Assembly (NCBI GenBank): GCA_029246385.1
Contig: JAQWNG010000034.1
Coordinates: 124,001 to 188,000 of the forward strand
DNA length: 64,000 bases
Source of the DNA: Halioglobus sp.
GTDB taxonomy: Bacteria > Pseudomonadota > Gammaproteobacteria > Pseudomonadales > Halieaceae
Direction: 5' to 3'
Made by a program: the position numbers and the translations under genes. Of the stretch, positions 1-64,000 are shown one piece after another. Each line of letters begins with the position of its first letter. Within the stretch, counting starts at the first letter, position 1. The notes beneath the pieces were generated by a model, which was not told where the DNA came from, searched no databases, and saw only the letters and a program-made list of their open reading frames with translations.

Positions 1-417
1 ATGAAACGCTACCAGGATGCAGCAGATATATACAACGCAGTGTTAGCCATCGACGACGGTCAGGCCGTCGCATCAAACAACTTGGCCATGCTTTTAGTCG
101 ATCACTTTCCGAGCGACGAAAGCTATTCTCGAGCGCTTCAGCTAACCGCTGAGTTCGAAGATAGTGATATAGCGGCGCTTCTCGATACTCGTGGCTGGGT
201 TTACTACCAAATACAAGATTATGCTAACGCTAAGAGATTGTTACAGCGAGCAGTTGCAGCAGATGTCGATGAAAGCGTGTTTCGATTCCATTTAGGAATG
301 ACATATTACAAACTTGGAGATAAAGATTCTGCCAAAATAGAACTAGAAAAATCTCTTGCTAATAAGCAGACATTTACAGGCTCTGATGAGGCGTCTAGAT
401 TACTACAGCAACTTTAA
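1..417 (+). CDS. TPR-repeat protein, C-terminal part (probably truncated by window edge)
   Basis: The 138 visible residues are helical and contain tetratricopeptide-like pairs: the motif LLDTRGWVYYQIQDYANAKR near residues 60-79, then FRFHLGMTYYKLGDKDSAK near 94-112. Both have the W/G-Y-A spacing of TPR units. TPR domains are protein-protein scaffolds. The frame is open from the first base of the window, so the ATG at position 1 may be an internal methionine of a longer protein. In many proteobacterial exopolysaccharide loci a large TPR lipoprotein of the PrsT type sits beside the glycosyltransferases, and this could be the tail of one. That identity is inference. It ends 82 bases before the convergent glycosyltransferase gene. 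Confidence 0.7.
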   Translation: MKRYQDAADIYNAVLAIDDGQAVASNNLAMLLVDHFPSDESYSRALQLTAEFEDSDIAALLDTRGWVYYQIQDYANAKRLLQRAVAADVDESVFRFHLGMTYYKLGDKDSAKIELEKSLANKQTFTGSDEASRLLQQL

Positions 418-498
418 ACTCTCAGCTGGGATTGTTGCTGACTAATCTGACGAAAACGCGGGAGTAAGCTATGCTACTGCTATACGGCTTGTATGTGA

Positions 499-1692
499 CT
501 ACATGAACAGCAGTCGATAAGCCTCAAGTAATTTTGGCTCTTCATACTCCCACTCTAGTTCGGTAATAATACGGTTTCGGCCGAAATCACCCATAGATTT
601 TCGCCTAGCCGGATCATCAAGCAATGAGAGTATATTTTCTGCTAAGTCTTTCGCGTCATTTTTGCGAGCGTAGAGCGACGCCTCCTGAGCTGAAAAACGG
701 CCTTCGCTTAAATCAAATTGCACAATAGGTTTGGCCAACGCCATATATTCCATAATTTTATTCATCGTAGACTTATCGTTCATATCATTAGCCACGTCAG
801 GATTCACACAAACATCGGCTGTGTTAAGCATTTGCAGCATCTGCTGATCTGAAACACGTCCGGTGAACGTGACATAGGCCTCTACACCTAACTCCTTTGC
901 ATAAGCCTGCAGACTAGCAAGCTCCGTTCCGCCTCCTACCAATCCAAAGTGCACATCAGTTCGGCACTTGTGCTCTACAATGTATTGCAGAGAGCGCAGC
1001 AGGTAATCGATGCCTTCTTGCTTGCCCATAACTCCAACATAACCGATTAGATATTTCCGACCTTTTTTAAGCGCGGGCACTGGTTCGATGATTCTCAATC
1101 GGTCAAGTTTTGGGCCGCTTCTGACGACGGTCACTTTGTCTGGACACATACCGCCGCGTTTTATTGCTATCTGCTTGTAGGATTCGTTAGTGGCGATGGA
1201 TCTGTCGGCCGTTTTAAACGTGAGTCTCTCGCACAGTAGCATTAATCGATAAAATAAATCGCGGCGACCAAACTTGGCTTCATAAAGTTCAGGATTAATG
1301 TCGTGGTGGTCGAAAAGAAATTTTTTTCGAAAAAACAGCTTAAAAAATCCACCAACAAGAAAGATCAAGTCTGGTGGGTTGCAGGCGTGTATTGCATCAA
1401 AGCCGCGACTAAACAGCACCTTAAAGGACAAGTAAAACTCCCAATATAGCGCCACACTGTACTCAAGTGCATAGCCCAAGGCACCTTCAGCCTCCGGAGG
1501 CAATGGATGCCGATAAATATGGATTCCTTCTAGGCATTCATACTTTTTTTCATATCCCTTGCCCGTAGGACAGATAATCGTAACTTGGTAACCATGTTGA
1601 TGCAGGGTCGTCGCTTCTTGCCAAACTCGACGGTCGAATGGAGAAGGAAGATTTTCGACTATAAAAAGAATTCGCTTACCAGCAGATACCAT
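499..1692 (-). CDS. GT4-type glycosyltransferase
   Basis: Protein of about 397 residues with the two Rossmann halves of GT-B, family 4 enzymes. The N-terminal half has RILFIVENLPSPFDRRVW, and the acceptor side carries FDHHDINPELY. The C-terminal donor half has YVGVMGKQEGIDYLL, then GRVSDQQMLQMLNTADVCVNP, followed by the NKIMEYMALAKPIV segment that binds the nucleotide sugar. It probably adds one sugar to a lipid-linked repeat unit at the cytoplasmic membrane. The open frame begins at 1707, but the ATG at 1692 places the conserved beta strand at the usual distance from the start. Either start overlaps the 3' end of the upstream dehydrogenase gene, so the two are translationally coupled. Donor and acceptor cannot be read from the sequence. 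Confidence 0.88.
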   Translation of the reverse strand: MVSAGKRILFIVENLPSPFDRRVWQEATTLHQHGYQVTIICPTGKGYEKKYECLEGIHIYRHPLPPEAEGALGYALEYSVALYWEFYLSFKVLFSRGFDAIHACNPPDLIFLVGGFFKLFFRKKFLFDHHDINPELYEAKFGRRDLFYRLMLLCERLTFKTADRSIATNESYKQIAIKRGGMCPDKVTVVRSGPKLDRLRIIEPVPALKKGRKYLIGYVGVMGKQEGIDYLLRSLQYIVEHKCRTDVHFGLVGGGTELASLQAYAKELGVEAYVTFTGRVSDQQMLQMLNTADVCVNPDVANDMNDKSTMNKIMEYMALAKPIVQFDLSEGRFSAQEASLYARKNDAKDLAENILSLLDDPARRKSMGDFGRNRIITELEWEYEEPKLLEAYRLLFM

Positions 1693-2989
1693 CGTACCGT
1701 CCTGCAATACTGCGATGATTAACTATCCTGACAAGATCAACAATCACCTGCGCTTCGCTTGTCATGCCCATAATGTCTTTAAATTCGTGCGCACCGTTAC
1801 CAATAACAATGGTCTGCCCATGGGAAATCGCTTCTTCAATGGTGTCCACCATCAGAGAGGAAATGTGGGGAATAGCATTAAGAATGTAGTCTTTATTGGC
1901 GCCTGTAAGTCTTGCGAGATTCACGCTTCTATCATAAAGGCAAAGATCATATCCCTTGCCTATAAGGCGCTCTACCACCTCAACCAATGGACTTTCTCGT
2001 AGATCGTCGGTACCTGCCTTAAAACTAAAACCTAAAATTGAGACTTTTTTGTTGCCCTTATCTGTAATCATCGTTACGCCGCGATCAATTTGCCTAGCGT
2101 TGTTAGCGAGGATATTACCGATAATCGGGAGTTCTAGGTCGAGCAACTTCGCTTTATAGTTTAATGCCCGTACGTCTTTTGGCAGGCAGGAGCCACCAAA
2201 GGCGAACCCAGGCTTCATATAGTAAGGGGATAGATTAAGCTTTGTGTCCTGACAAAAAATATCCATAACTTCATGGCCGTCAATGCCGACAGATTTGCAA
2301 AGATTGCCAATTTCATTGGCGAAACCGACTTTAACCGCATGCCAAACATTATCGGTGTACTTCACCATTTCCGCAGTTTCGATATCGGTACGAATAAGTG
2401 GCGCGTTCAGTTCGCTGTAAAGCCCCGCAAGCAACTCTCCACTTGTCGTGCCAATTTCTCCAATAACTGTTTTGGGCGGATTGTAATAATCATAGATGGC
2501 GGTGCCCTCGCGCAAGAATTCTGGGTTATTGCAAACGCCAAAGTGGGTCCCTGCTTTTTTACCTGAGGCATTTTCCAAAGCGGGAATTACAACATCGCGC
2601 ATACTGCCTGGTAACATGGTGCTGCGTATCACTACGACATGAAAATCATTTTTCTTTCGCAACACAGAGCCAATGTCTTCACATACTCTCTCGACAAACG
2701 ATAAATCCAAGTTGCCATTTACTTGACTCGGGGTGCCAACGGAAACAAAAGAAATCGTTGTGTTCGTGACCGCGTAATCCGCATCACCGGTCGCCTGTAA
2801 TCGACCACTGTCTGCGCCCTCTGCCAGCAGCGAATCCAAATCCTTTTCGATAATCGGTGCCAAGCCTTGATTGATCAAGTCCACCTTAGTAGGGTTCGGG
2901 TCGACACCGATCACGGTATGTCCGTCACTGCTCAGACATGCCGCGGAAACAGCCCCCACGTAGCCCATGCCAAAAATACTGATGTTCAT
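1676..2989 (-). CDS. algD: GDP-mannose 6-dehydrogenase (AlgD-like)
   Basis: UDP-glucose/GDP-mannose dehydrogenase family, 437 residues, essentially the length of Pseudomonas AlgD (436). It has an N-terminal NAD-binding GMGYVG at 7-12, the VGTPS motif near 85-89, NPEFLREG near 155-162, and the catalytic GGSCLPKD motif with Cys268, the AlgD active-site number. The phrases IGNLCKSVGIDG, GFSFKAGTDDLRESPLVE and the terminal GICW also match AlgD better than UDP-glucose dehydrogenase. AlgD oxidises GDP-mannose to GDP-mannuronate with two NAD+. It would supply a uronic acid to the polymer made by this locus. No alginate polymerase (alg8/alg44) is visible in the window, so the product need not be alginate. 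It overlaps the downstream glycosyltransferase gene. UDP-glucose specificity is the main alternative. Confidence 0.85.
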   Translation of the reverse strand: MNISIFGMGYVGAVSAACLSSDGHTVIGVDPNPTKVDLINQGLAPIIEKDLDSLLAEGADSGRLQATGDADYAVTNTTISFVSVGTPSQVNGNLDLSFVERVCEDIGSVLRKKNDFHVVVIRSTMLPGSMRDVVIPALENASGKKAGTHFGVCNNPEFLREGTAIYDYYNPPKTVIGEIGTTSGELLAGLYSELNAPLIRTDIETAEMVKYTDNVWHAVKVGFANEIGNLCKSVGIDGHEVMDIFCQDTKLNLSPYYMKPGFAFGGSCLPKDVRALNYKAKLLDLELPIIGNILANNARQIDRGVTMITDKGNKKVSILGFSFKAGTDDLRESPLVEVVERLIGKGYDLCLYDRSVNLARLTGANKDYILNAIPHISSLMVDTIEEAISHGQTIVIGNGAHEFKDIMGMTSEAQVIVDLVRIVNHRSIAGRYDGICW

Positions 2990-3089
2990 ATTGCGGGCGC
3001 TATAGCTAGGTATATGTGGTTACATACTACTGTGTAAATTCTCATAAACGCAATCAGACCGGTGTTATTTTGCTCTCATCGCCTTGGCG

Positions 3090-5081
3090 TTAGAGAATTA
3101 TTTCGACAATTAACGTCGTAGAGCCGCTAATCTTGAGACTTTCTACAGCCGTCGTTATCGGAGCTCTAACATCATAAGCCCTCGATATCCAACCGAGTAT
3201 AGGCTTCTCGGCCCCGCAGGTCACTGAAAGTTTTCGATGTAAAACGGGGTTAAACGAGAATCGCAAATTGCGACGTTCGCATGCAACAAACAGTGTATCG
3301 TGGTCGACCGTAATCTCACAGTCTTCCGCAAAGTGCCAGATGCGTTCTACTAGGTGTTGACCCGTGCATTCGATTTGATCCGTTATGCGAAACCGCCGCA
3401 AGTCTGCGCTGTATTCTATCTCTCGCCGGTGAGTAACGGGGTCTGCCAACCGGCAGTAACCGTTGTGGCTGGCCACCAAGCGCTGACTTCCCCCATCACT
3501 CTGCCACACCTCGCACTCCGCTTCAGCCTTATGAATCCACATAAAGTTACCGCCAGACTCGGATTGATCCATAGAGTCTATACGGACCGTATTGTGCGCT
3601 GACGTCCCCCTAAAATAGTCCCTCCATACTTTTTGTGTGTGGTAGGCATATGTGCCGGGATCTACTAGTATTTCGCGGCCCCCTACTGACAGAACCACGG
3701 ACAGTGCGTCCGCGTGGCCGTGCGCTGCGATACCGAGATAACCCAGCGGCCCCGCATCTACCACGCATTTCACCTCACGATCGGTGTCAAAGTCACTCCC
3801 CAAAATATAGTAGCCACCAATAGCGTAGCGCCTGCTTACTTCGCCTTTTACAGCCATTGTTACATCATGGCGACAGTCATCAAGGCCCATCAGCCACAGA
3901 GTCTTATCGTCAATAGCGCCCGCCTTCCGCAAGTACTCCGGTCTACCGAACAGTCGTCCACCCGTCGCCAGCAATGACTTATAAGGGCAAAATTCCTTAC
4001 TGGGACACAAACGGGTTACATAGCCATCATCAGCATCGCCGATCATGGGCACATTACCCTGGACATCCATGATCGACGCCAAAAACCCTATCATCTGATC
4101 CAGTCTTTCCCAGTAAGCAGCAGGAAAATCACGACTCGCAGCTCTTGCAGCCAAGCCAGAAAATAGTAGGAAATCGAGCACGAATTGCTGATAGGAGACG
4201 GCCTGCTCCCGATTTACCCCGTCCTCGGTATTCTGCTTCAGTGCCTCATCCAGCAAAATCTTATACGAAACGTCTCCCCACCGCTTACACTGATACCAGA
4301 ACGGCCATGTAACCGAAGCAATATACAAACCGGCAGCCTCACCAATAAGATGATTGTTCGCCGAAGAATAGCGAGACCAATACAAGTTGATACTGTGGCA
4401 ATGTTGGTAGATGGAACACAGCCAGCGCTGACGCAGTTCTTGCCCTTGTATTCCCTCAAAGAGTTCGGATCGTTGACCGCCAATCAACTGCCACACGATA
4501 GACCAATTTATAAGACGAATACCCAACTCCAAAGAACTAGTCCAGTTAGGACCCAAAGGATAGGGACACTGTTCCAGCCACGATGATAGCTGCTGAGCGA
4601 AACCATCGAGGAATCGGCGCTCTCTCGACAAAGCATATGCTTGTGCCAGCACTACCCACTGTAGGTGCCGGTTAGGCTCCCAAAGATACTTAATGTCTCC
4701 GACCACTTCAGCGTTTCGATAATCTAGCGATCTACCGAAGCTCAAAGGGGCATGAGTCCCGGATTTAGGATCAGTATTCCACAAAGGAATAGCGCCTAAA
4801 CTGGCGGGACTCAACGCGAAAATCGGTACTTCACCGGCCAGTACTCTTGTCGCCTCCTCCACATAACAAGTCGCAGACAAACCCGTACCGTATTTCAACC
4901 AAGGCGCAACCTCAACGGAGATGTCTGGTGCAGGCATTAACTTGGCACTGAAAAACCCAAAACGCTGCAGATATATCAGGCATTTCTCTTTGATGCGGTG
5001 CAATAGCTCTGGCGTAGACATGCAGCGCAGCCGGTTCCAAAACCACCTCAATCTTTCACTAAACTTTGTAGAAGCACTCAT
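3090..5081 (-). CDS. Heparinase II/III family protein (polysaccharide lyase-like)
   Basis: Protein of 663 residues with the family's two-part build: an N-terminal alpha/alpha-barrel (about 20-380) and a C-terminal beta-sandwich (about 415-660). Visible family motifs are NNHLIGE at 242-248, REQAVSYQQF around 291-300 with a candidate catalytic Tyr297, HGHADA at 454-459, LVDPGTYAYH near 472-481, WRDYFRGTSAHNTVR at 486-500 and RIWHF near the end. Members cleave uronic-acid-containing polysaccharides by beta-elimination. In exopolysaccharide loci they are thought to trim or edit the polymer. No classical signal peptide is evident, which is common for the locus-associated members. It is divergent from the next glycosyltransferase, with 155 bases of shared upstream region. 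The substrate is unknown; a mannuronate-containing chain would fit the AlgD-like neighbour. Confidence 0.85.
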   Translation of the reverse strand: MSASTKFSERLRWFWNRLRCMSTPELLHRIKEKCLIYLQRFGFFSAKLMPAPDISVEVAPWLKYGTGLSATCYVEEATRVLAGEVPIFALSPASLGAIPLWNTDPKSGTHAPLSFGRSLDYRNAEVVGDIKYLWEPNRHLQWVVLAQAYALSRERRFLDGFAQQLSSWLEQCPYPLGPNWTSSLELGIRLINWSIVWQLIGGQRSELFEGIQGQELRQRWLCSIYQHCHSINLYWSRYSSANNHLIGEAAGLYIASVTWPFWYQCKRWGDVSYKILLDEALKQNTEDGVNREQAVSYQQFVLDFLLFSGLAARAASRDFPAAYWERLDQMIGFLASIMDVQGNVPMIGDADDGYVTRLCPSKEFCPYKSLLATGGRLFGRPEYLRKAGAIDDKTLWLMGLDDCRHDVTMAVKGEVSRRYAIGGYYILGSDFDTDREVKCVVDAGPLGYLGIAAHGHADALSVVLSVGGREILVDPGTYAYHTQKVWRDYFRGTSAHNTVRIDSMDQSESGGNFMWIHKAEAECEVWQSDGGSQRLVASHNGYCRLADPVTHRREIEYSADLRRFRITDQIECTGQHLVERIWHFAEDCEITVDHDTLFVACERRNLRFSFNPVLHRKLSVTCGAEKPILGWISRAYDVRAPITTAVESLKISGSTTLIVEIIL

Positions 5082-5236
5082 TACTATTCGTATTCAACTC
5101 CAAAAAACAAGCGCCCATCCTCGATTCGAATAGGGTAAACTAATCACGCGCTACTGTAATACTCAGCGCGAGCAAGCGACCATTATACGTAAAATTGCCT
5201 GTTTGGTTGTAATGCTGAACGAAACGAGTTATTTCA

Positions 5237-6388
5237 ATGCCAAAAAAAAATATTCTAATACTAACTCCCAGCCTGCATAACAGTGGCGGCGTCGCTAACT
5301 ACTACAACATTCTGCAAAACAAATTCACGTTTGACTATGAATTCTTCTTCGTAGGCAAGCGAGACGGAACCGTACAAAAAAACAGGAAAATCAACCACCT
5401 TGGACGGTTGATCTCTGATTATTTTGCGTTTATTCGTGTCTTATGGCGCAGCGATCTTGATCTTGTACTTCTAAACCCATCTCTCAACTTTAACGGCTTC
5501 AGTCGAGACTATGTTTTTTATCTTATTTCAAAGCTCTTGCAAAAAAAAACTATAGTGTTCTTCAGAGGGTGGGATGCTCATTATGCCAACGTCGTGTTCA
5601 ACGGTAAATTTCGGTTTTTTTACCGCCCTCTGCTGCGTGCGAACGCGTTTATTGTTTTAGCGGAATGCTTTAAAAACACCATTTCTCCTCACTTGACAAC
5701 GTCACGAGTCTTTATTGAATCGACGATATTTGACGAACGCATATTGCCCCAAGGACATGGTGCACTCTGTTCGATGAAAAATCCTCGTGGAAAAATGCGC
5801 CTACTGTTTCTTTCTCGCATAGAAGCCGATAAAGGCATTTATGAAGCGATTTCAGCATACAAATCCCTTAAGGCCAATAACATCAATGTTGAACTTTTAA
5901 TTGCAGGAAGCGGCAGTGAAGCCGCAAATATTAAACGGCTGGTTGCTGAAAATGCCGACGATGATTTACGTTTCCTTGGAAGGATAGGCGGTGCTGAAAA
6001 GGCGGATGCACTCTTATCTTCAAGCGTACTATTATTCCCATCAACGCATGCGGAGGGAATGCCCAATACTGTGTTAGAAGCAATGGGATGTGGTCTTGCT
6101 GTTCTAACGACAACCGTCGGAGGATTGAACGATTTTTTTACCAGCGATTTGATGGGGGCCAAATTGTGCGGCAACCTTACCCAACAAATTATAGACGCTG
6201 TATCGGCCTTGGCCACTGATACTGTTCGCCTTAACTCAATCTCTGAATACAACTATAACTTTGCGAAACAATACTTCCACTCTGAAAGAGTTATGCAGCG
6301 CCTGGACAACATTATCGATTCGGTACTCTATGATTCCTACTGCGATCCCGTCTGGTATGAGTCCGAAGCTCACTACCGCAGTAAGTGA
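5237..6388 (+). CDS. GT4-type glycosyltransferase
   Basis: GT-B glycosyltransferase of 383 residues. The N-terminus ILILTPSLHNSGGVANYYN carries the glycine-rich GGV loop of family 4. The donor domain has LLFLSRIEADKGIYEAI, then LLIAGSGSEAANIKRL, FLGRIGGAEKADALLSSS and the nucleotide-sugar signature HAEGMPNTVLEAMGCGLAV with the E-x7-E glutamates. It probably transfers one sugar during repeat-unit assembly at the inner face of the cytoplasmic membrane. The start ATG lies at 5237. The gene and its neighbour at 6702 are both read rightwards but are separated by 313 bases, so they may have separate promoters. Confidence 0.87.
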   Translation: MPKKNILILTPSLHNSGGVANYYNILQNKFTFDYEFFFVGKRDGTVQKNRKINHLGRLISDYFAFIRVLWRSDLDLVLLNPSLNFNGFSRDYVFYLISKLLQKKTIVFFRGWDAHYANVVFNGKFRFFYRPLLRANAFIVLAECFKNTISPHLTTSRVFIESTIFDERILPQGHGALCSMKNPRGKMRLLFLSRIEADKGIYEAISAYKSLKANNINVELLIAGSGSEAANIKRLVAENADDDLRFLGRIGGAEKADALLSSSVLLFPSTHAEGMPNTVLEAMGCGLAVLTTTVGGLNDFFTSDLMGAKLCGNLTQQIIDAVSALATDTVRLNSISEYNYNFAKQYFHSERVMQRLDNIIDSVLYDSYCDPVWYESEAHYRSK

Positions 6389-6701
6389 GCGCGGCGTGCG
6401 CTGCTAAATGGTCGCGAGACCCAACTGCTGTTTGTGTTTCATCGAGTCTTGTTATTAGCTATGATGTAAGACTTGCTAAAGCAGCACTTACCTTGAAGCG
6501 CAAACGAGGACGTCGCCAATGTTGGAAACGCTTGACTTGTTCGGCGATAGCCCAGTCTATGGCTGCCCCTAAAGCCATGAGCGTTAGTGGCCTAAAATGC
6601 ATGTGCGAGCTGAAAAACCCAGCCTCGACCGTATGGGCAGCGTGACAAGCAGAGGAGCTATTATAGTGAAAGTCATTAACTAGCTATTCGGGCTTACTAG
6701 C
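6389..6701. other. Gene-poor gap between two glycosyltransferases
   Basis: These 313 bases hold no convincing gene. An 86-codon frame on the plus strand (6385-6645) is rich in Cys, Ala, Lys and Arg and looks like chance. A 47-codon minus-strand frame (6459-6602) contains a short hydrophobic stretch and an Arg-rich end and could be the remnant of a lost gene, but I cannot assign it to a family. Confidence 0.4.
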
Positions 6702-7805
6702 ATGAGACTTCTTATATTAATGCGAAGCTGTATTTTTACCGCTCGTGGCGGAGCAGAAGTACAGGTAGACTTTATTAAAGATGCATTTTTTAGAGCTGGC
6801 CATGAAGTTCATATTACCTATGACGAAAAAGTAAACGTCGAGATTGATGATCAAAAGGCAACTTACCACAGCCTCCCGAATCATGGGAAACTAGGCTCTT
6901 GGAGAAATTACGGCGTCATTAAAGAGCTAGTCGCGGAAATTAGACCCGACATTATTTATCAACGAGTTCGGCAAAACTACACGGCGATAGCAGCCGTGAT
7001 TGCAAAACAGTATGGGATTCCTTTTGTACACCATATCAGTGCAGATTATGCCTGTAAAAAAAATCGTGTGGCGCTTGATCGAAAGTTTTTAGGTGGTTTA
7101 CTTCGGGAATACTTAGGGCGTTATGGCATAACACATGCGGACCTTCTAATCGCTCAAACAAAAATTCAAGCAAATATGCTGAATGACAATTTTGGGTTAA
7201 ACAGTTTAGTCGTTCCCAACGGCCATCCGGCACCCCCAAAAGACGGAGTCAGAGCTGAACCTCCAATAGTTCTTTGGGTAGCGAACATCAAGGCCTGGAA
7301 GCAACCAGAAATTTTTGTGGACTTAGCCAAACGGCTGAGTGATACCGACGCCAGGTTCATTATGATTGGAAAGAAAGGGGACAAGAAATTTCATCATGAA
7401 TTTCTTGAGACAGTTAAGCCTGTCAAAAACCTAGAGTATCTTGGACAATTGTCTCTCGAAGACGTGAATACGTGGCTTGGAATCTCAAGCATATTTGTTA
7501 ACACGTCACTTCCGCGGGAAGGTTTTCCTAATACGTTTATTCAAGCTTGGCTAAGGGCGGTACCCGTGGTCTCATTAAACTTTGATCCGGACGACCTTAA
7601 CACAACGCAAAATATCGGGTTTTTGTCAGAAACTGCGGACAACCTGGAGAGGGATATCCGGGTTTTACTCTCGTCTGAGCAGATACGAGCTGATATGGGC
7701 ACCAGAGCGAAACTGTTCTCACTAAATAAGTTCCACACAGCAATAACCGACGCGACCTATCTGCGGGAATTTGGTCGGCTGGCCAGTGCTTCGCCATACT
7801 TATGA
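6702..7805 (+). CDS. GT4-type glycosyltransferase
   Basis: Family 4 GT-B enzyme of 367 residues. The N-terminus MRLLILMRSCIFTARGGAEVQ holds the GGAE acceptor loop. The middle has IVLWVANIKAWKQPEIFVDL, beginning the donor domain, followed by FIMIGKKGDKK and LEYLGQLSLEDVNTWL. The nucleotide-sugar signature is TSLPREGFPNTFIQAWL, where the usual second glutamate position is Gln. Some retaining GT4 members tolerate such variation, but it is worth noting. The protein likely adds a sugar in the same pathway as the neighbouring transferases. No strong ribosome-binding site is seen before the ATG. Confidence 0.85.
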   Translation: MRLLILMRSCIFTARGGAEVQVDFIKDAFFRAGHEVHITYDEKVNVEIDDQKATYHSLPNHGKLGSWRNYGVIKELVAEIRPDIIYQRVRQNYTAIAAVIAKQYGIPFVHHISADYACKKNRVALDRKFLGGLLREYLGRYGITHADLLIAQTKIQANMLNDNFGLNSLVVPNGHPAPPKDGVRAEPPIVLWVANIKAWKQPEIFVDLAKRLSDTDARFIMIGKKGDKKFHHEFLETVKPVKNLEYLGQLSLEDVNTWLGISSIFVNTSLPREGFPNTFIQAWLRAVPVVSLNFDPDDLNTTQNIGFLSETADNLERDIRVLLSSEQIRADMGTRAKLFSLNKFHTAITDATYLREFGRLASASPYL

Positions 7806-8034
7806 CCTGCTACTTTTTCGAAATCGCAGCGACTCGATTCTAGAAAAAAGTTTTCGCCCTCAGGCTAAGTACTGATTACCTCCCAGCAAAGAAATTCAAT
7901 CTAATATGAGTCTTCACAGGCTTCACAGTTACTGATAATAAAAAAGCCGCTGTTACCGTTATTGTAGACATACAAAATTTATTAGCGGCATATACTATGG
8001 TATGTTAACTTTTTATAGTGACACAGAGGCACTG

Positions 8035-8817
8035 ATGTCTTACTCAAGGAAAATCATAAGTCGTGCAAACGATGTTGCTACCATTGTTGCATGCAAGCGC
8101 CTTAATTTGACCCATGTAAATGAATATCCGAAGTGCGGAGGTACATGGATTTCTCGATTACTACGTTCCTATATTGGAGTAAATCGAGACTATGGCATAT
8201 CGCGACTCGTTCGGCCTAACGCTGTAATTCAAAAGCATAAGCTATTTACTCCGTACTTTAAAAGACCTGTAATTGTCGTTCGGGATCCTAGGGATGTGTG
8301 GGTTTCCTATTTTTTTTACGAGGCATATCATCATAAGAGCACAGGACGAAAGGTTGACATTAGGAGTTATGATGAAAACGCCTCTGACGAGCAGAATCTG
8401 TATCGTTATATAGAAGAGAAAACTCAGTTTCCAGAACGCTTTGATCCTGGGTTCTCGTACAATAAGTTTCTCGAAAACTGGCTGGATAAACCTGATATTC
8501 ATTTAGTTCGTTATGAGGCTATGCATAGCCACCCAGAGCAGACGCTTATAGGTATATTGAACTATATTGGAATAGAGACTATCGATCATTCTAAGCTAAG
8601 GGCTGCGATACAAGACAACTCTTTTGGCAACATTACTGGCAGAGAAGCCGGCACAGAAGACAAAAATTCACATAAGCGAAAGGGGATTGTTGGCGACTGG
8701 AAGAATCTATTTACTGCAGAAATTGCGACACTAGTCTGCGAGACACAACAGGTAAATTTGCAAAAACTAGGCTATGAAACCGATGGCACATGGGTGGATG
8801 AATTTACTCGTTCTTAA
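8035..8817 (+). CDS. Sulfotransferase domain protein
   Basis: Protein of about 260 residues with the PAPS-binding signatures of the sulfotransferase family. The 5'-phosphosulfate loop is seen as YPKCGGTWISRLL near residues 32-44, and the 3'-phosphate-binding segment as VVRDPRDVWVSYFF near 82-95. The C-terminal RKGIVGDWKNLF is the typical adenine-binding loop. Such enzymes move sulfate from PAPS to a hydroxyl or amine of a carbohydrate or small molecule. In this locus a glycan acceptor is the natural guess. I chose the ATG at 8035 because AGAGG lies six bases upstream; the more upstream ATG at 8002 has no such site. The locus holds a second sulfotransferase at 15470. Confidence 0.87.
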   Translation: MSYSRKIISRANDVATIVACKRLNLTHVNEYPKCGGTWISRLLRSYIGVNRDYGISRLVRPNAVIQKHKLFTPYFKRPVIVVRDPRDVWVSYFFYEAYHHKSTGRKVDIRSYDENASDEQNLYRYIEEKTQFPERFDPGFSYNKFLENWLDKPDIHLVRYEAMHSHPEQTLIGILNYIGIETIDHSKLRAAIQDNSFGNITGREAGTEDKNSHKRKGIVGDWKNLFTAEIATLVCETQQVNLQKLGYETDGTWVDEFTRS

Positions 8818-8903
8818 TGACTAGAAAAACCTCACAGGCATAAGCTCAAGTCATTGTTTGCCGCTGCTCTGATCGTCCTCTGTGTTTGCTCGATGTGTCT
8901 CCT

Positions 8904-10265
8904 TTAAGCACTGATGTTCTTCGTTTTTGTGTCTTCTGGCACCATATTGGCCCTTATGCTGGAGATCATTGTCTTGCGTTCAGCTTTTTTCATTCGTAAC
9001 GCATTCGTTGCGACCATGCCAGAATAAAACCAGAATGTGTACGCGAGAGCTCCATCTCGAAACATGTCTCTAAAGAATAGCGCCAATGTTGCTACTGCAA
9101 TTACCCCACTCCACCCCAGCGCGAGCCGATTAAAAACACTATCTCCGCGGCTAAGTCGTTTAGCATCGCTGTAAAGCATATAAAAAAAGATAAGATATAT
9201 TAGAAGGCCGAAAACACCAATCTCCCACAGGAACTGAGAAACCGAGGAGCCAACCCGAGCGCTATAATCACTTGTATCAACCTTATCGGCTGCAAGACTC
9301 TCTAAAGCGGAGCTCGAAACACTGCCAATACCTAAGCCAAAGAATAGTTTGAACGGTTCATCAGACAACTCAACCAGCGGAAGAACAATCAGGTCAACAT
9401 AGCCTGTCTTATTGATTTGATATGCGTCAACTGCACCACGGTTTAAATACCCTGCGGCTCCGCCGCTGGTAAAAAAATCGACTAGCCCGTCCCGCCGACT
9501 TTCCCTGCCGAATTGAGCAAAATAATCATACGTGGACACAAACGCAAATCCAACGACTACCAGCAGTATCAGTACACCCAACGTCTGTTTACCATTCTTC
9601 CGGTTGCGAGCGCTTCGATAATTCGTAAATATTGGGACAATAAATGCCAATGGAATGTACCCGATGCTAGCCTTTGACTCCGATAACATGACCGGCACGG
9701 CCATGAAGGCCAAGAAAGTCGCGTAGCGAGCGGTGGTCATCCGTTGTCGTAAATAAAATGCCGTTAAAATCGCTATAGCGCCCGCAAGCAAAATCGGAAT
9801 CTGCCCGCCACTTGTCAGTGTTCCTGAAATAAAGTCTCCAGAACTCCGGACGCCGAATTGTATAAATTTTTGATACAAAGCAAGCGGCCCCTGTAACAAA
9901 ACGAAAGCCAATAGTAATTTCAACTGTGAATTAAGCTGCTTTTCAGTAAACATAAAAACGGCAGGTAAAAAGAAAAATGGCAAAAACTTCAAGTAGTTTC
10001 GGATTCCGACTATCAACGAACCGGCAGTTGTGGAGTTTGTTGCAACACCAATAATCATGACGGCGATTAAACATAAGAATAGGACTACATACTTCTGAGG
10101 TATTACGCTGTCTTTGGAGCCTGCTAAGATTAGGACAACAAGAACTGCGACCATAGACAGTATGTCTGGCAGTAACGCGATCGATCTGTGGATAATATCT
10201 AACTTAATTGCTAGATAGTCTAAGAAGAAAACCGAGCCGAACAGCAAGTAGATAAATTTATTCAT
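8904..10265 (-). CDS. Polysaccharide polymerase / O-antigen ligase-like membrane protein (Wzy/WaaL type)
   Basis: Hydrophobic protein of 453 residues with about ten to twelve predicted membrane segments and a large extracytoplasmic loop (about residues 255-335, rich in charged and small residues). Before the loop is the segment VMLSESKASIGYIPLAF, resembling the 'SRG/SKA' region of the O-antigen ligase/polymerase superfamily. In Wzx/Wzy pathways such a protein joins lipid-linked repeat units on the periplasmic face. With the flippase at 13659 it would form the export-and-polymerise core of this locus. Polymerase and ligase cannot be separated by sequence alone; polymerase is preferred because of the locus. 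Confidence 0.8.
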   Translation of the reverse strand: MNKFIYLLFGSVFFLDYLAIKLDIIHRSIALLPDILSMVAVLVVLILAGSKDSVIPQKYVVLFLCLIAVMIIGVATNSTTAGSLIVGIRNYLKFLPFFFLPAVFMFTEKQLNSQLKLLLAFVLLQGPLALYQKFIQFGVRSSGDFISGTLTSGGQIPILLAGAIAILTAFYLRQRMTTARYATFLAFMAVPVMLSESKASIGYIPLAFIVPIFTNYRSARNRKNGKQTLGVLILLVVVGFAFVSTYDYFAQFGRESRRDGLVDFFTSGGAAGYLNRGAVDAYQINKTGYVDLIVLPLVELSDEPFKLFFGLGIGSVSSSALESLAADKVDTSDYSARVGSSVSQFLWEIGVFGLLIYLIFFYMLYSDAKRLSRGDSVFNRLALGWSGVIAVATLALFFRDMFRDGALAYTFWFYSGMVATNALRMKKAERKTMISSIRANMVPEDTKTKNISA

Positions 10266-10602
10266 TTATACCCAAATCAAAAAAACCGTATACAGGCAAG
10301 ACTATGCAAACTCTATCATTTAGAAAAAGTACGTCACTAACGATAACAATATCACAACTTTTTTTGATAATTCTGTATTTGACCTCAAAAGCTGCAAGCG
10401 CAAACCTGCCAATTTTTCTACGTGGGCGTTTAAGTGGTCGCTCCACGCATTCCGCGCCTGTGCACTCAGAGGTGGTCATCAGCATATAGTTTAGCATAGC
10501 GCCTAGCAGTGGCCCGGTTGAGATATCTGCAGTTCGCCTTTTTTTTCGACGGCGGAAGACTCCATTCAGATAGAGATCTTCACTGCGCCAGATGCTCGAC
10601 AC
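10258..10602 (-). CDS. Possible small hypothetical protein
   Basis: A 114-codon frame with GTG start fills the space between the pyruvyltransferase stop (10609) and the polymerase start (10265), which it overlaps by eight bases. An AGGTGA sequence lies eleven bases before the GTG. The product is very basic in its first 75 residues (FRRRKKRR, RPLKRPRRK) and ends with a short hydrophobic stretch. No family is recognised. The tidy packing favours a gene, while the composition and weak start favour chance. If it is not a gene, this is simply a 343-base intergenic region. Confidence 0.3.
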   Translation of the reverse strand: MSSIWRSEDLYLNGVFRRRKKRRTADISTGPLLGAMLNYMLMTTSECTGAECVERPLKRPRRKIGRFALAAFEVKYRIIKKSCDIVIVSDVLFLNDRVCIVLPVYGFFDLGINE

Positions 10603-10608
10603 TACTGG

Positions 10609-11847
10609 TTAGTTCACCTGTCTCGTTTTATTGCATGAGGGGTCTCTGCTGGGTTGAAAAAGGTCGGCAATTTGGCGTAAATAAGCGTCGTACTTGGCGC
10701 TTTTTCTTGATATTGAAAGTTTCAGCTCCTCTGTTCTAGGTTCATCGAGGGCTGTTTGTATAGCACGTAAGACCCACGATGGGTCAGTGAGGTCGGCAAC
10801 ATTCCGATAGTTAGTATCCTTGAGACCCAAACCGTCCATGAGCATTGATGACTTGGATCTTTTCGAGGGAGATACCCTGTTAGCCTTATAATCCATCGTT
10901 ATTGCCGGAGTCTCATTTTTAAGGCTAAAGATTGACGCGTGAAAGCGATTAGTCAGCGTTAGATCGAAACGCTTGAATATTCCCGCCCATTCTAGTGGCC
11001 CCATATCCGAAAAATCATAATCTGCAAATTTGGAAACACCCCTCCATGATGCAAAGGCATACCCTTTGGATTTCAGATATTTCACTGCATCTTCGACGCC
11101 AATTAGGTTAACCGGCAAGTCAAGGGCGATTATAGAGACGTCCGGACTTACCCCCTTTTTGTTAAGATAAAACTCAGAATATGAATTATCTACCGTATAA
11201 GAAAACGTTGGATCTGGTATCACATCAAGTTTGTGCATTGCGTCTGGGGCTAGATCGTTAATAAAATCTCTAGTTATCTCATCTCGCACGCCAAGCATCG
11301 TGAACCCTTCGATAGAATTTCGAAGCGCTTGCCGTGTAGTCTGGTCCAATGCATCTATATCAAGAGCCGTTCCAATAGATGATGACAGCATAACTTTTTT
11401 GACGGCAAGCGATGGAGGGAGCCAATAAATTGGCAACTCCTGATCCCTTAAATTCCACTCGTAAAAATTGAGTACCGTGTCGCTGCCCACAATGACAAGG
11501 TCATATTGCTGCTCAGAGATATACTCCGCACTTGCGAGATATGAATCAGCTATCATAGCCTCCTTCGCATTGATTTCGAGCAGCCGTCGCTCAGTTGCTC
11601 GGTATCTAGACTGTTTATAAAAATGTTTTATAAAATACGGAGGGTAAATGTGTCGCCCTCTAAGATTGAGCTTGTTGTATCCAATCTTTTGCGATTTGGA
11701 TTGACTGTTGTAGTTCACCATTTCAACGTCACTACTGGGAAAATTCTGCCTCACTGCGCAAAGTGTTGCATGAGCTTGGAACAATGTTCCAAAGTTAAAA
11801 TTTGACGTGTAGGTCAGTATTCCAATTTTTTGGGGCTGAGTCATCAT
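10609..11847 (-). CDS. Polysaccharide pyruvyl transferase family protein
   Basis: Protein of 412 residues (411 if the second of two adjacent ATGs is used) in the PS_pyruv_trans family. The N-terminus IGILTYTSNFNFGTLFQAHA is the family's G-T-x-N-F-G-x-x-L-Q signature. A central DLVIVGSDTVLNF and a later FDLTLTNRFHASIFSL match the VGSD and the T-x-R-x-H-x-x-x-F conserved blocks. These enzymes add a ketal-linked pyruvate from phosphoenolpyruvate to a sugar and so bring a negative charge to exopolysaccharides. It is read leftwards, after the beta-propeller gene and before the polymerase, probably in one operon. The acceptor sugar is unknown. Confidence 0.85.
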   Translation of the reverse strand: MMTQPQKIGILTYTSNFNFGTLFQAHATLCAVRQNFPSSDVEMVNYNSQSKSQKIGYNKLNLRGRHIYPPYFIKHFYKQSRYRATERRLLEINAKEAMIADSYLASAEYISEQQYDLVIVGSDTVLNFYEWNLRDQELPIYWLPPSLAVKKVMLSSSIGTALDIDALDQTTRQALRNSIEGFTMLGVRDEITRDFINDLAPDAMHKLDVIPDPTFSYTVDNSYSEFYLNKKGVSPDVSIIALDLPVNLIGVEDAVKYLKSKGYAFASWRGVSKFADYDFSDMGPLEWAGIFKRFDLTLTNRFHASIFSLKNETPAITMDYKANRVSPSKRSKSSMLMDGLGLKDTNYRNVADLTDPSWVLRAIQTALDEPRTEELKLSISRKSAKYDAYLRQIADLFQPSRDPSCNKTRQVN

Positions 11848-11897
11848 GCAAATACGCTCGAAGTAGATCGGATCGATAACATAGACATGCCTTTAAG

Positions 11898-13232
11898 TTA
11901 AGTCTGCAGACATAAAAATTCACCGTTCCATGAACCGATATACACCTTGGCCTCCTCGTCGATTACTGGGGTAGAGAGTGTCTTTCCTGTACTATATTTC
12001 CAGATTGTTTGCCCGCGCTCATCAATACAATAGAGCCCGCCAGACGTTCTAGTCTCCTTAACGGTTAAAAAGATGTTGTTGTCTGAGTCAATGGAGGGTG
12101 TTGTCCACAACCCTCTCTCCGTATCAGAATATTTCGGCGCTCGAATAACCGTTCCTCTGTATTTATCGAGAAAATATAAGCGGCCATTAAGCCCGCCGAC
12201 TAATACAAAGTTACTACGAGACACGGCAACCGAGCCTCTCACTCCGCCTTCGATTCTGGTCTTCCATTTAACGGTACCACTGTAATCTGTCGCGAATACG
12301 TATCCATCAGTTTCCTGACGAGAAATCGGAAAATAGACCGTGCCCTGCTCACAATCAATGCTTGGATTTCCCCACGCATCATAGCCGGCCATCACTTTAG
12401 TGCGCCACAGTCTTTCACCTCCAGATGATACCGAATGGAGATAGCGCCTCTGTGAGGCAAGAAAAATAACGCCCTCCTCGTTTAGAGCTATACCGGATAG
12501 GTGATTGCGTGGGCTGCCGAGATCATAAGTCCATAATGGCTTGCCGTTTTCTATATCGAGCGCATGCAGGCCTGTGCCATAACACGTAATGTACACGACG
12601 CCATGCTCACTAACACACGGAGACGACCAGCACTTGGTTGCCCAGGCTTTACCACGCACTTGATCTTTTGCGACTAGTTTTGTGTGGGTAAGTGATATAC
12701 GCTTGCTTAAATTTCGTCCAGAATTTTTGAAATACCCCGCAGCATCGTAAGTCCAAAGTAAAGTTCCATCTAGCCCGAAACAGAAACAATGTCCGTCCCC
12801 TGAACACACCACTACTTTTTTGTCCATTAGCGCAGGGCTAGAGTATATTTTATCCCGTGTTTTGAACATCCAGCGAAGCGTGCCAGTCCTGGTTAGCGAA
12901 TAGAAGCAGCCATCATGGGCGCCAAAATAACTGTTCATGTCCTTATCGAATACCGGACTCGACTCAGGGCCGGTTGGGGGGAAGCTTGGCAGTTCAAAGC
13001 GCCAGACTAGTTCGGGCTCTATCCGTGACCCTTTACAGAATGGCAAGCGGCCGGTGCGAGCTCGGTCAAAAAGAAACATTGTGGCGGGTGAATCAGTCTC
13101 GTTTAATCGCTTGTCAGTGACCAATGAAATACCTTTTTCTAGAAGTGAAGCCATGGCCACATGCCAGGCACTGTCGATTAATTTACGTTTTTTTACTTTA
13201 ACCGCAACGCTTTTAAAACGATCAGGCAGCAA
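11898..13232 (-). CDS. PQQ-like beta-propeller repeat protein
   Basis: Protein of 444 residues made of repeated PQQ-type blades. The characteristic pairs 'G-x-hydrophobic-W-x-tyrosine/phenylalanine' recur as TLRWMFKTRDKIYSSPAL, TLLWTYDAAGY, PLWTYDLGSPRNHLSG, RLWRTKVMAGYDAWGNPSI, VKWKTRIEGGVRGSVAVS and TIWKYSTGKTLSTPVID. Each is followed by a strand such as VYFPIS or VYIGS, giving about seven blades. Such propellers are protein-binding or glycan-associated platforms; BamB is the best-known relative. There is no signal peptide: the first 40 residues are basic and lack a hydrophobic core. It begins the leftward group with the pyruvyltransferase and polymerase genes. The role in polymer assembly is unknown, and catalytic PQQ binding is not expected. 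Confidence 0.8.
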   Translation of the reverse strand: MLPDRFKSVAVKVKKRKLIDSAWHVAMASLLEKGISLVTDKRLNETDSPATMFLFDRARTGRLPFCKGSRIEPELVWRFELPSFPPTGPESSPVFDKDMNSYFGAHDGCFYSLTRTGTLRWMFKTRDKIYSSPALMDKKVVVCSGDGHCFCFGLDGTLLWTYDAAGYFKNSGRNLSKRISLTHTKLVAKDQVRGKAWATKCWSSPCVSEHGVVYITCYGTGLHALDIENGKPLWTYDLGSPRNHLSGIALNEEGVIFLASQRRYLHSVSSGGERLWRTKVMAGYDAWGNPSIDCEQGTVYFPISRQETDGYVFATDYSGTVKWKTRIEGGVRGSVAVSRSNFVLVGGLNGRLYFLDKYRGTVIRAPKYSDTERGLWTTPSIDSDNNIFLTVKETRTSGGLYCIDERGQTIWKYSTGKTLSTPVIDEEAKVYIGSWNGEFLCLQT

Positions 13233-13658
13233 GCGAAAATCGCCTTAATGATACGCCTGGTCCAGTTCTCAACTGCTACCCCGAAAGGCGCAAAAGCAAG
13301 AGGCCACAAGGGGTATGGGATGAAGAAAGCCGTTAAAAGATGTCCAATGGCCGGCGTGGTATCGACCGGTTGTTAAACTCCCCCCAGAGCGCACCTAAAA
13401 AAAATTTCTGATCCTAATAGACCTTTGGCGCATCTGTCAACGTCTCGCGATGAGACAATAAACGGTAGGATTACTGCAGGACAAATAGCACTGTATTGGC
13501 TCCCCATGTCCGCGAGGCCTGTTGGCGGTAGATGCCGTCTTCAGCGAATACATTTATTTTATAGACTTTGGCCTTTCGGATAGATAGAGTTTTGCAAGTC
13601 TTTACTTAAGCATGGAAACGCAGGCATCTCGGTAAGAGTAGTACTAACGATAAGGCGG
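13233..13658. other. Divergent intergenic region
   Basis: These 426 bases separate the leftward beta-propeller gene from the rightward flippase gene and must hold promoters for both directions. I see no frame worth calling. I looked for a sigma-54 type GG-N10-GC element, as reported for some exopolysaccharide loci, and found no convincing one. Confidence 0.5.
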
Positions 13659-15245
13659 ATGATTATAACAGACGAAACTAAAAAGGCGGAAACTAAGCGG
13701 TTTTCGTTTTTCATTCTTAGTGTCAGCAGTGTTGCTTCGGCTTTTATTGGCCTCGCTTCCACTATTATTCTAGCTGCTAATTTTGGTACCGGGCCAGAAA
13801 TGGACGCCTTTTTAATCGCACTGGTGGTCCCTAAAAGCCTGTCTAGTATTTTGATGACCTGCCTTGCAATGCTTGCCGTTCCAATGTTTGTCAAAGTAAA
13901 GGAGGATCACGGAGAGCGATCAGCGTGGCGACTAGCGACACGGATTTTCTTGTTAGCAGGTGTTGCCTTATCTACTGCGTCGATTCTTCTAGCATTACTG
14001 TCCGATCAGGCAGCTCAGCTTATTGCGCCCGGGCTAAGCTATGACGATCAACTGATGACCGCAATGTTCATAGCGATCTTGGCGCCCGTTCTTACGGTCG
14101 GCGCATTGGAAACGCTAATGAAGAGTTTTTTCCAGGCGATGGGACGCTTTAGCGTCACGGTTTATGCGAGTGTGCTGGGCAGCCTTTCCTACCTAGCCTT
14201 GCTATATTTTTTGATTCCCATCTACGGCATCCTCGGCGCCGTTGTGGCCGTGACGTCGCAATACACGTTAATCTTACTATTTCAACTAACAATAGGGCTT
14301 TGGGGCAAATCAAACTTGGTTGACCTGAGGTCTGATGATGAGCAGCGGAAATTATTGCAAACGCTGGTCAGCAGTGCTGCAGTCCTAACGTTTACAACCT
14401 CCGTTCGTCGATTAAATCCGCTCTTAGAAAAATACTTTGCCTCCCAAGCCACAACTGGCAGCGTGTCCTACATAAGCTACGGTGCTCGTATTGTCACCAT
14501 TATTAATAATTTTTATCTTCGCAACGTGTCACAAGTTTTGTTCCCATCTATCGCCTCTCATTTTGCTCAGTTCAAACCTAGACGAGCCATGGAAGAAGTG
14601 ATTCTAGGATCACGGCTAAATATGTTCATCGTGTTCCCGTTGATTGCAGGAATTGGCGTCATTCGAGAACCGTTGATCAGGTCTATCTATGAGCGGGGAG
14701 CATTCACCTCTGAGGATACTACCAACGTTTCTTTAGCGTTATTTTATGGCAGCTTGTTTCTGTTGCAGCCCATGGTACAGAGTATGACCAGCAAAGCACT
14801 ATATTCAGTCCATGCGATAAAATTCATTTCATTTGATGCCTACTTAAAATTAGCAATATACGTAGCGCTCATGTATATACTCATGCCCCGGTATGGATTC
14901 ATCGGTATCATTTTGGCGGGCTCGCTTACCATCACTTGGCCACTACATTTTATTTATTTATACTTCCGTATCGGTCCCTATGATTTTAGAAGCTTCCTCA
15001 CGTCACTATTACGTATACTTGCGCTGTCTTCTCTTATGTGGGTTTGCTGTACCTACTGGGCCAAACTCGTTACGTTTCAGTCCCAGACACTGACAGACCT
15101 GATTCAACTAATCACAACACCTGTTTTAGGCATATCAGTCTATGCAGGCGGCGCCTGGCTGATGAACTACCCAGAAATGACGCTCGCGGTGGAAAAACTG
15201 CTGACACGCAAGAAAAAGAAAATGTTTAGCAAAAAGCCTTCATAG
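13659..15245 (+). CDS. MurJ/MviN-family lipid flippase (polysaccharide exporter)
   Basis: Protein of 528 residues with about fourteen hydrophobic segments, the size and topology of the MOP exporter superfamily. MurJ-like features are the start SSVASAFIGLASTIILAANFGTG followed by AFLIALVVPKSL, the central GALETLMKSFFQAMGRF, and LFPSIASHFAQFKP followed by VFPLIAGIGVIREPLIRSIYERGAFT. The last of these is close to the MurJ helix-8 region. In a polysaccharide locus it most likely flips lipid-linked repeat units to the periplasm. Because a housekeeping murJ is usually elsewhere, it is best called the locus flippase. The C-terminus is strongly basic (RKKKKMFSKKP). Confidence 0.83.
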   Translation: MIITDETKKAETKRFSFFILSVSSVASAFIGLASTIILAANFGTGPEMDAFLIALVVPKSLSSILMTCLAMLAVPMFVKVKEDHGERSAWRLATRIFLLAGVALSTASILLALLSDQAAQLIAPGLSYDDQLMTAMFIAILAPVLTVGALETLMKSFFQAMGRFSVTVYASVLGSLSYLALLYFLIPIYGILGAVVAVTSQYTLILLFQLTIGLWGKSNLVDLRSDDEQRKLLQTLVSSAAVLTFTTSVRRLNPLLEKYFASQATTGSVSYISYGARIVTIINNFYLRNVSQVLFPSIASHFAQFKPRRAMEEVILGSRLNMFIVFPLIAGIGVIREPLIRSIYERGAFTSEDTTNVSLALFYGSLFLLQPMVQSMTSKALYSVHAIKFISFDAYLKLAIYVALMYILMPRYGFIGIILAGSLTITWPLHFIYLYFRIGPYDFRSFLTSLLRILALSSLMWVCCTYWAKLVTFQSQTLTDLIQLITTPVLGISVYAGGAWLMNYPEMTLAVEKLLTRKKKKMFSKKPS

Positions 15246-15469
15246 CGTTCCGTGCTTTGCGCTGATGTGAACTTGCTTAATTAGGTGTACCCCGGTCGAC
15301 AGCTGTAGATTAAGGCGTTACAGTTTGGTGCCTGATATGTTCACTTCAAGGCGATAACTCAAATAAAGTTAAAGCGAGATAGACTTTATGCCGCTGCTAA
15401 CAGGGTCAAACAAGTGAATATCCGGTAACGTAAGTTGCGCCTATTTACTCAAGGGAAATGTGAACGACT

Positions 15470-16279
15470 ATGCTGGACGCACGACGACTATTTCGAAAAA
15501 AGATCTACAAACCTCTCCGCGCCAAATACATTTTCTGGCATTCTGATATCGTTATTTTGTCGTTTCCAAAAAGCGGCCGAACATGGCTCAGAGTTTTAAT
15601 GGGCAAGGCACTACAGGAACATTTGAGCTGTACTAATGACTTGCTGCCCACCCTCGAGGCAATGGCAACAGCGTCTTATCCATCGATCCCAAATTTCTTA
15701 GTGGACCACGGCGATGGCACAACCTACGCTCGATGGGACAGCGTAGAAGCCTCCAAAGCCAAATACAAGAATAAAAAGATCATTCTGCTAGTCAGAGATC
15801 CTAAAGATGTTGTTGTGTCCGCTTACTTTCACAAGAGTAAACGTAAAAAGAAAGCGTTTAACGACTCTTTCTCAGAATTTTTATGCAACGATGTGGGTAG
15901 CCTCAAAACTTATCTTGCGTTCCTAAACAGCTGGGCGAGCAACAAGGAAGTTTCTGACTGCCTGATTATCCGATACGAAGAAATGCACAGCGACCCAGTA
16001 GCGGTATTACGCAGCATCTTCGACTTTGCAGGCGTACAAGATATAAGCAATGAAAGTATTACGGCCGCAATTGAGTTTGGCCAGTTTGATAACATGCGTC
16101 AGCTTGAAACATCTGACACCCTTGGCTCAGACCGTCTGCGTCCCGTAGACAGCAGCGACGAAAGCACCTATAAAACCCGTAAAGGCGAAGTGGGTGGCTT
16201 CGTCGACCATTTCTCTGAAGATGATCTGCTCTATGCCGATTCTCTAATAAAAAACCTAGACCCCATATTTGGTTATTAA
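15470..16279 (+). CDS. Sulfotransferase domain protein
   Basis: Protein of 269 residues with clear PAPS-binding loops: ILSFPKSGRTWLRVLMGKAL near residues 27-46 (the 5'-phosphosulfate site, with Lys and Ser/Thr in place) and ILLVRDPKDVVVSAYFH near 104-120 (3'-phosphate site). A C-terminal TRKGEVGGFVDHFS gives the adenine loop. It transfers sulfate from PAPS to an acceptor, here probably a glycan. The sequence is clearly distinct from the sulfotransferase at 8035, suggesting two different sulfated positions rather than a duplicate. An AAGGGA lies ten bases upstream of the ATG. Confidence 0.88.
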   Translation: MLDARRLFRKKIYKPLRAKYIFWHSDIVILSFPKSGRTWLRVLMGKALQEHLSCTNDLLPTLEAMATASYPSIPNFLVDHGDGTTYARWDSVEASKAKYKNKKIILLVRDPKDVVVSAYFHKSKRKKKAFNDSFSEFLCNDVGSLKTYLAFLNSWASNKEVSDCLIIRYEEMHSDPVAVLRSIFDFAGVQDISNESITAAIEFGQFDNMRQLETSDTLGSDRLRPVDSSDESTYKTRKGEVGGFVDHFSEDDLLYADSLIKNLDPIFGY

Positions 16280-16386
16280 GGGCCTACGTTTAATAATGCA
16301 ATGATGGCACACACTCCGAGCACGTTAACGCGTTGGTGCCCGTGCATAACCTATATCGCCAAAAATACGACGTCACTGCGCTTTTG

Positions 16387-16426
16387 TGCGGTATTAATGC
16401 GTCAAAAATTGTTCATTAATGCCGCA
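16387..16426. repeat. Imperfect inverted repeat downstream of sulfotransferase gene
   Basis: The arms TGCGGTATTAATG (16387-16399) and CATTAATGCCGCA (16414-16426) pair over 13 bases with a single mismatch that would be a G-U pair in RNA. The loop is 14 bases. No T run follows, so it is not a classic terminator. It could be a stem-loop 3' end for the sulfotransferase message or a regulator site before the next gene. Confidence 0.5.
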
Positions 16427-16512
16427 TTCCTACCACTTTAGCAGCAAAAGCCATGCACAAAGGAGCAGAAAATTGTACTCTTAGACCATAACGCTTAATA
16501 ATTGGATCTCTA

Positions 16513-17886
16513 TTGTCAACACAAGCAAATAGCGACGCTTTTTTTTGTGACCGGAAAGTCTTGTTGCTTATATTCCTTGCTGCGCTCCTCATCCGCGTTG
16601 TATTCGTTTTTACTCTAAAGGATGGGTTTTATTTTTCCGACGAGTTCAATTATACCGTCATCGCCAGCCACGTTGTTGAGCATGGCACGCTGCCGGAAAG
16701 TTTTGACCGCTCACCCTTGTTCCCGATTTTTGTCGCGGGACTGTTCAAGTTGGGAGGCGAAAGCCTCCTTTATATCAGGGTTGTACAGGCAATAATCGGC
16801 GCTATTGTTGCCGTGCAGATCGCCCTTATTGGACGACGTATCGGCGGGTCATTTGTGGGTATTATCGCGGGCACGCTTTGGACGATCTATCCGATGGGTG
16901 TCTTTATGAGCGGGATACTGTATCCAGCCATTATACTCGCGTGTCTAATGACGTCTGCTGTACTGTGCCTTTTGGAGAAACCTGATGGCCCCGCATACGT
17001 CGCATGGGTCGCTCTTGCCGGCTTGCTGTTGGGGGCATCCACTCTTGCGAAGCCTATGGCCTTTGCATCAATCATATTTGTGGCGTTTTGGCTGCTAATG
17101 CAAAAAACACCAGGCCGCTTGCTCCTCACTTCTGTGTTTCTGAGCACTGCATTAATGTCGCTATTGCCATGGACGTTGCACAATGCTGTAAAGCATGGGA
17201 AGTTCATTCCGGTGGAGTCAAGAGCGCTTGAAAAGCTGGTTCCTTGGGCGAAACAACCTAAGGCGCCAGTAACCGCCGACAAGCGTAAACAGCGGCAGTT
17301 ACGTCAGGCCACTGGCGATAGCGCCCCAGTAACGCGGCCCAAGGTCGAAGAGACCTCCGACAAGCCCGAGCACAAGCCATTGGGTCAAGCCAAACACAAT
17401 AACAACCCGGTCACCCAGGGCACCACTAACAACGAGCTACTGGCTATGTTTACTCAAATGGCAAAACGGTATCCAGGTGAGTTTTTATCCTTTTTCGAAG
17501 TTTATCCAACGCGAGTCGGTTTCCTCAATCAAGCACACAGAGAGAAGGCGCGCAGGAAAAAGACCGAGCGCTTTGTCCGTTATATTCCTTTCGGGTCTGA
17601 CCTTGTAATGTCCGTCAGTATGCTCAGCGTAGGGTCTCTGTACTTTTTCGCCGTTGTTGGTATAGGTTCTATGTGGCGCGAGAGAGAAAAGCGTCGCGAA
17701 CTGTCACTTTTTATCCTTTTGGTCCTGTCGTTCGCCCTTAGTTATGCGCTATCTTGGGGCAAAATTCGATACCGGGTTCCTGTGGACCCTTACATCATTC
17801 TGTTGAGTGCATGGGGTATAGTCGCCTGCTGGAACAAGGTTTTTAATAAAGAACCCACCACGCCGCCGCCTCAAGACGCAACGTGA
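16513..17886 (+). CDS. GT39-like membrane glycosyltransferase (ArnT/PMT superfamily)
   Basis: Membrane protein of 457 residues. The first membrane helix is followed by FYFSDEFNYTVIA, giving the Asp-Glu pair that marks the catalytic first periplasmic loop of lipid-linked-sugar transferases (GT-C). About seven helices follow, then a hydrophilic segment at roughly residues 245-315, then GSDLVMSV and more helices. ArnT-like enzymes move a sugar from a polyprenyl phosphate to an acceptor in the periplasm. The start is TTG; no ATG or GTG closer to the first helix is available in frame. The hydrophilic segment is rich in K, R, Q, P, T and contains three PVT repeats, unlike the usual family fold. The gene overlaps the GTG that could start dctQ by four bases. 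Confidence 0.7.
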   Translation: MSTQANSDAFFCDRKVLLLIFLAALLIRVVFVFTLKDGFYFSDEFNYTVIASHVVEHGTLPESFDRSPLFPIFVAGLFKLGGESLLYIRVVQAIIGAIVAVQIALIGRRIGGSFVGIIAGTLWTIYPMGVFMSGILYPAIILACLMTSAVLCLLEKPDGPAYVAWVALAGLLLGASTLAKPMAFASIIFVAFWLLMQKTPGRLLLTSVFLSTALMSLLPWTLHNAVKHGKFIPVESRALEKLVPWAKQPKAPVTADKRKQRQLRQATGDSAPVTRPKVEETSDKPEHKPLGQAKHNNNPVTQGTTNNELLAMFTQMAKRYPGEFLSFFEVYPTRVGFLNQAHREKARRKKTERFVRYIPFGSDLVMSVSMLSVGSLYFFAVVGIGSMWREREKRRELSLFILLVLSFALSYALSWGKIRYRVPVDPYIILLSAWGIVACWNKVFNKEPTTPPPQDAT

Positions 17887-17900
17887 CCAGGGATCCATCG

Positions 17901-18407
17901 ATGCTCGCGTTTGTACACATCATCGATACAGCTACTGAGTACAGCGGCCGGTTGCTGGCATGGCTTACCCTTGTTATGGCCTTAATCACTGGGCTTATCG
18001 TGGTGTTGCGCTATGGCTTCGGTATAGGCTCGATCGCCGCACAGGAAGCTGTTATTTACATGCATGGCAGTCTATTTTTGCTAGGTGCTGCCTATGCGCT
18101 GAAGGTTGGCGCTCACGTCCGTGTCGATATTTTTTATCGAAACTTCAATGCGCGCAAGCGTGCTTGGATTGACAGTCTTGGCGGTATTGTGTTTTTACTC
18201 CCGCTGTGCGTATTCATACTCATCAGCAGTACAGACTACGTGAGTGCGTCTTGGGCGATGCGCGAGAGCTCCGCCGAGCCCGGCGGAATTCCAGCAGTCT
18301 TCCTACTTAAAAGCCTCATCCCGTTGATGGCGATAACACTTGCATTGCAGGCTGTTGCCGAAATCTTTCGCAACGCTCTTGTGCTGGCACAGACCGTAGA
18401 AGAATAG
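17901..18407 (+). CDS. dctQ: TRAP transporter small permease (DctQ family)
   Basis: Protein of about 168 residues with four membrane helices, as in DctQ proteins. Helix one is followed by VVLRYGFGIG, then the family motif QEAVIYMHGSLFLLGAAYALKVGAHVRVDIFY, in which the G-A-H-V-R-V-D-I block is diagnostic. It is the small membrane subunit of a tripartite ATP-independent periplasmic (TRAP) importer driven by an ion gradient. The open frame begins with GTG at 17883, overlapping the upstream gene, but ATG 17901 gives the more typical short N-terminus. The stop TAG shares one base with the GTG start of dctM, so the two subunits are translationally coupled. Confidence 0.88.
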   Translation: MLAFVHIIDTATEYSGRLLAWLTLVMALITGLIVVLRYGFGIGSIAAQEAVIYMHGSLFLLGAAYALKVGAHVRVDIFYRNFNARKRAWIDSLGGIVFLLPLCVFILISSTDYVSASWAMRESSAEPGGIPAVFLLKSLIPLMAITLALQAVAEIFRNALVLAQTVEE

Positions 18408-19765
18408 TGGAGTACCTCTCTCTCTACCTTTTCGTCGCGGTTTGTTTATTCCTCATGCTGGGCTATCCGGTGGCATTTACGCTCGCCGGAACGGCACTGG
18501 CCTTCGCTACAGGGGGAGTGCTTACTGGTGTTTTCGACGCAGGCTTTTTGGCAGCTCTGCCGGCACGCATTTTTGGCACAGTGAATAACTCGACCCTTGT
18601 TGCTGTCCCTTTGTTCATCCTTATGGGTACTATCTTAGAAAAGTCGCGGGTAGCCGAAGAGTTGCTCGACAGTATGGCGCGATTGCTCGGTAGTCTGCGC
18701 GGAGGCCTAGGTATTTCTGTCGTCGTGGTCGGCATGTTTCTCGCAGCGAGTACGGGGATTGTCGGAGCCACGGTGGTGACAATGGGCGTTTTATCTCTGC
18801 CGAGCATGTTGCGCAGCGGCTATAGCCCCTCTCTCGCAGCTGGGACGATCTGTGCAACGGGCACACTGGGACAAATTGTGCCGCCTTCTATTGCCCTAGT
18901 GCTGTTAGGCGACGTTCTTTCCAATGCCTACCAGCGCTCTCAACTGAGCATGGGTACCCTCAACCCCAAGACTGTCTCCGTAGGCGACCTTTTCATGGGT
19001 GCACTCATTCCAGGGCTGATACTCATTGCAATGTACATTGTTTATCTTCTGGTTCAGGCATGGCTGAAGCCCGAGGCGGCGCCACCGAGCAAGCTAGAGC
19101 CCGCGTCAGCCAGTGACGTGCTGCGCGGACTTATACCGCCATTAGGCCTTATTATACTTGTGCTCGGATCAATCATAGCCGGTGCCGCAACGCCCACGGA
19201 AGCGGCCGGCATAGGGGCGATTGGCGCATTGTTGCTGGCTGTAGCGAAGGGTCAACTGGGATTAACGCGCCTCAAAGACGCCATGCGGCAGACGCTCGAA
19301 ATTACCTGCATGGTATTTATGATATTGATAGGTGCTGCGGTTTTTTCCCTTGTTTTTAGAGGTTTTGGTGGGGAAGAGCTGATACAGGCATTTTTCCATG
19401 GCCTCCCTGGAGGGATGATGGCCGCAACGCTGGTGGTCATGGTGGTGATTTTTCTGTTGGGTTTTATCCTCGACTTTATTGAGATAACCTTCGTAGTCGT
19501 GCCCATTGTTGGCCCGATTCTTTTGGCAATGGGGCTGGATCCCGTCTGGCTAGGCATCATGATAGCGTTAAACTTACAGACCTCATTCCTTACGCCGCCT
19601 TTCGGTTTTGCGCTTTTTTACCTGCGTGGGGTTGCGCCGAAATCAGTAACCACCAGTGCTATCTACAAGGGCGTAGTTCCCTTTATACTCATGCAGCTGT
19701 TGTTGCTAGCCGCACTCTGGTTCTGGCCAGAAATAGCAACCTGGTTGCCTTCTGTAATCCAATAG
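18407..19765 (+). CDS. dctM: TRAP transporter large permease (DctM family)
   Basis: Protein of 452 residues with about twelve helices. Typical DctM blocks are LFLMLGYPVAFTLAGTALAF, VAVPLFILMGTILEKS, TGIVGATVVTMGVLSLP, GTICATGTLGQIVPPSIALVLLGD and PTEAAGIGAIGALLLA, and near the end TSFLTPPFGFALFYLRG. This subunit carries the transport path and couples solute entry to a cation gradient. Start is GTG, overlapping dctQ by one base. Two membrane-spanning subunits are here in one operon, but the binding protein is encoded convergently at 20262. Confidence 0.93.
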   Translation: MEYLSLYLFVAVCLFLMLGYPVAFTLAGTALAFATGGVLTGVFDAGFLAALPARIFGTVNNSTLVAVPLFILMGTILEKSRVAEELLDSMARLLGSLRGGLGISVVVVGMFLAASTGIVGATVVTMGVLSLPSMLRSGYSPSLAAGTICATGTLGQIVPPSIALVLLGDVLSNAYQRSQLSMGTLNPKTVSVGDLFMGALIPGLILIAMYIVYLLVQAWLKPEAAPPSKLEPASASDVLRGLIPPLGLIILVLGSIIAGAATPTEAAGIGAIGALLLAVAKGQLGLTRLKDAMRQTLEITCMVFMILIGAAVFSLVFRGFGGEELIQAFFHGLPGGMMAATLVVMVVIFLLGFILDFIEITFVVVPIVGPILLAMGLDPVWLGIMIALNLQTSFLTPPFGFALFYLRGVAPKSVTTSAIYKGVVPFILMQLLLLAALWFWPEIATWLPSVIQ

Positions 19766-19798
19766 ACCAAGCGGCCCCATTCCCAAAAGGTAATTGAC

Positions 19799-20191
19799 AT
19801 GAGTGATATCGATACCGCACCTGCACCGCACGGCGACCTAGCTCTCCAAACGGTTGCGATGCCGAAAGACACCAACGCCAACGGCGACATCTTTGGCGGC
19901 TGGCTACTATCACAAATGGATATTGCTGGAATGATTACGGCCGGCGAAGTCGCTAGCGGCAGAGTGGCCACCGTCGCGATCAACGGTATGGCGTTTTTAA
20001 CACCTGTTCATGTTGGCGCCGTTGTTTCCTGTTATTGCGATGTCCTTGAGGTAGGGCGCAGCTCCGTTCGAATTATAGTAGAAGTCTGGATTAACTCGCA
20101 GCACGACCGAGAACCCATCAAAGTCACTGAGGGAGAATTTGTCTTTGTTGCCATTGATATCGCTGGTCGCACGCGTACCATTCAACCATAG
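19799..20191 (+). CDS. yciA: Acyl-CoA thioesterase, YciA-like
   Basis: Hotdog-fold protein of 130 residues. The motif MPKDTNANGDIFGGWLLSQMDIAG (read in pieces: DTNANGDIFGGW, then SQMD) is the YciA signature with the catalytic Asp in NANGD. VGRSSVRIIVEVW is the typical following strand. YciA hydrolyses a broad range of acyl-CoA thioesters in the cytoplasm. It lies 33 bases after dctM in the same direction and may be cotranscribed with the TRAP permease genes. The functional link to transport is not evident. Confidence 0.9.
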   Translation: MSDIDTAPAPHGDLALQTVAMPKDTNANGDIFGGWLLSQMDIAGMITAGEVASGRVATVAINGMAFLTPVHVGAVVSCYCDVLEVGRSSVRIIVEVWINSQHDREPIKVTEGEFVFVAIDIAGRTRTIQP

Positions 20192-20261
20192 TCTAGTTAA
20201 AAGCGCTTAACCTTGTGTTGCAGGGGTGCTGCTGAAGAAAAATGCCTATCTCCACGCAGTG

Positions 20262-21428
20262 CTAAAACTCATCGTCGCCGAACACGCTGTCACGAGCGTT
20301 AAGATAAGCTTGTTCTGAAATATGATGGTAGTTGCGCACGCCTTTATAAAAATCGCTGTAGGAGGCATACACCTTCGCTGCCATTGGGTCAGATTCAACA
20401 AGATTTTGCATCACCACTTGAGTGCCTTGCCATAAAGCGAACAACACATCGTCCGGAAGACGGCGCAATTGCACACCATATTCATCGACCAGGCTTTGCA
20501 ACGCAGCGTTATTGCGAGCAGTATACTCATCCAGCATATCCTGATTGGCGGCTCTTGATGCAAACCTAACAATAGCTTGCAAGTCTTTGGGCAATGCCTC
20601 TAGGGAATCCTTATTAACAACAAATTCAAGGATTGATCCAGGTTCGTGCCAGCCGGGATAATAATAGTATTTTGCCACCTGATGAAAGCCTAGCGACTTA
20701 TCGTTATAAGGCCCTACCCACTCGACTGCATCGATGACCCCAGTCTGCATAGACGTATAAAGTTCACCTCCGGGAATAGTCACAGCGGTACCACCCGCTG
20801 CCGCAAACACTTCTCCAGCGAGGCCCGGGATGCGCATCTTCAACCCTTTTAAGTCTGCGATTGAATTAATTTCCTTGTTGAACCAACCCGCCATCTGCAC
20901 GCCGGTACTCCCGCCCGCCATCGGTACAAGATTATACGGCGCATACGCCTCCTGCCAGAGCTTTAGGCCACCGCCATAATGTAACCAGCCGTTGGTTTCC
21001 TGCGCAGTCATGCCAAAAGGCACGGCAGTAAAGAACACCGATGAGGGGACTTTCCCCTTCCAATAATAAGCCGCCCCATGCCCTGCATCCGCGACGCCCT
21101 CGGATACGGCCTCGAATACGCCCAGAGCAGGTACGATTTCTCCAGCGCCATAGACGTGCACCTTAAGCCGACCACCACTCATTTCCTCGACAGAACGCGC
21201 AAAGTTTTCTGCAGCAAAACCCAGCCCGGGGAAATTTTTTGGCCACGTGGTAATCATCTTCCACCGAAAATGCTCGCCTGCCGTATAGTCAATTGGCGCA
21301 TTATCTCTGAAGGCAGGCTTAGTATGCCACCGGTCGGCCGCCCAAAAACCGAGTGTCGCCACAAGCGCAGCGACAAGCAACAAAATAGCTAGGGGCATGA
21401 ACTGGTGTTCTTTAGAAGTGTTGCCCAT
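20262..21428 (-). CDS. dctP: TRAP transporter solute-binding protein (DctP/TakP type), membrane-anchored
   Basis: Protein of about 388 residues with one N-terminal hydrophobic helix (PLAILLLVAALVATLGFWAA) and a DctP-like binding domain. Diagnostic blocks are WPKNFPGLGFAAENFA, LKVHVYGAGEIVPALGVFEAVSEG, the ligand-arginine segment LKGLKMRIPGLAGEVF, and DAVEWVGPYNDKSLGFHQVA. The WPKNFPGLG and VEWVGP blocks resemble TakP-class proteins that bind 2-oxo acids; the substrate is therefore perhaps an oxo acid, but this is inference. The open frame starts with TTG at 21434; I prefer ATG 21428, which has AAGG seven bases upstream. It is convergent with dctQM and the thioesterase, 70 bases apart. Confidence 0.88.
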   Translation of the reverse strand: MGNTSKEHQFMPLAILLLVAALVATLGFWAADRWHTKPAFRDNAPIDYTAGEHFRWKMITTWPKNFPGLGFAAENFARSVEEMSGGRLKVHVYGAGEIVPALGVFEAVSEGVADAGHGAAYYWKGKVPSSVFFTAVPFGMTAQETNGWLHYGGGLKLWQEAYAPYNLVPMAGGSTGVQMAGWFNKEINSIADLKGLKMRIPGLAGEVFAAAGGTAVTIPGGELYTSMQTGVIDAVEWVGPYNDKSLGFHQVAKYYYYPGWHEPGSILEFVVNKDSLEALPKDLQAIVRFASRAANQDMLDEYTARNNAALQSLVDEYGVQLRRLPDDVLFALWQGTQVVMQNLVESDPMAAKVYASYSDFYKGVRNYHHISEQAYLNARDSVFGDDEF

Positions 21429-21456
21429 TCTCAACCTTATCCCTACATTGTTAGCA

Positions 21457-23607
21457 TTACATTAGCTGGAGGTTGGCGTATTGCAACACCAGCCATTTGC
21501 TGCCATCAGTATCAAAATTGACTTCAACCCGCGCACTAGCACCACGGCCTTCAAAGTTTAACACGACACCCTCTCCGAAAACCTGATGGTAGACTCGCTG
21601 ACCTAGTGACAATTCGGTATCAGGCACTTGCGCCTGCGTTAGGCTGCTCACAGGCTGTGTGATCGTGCCGTGCACTCGCACCTCTTGTAGTAGCTGTGCG
21701 GGGATTTCTCGAACAAATCGCGAGGGCGCATTAAAGCTTTCACTGCCGTGCAGGCGGCGGCATTCAGCATAGCTAATTATAAGCTGTTTCATGGCTCGGG
21801 TGATTCCCACGTAGCATAGCCGTCGCTCTTCCTCCAGACGCCCAGGCTCCTCTATAGACATTCGGTGAGGAAACAGGTTTTCCTCCATGCCCGCAAGGAA
21901 TACTAGGGGAAATTCCAATCCTTTGGCGGAGTGAAGCGTCATCAACTGTACACTATCCTCGTGCTCATCCGCCTGAGCATCCCCCGCATCAAGAGCCGCG
22001 CGATCAAGAAATTGTTGCTGCGGTGAGCGCTCGTCGTTTTCCGCAACAAACTGCTTGGCAGCACTGACAAGTTCCTCTAGATTCTCGACGCGCGCTTGAC
22101 CCTTCTCGCCTTTCTCGTTCTTATGATACTGAAGCAATCCAGATCTCTTTATTGCGTGGTCCACCAAGCCCTCTAGCATAAGATCACCAGTCGCGGAGTC
22201 TAGCTCGTTAATCAAAACAATGAACCCTTCGAGGGCGTTTAACGCTCTTGCAGGTAAGCGTTTTTCCTCTATCACAGCGGTAATAGCCCCCCAAAGGGGT
22301 ATGCCTCGGTCCCGAGCATTCGCCCTTACGGTATCAAGTGTTTTGCTCCCAATACCTCGCGGCGGTGTATTGATGACCCTCTCAACGGCGGCATCATCGC
22401 CACGATTCAGCAATAAACGCAGATATGCCAGAGCATTGCGGATTTCCAGGCGCTCATAAAAACGCTGCCCACCATAAATGCGGTAAGGAATTGCATTGCG
22501 GATAAGCGCCTCCTCCAGCACTCTTGATTGCGCATTGGAGCGATACAAAATCGCAACCGAAGACCGCGTGTTGCCTCCAGATAACCACTGCTCCGCCTGT
22601 TCTACGATATAGCGAGCTTCGTCGTGCTCGTTATAGCCTGCGTAAAGGCTTATCGCCTCTCCGGCCTCCCCATCTGTCCAAAGTTCCTTGCCCAGCCGAC
22701 CAGAATTGTGCGCGATGACACTGTTAGCTGCCTGTAAAATGGTCTGGGTCGAGCGATAGTTCTGCTCCAGGCGAATGGTCTGGGTAGCGCTGAAATCCTC
22801 CGTGAAGCGCTGAATGTTCTCAATCTTTGCCCCGCGCCAACCATAAATAGACTGATCGTCATCTCCTACAGCGACAACTGGAATATGTTCGCCGGCGAGT
22901 ACACGCAACCAAGCATACTGGACCGTATTGGTGTCTTGGAACTCATCCACCAGAATCTGTCGAAAACGGCCTTGATAATGACTTAATACTTGAGGTTTTT
23001 TAAGCCAAAGTTCATGCGCGCGCAGCAATAATTCAGCGAAGTCTACTAGGCCGGCGCGGTTGCAAGCAGTCTCGTAGGCGCGATACACCTGCAGCATCGT
23101 CTGCACAAACAAATCTCCAGGCGGCGCCTCAATATGAGCGCTGCGTAGCCCCTCATCTTTTTGTGCATTGATATACCACATGGCCTGTTTGGGCGGCCAG
23201 CGAGACTCATCCAAGCTCAAATCCCTGCACACCCGCTTAACCAGACGTAGTTGATCGTCACTGTCCAGTATCTGAAAGTTTTGTGGCAAACCGGCCTCTT
23301 GCCAATGCGCCTTCAACAGCCGGTGGGCGAGGCCATGGAAAGTGCCGACCCACATGCCGTGCGAAGGTATCTGCAACATCTCCTCTATACGGCCACGCAT
23401 TTCTCGAGCCGCTTTGTTAGTGAAGGTCACAGCCAGAATTGACCACGGAGAAAAGTCCTCCGCTCTAATTAGCCATGCGATGCGGTGCACAAGCACCCGG
23501 GTTTTGCCGCTGCCGGCACCAGCTAATACAAGCATGTTTTGGTTTTCGGCGGCAACGGCATCGCGCTGGGCTTCGTTAAGAGGAGAGAGAATATCAGATA
23601 CGTCCAT
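21457..23607 (-). CDS. uvrD: DNA helicase II (UvrD)
   Basis: Superfamily 1A helicase of 716 residues, the usual UvrD length. The N-terminus has LNEAQRDAV and the Walker A AGAGSGKTRVLVHR (motif I). Later come TFTNKAAREM (Ia), VDEFQDTN (II), GDDDQSIYGWRGA (III), LEQNYRST (IV), LMTLHSAKGLEFPLVF (V) and EERRLCYVGITRA (VI). UvrD unwinds DNA 3' to 5' in nucleotide-excision and mismatch repair. The C-terminus (DTELSLGQRVYHQVFGEGVV) holds the Tudor-like RNAP-binding patch found in UvrD rather than Rep. I saw no LexA box upstream. Confidence 0.95.
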   Translation of the reverse strand: MDVSDILSPLNEAQRDAVAAENQNMLVLAGAGSGKTRVLVHRIAWLIRAEDFSPWSILAVTFTNKAAREMRGRIEEMLQIPSHGMWVGTFHGLAHRLLKAHWQEAGLPQNFQILDSDDQLRLVKRVCRDLSLDESRWPPKQAMWYINAQKDEGLRSAHIEAPPGDLFVQTMLQVYRAYETACNRAGLVDFAELLLRAHELWLKKPQVLSHYQGRFRQILVDEFQDTNTVQYAWLRVLAGEHIPVVAVGDDDQSIYGWRGAKIENIQRFTEDFSATQTIRLEQNYRSTQTILQAANSVIAHNSGRLGKELWTDGEAGEAISLYAGYNEHDEARYIVEQAEQWLSGGNTRSSVAILYRSNAQSRVLEEALIRNAIPYRIYGGQRFYERLEIRNALAYLRLLLNRGDDAAVERVINTPPRGIGSKTLDTVRANARDRGIPLWGAITAVIEEKRLPARALNALEGFIVLINELDSATGDLMLEGLVDHAIKRSGLLQYHKNEKGEKGQARVENLEELVSAAKQFVAENDERSPQQQFLDRAALDAGDAQADEHEDSVQLMTLHSAKGLEFPLVFLAGMEENLFPHRMSIEEPGRLEEERRLCYVGITRAMKQLIISYAECRRLHGSESFNAPSRFVREIPAQLLQEVRVHGTITQPVSSLTQAQVPDTELSLGQRVYHQVFGEGVVLNFEGRGASARVEVNFDTDGSKWLVLQYANLQLM

Positions 23608-23736
23608 ACTCCTATTCTAACTACATTCGAACCAAGGGTCGTAGCCTTATTCTTTATCAACACTCGGCATTAGTATTGCCTTACGTGCATTTTATGATCA
23701 AAATGACTTATCTTGATACTCAGGTACGGTTACGCC

Positions 23737-24768
23737 ATGTCCAGAGACAATCACGAAAATTCAGATGGTGACAATCAAGCGTCAGCCAGTGTCGAATCCA
23801 AAGATGACACACAGGGTCACGGGGACCGCTTTGGAGGCTTCACGGCCAATAATGACTATGAATATGAGGAGCCGGACAGGGATATCGACTACAACTCCGT
23901 CTACAGTAACGATAATGACACTCAAGACACGATGTTTGACAGCGCGAACTCAGATGATGAACAGCAAGATGTATTATCGTTCGAGGAAGGTGGTGAAGAA
24001 CGTTATGACCCTGACCCGCCTCTTGCTCAAGGGACGGAGGATTGGCCCGAAGGCGAAGTGGACTTTAGCGATGAACACGAAGATAAAGCACAGTCATGGC
24101 CGTTAGGCCTAATTGCTGTCGCAGCCGTTGCACTGATGCTATTGGCCGCGGGTAGTTATGGCGTCATACAAGAGCGTGCCGAGGTCAAGGAAGAACTTCG
24201 TCAGCTACGAGAAACTCTGACCACGGTGTCCGGCCTCGAGGATGCAGACGCTAGCAGAAGTGCACTACGAACGCTGAAGCAGTCGTATGACGCGCTGAGC
24301 ATAAATGCGGAAGCGCTTGTGCGTGAAAACCGACAACTGACTAATGTTGTTGCTGGGCTTCGGGTTCAACTAGACGATCGCAAAGCCTTGCTCCAAACTA
24401 GCAATGAATTGACCGACACGTCCACCTCCGCGGGAACAAAGCTGGCGGCATCCGACAATGCTGACCCCCCAGCGCCAGAGGCCTCTCCCACCCCTATGCC
24501 TGCAACGACCACCCCTTCCGCAACAATGTCTTCAGGTGTTTGGTTCGTCAATGTTAGCTCCTACAGCACGCGCGCCGCTGCGGAAAGATGGATGGCCAAG
24601 GTGCGGCCCGCCGCAGGCAAGGTTATCGTGTCGGCCAGCACCAACGAGGGCAAGACATATTATCGCGTTAGGGTGGTAGGGCTGGCCAACAAAAGCTCGG
24701 CCACGCAAGTAGCGCGCGAGTTGGAGGCAACATTAGACCTGAATAAATTATGGGTTGGCCGTGAGTAA
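23737..24768 (+). CDS. SPOR-domain membrane protein with acidic N-terminal region
   Basis: Protein of 343 residues with three parts: a disordered, strongly acidic cytoplasmic segment (residues about 1-120, rich in D, E, N), one membrane helix (GLIAVAAVALMLLAAGSYG, about 130-148), then a predicted coiled coil (about 150-225) and a C-terminal SPOR domain (about 265-343; WFVNVSSYSTRAAAERWMAK, YYRVRVVGL). A Pro/Thr-rich linker separates coil and SPOR domain. SPOR domains bind glycan strands without peptides at the septum, so a division or cell-wall role like DedD/FtsN is likely. The ATG at 23737 is preferred over an upstream TTG at 23713. The long acidic tail is unusual for DedD. Confidence 0.8.
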   Translation: MSRDNHENSDGDNQASASVESKDDTQGHGDRFGGFTANNDYEYEEPDRDIDYNSVYSNDNDTQDTMFDSANSDDEQQDVLSFEEGGEERYDPDPPLAQGTEDWPEGEVDFSDEHEDKAQSWPLGLIAVAAVALMLLAAGSYGVIQERAEVKEELRQLRETLTTVSGLEDADASRSALRTLKQSYDALSINAEALVRENRQLTNVVAGLRVQLDDRKALLQTSNELTDTSTSAGTKLAASDNADPPAPEASPTPMPATTTPSATMSSGVWFVNVSSYSTRAAAERWMAKVRPAAGKVIVSASTNEGKTYYRVRVVGLANKSSATQVARELEATLDLNKLWVGRE

Positions 24769-24877
24769 GCTGCCGGCAACGCCTAGACCCGACTTGGCAG
24801 AAGCCCGTTGTCCTGTTACTGTTTTGCATGTTGGACCATCAGCACACTAAAAACACTTAGAAGATGAGGTATTTGCG

Positions 24878-25252
24878 ATGAATTATATCAAACTGGCTCT
24901 GATTAGCTTGATCTTAGGCAGCACAGCAACCATTGCTGACGACTGCACAGCGCCGCCGTCACCCACACTCCCCGATGGCACTACTGCAAGTATGGAACAG
25001 ATGCTCGCCGCGCAAAAAGCGGTCAAGGCCTTTCAGGCCGCAAATACGGAGTACCGAGCGTGCTTAGATCCACTCGTAACCGCGGCCGAAGTGGCTGCCG
25101 CAGGTGACTCTCCTGGCCCCGACCTGCAAAAGACTCTGGAACAGCTAAACAATGAATACAACGCCTCTGTATCGGCTGAAGAAGAAGTCGCAAATGGATT
25201 TAATGTTGCCCTACGCGATTTCAAAAAAGCCAATTCCGCCGACAGTAATTAG
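24878..25252 (+). CDS. Small secreted hypothetical protein
   Basis: Protein of 124 residues with a clear signal peptide (MNYIKLALISLILGSTATIA, cut expected after the AIA-like site near residue 20) followed by DDCTAPPSPTLPDG. The rest is helical and Ala/Glu-rich, with two Cys residues (DDC and YRAC) that could form a disulfide in the periplasm. An AGAAGATGAGG-like sequence lies upstream of the ATG. I do not recognise the family. It stands alone between the SPOR gene and a small minus-strand membrane gene. Confidence 0.7.
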   Translation: MNYIKLALISLILGSTATIADDCTAPPSPTLPDGTTASMEQMLAAQKAVKAFQAANTEYRACLDPLVTAAEVAAAGDSPGPDLQKTLEQLNNEYNASVSAEEEVANGFNVALRDFKKANSADSN

Positions 25253-25553
25253 CGTCTTTCACCGTCTGAGCGTTGTTCGCGCCGGGCGGTAACTCCTCAT
25301 AATGCTATAAAGATACCGTGGGGCAGGTATAGGGAAATCCACTGGTCGTTGCGCTACCCCCTATCCGTTATCACCAGCAATTACTCCGCAGTAACGGCGC
25401 CTATCGAAACAGTGAATAATTCTACGGGTTCTTTGGCAAGCACATTAATAGCGTCAATACGAAACTGACTATTGAAATAAACATAGTAGACGCCAAAACA
25501 ATCATTGTTAGTTCATCGACTGATGAAGCCGAACCGGCTTCTAGTAATTCAAA
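25253..25553. other. Intergenic region with small hairpin
   Basis: About 300 bases with no convincing gene. A six-base-pair hairpin GAAGCC-N5-GGCTTC at 25525-25541 lies just downstream of the small minus-strand membrane gene and could be a weak transcription end, but no T run follows. Confidence 0.35.
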
Positions 25554-25811
25554 TCACCATGCCCAAGCGCGATAATGAAGACAAAAGATAAACCCCCATG
25601 CCCCGCATAAAATACCTATTGCTTTTGTATTTTTCAAAACGAGGACACCGCCCGTTACTAAAAGTGCGTCGGCAATTAAGTCAGGCAATAGTCCTAAAAA
25701 TAATTGTCCAAATTGGACTGTATAAAGACTCTCTAATAGGAAATGGATTGCAGCAATACAAAATGTGAAGATAACGAATTTTTTAATAAACCCATCGTTA
25801 TCTATTATCAT
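25554..25811 (-). CDS. Small integral membrane protein, hypothetical
   Basis: Protein of 85 residues, hydrophobic throughout, with three likely membrane segments (FVIFTFCIAAIHFLL, LFLGLLPDLIADALLVTGGVL and AIGILCGAWGFIFCL). A conserved-looking LPDLIADA sits in the middle helix. No family is recognised. It is read leftwards and ends about 300 bases from the secreted hypothetical gene; glmS lies 31 bases beyond its start, also leftwards, so it could be the last gene of the glmU-glmS transcript. Confidence 0.55.
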   Translation of the reverse strand: MIIDNDGFIKKFVIFTFCIAAIHFLLESLYTVQFGQLFLGLLPDLIADALLVTGGVLVLKNTKAIGILCGAWGFIFCLHYRAWAW

Positions 25812-25842
25812 TAAAAACCATCCAGTTCTTAGCTGCTATAGT

Positions 25843-27672
25843 CTACTCCACGGTAACTGACTTAGCCAAATTACGCGGTTTATCGACATCAGTGCCTTTT
25901 TGCAAAGCCACATGGTAAGACAACAGCTGCAGTGCGACCGTGTAAACGATTGGTCTGATCACCTCTGGACAGTTAGGCACGGGCAAAATTTTCACTCGAG
26001 CCTCATTAGCAAACCCCGCCTCTGTATCTGCAAACACAAACAGTTCTCCACCGCGCGAGCGCACTTCTTCCAAATTAGATTTTAATTTTTCCAGGAGCTC
26101 ATCATTAGGCGCTACGGCAACGACGGGCATGTCGCTGTCGACCAGTGCCAGCGGTCCGTGTTTTAGCTCCCCCGCGGGGTAGGCCTCAGCGTGAATATAA
26201 GAAATTTCCTTCAACTTAAGAGCACCTTCCATTGCAATTGGGTACTGAATACCTCTTGCAAGAAAAAGCGCATGTCTTTTAGGTATAAAAGCTTCCGACA
26301 AACGCTGTATAGATTCATTAAGCTCAAGTGTTTCTCGCACACACTCTGGCAGAGATTGCAGAGCTGCAATGATATCCCTCTGCCGGCTATCTGGCAGTCC
26401 GCGACGCCGGCCCAATACCAGCGTCAACATTAGCAGGGCTACTAGCTGTGTTGTAAATGCTTTTGTTGACGCAACCCCAATTTCAATGCCGGCGCGTGTC
26501 AAAAACACCAAATCACATTCTCGGACCAAAGAACTGTTGTCCACATTGGACACAACCAGGCTGCCTATGAATTCATCAGCGGTGGCGTTACGCAGTGCCG
26601 CCAGGGTGTCTGCAGTTTCGCCTGACTGAGAAATAACAACCAACAAAGTGCCTTTATGCTGCACGCGCTTGCGATAACGGAACTCTGAAGCCACTTCAAC
26701 GTCACAGCTCACCCCAGCGATCTCCTCCAGCCAATAACGAGCGACCAGCCCGGCATGGTAACTGGTACCACACGCGACAATTTGTACTTGTTTTACTTGA
26801 TCGAACAACGCCGGTGCGTCATCGCCAAAGTGATTCTCGACTTTTTCGGCATTAATCGCGCCGCCGAATGTTGCCTCGAGCGCCTCCGGCTGTTCAAATA
26901 TTTCTTTAATCATGTAATGATCAAAGTTGCCAAGATCCGTCGTTTCCAAACCTTCTTTTATTCGCTCTACTTGCCGCTGAACCTTGCTGCCATCAGCGTT
27001 GTATACCTCTAGGCTGTCTGGAGTAATGCACACGAGGTCTGCTTCTTCCAAATAAATAAAACGATCTGTTACTTGGCGTAACGCCATCGTATCAGAGGCC
27101 AAAAAGTTTTCGCCTATACCGACACCTACGACCAGCGGGCTGCCTGTCCGCGCACCTACAACGGTGTCGGGGTTTTCGATATCTACCGCGGCTAAGGCAT
27201 AAGCACCTTCGAGTTTAACCACCGTTTTCTGCATGGCTTGCAGCAATGACCCACCAATGGCAAGGCTGCGATGCAAAAGATGGACAATAACCTCGGTATC
27301 GGTGGCCGATGCAATTTCGTAACCGTCTTCGATGAGTTCCGCGCGCAATGCTGCGTGATTTTCTATAATTCCATTGTGCACTAACGCAACACGCAGCCCA
27401 GAGATATGGGGGTGCGCGTTGACGCCAGAAGGCTCACCATGCGTTGCCCAACGGGTGTGAGCGACACCCGTATTGCCATGATAGGGCTGTTTTAGCTGAG
27501 CCTTTTCCAGCTCTGCAACCTTGCCTTTGCGCTTGTGTATCTTTAAGTCAAACTCATCATCGATTAGCGCCATGCCGGCGGAGTCATACCCCCTGTATTC
27601 GAGGCGTCGTAGACCTTCTAGCAAGATTTCAGAAACTTCGCGCCGCGCGGCGGCGGCAACAATGCCACACAT
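25843..27672 (-). CDS. glmS: Glutamine-fructose-6-phosphate aminotransferase
   Basis: Protein of 609 residues, the standard GlmS length. The N-terminus MCGIVAAAARREVSEILLEG puts the glutaminase nucleophile Cys at position 2, and LEYRGYDSAGMA follows. The C-terminal half has two SIS domains with CGTSYHAGLVARYW, SQSGETADTLAAL, ASTKAFTTQ, and the end LAKSVTVE. It makes glucosamine-6-phosphate for UDP-GlcNAc, peptidoglycan and LPS. The gene lies two bases after glmU and is read with it. No glmS ribozyme would be expected in a Gram-negative host and none is apparent. Confidence 0.97.
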   Translation of the reverse strand: MCGIVAAAARREVSEILLEGLRRLEYRGYDSAGMALIDDEFDLKIHKRKGKVAELEKAQLKQPYHGNTGVAHTRWATHGEPSGVNAHPHISGLRVALVHNGIIENHAALRAELIEDGYEIASATDTEVIVHLLHRSLAIGGSLLQAMQKTVVKLEGAYALAAVDIENPDTVVGARTGSPLVVGVGIGENFLASDTMALRQVTDRFIYLEEADLVCITPDSLEVYNADGSKVQRQVERIKEGLETTDLGNFDHYMIKEIFEQPEALEATFGGAINAEKVENHFGDDAPALFDQVKQVQIVACGTSYHAGLVARYWLEEIAGVSCDVEVASEFRYRKRVQHKGTLLVVISQSGETADTLAALRNATADEFIGSLVVSNVDNSSLVRECDLVFLTRAGIEIGVASTKAFTTQLVALLMLTLVLGRRRGLPDSRQRDIIAALQSLPECVRETLELNESIQRLSEAFIPKRHALFLARGIQYPIAMEGALKLKEISYIHAEAYPAGELKHGPLALVDSDMPVVAVAPNDELLEKLKSNLEEVRSRGGELFVFADTEAGFANEARVKILPVPNCPEVIRPIVYTVALQLLSYHVALQKGTDVDKPRNLAKSVTVE

Positions 27673-27674
27673 AA

Positions 27675-29045
27675 TCAGTCCTTAGTGTCTCGCCTACCGG
27701 GACGAACCCAGCCCTCGACATTGCGCTGCCGGGCTCGACTCACCGCCAACTCGCCCTTGGCAATGCTCTTCGTAATCGTTGAGCCCGCAGCAACAAATCC
27801 TTGCTCATGAATCTGTAAAGGCGCCACCAGAGTACTATTGGACCCAACAAAGACACCATTACCGATATCGGTCTTATGCTTATTAAGGCCGTCGTAATTA
27901 CAGGTAATCGTGCCCGCGCCAATGTTAACCTCCACGCCCAAATCACAATCACCAATATAACTTAAGTGGTTGATCTTGCTGCCGGGCCCTATACTGGCTT
28001 TCTTGGTTTCAACAAAATTACCGATGCGGGCTCCGTCACTCAATATAGTGCCTGCGCGTAACCGAGCATAGGGTCCAACGCTACAATCTTTGCCAATGAC
28101 AACTTGTTGCAAATGACTCATGGGATGAATAATCGAGCCGTCCGCCACACTGACGTCGGATAGCACACAATTTGGCCCGACCGTTATGTTATCTCCAAGA
28201 GTCACTGTGCCTTCAAAGACAACATTGATATCAATTGAGACGTCTGCGCCACAAGACAGGCTGCCACGGATATCTAGCCGTGCCGGATCAGCTATATTGA
28301 CACCCTCACGCATTAGCTGCTCTGCCAGCCGCCGCTGGTACTCGCGCTCCACCTGATTGAGCTGGACGCGGTCATTGACCCCAAGAACCTCCAGCTCTGA
28401 CTCCGCTGTACAAGAGGACACGGCTTTACCATTAGCAACCGCCAAGCTCAGTATGTCAGGGAGATAATACTCTCCTTGTTGGTTATCCCTTTTGACACAT
28501 GGCAAGTACCGCAAGAAATCGCCCCGTGGCGCGGCAACTAGCCCGGTGTTTACTTCCTGAACTTCGCGTTCCGCCGGTGTGGCATCTTTATCCTCTACTA
28601 CTGCAACCAAAGCGCCGTGTGCATCGCGCAATACTCGGCCATAACCGATAGGGTTTGCCAGCTTGGCGGTCAATAAAGCAGGGCCGGCTTGGGCATGTTG
28701 TACCAGGTTTTGCAGAGTGGATAGACGAATTAATGGCACATCGCCATAGAGAACTAATATAACACCGCCGCCAGAAATATAGGGCAGCGCCTGCAACACC
28801 GCATGTCCGGTACCTAATTGATCTTCTTGTATAACCCAATTGATATCGTAATGAGCCAAGGCCTTCTGTACCTGCTCACTACCATGTCCGATCACAACAT
28901 GGATAGCAGCAGGCTCAAGGCCCTGTGCTGTGCGTATCACATGCTCCAACAAAGGCGTGCCCGCTAGAGCATGCAGTACCTTGGGTAGTGGAGACTTCAT
29001 CCGCTTCCCTTGACCCGCGGCGAGAATGATAACTTCCAGTTTCAT
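27675..29045 (-). CDS. glmU: Bifunctional GlmU (N-acetyltransferase / uridyltransferase)
   Basis: Protein of 456 residues. N-terminal uridyltransferase (about 1-230) starts with LEVIILAAGQGKRMKSPLPKVLH, the nucleotidyltransferase glycine-rich loop, and has VILVLYGDVPL. The C-terminal half (about 250-456) is a left-handed beta-helix of hexapeptide repeats with NFVETKKASIG, INHLSYIGD and GAGTITCNYDG, then VAAGSTI near the end. It acetylates GlcN-1-P and couples GlcNAc-1-P to UTP, giving UDP-GlcNAc. The frame extends to a TTG at 29108, but the ATG at 29045 matches the family N-terminus. It precedes glmS by two bases. Operon position after the ATP synthase genes is common in gammaproteobacteria. 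Confidence 0.96.
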   Translation of the reverse strand: MKLEVIILAAGQGKRMKSPLPKVLHALAGTPLLEHVIRTAQGLEPAAIHVVIGHGSEQVQKALAHYDINWVIQEDQLGTGHAVLQALPYISGGGVILVLYGDVPLIRLSTLQNLVQHAQAGPALLTAKLANPIGYGRVLRDAHGALVAVVEDKDATPAEREVQEVNTGLVAAPRGDFLRYLPCVKRDNQQGEYYLPDILSLAVANGKAVSSCTAESELEVLGVNDRVQLNQVEREYQRRLAEQLMREGVNIADPARLDIRGSLSCGADVSIDINVVFEGTVTLGDNITVGPNCVLSDVSVADGSIIHPMSHLQQVVIGKDCSVGPYARLRAGTILSDGARIGNFVETKKASIGPGSKINHLSYIGDCDLGVEVNIGAGTITCNYDGLNKHKTDIGNGVFVGSNSTLVAPLQIHEQGFVAAGSTITKSIAKGELAVSRARQRNVEGWVRPGRRDTKD

Positions 29046-29337
29046 AACGATAGCTTTTCCGCCCTGTATATTAGCGTCCCTAGCAAACAAATCTTGCGAT
29101 TTTTCCAAGTTGTATTATGCGCTGCTAGCGAGATAACACCAAGCACCACCGAAAAAACGGATGGTAAACGGTAATTGTGTAAACGGGCGGCGTCAAGCGA
29201 AGGAGTAACTCTGCCCATTGGTAATCGCCACTAGAAACAGAGCGCATCCCACATGCGGGCGGGTCATGTACTATAACACTGTTCTTATTTTGGCCAGAAA
29301 AGACTGCTTAACGTCGGCGGAATGGAGTACGGCGTAG

Positions 29338-29766
29338 CTAGCCGCGGCCTGATCTATTTTTCATTTTTCGCAGCGTCGCCAGCTGGGCTGCCGCTTCTGC
29401 CAGTTGAGCAGATGCACGCCCGTAGTCGAAGTCTCCGGTTTGATTGGCAATTGCTTGCTCTGCCTCTTTGCGCGCTTCTTCCGCAGCCGCCTGATCGACA
29501 TCGCCGGCACGGATAGCCGTATCCGCCAAAATAGAAACCACTCCCGGTTGCACTTCTAGGAAACCACCGGACACATAGTACACCTGCTCGTCACCATTCT
29601 GGGTAACAATGCGAACCGCTCCAGGAACCAGCGCTGACAGCAGCGGCGCGTGTCCATGCGTAACGCCCAGCTCGCCCTCGCTGCCTGTGGCGACAAGCAT
29701 CTCTACCAAACCAGAGAAGATTTCCTCTTCTGCACTGACGATATCACAGTGGATTGTCATCGACAT
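29338..29766 (-). CDS. atpC: ATP synthase epsilon subunit
   Basis: Protein of 142 residues: a beta-sandwich N-terminal domain (about 1-85; [47 protein letters not shown]) and a helical hairpin C-terminus (about 90-142). Epsilon is part of the central rotor stalk and inhibits ATP hydrolysis. The last gene of the leftward atp cluster, 27 bases after atpD; a gap of 292 bases separates it from glmU. Confidence 0.95.
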
Positions 29767-29793
29767 ATCTTAATCTCTCTAGCGCCCTTGTGC

Positions 29794-31284
<1,491 letters not shown>

Positions 31285-32148
31285 TTAGCTAATCGCAGCC
31301 GCCCCACTCACAATTTCGGACAGTTCCTGAGTAATCGCGGCCTGTCGCGCCTTGTTGTAAATTAATTGCAGGTCATCTATTAAATCCCCCGCGTTTTCAG
31401 TGGCATTTTTCATTGCCAGCATCCGTGCCGCTTGCTCACAAGCGCCGTTCTCCACCACGGCCTGATACACCTGCGACTCGATATACCGTGTTAGCAGGTC
31501 TTCCAGTAACTCTTTTGCATCAGGCTCGTAAATATAATCCCAGTGATGTTTCATCTCGTTGCTCTGCTCTGCTTCCAGCGGCAGCAACTGCTCCACCGCA
31601 GGCTGCTGAGTCATGGTATTAACGAACTGGTTTCCGACTAAGTAAAGTCGATCTATTTTCCCGTCTTCATAGGCATCCAGCATGGCCTTCACGCCACCAA
31701 TCAAGCTTGATAGCGATGGCTCTTCCCCCAAATCGCGCACGGCGGCAGTTATATTGCCGCCCAAGCTACCAAAGAACGCTGCCGACTTGGCTCCAATCAA
31801 ACTAAGATCTACATCAACTCCCTGATCGCTCCAGTCCTTCATTGACCTGACCGTCGTTTTAAACAGGTTCATGTTGAGACCGCCACATAGGCCTCTGTCG
31901 GTGGATACAACGATGTAGCCCACGCGCTTTACTTCACGCGTTTCCATATACATATGCTTATATTCTGGCGCAGCATTAGCAATATGGCCAACAACTGCGC
32001 GCATACGCCTAGAGTAAGGCTTGCCTAGCTGCATACGCTCCTGAGCCTTGCGCATTTTGCTTGCCGCAACCATTTCCATTGCACTAGTGATCTTCTGCGT
32101 GCTCTGAATGCTCGAGATCTTAGTCCGTATTTCTTTTCCAGCTGCCAT
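31285..32148 (-). CDS. atpG: ATP synthase F1 gamma subunit
   Basis: Protein of 287 residues, of typical length. The N-terminus [29 protein letters not shown] and the C-terminus [38 protein letters not shown] (both quoted in outline) are the coiled-coil ends of the central rotor shaft; the [16 protein letters not shown] block is the globular Rossmann-like core. It turns within the alpha3-beta3 ring. It is 16 bases after atpA and 93 before atpD. Confidence 0.97.
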
Positions 32149-32164
32149 TTACGCGTCCTCGACC

Positions 32165-33709
32165 TTACCAGGTCTGCGTGCTTTTAAACGTCTCGATCGC
32201 AGCCTTAAAGCTGGCATCGATTTCGTCGTTGTAATCGCCTGAAGCAGCAACACTTCTCATTAAATCTCCGTGCTCTGAATGCATATAAGACAGCAACGCA
32301 CTTTCAAAATCACCAATCTTATCAACCTCAATATCTTCCAAGTAACCTTTATCGGCGGCGAAAAGCACTAACCCCATCTCAGAAATACTCTGCGGCGAAT
32401 ACTGCTTCTGCTTCATCAGCTCGGTGACGCGCTCACCGTGATCGAGCTGTGCCCTCGTGGCATCATCTAGATCCGACGCAAACTGAGAGAAAGCAGCAAG
32501 TTCACGATACTGTGCTAACGCTGTTCGAATCCCTCCGGACAATTTTTTAATGATCTTGGTTTGAGCCGCACCCCCGACCCGCGACACAGAGATACCCGCA
32601 TTCATCGCCGGACGAATGCCCGCGTTGAACATGTCCGCTTCCAAAAAAATCTGACCGTCGGTAATAGAGATCACATTGGTAGGAACGAAGGCAGAGACGT
32701 CCCCCGCCTGAGTCTCAATCACAGGTAGCGCGGTTAGCGAACCGGTCTTGCCTTTCACGGCACCATCAGTAAAGTCTTCTACGTATTTCGCGTTGACGCG
32801 CGCTGCGCGCTCCAACAATCGCGAGTGAAGATAAAAAACATCGCCAGGGTAGGCTTCCCGGCCAGGCGGCCGACGCAGCAACAATGATATCTGCCGGTAA
32901 GCCCAGGCCTGCTTGGTCAGATCATCGTAAATGATCAGGGCATCTTCACCGCGATCACGGTAGTACTCCCCCATAGTGCAGCCCGCAAAAGGCGCTAGAT
33001 ATTGCATCGCCGCTGGATCAGACGCAGTGGCTGCTACGACAATCGTGTGCTCCATCGCTCCGTGCTCTTCCAATTTACGCACCACCGCCGCAACAGAGGA
33101 TGCTTTTTGGCCGATAGCGACATAAATACATTTAATGCCTGAGCCTTTCTGATTAATGATCGCATCAACAGCAATCGCCGTCTTGCCGATCTGCCGGTCG
33201 CCAATGATAAGCTCGCGCTGACCTCGACCGATTGGCACCATCGCATCAATCGCTTTCAACCCAATCTGCACCGGCTGATCAACCGACTGCCGGGCGATAA
33301 CACCTGGCGCAACTTTTTCAAGGGCGTCCGTCATTGCCGCATTGATAGGCCCCTTGCCGTCGATAGCAAACCCCAACGCGTCTACAACCCGTCCCTGTAA
33401 CTCTGGCCCTACTGGAACCTCTAAAATCCGGCCCGTGCATCGGCAAGACTGCCCCTCTGCAATACTCTTGTAGTCTCCGAGAATCACGGCGCCCACTGAG
33501 TCGCGCTCAAGGTTTAGAGCCATCCCATATATGCCGCCCTCAAATTCAATCATCTCGCCGTACATAACTTCGGCAAGACCATGGATACGAATAATACCGT
33601 CCGTAACGGATACTATCGTGCCTTCGTTGCGATCTTCCGCAGTGACATCGAGCTGGTCGATGCGCTGCTTGATAATCTCACTTATCTCAGATGGATTCAG
33701 TTGCTGCAT
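32165..33709 (-). CDS. atpA: ATP synthase F1 alpha subunit
   Basis: Protein of 514 residues. The nucleotide fold has the Walker [16 protein letters not shown] and the noncatalytic-site arginine segment [10 protein letters not shown] near 370-380. [14 protein letters not shown] is the usual N-terminus. Three alpha subunits alternate with beta subunits in F1. The gene lies 30 bases after atpH and 16 before atpG in the leftward atp operon. Confidence 0.98.
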
Positions 33710-33739
33710 GCTCTATTCCTCAATCCTATGTCCAAACGT

Positions 33740-34276
33740 CTAGGAGTTCATTGCTTCGGCGAGCTTGTCTAGCCCGCCGCGCACGGAGCCATCGATCACT
33801 AGATCACCGGCCCTGATTAAAACGCCACCCAAAAGATTGCCGTCCGTTGACGTACGCACCTTCACTTCGCGCTCAAGTTTTTTGCCTAACACTGCGGCCA
33901 ATTTATCTCGTGTTGCATCAGCAAGGTCAAAGGCAGATATCACCTCGACGTCAACCGACTTTTCTTGATTTGCTTTATATTGAGCAAATAAAGAGTGGAT
34001 CTCGGGCAACAAGGCAAGGCGTTTATTCGATGCGAGAATTGCAACGAAGCTTTGCGTTTCAGCTCCCAATAGTTCGCCACATACGCTATTTAACGTCTGT
34101 GCCTGCTGCTCCGCGGTCAAAGCAGGGTTGTGCAGCACACCGTCCATCGTGTCGTCTTGGCTCACGGCCGCTACGGCAAACAGTTCCTCATCCCACTGCG
34201 ATAACTGGCCCTTGCCCCGTGCATACTCGAAAGCGGCCTTGGCATATGGGCGCGCGATTGTGCTTAACTCCGCCAT
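33740..34276 (-). CDS. atpH: ATP synthase delta subunit
   Basis: Protein of 178 residues with family blocks ARPYAKAAFEYA at 7-18, LLPEIHSLFAQY near the middle and LLGGVLIRAGDLVIDGSVRGGLDKLAEAM at the end. Delta forms the peripheral-stalk cap that holds F1 to the b subunits. It is 12 bases after atpF and 30 before atpA. Confidence 0.96.
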   Translation of the reverse strand: MAELSTIARPYAKAAFEYARGKGQLSQWDEELFAVAAVSQDDTMDGVLHNPALTAEQQAQTLNSVCGELLGAETQSFVAILASNKRLALLPEIHSLFAQYKANQEKSVDVEVISAFDLADATRDKLAAVLGKKLEREVKVRTSTDGNLLGGVLIRAGDLVIDGSVRGGLDKLAEAMNS

Positions 34277-34288
34277 AGCTCCCCCGAA

Positions 34289-34759
34289 TTACAACTCTGC
34301 AGCCAGCTTATCAACTAGACCGGCATGTGCCTTTTCATCAATTGCCGCACCCAGAATCTTTTCAGCACCGGCTAGAGACAATGCGGCAACCTGCCCACGC
34401 AAGTGCTCCCGCGCGCGATTAGTCTCTTGCTCGATTTCTGCCTGAGCAGCAGTCTTAACGCGATCAGCCTCAACGACAGCTGTGCTTTTGGCTTCCTCTA
34501 CGATCTGAATTCCGCGCTTGTTAGCAGAATCGACGATAGCGGCCGCTTCGTGCTTAGCCTCAATAAGCCGCTGTACGGCTTTTTGCTTCGCTAATTCTAG
34601 ATCGTGACCAGCACGATCTGCAGCTGCCAACCCGTCAGCCATCTTCTTCTCGCGCTCTGCCATTGCAGCCAAGATAGGTGGCCACACATACTTCATACAA
34701 AACATGACAAAGCAGACAAATGCGATCATCTGTCCGATAAGCGTAAGATTAATATTCAC
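34289..34759 (-). CDS. atpF: ATP synthase Fo b subunit
   Basis: Protein of 156 residues, one N-terminal membrane helix ([25 protein letters not shown]) followed by a long charged helix that dimerises as the peripheral stalk. The phrase [22 protein letters not shown] is typical for the gammaproteobacterial b subunit. It lies between atpE and atpH in the atp operon. Confidence 0.96.
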
Positions 34760-34824
34760 GCCTTGCTCCTCACAGGTTATTGGGGGCTGCGATCAGGGCA
34801 GCCCCGTTCCCGCCGCTGGTTGGC

Positions 34825-35064
<240 letters not shown>

Positions 35065-35103
35065 CTATCGTTACATTAAGCAAAACATACATTAAACATC
35101 GAA

Positions 35104-35997
<894 letters not shown>

Positions 35998-36019
35998 CTA
36001 TCAAAACTCTTAAATCTGT

Positions 36020-36409
36020 CTATTCCCGCCAGTCGCGCCTAAGCAACAACCAACTTCCTATGATTTGTATCGCCAGCATTGCTAAAAAACCCGCAAAAAC
36101 TGCCGAGCCACTTACGGGCCTCAGCATAGTAAACACTATGGCAAAGCCAGCAGCACTGAGTGCGAATTTACCCACTTCGCCCAAATAGCTAGCCCGAGCA
36201 CTAGCTTTGGCTGACTGCGCCCCGCGCCATCTAAAAGCGTGAAACGCAAAATATGACTGTGGCACTATGGCTATAAGGCCGCCACTGAAGACCGAATAAG
36301 CAATAACTTTATCGACCATCAGTAAAAAAAGACTCGCCACAACAAGCAATGCCAGTTGAGACCAAGTGATTCGGTGTACCGGGGTGCGGACTATTTCAGC
36401 ACCTGCCAT
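36020..36409 (-). CDS. atpI: ATP synthase accessory protein AtpI
   Basis: Small membrane protein of 129 residues with four helices (LALLVVASLFLLMV, VFSGGLIAIVPQSYFAFHAF, KFALSAAGFAIVFTML, FAGFLAMLAIQIIGSWLLL). PQSYFAFHAFRWRGA is the family signature. AtpI assists c-ring assembly. It is the first gene of the atp operon. A near-consensus sigma-70 promoter ends about 62 bases upstream. Confidence 0.88.
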   Translation of the reverse strand: MAGAEIVRTPVHRITWSQLALLVVASLFLLMVDKVIAYSVFSGGLIAIVPQSYFAFHAFRWRGAQSAKASARASYLGEVGKFALSAAGFAIVFTMLRPVSGSAVFAGFLAMLAIQIIGSWLLLRRDWRE

Positions 36410-36470
36410 CAGCGCCTCGCGTCACGCCTATCGTCGTTAAGTACACCGACCTTCCTCTTTTCGGGCCCGC

Positions 36471-36499
36471 ATTATAGGGGCATTATCCGGCAGGTTCAA
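36471..36499 (-). promoter_or_regulatory. Sigma-70 promoter of the atp operon
   Basis: Read on the minus strand, TTGAAC (36499-36494) and TATAAT (36476-36471) are separated by exactly 17 bases, and the start of atpI is 62 bases downstream. The -10 box is a perfect match and the -35 box matches four of six consensus positions (five if A/C at the last base is allowed). Confidence 0.75.
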
Positions 36500-36649
36500 C
36501 TGAGTTGTCACCGGCCGTTCAACGGCGTGTTTTTGCTCTTGCACTAAACGTCCGTATTCTCAGATCGTAACACGCATCCGAGGACGATAGGCACGGACAA
36601 CGCCTCCTGCTAGTGCCAGCCTTGAGCGCTATGTTCTGCATCGTAAAAT

Positions 36650-37546
36650 TTACTTAATGTGGCTCAAAATGCCGTCTAATTCATCCAGGCTGTTGTAGTG
36701 CAAGATGAGCTTACCTTTACCCTTCGCGCTATGCTGAACTTTGACCGCGGCCCCAAGGCGCTGCGACAGATCGTCTTGCAAATTTCGAATATTAGGCTCG
36801 ACAGCGTTTGCGAGTGGAGATCGCGTATTACTCGAAAACCAATTGCGCACCAAAGCTTCTGTTTGACGCACCGTCAAACCTTTACCTACGACGGTGCGGG
36901 CCGCCTGAGATTGATCGGGGCCTTCTAAGCCTAGCAACGCCCGCGCATGCCCCATCTCTAGGTCACCATGCTCGAGCAGGCGCCGGACATCCTCCTGCAA
37001 TGTCATCAGGCGCAGCATATTGGCTACCGTAGAGCGTGATTTCCCTACCGCTGTTGCCACTTCCTGTTGCGTAAGCTCAAACTCACGCTGCAATCGCTGC
37101 AGTGACGCGGCTTCCTCTATCGGATTGAGGTCCTCGCGCTGTATATTTTCTATCAGAGCCATCGCAATCGCAGCCTGATCCGAAACATCACGAATAACAA
37201 CGGGGATAACATCTAAGCCAGCCAATTGCGTGGCACGCCATCGCCGTTCGCCGGCGATGATTTCGTACTTTTGATCAGCAATAGGGCGCACGACGATCGG
37301 CTGCATAACGCCCTGAGCAATAATACTGTCCGCCAGCTCACGCAGAGATTCCGGCTCAATCTCCCGGCGTGGTTGGTATTTGCCGCTCTGAATAAGGTCT
37401 ACTGGTAGCCTTTCTAATGCTAAGCCCACACCGCCTGCAGGGTTACTTAAGGCCGCAGGCGCTTGAGAGTCAGCGTGTTGAGCGCTAGTACCCGCGCCAA
37501 GTAACGCATCAAGCCCACGCCCCAAGCCTCGTTTTTTAGCTGCCAT
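36650..37546 (-). CDS. parB: Chromosome partition protein ParB
   Basis: Protein of 298 residues. The N-terminus has the ParA-stimulating motif RGLGRGLDALLG at 6-17, the CTP-binding ParB/Srx core has IQSGKYQPR and the GERRWRA motif at 99-105, and a helix-turn-helix (TQQEVATAVGKSRSTVANML) follows at about 154-173. A C-terminal dimerisation domain ends the protein. ParB loads onto parS and spreads as a CTP-dependent clamp. Two perfect 16-bp candidate parS sites lie within recF at 54622 and 55255. The gene lies two bases after parA. Confidence 0.96.
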   Translation of the reverse strand: MAAKKRGLGRGLDALLGAGTSAQHADSQAPAALSNPAGGVGLALERLPVDLIQSGKYQPRREIEPESLRELADSIIAQGVMQPIVVRPIADQKYEIIAGERRWRATQLAGLDVIPVVIRDVSDQAAIAMALIENIQREDLNPIEEAASLQRLQREFELTQQEVATAVGKSRSTVANMLRLMTLQEDVRRLLEHGDLEMGHARALLGLEGPDQSQAARTVVGKGLTVRQTEALVRNWFSSNTRSPLANAVEPNIRNLQDDLSQRLGAAVKVQHSAKGKGKLILHYNSLDELDGILSHIK

Positions 37547-37548
37547 AT

Positions 37549-38367
37549 CTATTCTCCGTCATTACACGCTATCACAGCATTGTCAGGCTGCTGTTTTGCC
37601 TCCTCCTCTGCTCGACGGATGATTTCTCCTGCCAGTGCCATGTAGGCCTTAGATCCACGAGAATTTTTATCATAGTACATGGCTGGAAGGCCGTGGCTGG
37701 GCGCTTCCGCTAGACGCACATTTCTGGGCACAACTGTGCGATAGACCTTATCGCCAAAGTGCGTGCGCAACTGCGCTGACACATCCGTTGTAAGGCTGTT
37801 GCGAGGATCGTACATCGTGCGCAAAATGCCCTCGATCCGCAGGCCGTTGTTGAGCGTTTCTGCCACGCTTTCAATCGTTCGCGATAGCGCTGCCAAACCC
37901 TCCAAGGCAAAATATTCGCATTGCATGGCAATAATCACTCCTCCAGCGGCAACCAAGCCGTTGATTGTCAGCATATTAAGCGAGGGAGGACAATCAATCA
38001 CTATGTAATCATATTCGCTAGAAGACTCCAAAAGCGCCACCTTCAGGCGGCGCTCCTTGTCTTCAGCGTCTAACAATTCCACTTCAGCGGCCGTGAGGTC
38101 ACTGTTAGCAGGCAAGACATCATAACCGCTGTCGCCAGCAGGGCATGCCGCAAGCGGAATAGGCACACGGTGAACCAAAACATCGTAAATACTGCGCTCG
38201 ATATCGTGCTTGTTAATGCCGCTACCCATGGTGGCATTACCCTGTGGATCTAGGTCAACCAGCAGCACACGCTGTTTCATCGCGGCTAGCGATGCCGCTA
38301 GGTTAATGCTGGTCGTGGTCTTGCCAACGCCACCCTTTTGATTTGCGATTGCGAGAATTTTGGTCAA
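37549..38367 (-). CDS. parA: Chromosome partition ATPase ParA
   Basis: Protein of 272 residues of the ParA/Soj family. The deviant Walker A is KGGVGKTT at 11-18, the [13 protein letters not shown] switch follows, and the [17 protein letters not shown] region holds Walker B. It drives segregation of ParB-parS complexes. The start is TTG at 38367, with AGGGG about nine bases upstream; no ATG fits. Gene order parA-parB after rsmG is the ancestral origin-proximal order. Confidence 0.95.
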
Positions 38368-38414
38368 TTAACTTGCCCCTAGCAACAGTAGTGTTTGAGT
38401 CGGCGCGCACTGTG

Positions 38415-39041
38415 TTACAGCGTAATATCTATCAGATGCCGATGCTCCCCTAGACCTGGCACAGCGAGCGAGTGAACCGTCACCTGCGCACCCTGTCCAC
38501 CGATCGCATCTAGCTCTTTCGCAGGATAAGCCCCTTTCATCGCCAACAAGCGGCCCTGAGGCGCCAACAGGTGGCGGCAACCTTGCATCATATCCTGCAA
38601 AGAAGCAAAAGCCCGTGACAACACTGCATCAAACGGCTCGACCGGACGGAAAGACGCCACCCTAGCCTGATGAACGACTATATTATCTAAGCCCAGTGCT
38701 GTTTTCACCTGAAAAAGGAATCGGGTCTTCTTACCGTTACTATCTAGCAAGTGAACCTCTCGCTGGGGAAAAAGTATCGCAATAGGGACCCCAGGCAGCC
38801 CAGCCCCGGTTCCCACATCAAGAATACGCTGACCCGCTAAAAAAGGCGTAATCGCTAGGCTATCAAGTAGGTGGCGGGCAACCATGTCTGCCTCGTCGCG
38901 CACCGCAGTCAAATTATAGGTCGTATTCCATTTTGACAGCAAAGCCACATAGTTGATTAAACATGCCTGCTGATCGCGACTAACCACCACTTTAAGGCCG
39001 TCACAGCCCTGTTGGAGCCGAGAAATGAGGTCTGATTGCAA
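38415..39041 (-). CDS. rsmG: 16S rRNA (guanine527-N7)-methyltransferase RsmG
   Basis: Protein of 208 residues with class-I SAM-dependent methyltransferase motifs: HLLDSLAITPF, ILDVGTGAGLPGVPIAI (motif I), VHLLDSNGKKTRFL and VLSRAFASLQDMM. It methylates G527 of 16S rRNA. The start appears to be TTG, one base after the mnmG stop; family alignment places the N-terminus within about four residues of this start. It is coupled to mnmG. Confidence 0.95.
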   Translation of the reverse strand: MQSDLISRLQQGCDGLKVVVSRDQQACLINYVALLSKWNTTYNLTAVRDEADMVARHLLDSLAITPFLAGQRILDVGTGAGLPGVPIAILFPQREVHLLDSNGKKTRFLFQVKTALGLDNIVVHQARVASFRPVEPFDAVLSRAFASLQDMMQGCRHLLAPQGRLLAMKGAYPAKELDAIGGQGAQVTVHSLAVPGLGEHRHLIDITL

Positions 39042-39042
39042 G

Positions 39043-40959
39043 TCAGGCCAGCTTACGTTGGCTGTCAGAGCCTGCCGGACTATCCCTGACCAAGGCGCCC
39101 CCTTTTTTGAGGTATATCAGCAACAATGCAATGGCGGCTGCCGTGACCCCAGGTATTCGTCCAGCACGTGCCAATGAGTCTGGTCGAGCAGCACTTAACC
39201 TCTGTTTTACTTCATGAGACAGGCCGTCAACTGCGTTATAATCTAAGTCAGCCGGCAACGGTGTGTGCTCATTACGACGAAGGCGCGCAATATCTTCTTT
39301 TTGTCTTTCAATATAGCCTGCATACTTGGCTTGTATTTCAACTTGTTCTACTGCTTGGGGGTCTCCACTGGGCGCTCCCACCAACGCGGCGATGTCTGCA
39401 TATGTCAGCTCTGGACGTTTCAGCAGTTCAGCCAGAGAATATTCACGGGCGAGTGGATTTTTTATTTTTCCTGCAAGCGCTTCAGCCTGCGGGGTGTCAG
39501 GTTGAACCCAGCTGGTCGCTAATCGGTCTGTTTCTTTCGCTATCGCATCGCATTTTCTTTCAAAGCGCTCCCAACGAGCATCACCCACCAACCCCAATGC
39601 CCTGCCGTGCTCGGTGAGACGCAAGTCTGCGTTGTCTTCACGCAGCAGCAGCCGGTACTCCGCACGCGACGTAAACATACGATAGGGCTCTAAAGTGCCC
39701 ATCGTGATCAGGTCGTCTACCAACACACCAACATAGGCCTCGTCCCGCCGCGGGGCCCAGGCTTCCTTTTCACGCACCGCGAGAGCAGCATTGAGTCCGG
39801 CCAGTAAACCCTGAGCAGCAGCCTCTTCATACCCCGTAGTGCCGTTGATCTGCCCAGCAAAATATAATCCGGGAAGGGCCTTTGTCTCGAGGGTTGCATT
39901 GAGATCCCGCGGATCGAAAAAATCATATTCGATCGCGTACCCTGGCCTAGTGATGTGTGCATCCTGAAATCCTTCGATGGAACGAACGAGCTCAGTCTGA
40001 ACATCAAATGGCAAACTAGTCGATATACCGTTGGGATAGAGCTCCTGCGTATTTAACCCCTCCGGCTCTATAAAAATCTGGTGCGAACTTTTATCCGCAA
40101 AGCGGTGAATTTTATCCTCAATACTGGGGCAGTAGCGCGGCCCGACTCCTTCGATAACGCCTGAATATAACGGTGACCGGTCTAGGCCGCCTCGAATAAT
40201 GTCGTGGGTTTGCTCATTGGTGTGAGTGATCCAGCAGCAGCGCTGCTCGGGATGTTCGGCGGTGTTTCCTAGGTAAGACATTACCGGTTCAGGTTGATCG
40301 CCCCACTGCTCCTTCAGGCCGGAGAAGTCTACGCTGCGCGCATCGATGCGCGGTGGCGTCCCCGTTTTTAGGCGCGCCACACGGAATGGTAGCTCGCGTA
40401 AGCGCTCTGCAAGCGCAATAGACGGCGGGTCACCGGCGCGACCGCCAGAGTGGCTCTCTAACCCAATATGCATTTTACCACCGAGGAATGTGCCGCTAGT
40501 AAGAACCACTCGTGGCGCCCGAAAAACAAGCCCCATTTGCGTAACCGCACCGGCTATTTTGCCATTCTCAACGAGCAGGTCGTCAACTGGCTGCTGAAAT
40601 ATGGATAAATTGGGTTGTGATTCGAGTATTTGGCGGATGGCATTCCTGTACAACACTCTGTCTGCTTGTGCCCGCGTAGCCCTGACGGCCGGTCCTTTGC
40701 GTCGGTTCAATACACGAAATTGTATTCCAGCCTGGTCGGTGGCGCGAGCCATAGCTCCGCCTAAAGCATCAATCTCCTTAACGAGGTGGCTCTTCCCAAT
40801 ACCACCGATCGCAGGGTTACAGGACATTTGTCCCAGCGTATCGACACTGTGGGTAAGTAGAAGGGTACGACACCCCATGCGTGCCGCCGCCAGGCAGGCT
40901 TCCGTTCCCGCATGCCCCCCGCCAATAATAATCACTTCAAACCGTTGTTGGTATTCCAC
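39043..40959 (-). CDS. mnmG: tRNA uridine-5-carboxymethylaminomethyl modification enzyme MnmG
   Basis: Protein of about 638 residues from a GTG at 40959. The FAD-binding [17 protein letters not shown] motif is at about residue 11-27, followed by [15 protein letters not shown] and the second motif [15 protein letters not shown]. It works with MnmE to place cmnm5 at U34 of tRNAs. The open frame continues 72 bases further up to 41031, but the sequence GCGAGG lies seven bases before GTG 40959 and the family begins with [13 protein letters not shown]. It stands in an operon with rsmG, parA and parB. Its partner MnmE is interrupted by an in-frame stop in this window. Confidence 0.96.
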
Positions 40960-41061
40960 TGCTGGCCTCGCATACCAAGTGCATTCCCGTTTAAGATCAC
41001 AGATTATACGAGGGCCATGCCTGTTGTTCAAAAGTTGCCCGGTGTCGCCGCGACTGGTGTA

Positions 41062-41904
41062 TCAACTAACCGGCAGCCTGTCCTCACACCACGCGAGGAT
41101 TTGATCAAGAACGTCTTGGCGCTCAGGTTCATTCAGGATTTCATGGTACAGACCGGAATAAACCGTCAAGGTTTTATCCGCAGAAGCAATGTGTTCATGC
41201 AAATAACGCGACCCATCAGGCGAGGTCATTACATCTGCACCACCATGGAGTATTAACATCGGCAGAGTGATGCCTACGGCACTCGCTTGCAAGCTCGCCA
41301 TGCCTGCAAATAACTCTCGCACCATCCGCGCCGAAGCCTTACCGTGAAATACCAGTGGATCTTCAAGATATTTTCTCACCTGCTCAGGGTCACGACTGAC
41401 GCCGCTGGCATCTAACTGCATTACCCCCAGTCGTGGCGTTAACACTGCCAGCAGCCGAATAGCGTACATTTGTAGCCATCCCGGCTGTAGATCGGAGGTA
41501 ATAAGTGCACCCGATAGAATACAACCAACAAACCGATGCTGTTGCTCTAAAAGATAGTTGCACGCAATCAAACCGCCGAGGCTGTGCCCTAAAAGGAATA
41601 TCGGTACAGCAGGGAAACGGCGCTCTATCTCATTATTAAACGCTCTTAAATCAGCGAGGAAGTCAGCAAACATGTCTATATGACCTACTCTGCCATCAGA
41701 ATAACCGTGGCCACGATGATCCAGTGCAACAACTGCCAGCCCTTTTGCCGCAAAGAACTCTCCTACATGCCGATAACGGCCACTATGCTCGCCGGCGCCA
41801 TGGACTACTAATACGATGGCTTTAGGGCCAGCCTCTGGCAACCAATATTGGAAGTAAATCGTTTGTTGACCAACGCTCTGTAAGCTGTCCTCTATGTGTT
41901 TCAT
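41062..41904 (-). CDS. Alpha/beta hydrolase, monoacylglycerol-lipase-like
   Basis: Protein of 280 residues. The oxyanion and HG motif VVHGAGEHSGRYRHVGEFFA, VALDHRGHGYSDG and the nucleophile elbow LLGHSLGG match the Hydrolase_4/monoglyceride-lipase family. LHGGADVMTSPDGSRYL provides the acid residue and LYHEILNEPER the catalytic His. Substrate probably short- or long-chain monoacylglycerol or lysophospholipid; that is inference. It is the leftward gene just upstream of mnmG (102 bases) and divergent from the pyrophosphatase gene. Confidence 0.85.
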   Translation of the reverse strand: MKHIEDSLQSVGQQTIYFQYWLPEAGPKAIVLVVHGAGEHSGRYRHVGEFFAAKGLAVVALDHRGHGYSDGRVGHIDMFADFLADLRAFNNEIERRFPAVPIFLLGHSLGGLIACNYLLEQQHRFVGCILSGALITSDLQPGWLQMYAIRLLAVLTPRLGVMQLDASGVSRDPEQVRKYLEDPLVFHGKASARMVRELFAGMASLQASAVGITLPMLILHGGADVMTSPDGSRYLHEHIASADKTLTVYSGLYHEILNEPERQDVLDQILAWCEDRLPVS

Positions 41905-41999
41905 GTGTTCTCCGAGTCAGATCGCCTGTTACAGGCAATTTCACCCACGACGCGTTAATATCCTGTTACATTTCAAAAGTAGACTTTTGTTTGTTTCGC

Positions 42000-42029
42000 T
42001 TGTCACTGCTGCCACAATTTAGGTAGCAT
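42000..42029 (+). promoter_or_regulatory. Possible promoter of hppA
   Basis: TTGTCA (42000-42005) and TAGCAT (42024-42029) are 18 bases apart, with the hppA start 40 bases downstream. The -35 is one base from consensus and the -10 two bases, so this is only a fair candidate. Confidence 0.35.
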
Positions 42030-42069
42030 GCAGAGCATATTATATATAATAAAACACTGGAGTTGTTCT

Positions 42070-44061
42070 ATGACTGAATACCTTATCATTCCACCAATCG
42101 TTGGTCTTGCAGGTCTTGCCGTCGCATTTATTATTTATCACATCATGCTGCGACATGATGCCGGTGACGGGGTGGTCAAAAAAATCGGGGATCAAATACA
42201 TCTTGGTGCTATGGTCTTTATGCACCGCGAATATAAAATGTTAGCCCTGTTCTCGCTATGCTTGTTAGTGGCTATTTTTGTTTCGCCGCTAGGTCTCAAC
42301 ACCGCTATCGCATTTGTAGCTGGCGCAGCATCATCTGCGACTGCGGGCTATCTGGGCATGTTCGCTGCTACGAAAGCTAACGTGCGTACCACGGTGGCCG
42401 CCCACAATCACGGTCAAAAAACGGCGTTGTCTGTTGCTTTTTATGGCGGCTCCGTAATGGGATTATGCGTTGCATCGCTAGGCCTCGTCGGTCTAGGGGG
42501 TGTCTATTGGTATTTCGGTGGAGACGTTGGCACAGCACACGCTATCCACGGATTTGGCATGGGCGCATCTGTAGTTGCTTTGTTTTCACGCGTAGGCGGG
42601 GGCATATTTACCAAGAGCGCTGATGTTGGCGCCGATTTGGTGGGTAAGATCGAAGCAGGCATTCCAGAGGATGATCCTCGCAATCCAGGCGTTATCGCAG
42701 ACAATGTAGGCGACAATGTCGGTGACATCGCAGGCATGGGTTCAGATATTTTCGAATCATACTGTGGCTCAATGATTGCTTGTGTTGCAATCGCATCAAC
42801 AATAACTGTGGCAGCAACGCGAGATGCCATGATGCTCCTGCCTCTCGCTTTAGCCACGATTGGCCTTTTAGCTTCTGTTTGTGGCATTGTAATTGTTCGT
42901 ATTCGATCTAATGCGCCACCAGAAGCGGCGCTGCGGTCTGGTACGTTATTAGCACCGGTTATTTTTGCGATAATGGCATGGTTCATGATGGATACTATGG
43001 GGCTGGAAGCCAACATATGGTGGTCTGTTATTTGTGGTGCGGTAGGCGGCGTCTTTATTGGTTTAATCACCGAATACTACACCGGTGGAGGACCTGTTAA
43101 GAAAATTGCTAAGTCGGGAGAAACGGGGGCGGCCACGGTTATGATTACTGGTTTGGCCGTCGGTATGCAATCTGTCGTTCTGCCTGTTCTGTTCCTGGCT
43201 GCGATTATTTACATTTCTACATTACTTTCGGGTCTTTATGGCGTCGGAATCGCCGCCGTGGGTATGCTTGCCACGGTAGGAATTACAATGGCGATTGACG
43301 CCTACGGCCCTGTTGCCGATAACGCTGGAGGAATCGCTGAAATGGCCGGTATGGGTGAAGAGACCCGCCAGATAACTGACGGCCTCGATGAAGTAGGTAA
43401 CACGACAGCTGCCATTGGAAAAGGGTTCGCCATTGGTGCCGCGGCACTCGCTGCTTTAGCAATTATCGCTGCCTTCGTGGAGACCGTGCAGGTTCATACT
43501 GTTGATTTTGCCTTGGCCGTTACAGATCCCGTCGTATTGGTAGGAATGTTCATTGGTGGAACGATTCCATTTTTAATTGCAGCGATCACCATGACCGCAG
43601 TAGGCGAAGCAGCTTTCGACATGATTAATGAAATTCGCCGTCAGTTTCGCGAAATCCCAGGTTTATTGGAGGGGTCCGCTGAGCCTGATACAGAGAAATG
43701 TGTTGATATTGCGACCACTGCTGCGCTGCGTCGTATGATTTTGCCTGGTGTTATTGCCGTGTCAGCGCCTGTGCTGGTTGGCTTTGGTCTCGGTGCTGCG
43801 TCTCTGGGCGGCATGTTAGCAGGTGCATTACTGGCATGTGTTTTGATGGCATTAATGATGGCGAATGCCGGGGGAGCATGGGATAACGCCAAGAAATATG
43901 TAGAAAAAGGCAACCTCGGTGGAAAAGGGTCGGATACTCATTCGGCTGTGGTCGTTGGTGACACCGTAGGCGATCCCTTCAAGGATACTTCAGGTCCCGC
44001 AATGAATATTCTGATTAACGTAATGGCCATCGTGAGCCTAGTCATCGCGCCTTTACTGTAA
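42070..44061 (+). CDS. hppA: Membrane-bound ion-pumping pyrophosphatase
   Basis: Protein of 663 residues with about sixteen helices. The catalytic loop contains [31 protein letters not shown] and MGSDIFESY; a later loop has [18 protein letters not shown] and [17 protein letters not shown]. The enzyme hydrolyses PPi and pumps H+ or Na+ across the cytoplasmic membrane. The residue after GNTT is Ala447, as in the K+-dependent class (Lys in K+-independent ones). Glu229 in DIFESY sits where Na+-pumping members and some H+-pumping members keep it, so the pumped ion cannot be settled. The ATG at 42070 has GGAG close upstream; the frame from 42028 is rejected. It stands divergent from the hydrolase and ahead of the hotdog operon. 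Confidence 0.95.
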
Positions 44062-44071
44062 GGTTCCATGT

Positions 44072-44101
44072 TGCGCCTCGATGGCTCATCGTCGAGGCGC
44101 A
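44072..44101 (+). terminator. Stem-loop after hppA
   Basis: TGCGCCTCGA (44072-44081) and TCGAGGCGCA (44092-44101) form a perfect ten-base-pair GC-rich stem with a ten-base loop, eleven bases after the hppA stop. No T run follows, so it is a likely but not classic terminator or a transcript-protecting stem. Confidence 0.6.
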
Positions 44102-44191
44102 TATAAACCATACAAGTACTAGCGCGTTCGGCAATGGCACTGTCATTATTGTTCGTCCATATGGTTCTCTTATCGGCTCAATGAGTGTGGT

Positions 44192-44677
44192 ATGCCTGTC
44201 CTGAGCAACAGCCAAAAATTTGATCTCGTTACAATAATGAACGCCCATATTCCTCATGCGGCTTTACTCGGGATTCAAGTCGAGAGCATCGAAAGAGAAG
44301 AACTGACACTAAGACTGCCCTATCAAACACACCTCATTGGTAACCACGAAACCGGTACATTACATGGTGGCGTATTAACGGTGCTACTGGATCAGACCTT
44401 GGGGATGGCAACCGTCTGCAGTGATGCCTCTGAACCGTCTGTAACGCCAACGCTAGACTTGCGGATTGATCACTTAGGCATAGCGCCGGCAGGAATGTCT
44501 ATATTTGCCTCAGCACGCGTTTACAAAGCAACTCGAAAAATACTTTTCGTCGAAGGCATCGCCTATTGTGAATCAAAAGAAAAACCTATTGCGCGGGCTA
44601 CAGGTAGCTGGGTCCGAGTTGCAGAAGTCGATTTGTCTTGGATTGTTTCATCCGACAAGGACGCTGCCTCACCATGA
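44192..44677 (+). CDS. Hotdog-fold PaaI-type thioesterase
   Basis: Protein of 161 residues, PaaI-like. The motif GTLHGGVLTVLLDQTLGMA has the family's HGG loop and catalytic acid, and SVTPTLDLRIDHLGIAPAG follows as the second strand. It is likely an acyl-CoA thioesterase, but the substrate is unknown. First gene of a four-gene rightward operon: its stop overlaps the ATG of the next hotdog gene. It lies 90 bases after the hppA stem-loop. Confidence 0.8.
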   Translation: MPVLSNSQKFDLVTIMNAHIPHAALLGIQVESIEREELTLRLPYQTHLIGNHETGTLHGGVLTVLLDQTLGMATVCSDASEPSVTPTLDLRIDHLGIAPAGMSIFASARVYKATRKILFVEGIAYCESKEKPIARATGSWVRVAEVDLSWIVSSDKDAASP

Positions 44678-45114
44678 CATCACGAAGCAATGCGCGCGAC
44701 AAGCCCTGCCTAGAAACATTACACCATTGGCTAGAAAAGATTCCCTATGCGATGTTTCTCGGCATTAAAGCCGAGCCATCCAAGAAAGATATTATTTTTA
44801 TACTACCAAAGAATAAAAAGTTTATTGGCAACCCATCTCTGCCGGCGCTACACGGTGGTGTTATAGGCGCTTTCATGGAGCAAGCCGCGGCGCTTCACCT
44901 GGTTGGCAGTATGGATGCCGCTGCTCTGCCTAAGATAATTAATTTCTCTTTGGATTATTTACGACCTGCGCAATTGCGTGATACCTATGCGAGTTGCATT
45001 CTGAGCAGGAAAGGTCGATTTATTAGCAACCTCACTATTACGGCTTGGCAAGAACACATTAATCAGCCTAATGCGATTGCTAGAGCGCACTTTTTAACCC
45101 CTGAAACTAACTGA
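44674..45114 (+). CDS. Hotdog-fold thioesterase-like protein
   Basis: Protein of 146 residues from ATG 44674, which overlaps the preceding stop as ATGA. It carries PALHGGVIGAFMEQAAALHLV, again with HGG, and INFSLDYLRPAQLRD. It is related to but clearly different from the first hotdog protein, so the two may form a heteromer or a two-step pair. The catalytic acid position is Glu (FMEQA) rather than Asp. A longer frame begins at 44638 but that start lies inside the previous gene. Confidence 0.77.
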   Translation: MTSRSNARDKPCLETLHHWLEKIPYAMFLGIKAEPSKKDIIFILPKNKKFIGNPSLPALHGGVIGAFMEQAAALHLVGSMDAAALPKIINFSLDYLRPAQLRDTYASCILSRKGRFISNLTITAWQEHINQPNAIARAHFLTPETN

Positions 45115-45127
45115 GAGGATAGCCACT

Positions 45128-45583
45128 ATGTCACGCTGGGAACGCATAGAAATTGAACATGCTTTTGAAAAGTATCAGGCTGCGGCGTTAAAGGGTGCGC
45201 AGACTAAAGACTGGACTGATTGGTCGGCTTGCTTTACCCAAGACGCCACTTATTTTGAACATCACTATGGACGTTTTTGGGGCCGTGACAATATTCATAC
45301 TTGGATTACAGAGACAATGAATAAATGGCCTGCCAGTGAAATGACTGCATTTCCAGTAACTTGGTATACGATTGACGAAGACAAAGGCTGGGTCATTGCA
45401 GAAGTTATGAATCGAATGAGCGATTTAGGCGACGGCAATATTTACCAAGAACCTAACATTACTATTTTGCATTATGCCGGGAATGATGTTTTTAAGTATG
45501 AGGAGGATGCTTATAACCCACACAATATGGGTGTCACTATAGGCGCTTGGATTAAAGCGAAAAAACTCATTGAAACAGCATAA
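45128..45583 (+). CDS. NTF2/SnoaL-like domain protein
   Basis: Protein of 151 residues with the alpha+beta cone fold of the SnoaL/NTF2-like family: an N-terminal helix (WERIEIEHAFEKYQAAALKG), then DWTDWSACFTQDATYFEHHYGRFWGRDNIHTWI, then strands such as WYTIDEDKGWVIAEVMNRM. Members are small-molecule isomerases, cyclases, hydratases or ligand carriers. GAGAGGATAGCC gives a good ribosome-binding site. It is 13 bases after the second hotdog gene and 21 before the flavin oxidoreductase, so it belongs to the same operon. The reaction is unknown. Confidence 0.78.
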   Translation: MSRWERIEIEHAFEKYQAAALKGAQTKDWTDWSACFTQDATYFEHHYGRFWGRDNIHTWITETMNKWPASEMTAFPVTWYTIDEDKGWVIAEVMNRMSDLGDGNIYQEPNITILHYAGNDVFKYEEDAYNPHNMGVTIGAWIKAKKLIETA

Positions 45584-45604
45584 TCGCTTATTAGCACATA
45601 TGCT

Positions 45605-46582
45605 GTGAACCAATCGTCGACCAACAGCAATACTGTTCTCCGCTTCGACATGCGGACATCACCAATGTGCAAAGATGCGCCAACCGATCGATATCACGCA
45701 GCGATAGACATGGCCACCTGGGCTGACACTCGAATGATTAATGTCGTGGGTTTATCTGAGCATCATGGTACTCCTGATGGCTTCTTAGCTGCGCCATTAC
45801 AATTGGCCGGCATGATGGTCGCACGTACGAAAAGAGTGCGCATCAGCGTCAGCGCTCTATTGGTGCCCTTGCATGACCCTTTGCGGCTGGCAGAAGATAT
45901 TTGTTTAATAGATCAAATCGCAAGAGGCCGCTTTTCGGTGACATGCGGCCTAGGTTACCGAGAACTGGAGTATCAATTATTTAACATTGATTGGTCAGAG
46001 CGTGGACAACTATTTGATGCCAAGCTTGATGTTTTAATCCGGGCACTCAAAGGCGAGTCTGAGAGTACTAATGGACATTCTCTGCATTTAAACCCACTTC
46101 CTGTTTCTAACATTAATGAGCTACTAATGATTGGTGGAAATAGTAAAGCCGCTGCACTGCGAGCTGCGCGATTAGGTTTGTTCTTCTGTCCAGCGATTGA
46201 TGATGATACTTTAGTCAAGGTGTACAAAGAGGCGTGTAATGAACGTGGATTTGTTATCTCACCAGGAGAGCCGTCTACGACATTTATTAGTCAAGATCCT
46301 TCTGCCGCATGGAAAGCGATTGGCGAGCATTTAATGTACGATGCACGCGCTTATGCCGAGTGGCAGCATCCCAACCGAAGAGCATACGCAGAGTCTTTTG
46401 CCTCAAATATCGAGGAATTAAAGCAGGAAGGGAAGTACCGTATTTTGTCACCTGAGGAGGCATTGAGGTCGATAGAAAACACGGGGTCATTGCATCTTGC
46501 TCCACTCACTGGAGGAGTTCCTATTGATATCGGATGGGAAAGCTTGCGCTTATTTGAAGACCACGTCCAACCTTATTTATAG
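45605..46582 (+). CDS. Luciferase-like (LLM class) flavin-dependent oxidoreductase
   Basis: Protein of 325 residues with the bacterial-luciferase TIM-barrel fold. Visible blocks are VVGLSEHHGTPDGFLAAPLQLAG (broken up: GLSEHHG, then AAPLQLAG), then RVRISVSALLVPLHDPLRLAEDICLIDQI followed by GRFSVTCGLGYRELEY. The GRF and GxGY phrases are the flavin-binding core of LLM enzymes. It uses reduced FMN (or F420) to oxidise a small organic substrate. The start is GTG at 45605, with an ATG at residue 16 as alternative. Last gene of the operon, convergent on mnmE across an AT-rich gap. Confidence 0.85.
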   Translation: MNQSSTNSNTVLRFDMRTSPMCKDAPTDRYHAAIDMATWADTRMINVVGLSEHHGTPDGFLAAPLQLAGMMVARTKRVRISVSALLVPLHDPLRLAEDICLIDQIARGRFSVTCGLGYRELEYQLFNIDWSERGQLFDAKLDVLIRALKGESESTNGHSLHLNPLPVSNINELLMIGGNSKAAALRAARLGLFFCPAIDDDTLVKVYKEACNERGFVISPGEPSTTFISQDPSAAWKAIGEHLMYDARAYAEWQHPNRRAYAESFASNIEELKQEGKYRILSPEEALRSIENTGSLHLAPLTGGVPIDIGWESLRLFEDHVQPYL

Positions 46583-47036
46583 TTATTTCTACGTTTTAAA
46601 AAAACATCTAAAAGTTTTCAGCGTTGTCGTCACTATATAGATATATATACTTAGATATATGTATAAGGATTATTGTTATTACTACTATTAGGGCTGTCTA
46701 CGACAGTGGAAAACTGCTTTTTTAATATATAAATCATATCGTTAAAGCGATCAAAATCCGTAGGAAAACGACGGTATTGCCTGGTCAAAACCAGTGGTTA
46801 AACGGTGGGAAACCTCGGTCTTTTTGTGGATATTTTTCGGGGGTGACATCGAGCTGTGTATAACCGCCTATTTTGTGCAGCGTTTATTAAAATAATATTA
46901 AGATGTTTTTAACAAAAACAGCTGCCCACAATTAATGACTAAAAAACTACCGCATAAAAACTAAATAGATTAAATTAAGTAAAGAAACCACGGATCAGAT
47001 TTGAACGATTTGTGCGTATTACTTTGCAATTTAATG
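46583..47036. other. AT-rich gene-free region with DnaA-box-like sites (candidate oriC)
   Basis: This 454-base stretch separates convergent genes and contains no convincing frame. It begins with an AT-rich block (about 46583-46745) rich in ATATAT runs. At 46825-46833 TGTGGATAT and at 46855-46863 TGTGTATAA lie in the same orientation 30 bases apart; the second fits TGTGNATAA exactly and the first differs at one position. It lies between mnmG and mnmE, the same neighbourhood as the E. coli origin beside mnmG. A rough hand count of plus-strand bases in the following mnmE gene gives about 255 G to 203 C, although the gene is on the minus strand; this would fit an origin to its left. Confidence 0.45.
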
Positions 47037-47252
47037 TTATTTTCCAATGCAAAAACTAGAAAATATAACGCCTAATAATTCATCACTAGTAACAGCGCCA
47101 GTAATTGTTCCTAGGCTGTTCTGACACAGACGCAAATCTTCGGCGAGTAACTCACCAGCACCTGATTCTTGTAGTTGTCTTTTCCCATGTAAAAAAAAAT
47201 GTCTCGCTTGTTCGAGAGCAGTTATATGACGACGACGCGCGCTAAACCCTCA
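47037..47252 (-). pseudogene. mnmE: Severed 3' part of mnmE after in-frame TGA
   Basis: Reading through the TGA at 47252-47250 in the same frame gives 70 further sense codons and then TAA at 47039-47037. These encode the conserved MnmE C-terminus, beginning GFSARRRH and ending [15 protein letters not shown]. Counting the stop as codon 384, the full length would be 454 codons, identical to E. coli MnmE, and the FCIGK Cys would be residue 451, the E. coli catalytic Cys. No other stop or frameshift is present. GGA to TGA is a single-base change at a position that is Gly in E. coli. Confidence 0.9.
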
Positions 47253-48401
47253 CTGACCTCCGTCAGTAAACTCCATACAGCCTTTTAAATGCGTCCGCAG
47301 TAAGTGCATGCCTGCGCCGGATTTGACCGATAGATTGATAAGTGTATGTCCTAGTAGCGGATGTATTATTGGGTGGCTATCAGTTAAATCGCATTTGTTT
47401 TTTATAATGGTAATAGGAATGTCGCGTCGCGAGGGTGTTAGCGAATTTTGCCAAAGTGCGTTGATCTCAGCGTCGAGGTTTGATGTTGTGGTGCCATCAA
47501 CAATTAGTAGGATGCGGTCTGCGGAGTTAATCTCAGCATGAGCGCGACGGACGCCCTCTTGTTCTATTATATCGTCGCTATGGCGCAGACCTGCAGTATC
47601 AGCGATATGTATAGGCAAGCCATCGATTTGAATATGCTGCCGTAAGACATCGCGTGTGGTCCCTGCTAGCTCGGTAACGATTGCGGTATCTTGCCCCGAT
47701 AGAGCGTTGAGTAAGCTAGATTTTCCCGCGTTAGGTTTGCCGGCAATTACCAGTTTCATCCCCTCTTGGATGAGAGCGCCCTGTGCGGCTTCACTCATTA
47801 CAGTATTGAACTGGTCAGTGATGGCGAGCAGTTTGGCTGAGATCTGGCTATTTTCAAGGAAATTGATTTCCTCTTCTGGAAAGTCGATAGCGGCTTCAAC
47901 ATACACCCTCAGCTCAGTGATTAAGGTTATTAAATGTTCAATTCTTTTCGAAAATTCACCCTGTAGTGTGCGGCTAGCATTAAGGGCTGCTTGCTCGGTT
48001 GTACTGTTTATAAGATCGGCAATGGCCTCTGCCTGAGTTAAATCTATTTTGTCATGAAGATACGCTCGCTGCGAAAATTCGCCAGGTAAGGCTTGGCGGG
48101 CGCCAAGCTTGCAGACTTCTCGCAAAATAAGATCCAATATTATTGAGCCACCGTGCGCCTGCAGTTCTACGACATCTTCCCCAGTAAACGAATTTGGTGC
48201 AGGGAAAAACAAGCTTATACCAGAATCTAGAATCGTCCCTTCAGGGTTGCGATAGTGGCAGAAGTGGGCGTATCTGGGCTTGAGCGCGGTTGCGGTGATC
48301 GCGTTTCCGATAGAGAAAGCGCGAGGACCCGACAGCCGGACAATGCCGATACCTCCAGGACCGGAAGCTGTTGCAATGGCAGCAATAGTTTCTTCTTGCA
48401 T
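47250..48401 (-). CDS. mnmE: MnmE tRNA-modification GTPase, interrupted by an in-frame TGA
   Basis: Open frame of 383 residues covering the tetrahydrofolate-binding N-terminal domain (about 1-118), the first part of the helical domain and the whole G domain: GKPNAGKSS at 221-229 (G1), the TT of LAGTTRD (G2), DTAG at 268-271 (G3) and IKNKCDLT (G4). MnmE works with MnmG on wobble U34 of tRNAs. Family length is about 454; the missing 70 residues, encoded downstream in frame (47037-47249), hold the last helices and the catalytic FCIGK. If the TGA is real and not read through, the protein cannot do its chemistry. The gene is last in the rpmH-rnpA-yidD-yidC-mnmE operon, 37 bases after yidC. Confidence 0.9.
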   Translation of the reverse strand: MQEETIAAIATASGPGGIGIVRLSGPRAFSIGNAITATALKPRYAHFCHYRNPEGTILDSGISLFFPAPNSFTGEDVVELQAHGGSIILDLILREVCKLGARQALPGEFSQRAYLHDKIDLTQAEAIADLINSTTEQAALNASRTLQGEFSKRIEHLITLITELRVYVEAAIDFPEEEINFLENSQISAKLLAITDQFNTVMSEAAQGALIQEGMKLVIAGKPNAGKSSLLNALSGQDTAIVTELAGTTRDVLRQHIQIDGLPIHIADTAGLRHSDDIIEQEGVRRAHAEINSADRILLIVDGTTTSNLDAEINALWQNSLTPSRRDIPITIIKNKCDLTDSHPIIHPLLGHTLINLSVKSGAGMHLLRTHLKGCMEFTDGGQ

Positions 48402-48438
48402 GGCACAAAACCTAGCGCGTTAAACGTAGCCAATGATG

Positions 48439-50142
48439 CTAAGTTTTAGCGGCGGCATTTTCTATTCGTCGTGTGATTACGTATTGTTGTGCCATAGAGA
48501 GCAGGTTGTTGACGACCCAGTATAGAACGAGCCCCGCCGGAAACCAGAGGAAAAAGAAGGTAAACATAACGGGCATCCATTGCATAATTTTAGCTTGCAT
48601 TGGATCGGGTGGCGGCGGATTGAGTTTTTGCATGTAGAACATGCTAGCGCCCATCATTAGTGGAAGAACAAAGTAGGGGTCCATCACCGCTAGATCCTTA
48701 ATCCAGAGCACGAAGGGTGCTTGTCTAAGCTCCACGCTTTCCATTAACATCCAGTACAAGCCGATAAAAACAGGCATTTGAACCAAAATAGGCAGGCAGC
48801 CGCCCAATGGGTTAATTTTCTCTTTTTTATACAGTTCCATCATGGCCTGAGATTGTTTCTGTTTGTCGTCGGCAAACTGCTCTCTGATATCGACCATTTT
48901 GGGTTGGACGCGGCGCATGTTCGCCATTGACCTGTAAGAAGCCGCTGATAATTTGAAAAACACCGCCTTGATCAAAACGGTTAGTAATATAATCGCTACG
49001 CCCCAGTTACCTACTAACGCATGAATATTTGTTAGCAACCAAAATAGTGGTTGCGCGATCCACCAGAGAAATCCGTAATCGATTGTGAGGTCTAGGTAAG
49101 GTGAGATCTCTTTCAGTCGATATTGATCCTTCGGTCCAGCATAAAATTTTGCGCCCATAACGCCAGAGCTTCCTGAGTCGAGGGTCAGCGCAGGGCTGGT
49201 GAACCCCGCGATATTAAACCCTGCGGAAGTTACGCGTGCGCTATATGTTTGTATCTGGTCTGGGTTTGGAATCCAGGCGCTAAGGAAGTAGTGTTGCACC
49301 ATCGCAATCCAGCCGCCGGGCAGTTGGGCTTTGAATGGCTCTTCTTTAAGGTCGTCAAAGGTGAACTTAGTGTAACGCTCGTCGGGCTGTGTAAGTGCGA
49401 CGCCTAAGAAGGGCTTCATACCCATTGCGTTAGTGTTATCGGATGGCGGCGGCGCACTCCCGCGCTTCACTTGTCCAAATAAATTGGCTTGCCAGCGTTC
49501 AACGCTGTTATTGTCGATTAAATAGTCTATGTCAATCAGGTATGAGCCGCGGTATAAAGTAAGTCGTTTAGTGACGCGTACGTCCGCATTGCCTTGCCAC
49601 TGCAAGTCTACGACGAGTGAATCGTCTCCAGGGTTAAGGGTGTAGATAGTAGATGCTGCGTTAAAAAGCGCCCTGCCGTCATTATCGATTCCGTTTGGGC
49701 CAATGAGTCCGCTCTGAGCGATATAGGTGAGGGTTTCATTATCTTCTAGTAAGACAAACGGGTCATTAGGGTTGTCCAGTTCTGCCAAAAACTTTGGCAG
49801 CGAAATCTCCATAATGTCGCCACCTTGCAGGTCCACCGCGAGCTGTAAGACATCAGTTTTTATTTGGATAATACGCCCGCTATCAACAGCAGAGGCTGTT
49901 GATGGGTTGATTTCCAAGGTACTGTATTCTGGGGTTGTTGGGAGGTCTTCGTCAGTGCTGGTTGCAGGTGCGGCAGGCTTTGCAGGCATTATGGTGGGCG
50001 CTTCCCCCGTGGCGGATATTAGACGCGATGTGTCTTGTATTGCCGATGCGCTTTTTTCGTCGGTAAAGCTCACCCACTCCGTAAGTAACATAAATGATAG
50101 TGCAGCAATGGCGCCAATGAGTAATGTGCGTTGCAAATCCAT
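48439..50142 (-). CDS. yidC: Membrane protein insertase YidC
   Basis: Protein of 567 residues with an N-terminal helix, a large periplasmic beta-sandwich (about 60-340) and a conserved C-terminal core of five helices. Core phrases are NWGVAIILLTVLIKAVFFKLSAASYRSMANMRRVQPKM (quoted in outline), INPLGGCLPILVQMPVFIGLYWML, and FFLWFPAGLVLYWVVNNLLS. YidC inserts membrane proteins, including ATP synthase Fo subunits encoded in this same region. It follows yidD by 17 bases. Confidence 0.97.
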   Translation of the reverse strand: MDLQRTLLIGAIAALSFMLLTEWVSFTDEKSASAIQDTSRLISATGEAPTIMPAKPAAPATSTDEDLPTTPEYSTLEINPSTASAVDSGRIIQIKTDVLQLAVDLQGGDIMEISLPKFLAELDNPNDPFVLLEDNETLTYIAQSGLIGPNGIDNDGRALFNAASTIYTLNPGDDSLVVDLQWQGNADVRVTKRLTLYRGSYLIDIDYLIDNNSVERWQANLFGQVKRGSAPPPSDNTNAMGMKPFLGVALTQPDERYTKFTFDDLKEEPFKAQLPGGWIAMVQHYFLSAWIPNPDQIQTYSARVTSAGFNIAGFTSPALTLDSGSSGVMGAKFYAGPKDQYRLKEISPYLDLTIDYGFLWWIAQPLFWLLTNIHALVGNWGVAIILLTVLIKAVFFKLSAASYRSMANMRRVQPKMVDIREQFADDKQKQSQAMMELYKKEKINPLGGCLPILVQMPVFIGLYWMLMESVELRQAPFVLWIKDLAVMDPYFVLPLMMGASMFYMQKLNPPPPDPMQAKIMQWMPVMFTFFFLWFPAGLVLYWVVNNLLSMAQQYVITRRIENAAAKT

Positions 50143-50159
50143 AATAGAGTATCTTTCGC

Positions 50160-50387
50160 CTAGTGTTGGTGTGTGCTGGGCGGAACGGGGTCTTCTCCCC
50201 CTTCATGCCAGGGGTGGCATCGCGCTAACCGCAGTACAGCCAGATAGCTACCTTTAAAAACGCCATGTCGATTGATAGCTTCTTGGGCATAGGAAGAGCA
50301 GGTAGGATGAAAGCGACAATGATTACCTATGAAGGGGCTGAGGCAAGCCTGATAACAGGAGATAAGAAAAATCAACAGGCGGCGCAT
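50160..50387 (-). CDS. yidD: Membrane protein insertion efficiency factor YidD
   Basis: Protein of 75 residues with the family's Cys-rich core [20 protein letters not shown], then [37 protein letters not shown] (outlined). It is a small amphipathic protein assisting membrane insertion. Start ATG overlaps the rnpA stop (TAATG), so translation is coupled. Confidence 0.95.
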
Positions 50388-50785
50388 TAGAAATCCTGGC
50401 TATTGTTCGATATCGTTTTAGTGGTTTGGCTCATCAGCTTTTGCCACTGCTGCAGCAATATAGAGGATAGTTCATTATTATCCAAATTACCCATGCCGCG
50501 TCTCGCGAGGAGCACAACGTCGATGCTGGTTTCATCGCCTGAGCGCGTGCGCAAAAACTCTCTAGCTACTCGTTTTATTCGATTTCGATGCACGGCTAGA
50601 CGAACGTTCTTCTTGGCGATAACCAACCCTAAGCGATGACTGGCCCTGTCATTAGTTTTTGCCAATAACAACAATGACGGGTGCGAGGCTCGGACATCAG
50701 GGCTATCAAATACTCGAGTGTAATCATTAGCGTTGAGTAACCGTTTGTCCTTGCCGAATCTAGAGCTCGTCAGTTGTCCAACCAA
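50387..50785 (-). CDS. rnpA: Ribonuclease P protein component
   Basis: Protein of 132 residues, basic. [19 protein letters not shown] is the family N-terminus and [26 protein letters not shown] the RNA-binding RNR motif block (two parts: [10 protein letters not shown] and HRNRIKR). It assists RNase P RNA in tRNA 5' processing. The start seems to be TTG at 50785, nine bases after the rpmH stop; no ATG fits. Confidence 0.94.
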
Positions 50786-50794
50786 GCTGTAGTT

Positions 50795-50929
50795 CTAGGC
50801 CGTCAGGCGCTTGCGGCCTTTAGCTCGGCGACGCCCGACCACGTTGCGGCCGCCTTTTGTGGCCATGCGAGCGCGGAATCCGTGCGTACGAGCGCGCTTT
50901 AAAACGCTGGGTTGGAATGTTCTTTTCAT
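50795..50929 (-). CDS. rpmH: 50S ribosomal protein L34
   Basis: A 44-residue protein starting [19 protein letters not shown] and ending [13 protein letters not shown], the canonical L34. It is a very basic protein of the large subunit and starts the rpmH-rnpA-yidD-yidC-mnmE operon. A sigma-70 promoter lies about 90 bases upstream. It is too short for most automatic gene lists. Confidence 0.98.
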
Positions 50930-51019
50930 CGTATATCTTCCAAATTGATAAAGTGAGCGATACCTTGTCAGTCTTACACGACAGCTGAGCTGGCTATTCG
51001 CCCGGAAAAACGGTGGGCT

Positions 51020-51048
51020 ATTTTATGTAAATGTAGGGGCTATTTCAA
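51020..51048 (-). promoter_or_regulatory. Sigma-70 promoter of rpmH
   Basis: On the minus strand, TTGAAA (51048-51043) and TAAAAT (51025-51020) are 17 bases apart. Each is one base from consensus. The rpmH start is about 90 bases downstream. Confidence 0.7.
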
Positions 51049-51208
51049 TGAAAAGTGCAACTATTTTAGGGCTGTAGACGCTGCGATTTCGGTTTAAAAA
51101 CTGATCGCAGAAAGTGCTGCCGTGCCCGGTTCGACATGGCTTAACTCAGGCCCGTAACCATCTAGTTTAGAGCATTAATGCACACCTTGTCAAAAAGATA
51201 CACACAGG

Positions 51209-51217
51209 TTATACACA
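51209..51217 (+). promoter_or_regulatory. DnaA box TTATACACA
   Basis: The nonamer TTATACACA fits the TTATNCACA consensus and lies 251 bases before the dnaA start. Confidence 0.65.
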
Positions 51218-51327
51218 AAAAAGGCTCGCTCTGCCGCATGTTCGCTGATGCGGTTATAATATCGCCATATCTATGGCAACACTTTGAATAACATAGAAAA
51301 ATTATTTTCAGCGTTTTGGTATTTATT

Positions 51328-51336
51328 TGTGGATAA
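51328..51336 (-). promoter_or_regulatory. DnaA box TTATCCACA (minus strand)
   Basis: The plus-strand sequence TGTGGATAA is an exact complement of the strong consensus DnaA box, 124 bases before the dnaA start. Confidence 0.75.
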
Positions 51337-51459
51337 CTCGGGTGTTCGGGCGTATTATGCGTTGTGTTTCCGGGTAGAATTACTGCGCAAACGCGAATTG
51401 TGAACATTTGTTTTTTTTTCAGAAGCCCGGGACGCTTGCCTGGCTTTAAGGGGTTTTCT

Positions 51460-52899
51460 TTGCTTGATGCCGTGTGGCAAAAATGTGTCAGTCGCTTGCG
51501 CGACGAGCTGCCATCGCAACAGTTTAATACCTGGATTCGACCGTTGAAAGCCAGAGCAGACAGTCGTTCGCTGACGCTTTTTGCGCCAAACAGGTTCATT
51601 AAAGATTTTGTGGTGGAAAAGTACTCGGAGCGGATATGCGCCCTCGTAAGTGAGTTGCAGCCGGATGACACACTTAAAGTGGCTTTGGAAATTGGCCCGG
51701 TAGCGACGTCGGCGGTGTCGCTGCCGATAGTGGCTGAGCCTGAGCCCTTGGCGTTAGCGGAGAGTAAACAAGGGGCGTTCGACCTTGGTAGTATTGAGCC
51801 CGAAATCGCGAATGCTGCGTTCCCACTGGGTCAGCGGAGTCGACCCCGCGTAGATGACGTCCGGTCTCCAGTGGATCACCAGCATCATTTGTTCGAGAAT
51901 TACACCTTTGATAGCTTTGTAGAAGGTAAATCTAATCAGTTAGCGCTGGCTGCCGCGCGCCAGGTTGCCGAAAACCCGGGCACCTCTTATAACCCATTAT
52001 TTTTATACGGCGGTGTTGGTCTTGGTAAAACGCACCTAATGCACGCTGTCGGTAACGCTTTAAAAGTGCAGAACCCAGAGGCAAAGGTTGTATATCTGCA
52101 CTCAGAACGGTTTGTTGCCGATATGGTTAAGGCGCTGCAGTTAAACGCCATTACGGACTTTAAGCGCTACTACCGTTCGGTTAATGCATTACTGATAGAT
52201 GACATACAGTTTTTTGCAAAAAAAGACCGTTCACAGGAAGAGTTCTTTCACACCTTTAATGCCTTGCTAGAAGGCGGCCAACAAATGATTCTGACATGTG
52301 ATCGTTACCCCAAGGAAATTGTTGGTTTGGAGGAGAGGCTAAAGTCACGCTTTGGATGGGGGCTTACAGTTGCCGTGGAGCCTCCAGAACTCGAGACCCG
52401 AGTCGCAATATTAATGAAAAAAGCGAGCGAGGCCCGCATTGATCTGCCGCCAGATTCGGCGTTTTTTATTGCACAACGAATACGGTCTAATGTCAGAGAG
52501 CTAGAGGGTGCGCTTAAGAGAGTGATAGCGAGTGCTCGCTTCTTAGCAAGGCCCATCGATATGGAGTTGATCAAGGAGAGCCTGAAGGATTTGCTGGCGC
52601 TGCAGGACAGGCAGGTTAGTATGGACAACATCCAGCGCACCGCAGCGGAGTATTATAAAATCAAAATAGCGGACATGATGTCTCGCCGACGCAGTCGCTC
52701 GGTTGCTAGGCCCCGGCAGATGGCAATGGCCTTATCTAAGGAGTTGACCAATCATAGCCTGCCAGAGATTGGGGACAGCTTTGGTGGCAGAGATCAAACG
52801 ACAGTTCTCCACGCGTGCCGTAAAATTAAGGAGCTTCGTGAGACAAACTCGGATATTCGCGAGGATTACAAAAACTTGTTAAGGACGTTGACAACGTGA
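51460..52899 (+). CDS. dnaA: Chromosomal replication initiator DnaA
   Basis: Protein of 479 residues from a TTG at 51460 with AAGGGG six bases upstream. Domain I (about 1-85) begins [20 protein letters not shown]; a linker follows to about 145; the AAA+ domain has [15 protein letters not shown] (Walker A, about 184-198), [15 protein letters not shown] (Walker B) and [11 protein letters not shown]. Domain IV (about 385-479) binds DNA. Its signature reads [15 protein letters not shown]: Gln446 replaces the His that in E. coli (His434) contacts the DnaA box. The longer frame from 51364 lacks a good start. The gene begins the dnaA-dnaN-recF-gyrB series. Confidence 0.97.
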
Positions 52900-52933
52900 G
52901 CATATAAACGAAGCTTAGGTTCGTTTATATGCT
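52899..52933. repeat. Perfect inverted repeat between dnaA and dnaN
   Basis: AGCATATAAACGAA (52899-52912) and TTCGTTTATATGCT (52920-52933) pair over 14 bases with a seven-base loop. The first base is the last base of the dnaA stop. It is AT-rich and has no T run, so it is not a standard terminator. Confidence 0.7.
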
Positions 52934-52987
52934 GTCGCCTGTTTACGACACCAAATTGCATTAGTGTAAGAGAGGAAAAGTATCACT

Positions 52988-54100
52988 ATGAAGTTCAGTA
53001 TTTCACGGGATAGCTTAGTTCGATCGTTAAACTTGGTGGCGGGCGTTGTTGAGCGCAGGCAGACGTTACCTATTTTGGCGAATGTATTGCTAGTGCTGAA
53101 GGAAGATTGGTTGTCGTTGACGGGGACAGACTTAGAGGTTGAGCTGGTGGGCCGGATACAGCTTGCTGTTGCGGGCGAGGAGTCTGGCGAAGTAACGGTG
53201 CCCGCTAGAAAGTTGTTAGATATCTGTAAATCGCTGCCTGAAGGTAGTGAGGTCAAGTTTAGCGTCAAAGAAAGCAAGGTGGCGGTGAGGTCCGGCAGTA
53301 GTCGTTTTACGCTGTCTACGCTTCCTGCTAGAGAGTTTCCGAACGTTGAAAACAGCATCGGAACACACCAGCTTACGATCAAGCAGGGTCAGCTGAAGCG
53401 GTTGATCGATCGTACTGGCTTTGCGATGGCTCAACAGGACGTGCGTTACTACTTGAACGGGATGCTGTGGGAGCTGGATAGTAAGCAGCTGCGGGTAGTG
53501 GCAACGGACGGACACCGTCTGGCCATGTGTACGCTGAAAGAGAAGATAAACGTCACTGGTGAAGGGGGTGTCCAGGTGATTCTACCCCGCAAGGGTGTTT
53601 TAGAGCTCGTCCGTCTATTAACGGACGATGAGGCAGACATCCAGATTAACATAGGCAGCAATCATATTAGGGCGGCGACCGGGGAATACACGTTCACTTC
53701 AAAGCTTGTCGACGGTAAATTCCCCGATTATGGGAAAGTGGTGCCGCGGTCGCCGAATAATATTCTGAAGGGCTCTCGTCAGTCGTTGCGTCAGGCGTTT
53801 ACGAGAACGGCGATTTTGTCTAATGAAAAGTTTAGGGGGGTTCGTCTAAAGCTTACGGAAAATACTTTGGATATCGTTGCCAATAACCCTGAGCAGGAAG
53901 AAGCAGAGGAAACGGTGTCCATTGATTATTCTGGCGAGGCGCTAGAGATTGGTTTCAACGTGAGCTATTTGTTGGATGTCCTTGGGGTGCTTAGTGGGGA
54001 CCAGATTAAGCTGTCGCTGGCGGACCCCAATAGCAGTGCCTTGCTGGAGGAGTCTGAAGAGGACGACTCGCTCTATGTTGTCATGCCGATGCGGCTTTAA
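52988..54100 (+). CDS. dnaN: DNA polymerase III beta clamp
   Basis: Protein of 370 residues, three repeated clamp domains. MKFSISRDSLVRSLNLVAGVV begins the protein, RQTLPILANVLL marks domain I, and FAMAQQDVRYYLNGMLWEL and VATDGHRLAMC mark domain II. The C-terminus ends in VVMPMRL, the usual clamp terminus. It rings DNA and holds the polymerase and many repair proteins. It lies 88 bases after dnaA, across the inverted repeat. Confidence 0.97.
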   Translation: MKFSISRDSLVRSLNLVAGVVERRQTLPILANVLLVLKEDWLSLTGTDLEVELVGRIQLAVAGEESGEVTVPARKLLDICKSLPEGSEVKFSVKESKVAVRSGSSRFTLSTLPAREFPNVENSIGTHQLTIKQGQLKRLIDRTGFAMAQQDVRYYLNGMLWELDSKQLRVVATDGHRLAMCTLKEKINVTGEGGVQVILPRKGVLELVRLLTDDEADIQINIGSNHIRAATGEYTFTSKLVDGKFPDYGKVVPRSPNNILKGSRQSLRQAFTRTAILSNEKFRGVRLKLTENTLDIVANNPEQEEAEETVSIDYSGEALEIGFNVSYLLDVLGVLSGDQIKLSLADPNSSALLEESEEDDSLYVVMPMRL

Positions 54101-54176
54101 TTGAGAGTAACCTGAGCTTGTGCGCAGCCTCAATGCGTTTTTTTCGGCTTGTGATGTATAGCGCTCGTTAACCCTT

Positions 54177-55301
54177 GTGGCCTTGACGCAGTTACAAATA
54201 AGCAACGTAAGAAACCTACTGCATGTGAAGCTGTCGAACTTGCAAGGCGTCAATGTGTTTTTTGGCTGCAATGGCAGTGGAAAGACCAGTGTGCTGGAGT
54301 CCATACATCTGCTAGGAATGGCGCGCTCCTTTCGGGGCAGCAGTGTCAAGTCGCTGATTAATCATAGCGCGTCATGTTGTACGGTATTTGGGACGACAGC
54401 GGTTGATTCGCCGGCAGCAAAAGAGGGCGTGACGCGGGCGGGGGTGCCAATAGGGGTTCAACGTAATCGCAGCGGCGAAGCGCAAATCAAGATAGGGGGA
54501 AAACAGGTCCGCACGGTTGCTGAGCTCGCAGGGCAGCTGCCATTGCAGATTATCACCGCGGACAGTTTTGGGCTGCTGACAGGAGCGCCAGGAGCGAGGC
54601 GACAGTATCTGGATTGGGGCGTGTTCCACGTGGAACACCAGTTTTTTGGCCAATGGCAGCGTTTCCAAAGAAGCATGAAACAGCGCAATAATTTGCTGCG
54701 ACGTGGTAAAATCACTGATGAAGAGTTGAGCGCATGGACCCGAGATTTGGCGCAGACAGGCACTGCTATTAACGAGCATAGGAAAGCTTATTTCGAGATT
54801 TTAGCGCCTTGTTTCAAGGAGATAATGGCAAAGTTGGCCCCTTCTCTCGTCGAGCTCGAGCTGCTATATCGTCAAGGTTGGGATCGGCAGCTAACGTATA
54901 GTGAAGCACTGCAGCAAGGTTTTGTTAGCGATACGGAACAAGGTTACACGCATTCAGGCCCGCAACGAGCGGACATAAGGGTAATGTCGGCAGGCCACCT
55001 GGCAGCAGAGACGCTTTCGCGAGGCCAGCAAAAGCTTGTTGTGTGCGGTTTGAAGCTAGCGCAGGGAATGCTTATGGCCCGTTTAGGTGTGGGTAAATGC
55101 ACCTACCTGATTGATGATCTGCCATCGGAGCTCGATAATGCACACAGCATACTGGTATGCGAATTGTTAGCCTCGCTGAAGTCACAGGTATTTATTACCT
55201 GCATTGATCAACGTGAAATTCGGTCGGTGTGGCCTCCAAGTGAAGGGTTAGCAATGTTCCACGTGGAACAGGGTGTTGTAAACGGCTATGCCGAGCAGTG
55301 A
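54177..55301 (+). CDS. recF: DNA replication/repair protein RecF
   Basis: Protein of 374 residues. The Walker A is FFGCNGSGKTSVLESI at about 29-44, the ABC signature is SRGQQKLVVCGLKLAQ near 281, and the Walker B is YLIDDLPSELD near 313. RecF loads RecA at gaps with RecO and RecR. Start is GTG at 54177; a TTG two codons on is the alternative. Two parS palindromes lie within the gene (54622 and 55255) and both are read as FHVE, so the coding sequence tolerates the site. The last about 15 residues after the second parS are a nonconserved tail. Confidence 0.96.
   Translation: MALTQLQISNVRNLLHVKLSNLQGVNVFFGCNGSGKTSVLESIHLLGMARSFRGSSVKSLINHSASCCTVFGTTAVDSPAAKEGVTRAGVPIGVQRNRSGEAQIKIGGKQVRTVAELAGQLPLQIITADSFGLLTGAPGARRQYLDWGVFHVEHQFFGQWQRFQRSMKQRNNLLRRGKITDEELSAWTRDLAQTGTAINEHRKAYFEILAPCFKEIMAKLAPSLVELELLYRQGWDRQLTYSEALQQGFVSDTEQGYTHSGPQRADIRVMSAGHLAAETLSRGQQKLVVCGLKLAQGMLMARLGVGKCTYLIDDLPSELDNAHSILVCELLASLKSQVFITCIDQREIRSVWPPSEGLAMFHVEQGVVNGYAEQ
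54622..54637. other. parS: Candidate parS site 1
   Basis: TGTTCCACGTGGAACA is a perfect 16-bp palindrome and matches the core GTTCCACGTGGAAC of Pseudomonas parS. The palindrome extends to 18 bp (54621-54638). It lies inside recF, codons about 149-154. Confidence 0.85.
55255..55270. other. parS: Candidate parS site 2
   Basis: The same 16-bp palindrome as site 1, TGTTCCACGTGGAACA, lies 633 bases further on near the 3' end of recF, about 10 codons before the stop. Confidence 0.85.
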
Positions 55302-55349
55302 TATGATGTACAAAAACCTTACATAAATAACACGTGTATTTAAGAGTGA

Positions 55350-57764
<2,415 letters not shown>

Positions 57765-57768
57765 CAGG

Positions 57769-59223
57769 TCAGTCTTCTAACGGTGGTGGCGATCTATCGT
57801 TGTCAATGGCCGTTATCATCATTTCGAGGCGATTATTTTCGATGTCATCGTGAATCGGCTCTAGTGCAGCCATTTCTTTATTTGCGCGGGTTGACAACAG
57901 TTGAAAGCGCTCGACTTTACCGTGAAGCCCCTGCTTGCCTGCGAGACCTGTTACTGCGTCGTTATAATGATTGTTAGCCGCCTTTAGGGTATTCCCTAGT
58001 TTGTGCAGCCGATCCGCAACAAGGCAGACATGGTTGTAAATGTCCCCTGCCCTGCTGCTGATCTCTTTCGCTTCCTGATTGCCTTGTTCAACCATCCACA
58101 GGTTTGCCACTGTGCGCAGAATAGGCATTAGCGTCGTATGTGAAACCATCACCACACCCTTTTGGTAGCCGTAATTAAACAGGCCTTTGTTGTGTTTCAT
58201 AGCCTCAATGTAGGCCGGCTCGATAGGCATGAACATGAGTACAAAGTCTGGGCTTCCAATATCAGGGAGGTTGACGTAATCCTTCGATGCTAAGTCGTCA
58301 ATGTGATTGCGGACCGCCTGTGCATGCGCATTCAAGGCATCCATCCGCTCGTCATCCGTGTTCGCTTCGATGGCCCTATCATAGTCAATGAGAGAAACCT
58401 TGCTGTCGATGATAAGGTTTTTACTGTCTGGCAGCTTAATAATAAAGTCAGGGAGTTTGCGCTTTCCCTTCCCGTCGCGATAGACAGCTTGGGCCTCATA
58501 GTGCTCCCCTGACTGCAACCCCGCCAACTCCAGCGTCCGCTCAAGCTGTGCCTCTCCCCAGTTACCCACAGCCTTCTTATCACCCTTCAATGCCACCGTC
58601 AGGTTGCTTGCCTGGCTATTCATTTCTAGGCCAATCTCCAGTACTTTTTGAATCTCTTTCTCAAGCGCGGTGTTGCCCTTAATCGACTCCGAATGCACTT
58701 CATTGACGCGCGCTTGAAACCCGGTGATTTGCTCCCGAAACGGTTTTAGCAGGACTTCGAGTGACGCCCGGCTGTTCGTTGTAAAATGCCTCTCCTTGTT
58801 TTCAAAAATTTTGTTGGCGAGGTTTTCGAACTCTTTTTTGAGGTTATCCCGAGTTTCATTTAACAGCTTAATTTGCTCTAGATGCCGGTCTTCCCGCTCG
58901 TCTTGCTGCGTTTGCAGTTGCGTATTTTCCTGTAAAGACGTGTTGAGCCGGGACTGAGCCTGAGCAAGATCCTCCGTTAAAGTCGAAGACTCTAAACACT
59001 TGGCCTGCAACTGCAGTTTTGCCTGCTCAAGCGCGACTGCCTGACCGCGTTCGTGTGCGTTAGCTTCTGCTAGCTCGCCTTCGCGTATCCGCAAGTGCTT
59101 TTGGCATTCGGCTAGTGTCTGCTTGTTGGATATGCCCCGCCAAATACCGATGAGCAAAAGGATGAGTGTTGTCGCGGCGAATACGGCAGCGATAATGATT
59201 AAATGATTCTCGGTCAGTATCAT
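57769..59223 (-). CDS. rmuC: DNA recombination protein RmuC
   Basis: Protein of 484 residues with an N-terminal membrane helix (LIIIAAVFAATTLILLLIGIW), a long coiled coil (about 40-140) and the RmuC nuclease-like domain (about 170-430). Domain blocks are GNWGEAQLERTLELAGL, DFIIKLPDSKNLIIDSKVSL, DFVLMFMPIEPAYIEAM and VVMVSHTTLMPILRTVANLW. RmuC limits certain DNA rearrangements. The gene is convergent with gyrB, with only four bases between the stops. Confidence 0.95.
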   Translation of the reverse strand: MILTENHLIIIAAVFAATTLILLLIGIWRGISNKQTLAECQKHLRIREGELAEANAHERGQAVALEQAKLQLQAKCLESSTLTEDLAQAQSRLNTSLQENTQLQTQQDEREDRHLEQIKLLNETRDNLKKEFENLANKIFENKERHFTTNSRASLEVLLKPFREQITGFQARVNEVHSESIKGNTALEKEIQKVLEIGLEMNSQASNLTVALKGDKKAVGNWGEAQLERTLELAGLQSGEHYEAQAVYRDGKGKRKLPDFIIKLPDSKNLIIDSKVSLIDYDRAIEANTDDERMDALNAHAQAVRNHIDDLASKDYVNLPDIGSPDFVLMFMPIEPAYIEAMKHNKGLFNYGYQKGVVMVSHTTLMPILRTVANLWMVEQGNQEAKEISSRAGDIYNHVCLVADRLHKLGNTLKAANNHYNDAVTGLAGKQGLHGKVERFQLLSTRANKEMAALEPIHDDIENNRLEMMITAIDNDRSPPPLED

Positions 59224-59361
59224 GGAATATGTCCTGTCAATGCTCGTAAGTGTAAACTAAGAAGCATCCTTTAAGGCGAAAATCACAATGTTGCAAAGGC
59301 GCTGTTGTGCAGTCGAATAGGGTTATGAGCATCGCGTGTTTGCTCAGAACAGGTTTCGACG

Positions 59362-61440
59362 TTATTTGCTGACAGCCAACAACGAAATATCAGCGACTTC
59401 CAGGAAAAGATCACGCAGACGCTTCAGCAGATTAAGGCGGTTATCACGTAGCTGGACATTTTCCACGTTGACCATTACGCCTTCGAAAAAAGCATCTATG
59501 GGTTCACGCAAGTCGGCCAAGCATGACAGTGCTTGGGTGTATTCATCGCGTTTCAAATGCTTGCTGCAGGTATTGCTGAGATCTTCAAGACAGGTCAAAA
59601 GTAACTTTTCTTCTGCCTTAACGAGTAAGTTGGCGCTTACATCGCTAAAAATATGGGCATTATCCAGTTTGCCAAGGATATTGGAGACGCGTTTGTTGGC
59701 TGCCGCTAACGCTTGCGCCTCGGGTAACCGAGAAAAGGCGTGTACGGCCTCTACCCGCCGCTGGATATCGAGTGGGCGGGATAGATTTCGTGCACTGACG
59801 GACTTGAAAACTTCGGCGGGAATATTGTCTTCTTCATACCAGGCGCGAAAACGCTCGATCATATAGTCAAATACTTGCGCTTCAGTCCCGTCGGCAAGGG
59901 TGTTTGCCGGATACTGGGCTGCGGCTTGATCTAGGCATTCTCTCAAGTCTAGGTCTAAGCGTTTCTCTACTAAAATGCGTAAAACGGCTAATGATGCTCT
60001 GCGCAGCGCAAAAGGATCTTTTGAGCCGGTGGGCGGCTGTCCAATTCCAAAAATTCCGATCAGTGTATCCAATCGATCTGCGAGACCTACCGTACAGGCA
60101 GTTGCGGTTTCAGGAAGCCCATCCCCTGCAAACTTCGGCCAATATTGCTGCGCCAGAGCAGCTGCGACATCGGCTTCTTCTCCGTCGTGCTGCGCATAGT
60201 AACATCCAGCAATGCCCTGCATGTCTGAAAACTCCAGCACCATATCGGTCACGAGGTCGGCCTTGCTCAGTTCGGCGGCCCGTTGCGCAAAAGCAACCGG
60301 TGCGCCGACGGCCGGAGCAAGCACAGCGGCTAGGCGGCTTATGCGCACAGTCTTATCAAGTAGGCTGCCCAGCTTTTGTTGAAAGACGATATTGCTCAGG
60401 TTTGGAACCCGGTCGACGAGAGGCGTTTTTTTATCCGTGTCAAAGAAAAAGGCGGCATCTGAGAGCCGCGGACGAATAACCCGCTCATTACCGGAGATGA
60501 CTTGCTGTGGATCAGCGCTTTCGATGTTTGCGACTGTGATGAAATGGGGTAAAAGGCCGCCCTTGCGGTCGACCAGATGGAAATATTTTTGATGCTCTTT
60601 CATAGAGGACACTAGCGCCTCTGCCGGCACCTGTAAATAGCGTTCCTCGAAGGACCCAGTAAGCGCCACTGGCCACTCCACAAGCCCTGTCACCTCGTCC
60701 AGCAAATCCGCCGCTATTACAGCGCTAGCACCTAATGTGACGGCCTGCGCTTCTACCTGTTTACGAACGATGTGTTGGCGTTTATCAAAAGAGGCGATCA
60801 CTTTAGCTTTGGTCAGTGCCGACTCGTAATCTTTAGGATGATTTAGTGTGATTGGCTCGTTGCTATGAAACCGGTGCCCACGCGTTGTGTTGCCAGTACG
60901 TAGGTTAAAAATCTTACCGTGATCGCAATCCTGGCCCAGCATGGCAACAACCCAATGCACAGGCCTGATAAACTCGTCTCGACTAGCCCCCCAGCGCATG
61001 CGCCGTGCAATAGGCAAGCCAGCAATGCAGCGCTGTATTATGGGGTTGAGTGCATCTCGCGTCGCCATTCCGGGTATGTTTTTTTGGACCCCTAGTCGCG
61101 GCCCCTTAGGCGTATCGATAGTCTGCAGCTGCTCCGGTGTTACGCCCTGTTTTTTAGCGAAGCCGTTGGTAGCCTTCGACCAGTTTCCCGCTTCGTCTCG
61201 AGCGCGATCTACAGGTGGCCCAAGAACTTTAACGGTTTTCTCAGACGCTTTTAACTGAACATCGGAAATGAGAACGGCCAAACGACGCGGCGTCGCAAAC
61301 CACTGCGCCTCGCCGTAAGTTAATTCGTGTTCCTTTAATCCGTCTACGATGCCGTCACGAAATGCCAATCCCAGAGACTTCAATGTTTTTGCGGGTAATT
61401 CTTCAGTCCCTAATTCCACTAGCAGAGTATCAGTGTTCAT
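59362..61440 (-). CDS. glyS: Glycine-tRNA ligase beta subunit
   Basis: Protein of 692 residues, typical for bacterial GlyS. The N-terminus LVELGTEELPAKTLKSLG is the family start; FATPRRLAVLI, GFAKKQGV and RFHSNEPITL follow, and the C-terminus holds an anticodon-binding-like helical region. It pairs with GlyQ as alpha2-beta2 to charge tRNA-Gly. It lies three bases after glyQ. Confidence 0.97.
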   Translation of the reverse strand: MNTDTLLVELGTEELPAKTLKSLGLAFRDGIVDGLKEHELTYGEAQWFATPRRLAVLISDVQLKASEKTVKVLGPPVDRARDEAGNWSKATNGFAKKQGVTPEQLQTIDTPKGPRLGVQKNIPGMATRDALNPIIQRCIAGLPIARRMRWGASRDEFIRPVHWVVAMLGQDCDHGKIFNLRTGNTTRGHRFHSNEPITLNHPKDYESALTKAKVIASFDKRQHIVRKQVEAQAVTLGASAVIAADLLDEVTGLVEWPVALTGSFEERYLQVPAEALVSSMKEHQKYFHLVDRKGGLLPHFITVANIESADPQQVISGNERVIRPRLSDAAFFFDTDKKTPLVDRVPNLSNIVFQQKLGSLLDKTVRISRLAAVLAPAVGAPVAFAQRAAELSKADLVTDMVLEFSDMQGIAGCYYAQHDGEEADVAAALAQQYWPKFAGDGLPETATACTVGLADRLDTLIGIFGIGQPPTGSKDPFALRRASLAVLRILVEKRLDLDLRECLDQAAAQYPANTLADGTEAQVFDYMIERFRAWYEEDNIPAEVFKSVSARNLSRPLDIQRRVEAVHAFSRLPEAQALAAANKRVSNILGKLDNAHIFSDVSANLLVKAEEKLLLTCLEDLSNTCSKHLKRDEYTQALSCLADLREPIDAFFEGVMVNVENVQLRDNRLNLLKRLRDLFLEVADISLLAVSK

Positions 61441-61443
61441 GCG

Positions 61444-62406
61444 CTACTTTGCCTCTGCCTGTATTCGGTTTAGGGCTTCTACACGCAAAGTCTCGGTCGC
61501 TAGCGGAAAGCCCAATGCTGCGCGGGCATTGAAATAAACTTTGGCAACTGCCTTAGCCAGCGTTCTCACCCTAAGGATGAAGCGCTGCCGCTCTGTTACA
61601 GAAATAGCGTGTCGAGCATCGAGTAAATTAAAGAGGTGAGACGCCTTCATCACCATTTCGTAGGCGGGCAGTGGCAAGTCTTTTTTAACTAGCCGCATCG
61701 CTTCTTGCTCGCACTGGTCGAAGTCGGCAAAAAGGTATTTGACGTCGGCCTCTTCGAAATTATAGTGCGACATTTCCACCTCATTTTGACGGAATACATC
61801 ACCGTATGTCGCCTTGCCCGCAGGCCCATCTGACCATATCAAATCATAAATGCTTTCTACACTTTGCAGATACATGGCGATGCGCTCGATACCATACGTA
61901 ATTTCCCCGGCCACCGGATAGCATTCTAGCCCTCCGGCTTGCTGAAAATAGGTAAACTGCGTCACTTCCATGCCGTTTAACCAGACCTCCCACCCCAGGC
62001 CCCATGCGCCCAGTGTGGGTGACTCCCAGTTATCTTCAACAAACCTTATATCGTGAATGGAAGTATCGACGCCCAATGCTGCCAAAGACTGCAAATACAA
62101 GTCTTGAAAGTCTTTCGGGGAGGGTTTCATGATGACTTGAAACTGGTAATACTGCTGTAGGCGGTTAGGATTTTTTCCGTAACGCCCGTCCGTCGGGCGG
62201 CGGCAGGGCTGCACATAGGCAGCGCTCCAGCTTTCAGGCCCTATTGCGCGCAGAAAGGTCGCGGGGTGGAATGTCCCTGCGCCCACTTCCATATCCAGCG
62301 GCTGCAGCACAACGCAGCCCTGCTCTGCCCAGAACTGTTGAAGCTTGAATATCAGCTGTTGGAATGTAGGCGTTGCGCTATTGGTTTGTGCCACCGGTCC
62401 GCTCAT
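61444..62406 (-). CDS. glyQ: Glycine-tRNA ligase alpha subunit
   Basis: Protein of 320 residues, about the size of E. coli GlyQ (303) with a slightly longer N-terminus. [23 protein letters not shown] begins the catalytic core (shown in parts), [42 protein letters not shown] and [13 protein letters not shown] are invariant blocks. It forms the glycyl-adenylate site. The gene starts the glyQ-glyS pair. Confidence 0.97.
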
Positions 62407-62600
62407 CGTGTCAGTCTAAAAAGCCGCCTATTATACAGCCTCTTTTAACGTCATAATACGGACTTTACCTAAAAGTAAAATTCTTCTGTTAATTCACAGC
62501 GTTTTACACTGGTGTAGACCGCGCTGTGCGCTGGGGTTGTGGTTTCGCAGCGGCTGGCACAAGCGCAAACTAGGGATGTGGTTCTAAGCTGAGGAAGTGT

Positions 62601-63389
62601 ATGTTTTTCGGAAAAGTGATTGGTGGACTAATTGGGCTCTCGGTCAGCGGAGTATTTGGTCTACTCTTTGGGGTGTTTATAGGGCACATGTTTGATAGGG
62701 GGCTAAATAACGCACTTCGTTTCAGTTCGCCAGAGAATGTTGAGCGGGTGAAGAATAGCTTTTTCGAGACGACGTTTCTGCTGGCGGGATATTTGGCGAA
62801 GATAGACGGCCATGTTTCACGCACAGAAATAGACCACACTGAGAGCTTCATTGCTCAGATGGGGTTGAGCGGAGATCAGCGCCAGCGGGCGATTGACCTA
62901 TTCCGACAGGGATCTGTCGTTGGTTTTGAAATTGAGCCGGTAGTCACCCGTTTTTTAACCACGTGTGGTCCTAGGAGGAAATTGCAACAAACTCTGCTGT
63001 TGTTCTTGATCTCGCTGGCTCAGGTCGATAAGGGCATTGAGCCGTCTGAGCACGCTGCGCTAATGCGTATCGCTGGCCTGATGGGCCTGAGTGCCACACA
63101 GCTGGAACTGATGCTGCGTATGGCTAGCGCGCAGGAGAACTTTCAGCAAGGCTCTGTGCCGGGTTCGGAGCATAGTTTAGAAGATGCTTACTCTGCGCTG
63201 GGGGTCAGCAGCACTATAGGCGATAAAGAATTGAAACGTGCCTATCGTAAACTGATGAGTCAAAATCATCCAGACAAACTGATCGCCAAAGGTGTTCCTG
63301 AAGATATGATAAAACTGGCGACGGGGCGCGCGCAGGAGATCCAGGCAGCGTATGAAGTGATTAAAAAAACGCGACCAGATATACGATAA
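62601..63389 (+). CDS. djlA: DnaJ-like membrane co-chaperone DjlA
   Basis: Protein of 262 residues: one N-terminal glycine-rich membrane helix (GKVIGGLIGLSVSGVFGLLFGVF), a central TerB-like helical domain (about 50-160; AGYLAKIDGHVSRTEI), and a C-terminal J domain (about 195-262) with the HPDK motif in SQNHPDKLIAKGVP. DjlA-type proteins stimulate DnaK at the inner membrane. A GAGGAAG site lies seven bases before the ATG. Confidence 0.93.
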   Translation: MFFGKVIGGLIGLSVSGVFGLLFGVFIGHMFDRGLNNALRFSSPENVERVKNSFFETTFLLAGYLAKIDGHVSRTEIDHTESFIAQMGLSGDQRQRAIDLFRQGSVVGFEIEPVVTRFLTTCGPRRKLQQTLLLFLISLAQVDKGIEPSEHAALMRIAGLMGLSATQLELMLRMASAQENFQQGSVPGSEHSLEDAYSALGVSSTIGDKELKRAYRKLMSQNHPDKLIAKGVPEDMIKLATGRAQEIQAAYEVIKKTRPDIR

Positions 63390-63418
63390 GCTTACACGGA
63401 GCTAGACCGCGGCAAACG

Positions 63419-64000
63419 CTAGATGCGCCAGAAAGCTGGGGTAAATAGCACCAGCAGCGTAAAAATCTCCAGACGTCCGAGCAGCATGGCAAAGCACATG
63501 ATCACTTTGGCGGTTTCGCTGATATCACTGAACCCATTTGCGACGCCGGCGATGCCTATTCCCAAGTTGTTGAGCGCAGCCGCGACCGATGAGAAGGCTG
63601 TGATAAAATCCATTCCTGTCAGCATTAGCATTAACAATAGAATAATGTACGACGATGTGTAGACGGCAAAAAAGCTCCACACGGCGCTGACCACGGTTGC
63701 TTCTACGCGACGCCCCCCGACTTTTAGTGGAATTACCGCTTGGGGGTGCACTAATTGTTTAAGTTCTCGCAGACCCTGTTTATAGATGAGCATTACGCGC
63801 ATGGCCTTAATGCCGCCCGTTGTTGAGCCAACGCAACCGCCCATACAGGAGAAGAAGATCGCCATAATCGGCAGGGCTATAGGCCAAACAGAAAGATTGC
63901 CCGTTGAGTACCCTGTGGTCGTAATGATAGATAGAACCTGAAAGACACCGTGAAGAATGCTGTCCTTATGTCCGTGTATACCCCAGACGACTAAGCAGTA
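63419..64000 (-). CDS. trkH: Trk-type potassium uptake protein TrkH (C-terminal part; continues past window end)
   Basis: The visible 193 residues are in one frame to the window edge at 64000. They contain a selectivity-filter loop (VLSIITTTGYSTG, with TTTGY) followed by CMGGCVGSTTGGIKAMRVMLIYKQ, the membrane segments of the last pore domains, and LNNLGIGIAG, a further filter. The C-terminus is FTPAFWRI. TrkH is the K+-translocating membrane subunit of the Trk system, working with TrkA. The start is outside the window; the ATG at 63865 is internal. Confidence 0.93.
   Translation of the reverse strand, partial: YCLVVWGIHGHKDSILHGVFQVLSIITTTGYSTGNLSVWPIALPIMAIFFSCMGGCVGSTTGGIKAMRVMLIYKQGLRELKQLVHPQAVIPLKVGGRRVEATVVSAVWSFFAVYTSSYIILLLMLMLTGMDFITAFSSVAAALNNLGIGIAGVANGFSDISETAKVIMCFAMLLGRLEIFTLLVLFTPAFWRI

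Follow-up and report, generated by a model that had tools for sequence, protein, structure and literature searches.

The gene for MnmE, the tRNA U34 modification GTPase, is split by a single in-frame TGA in a 64,000-nucleotide stretch of assembled Halioglobus DNA (the window). This locus raises the question of whether the bacterium has lost MnmE, whether the living organism carries a sense codon where the assembly carries a stop, or whether the stop is in some way decoded.

An mnmE frame interrupted at one codon

The frame opens with an ATG at 48401 and runs through 383 sense codons to the TGA at 47252-47250, after which 70 sense codons follow in the same frame to a TAA ending at 47037 (Table 1). 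Besides the TGA, a reading of the whole gene found neither a further stop nor a frame change. The gene has 455 codons including the final stop, or 454 with the TGA taken as a residue, and the cysteine of FCIGK, the end of the tail, is residue 451 when the TGA is counted. The earlier note had described this same frame, with these counts and with no other stop, insertion or deletion, and the re-reading upholds it on each point: the PDB MnmE chain 9hip_A also has 454 residues, and its residues 385-454 align end to end with the tail without a gap.

Table 1. Positions of the mnmE pieces and of the intact partner and neighbour genes in the window.
Feature	Position	Strand	Description
mnmE, whole frame	47037-48401	minus	split by one in-frame TGA
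mnmE, first piece (383 codons)	47253..48401	minus	TrmE_N domain, first part of helical domain, G domain
in-frame TGA (codon 384)	47250..47252	minus	loop linking G domain to second part of helical domain
mnmE, tail (70 codons, same frame, terminal FCIGK, then TAA)	47037..47249	minus	PF12631 and 9hip_A alignment
mnmG, partner of MnmE, intact	39043..41031	minus	TIGR00136, 899.7 bits (cut-off 524.85)
yidC, upstream neighbour of mnmE, intact	48439..50142	minus	NF002352, 711.6 bits

The first piece matched PF10396 (TrmE_N) with 131 bits (cut-off 29.8), PF01926, for the G domain, with 82.6 bits (cut-off 21.9; chains 2gj8_A and 1rfl_A also match) and TIGR00450 with 294.4 bits (cut-off 252.6), while its score to NF003661, 359.1 bits, falls short of the cut-off of 380 for the piece alone. 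It aligns to residues 4-379 of 9hip_A. The helical domain, PF12631 (MnmE_helical), is divided between the two pieces, with model positions 1-136 covered by the first (111.5 bits) and 146-211 by the tail (62.8 bits), each separately exceeding the curated cut-off of 40.1. Over its 70 codons the tail is 77-81% identical to those of the two nearest genus members, a similarity to relatives that, judged from the alignments, is far beyond chance. The domains, their order and the terminal FCIGK are those of MnmE (TrmE/ThdF) as represented by PDB 9hip, 3gee and 1xzp, and the length is that of 9hip_A once the stop is counted. However, the helical domain is not complete in any one open frame: the table 11 product has its first part only and lacks the cysteine motif FCIGK, which is encoded solely past the TGA. 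By alignment to 9hip_A the TGA falls in the loop that leads from the G domain to the second helical part, a loop named the C-hinge in an extract of PMC2749940.

A second mnmE elsewhere in the genome, which the earlier note had raised, was searched for and not found; plasmid records gave three weak matches to mnmE and nothing useful. The impression that MnmG is intact holds, both by its TIGR00136 score (Table 1) and by its identity of 79-89% to the proteins of five genus members. Between mnmE and mnmG, at 41062-46582, lie a hydrolase-like gene, a membrane pyrophosphatase gene, two thioesterase-like genes, one unassigned gene and a luciferase-like monooxygenase gene; the hydrolase-like and pyrophosphatase genes have relatives in five genus members, on stretches that hold mnmE or lie near it.

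Relatives and the age of the change

Relatives were compared at one genome per species. A profile search of 140 family genomes, this one included, matched mnmE in 120, and none of the 119 others had a stop within the gene (117 of them cover the TGA site by profile position). Each of the 21 genomes searched outside the family but within the order also matched, again with no stop within mnmE (0/21). The interruption at codon 384 is where this gene departs from known MnmE, as none of the 140 other matching genomes has an internal stop. The gene is widely kept, being present in 75 of the 78 good-quality family genomes, and 17 of the 20 family genomes without a match are under the quality limits.

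At the TGA site glycine stands in 19 of 27 aligned rows (13/14 from the genus and 6/13 from the further family), and histidine, serine, threonine and aspartate are found in other relatives. This alignment holds 14 of 17 genus genomes and 13 of 18 further family genomes, omitting those that gave no match or only fragments, or whose locus was not taken in. A near relative, G005 (L070), has a glycine codon at the site. Among the genomes compared, the TGA is by these alignments a private change at a tolerant, variable loop position, and the comparison with close relatives that the earlier note suggested gave a sense codon at the site and no stop in any of them.

One interrupted mnmE was seen among 36 named loci. 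It is in Colwellia maritima MSW7 (L033:5001-6400), a public isolate assembly, and consists of a frame change in the tail, shortly after GGFMARRRHLTALNNAHQTF.

The tail beyond the TGA is undecayed. Its sequence is altered at 1 of 36 sites that are invariant in the genus, and the count with each of 14 genus members as the focal species is likewise 0 or 1. Together with a run of nine T inside the tail that stays in frame, this agrees with the view in the earlier note that any loss would be very recent. An undecayed tail is predicted equally by a young mutation and by a base error.

The body of the gene, before the stop, is altered at 7 of 144 genus-invariant sites, compared with 0/137 and 2/139 in the two nearest species, and this count is the highest among 15 species, the next being 6 and 6. 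We take it as a weak hint that constraint may be relaxed before the stop, a hint that fades when ten neighbouring genes are taken as the yardstick. Private changes in this genome versus the two nearest number 14 vs 11 in mnmE and 42 vs 67 in the ten neighbouring genes, and the resulting excess in mnmE is not significant (Fisher p = 0.12, from counts summed by hand). A further p value of 0.009 was computed after the counts had been seen.

We favour, with a probability of roughly 0.52, the reading that the one mnmE copy of this genome acquired a nonsense substitution very recently. The three options of the earlier note are narrowed to this extent: the comparison supports a single private substitution, whether error or nonsense mutation, and speaks against programmed readthrough, since the stop was seen in no matching relative.

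Soundness of the assembled sequence

The strongest alternative is that the TGA is an error in the consensus base, and that a sense codon, and with it a normal MnmE, is present in the living organism. This reading, which we hold to be a serious one at somewhat under even odds, fits all the evidence about as well as a true mutation does: a single substitution with no other damage, in a widely kept gene of which the genome has one copy, with a tail under normal constraint. One isolated error among 3.3 million bases is quite possible, and the Colwellia maritima MSW7 assembly also has an interrupted mnmE. A literature search on in-frame stops and sequencing error gave no match.

Against a base error stands the general state of the assembly. 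A homology scan of 1,018,218 bases (1.02 of 3.32 Mb) against stretches of five genus relatives gave 252 matched gene loci, enlarging earlier versions with 57 and 135 loci. A stop or frame change was flagged in 29 of the 252, and mnmE alone was judged to be interrupted in mid-gene between two well-aligned parts; the 29 were sorted by eye, with no scripted rule. Other flagged loci appeared to have stops within about 25 residues of one end of the match, mostly 5' of where the gene probably starts or among its final residues. The remainder looked like antisense or shadow frames, many of them with more than one stop, or like stops where the end of the match aligned poorly (L260+17630, at 42 residues, and L252+5382, at 34, are examples). 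Matches to two domain families were also free of stops in this genome, namely ABC-ATPase domains (0/36) and short-chain dehydrogenases (0/75), making 0/111 in all. The nine-T run in the mnmE tail, being in frame, likewise speaks against a base error. We see no sign of widespread breakage, and this tips the balance slightly from a poor consensus towards one true mutation, because more cut genes would be expected if the sequence were error-prone in general. A coding-potential scan for cut genes was too weak and was replaced by the homology scans.

Two other genes of this assembly carry stops near the C-terminus. The core gene clpP (L149:17140-17790, contig C34) scores 343.5 bits to TIGR00493 (cut-off 308.6) and ends in KEYGLVD followed by TAA, where the relative G004 has a glutamate codon; its frame past the TAA has 17 more codons, of which five align and three are identical. 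An esterase-like gene (L094:1-918, contig C9) is 94.8% identical to its counterpart in G004, with family matches below their cut-offs, and the match is interrupted by a TAA ten residues short of its end. Lone stops near the C-terminus therefore occur elsewhere in the assembly, for whichever reason.

Contig C1 starts (L086:1-490) with three CRISPR-like repeats, identical over 35 bases and spaced by about 30 bases. Behind them lies a 62-base stretch that exactly matches the 3' part of tRNA-Leu(UAA), as in G004. None of the 38 tRNA matches of the genome is a whole tRNA-Leu(UAA), though TTA is used 300 times in 18,407 codons of the window. A pattern search for this tRNA was uninformative, as it also missed the gene of G004, which departs from the pattern. 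The start of the contig has the look of an integrated element's border together with an assembly gap.

Possible decoding of the stop and the consequences of a putative loss of MnmE

Readthrough of the UGA, leaky or programmed, would yield enough working MnmE, with the stop setting the amount. We consider this unlikely. The frame and tail past the TGA are intact, and since the loop that holds the TGA is variable, the protein would probably accept a near-cognate residue there; an in-frame stop and a conserved tail are also features of programmed stop-codon readthrough. It differs from the present case in that the stop here is not conserved, being met in no relative with a match (0/119 family genomes and 0/21 from other families), and in that no recoding element or tRNA was found. 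The genome encodes RF2 (503.4 bits), and an Rfam scan of window positions 44000-54000 gave nothing over gathering scores. The fold at the stop was no better than those of shuffled sequences (z = -0.07), and an RNA element there was rejected. Among the 38 tRNA matches, whose anticodons were read by ARAGORN, none has the UCA anticodon of a suppressor (0/38). Selenocysteine was likewise rejected, as the best tRNA-Sec score, 46.2 bits, is below the cut-off of 47 and belongs to a gene read by ARAGORN as tRNA-Ser (anticodon tga). The tRNA-Trp has anticodon CCA by ARAGORN and presumably lacks the classical suppressor change, at the position where we take that change to lie. Frameshifting at the stop is not needed, the tail being in the same frame. 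A changed genetic code, already dismissed in the earlier note, is rejected by the 12 of 49 other listed window genes that end in TGA as a normal stop, and by the presence of RF2. Recoding at this TGA is unsupported.

A pair of homologous tRNA-like genes was noted in G004 (L228:10219-10292, minus strand) and in this genome (L096:18348-18439, contig C12), in matching flanks with 81% DNA identity over 537 bases. The G004 gene, of only 77 bases, has the anticodon UCA and would read UGA, and the mnmE of G004 has no stop. The counterpart in this genome keeps the anticodon stem and has a much longer anticodon loop, so that the G004 gene lends no support to suppression here. Adjoining the counterpart is a tRNA-like sequence that, by eye, is degenerate and has a CAT loop.

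In a variant that we regard as more doubtful still, the stop would be a tolerated leaky one, with background readthrough in the hinge loop giving a little working MnmE whose level would feed back on its own synthesis, since MnmE itself tunes decoding. That the tail could be translated separately from an internal start and join the first piece is scarcely credible: a GGAGG lies immediately 5' of the TGA, but the same motif is present in the unbroken mnmE of the relative G007 (L071) and so is inherited sequence, and the tail has no in-frame ATG or GTG, its sole common start being a TTG at codon 423, past its halfway point.

We return to the favoured reading, a very recent nonsense substitution, which would have turned a loop codon, for glycine in most relatives, into TGA. 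If the base is real, as we infer, translation would end after residue 383, between the G domain and the second helical part, and the product would be without its last 70 residues, including the FCIGK cysteine and half of the helical domain. In E. coli, Yim et al. are said to have found in 2003 that the C-terminal cysteine of MnmE is essential for modification. The MnmE-MnmG complex should then fail to make cmnm5/nm5 at U34 of its tRNAs, because MnmG is intact but no second mnmE was found, and its function would probably be lost. Ordinary leakiness of UGA might yield traces of full-length protein, as the loop position tolerates several residues; such leakage would presumably be minor.

Loss of the MnmEG step would be survivable, since mnmE mutants of other bacteria live. 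According to extracts of the respective papers, Salmonella mnmE alleles without the mnm5 side chain are viable (PMC3617221), as is an mnmE deletion in V. cholerae (PMC12588516), and a Shigella deletion is viable with lower output of AGA/GGA-rich messages (PMC12283395). The gene here resembles ordinary nonsense alleles and recent pseudogenes, such as the Salmonella mnmE, mnmG and tus alleles in the extract of PMC3617221, in having a single lesion in an otherwise normal gene; those mutants were laboratory-selected and viable, whereas the lesion here is putative and read from an assembly. No comparable natural case of an mnmE nonsense mutation or pseudogene was evident by title among the literature matches listed, though these may include accounts of mnmE loss in reduced genomes. 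A null allele probably costs fitness in nature, given the presence of mnmE in nearly all good family genomes.

On either reading the matter concerns one gene only and has an ordinary explanation, most likely with no new genetic mechanism. If the stop is an error, a truncated MnmE has wrongly entered the gene catalogue of this species. If it is real, this bacterium would be without a wobble-uridine modification that seems to be kept by nearly all of its relatives with good genomes (75/78 have mnmE), and would show in a natural setting how a cell manages when that modification is missing.
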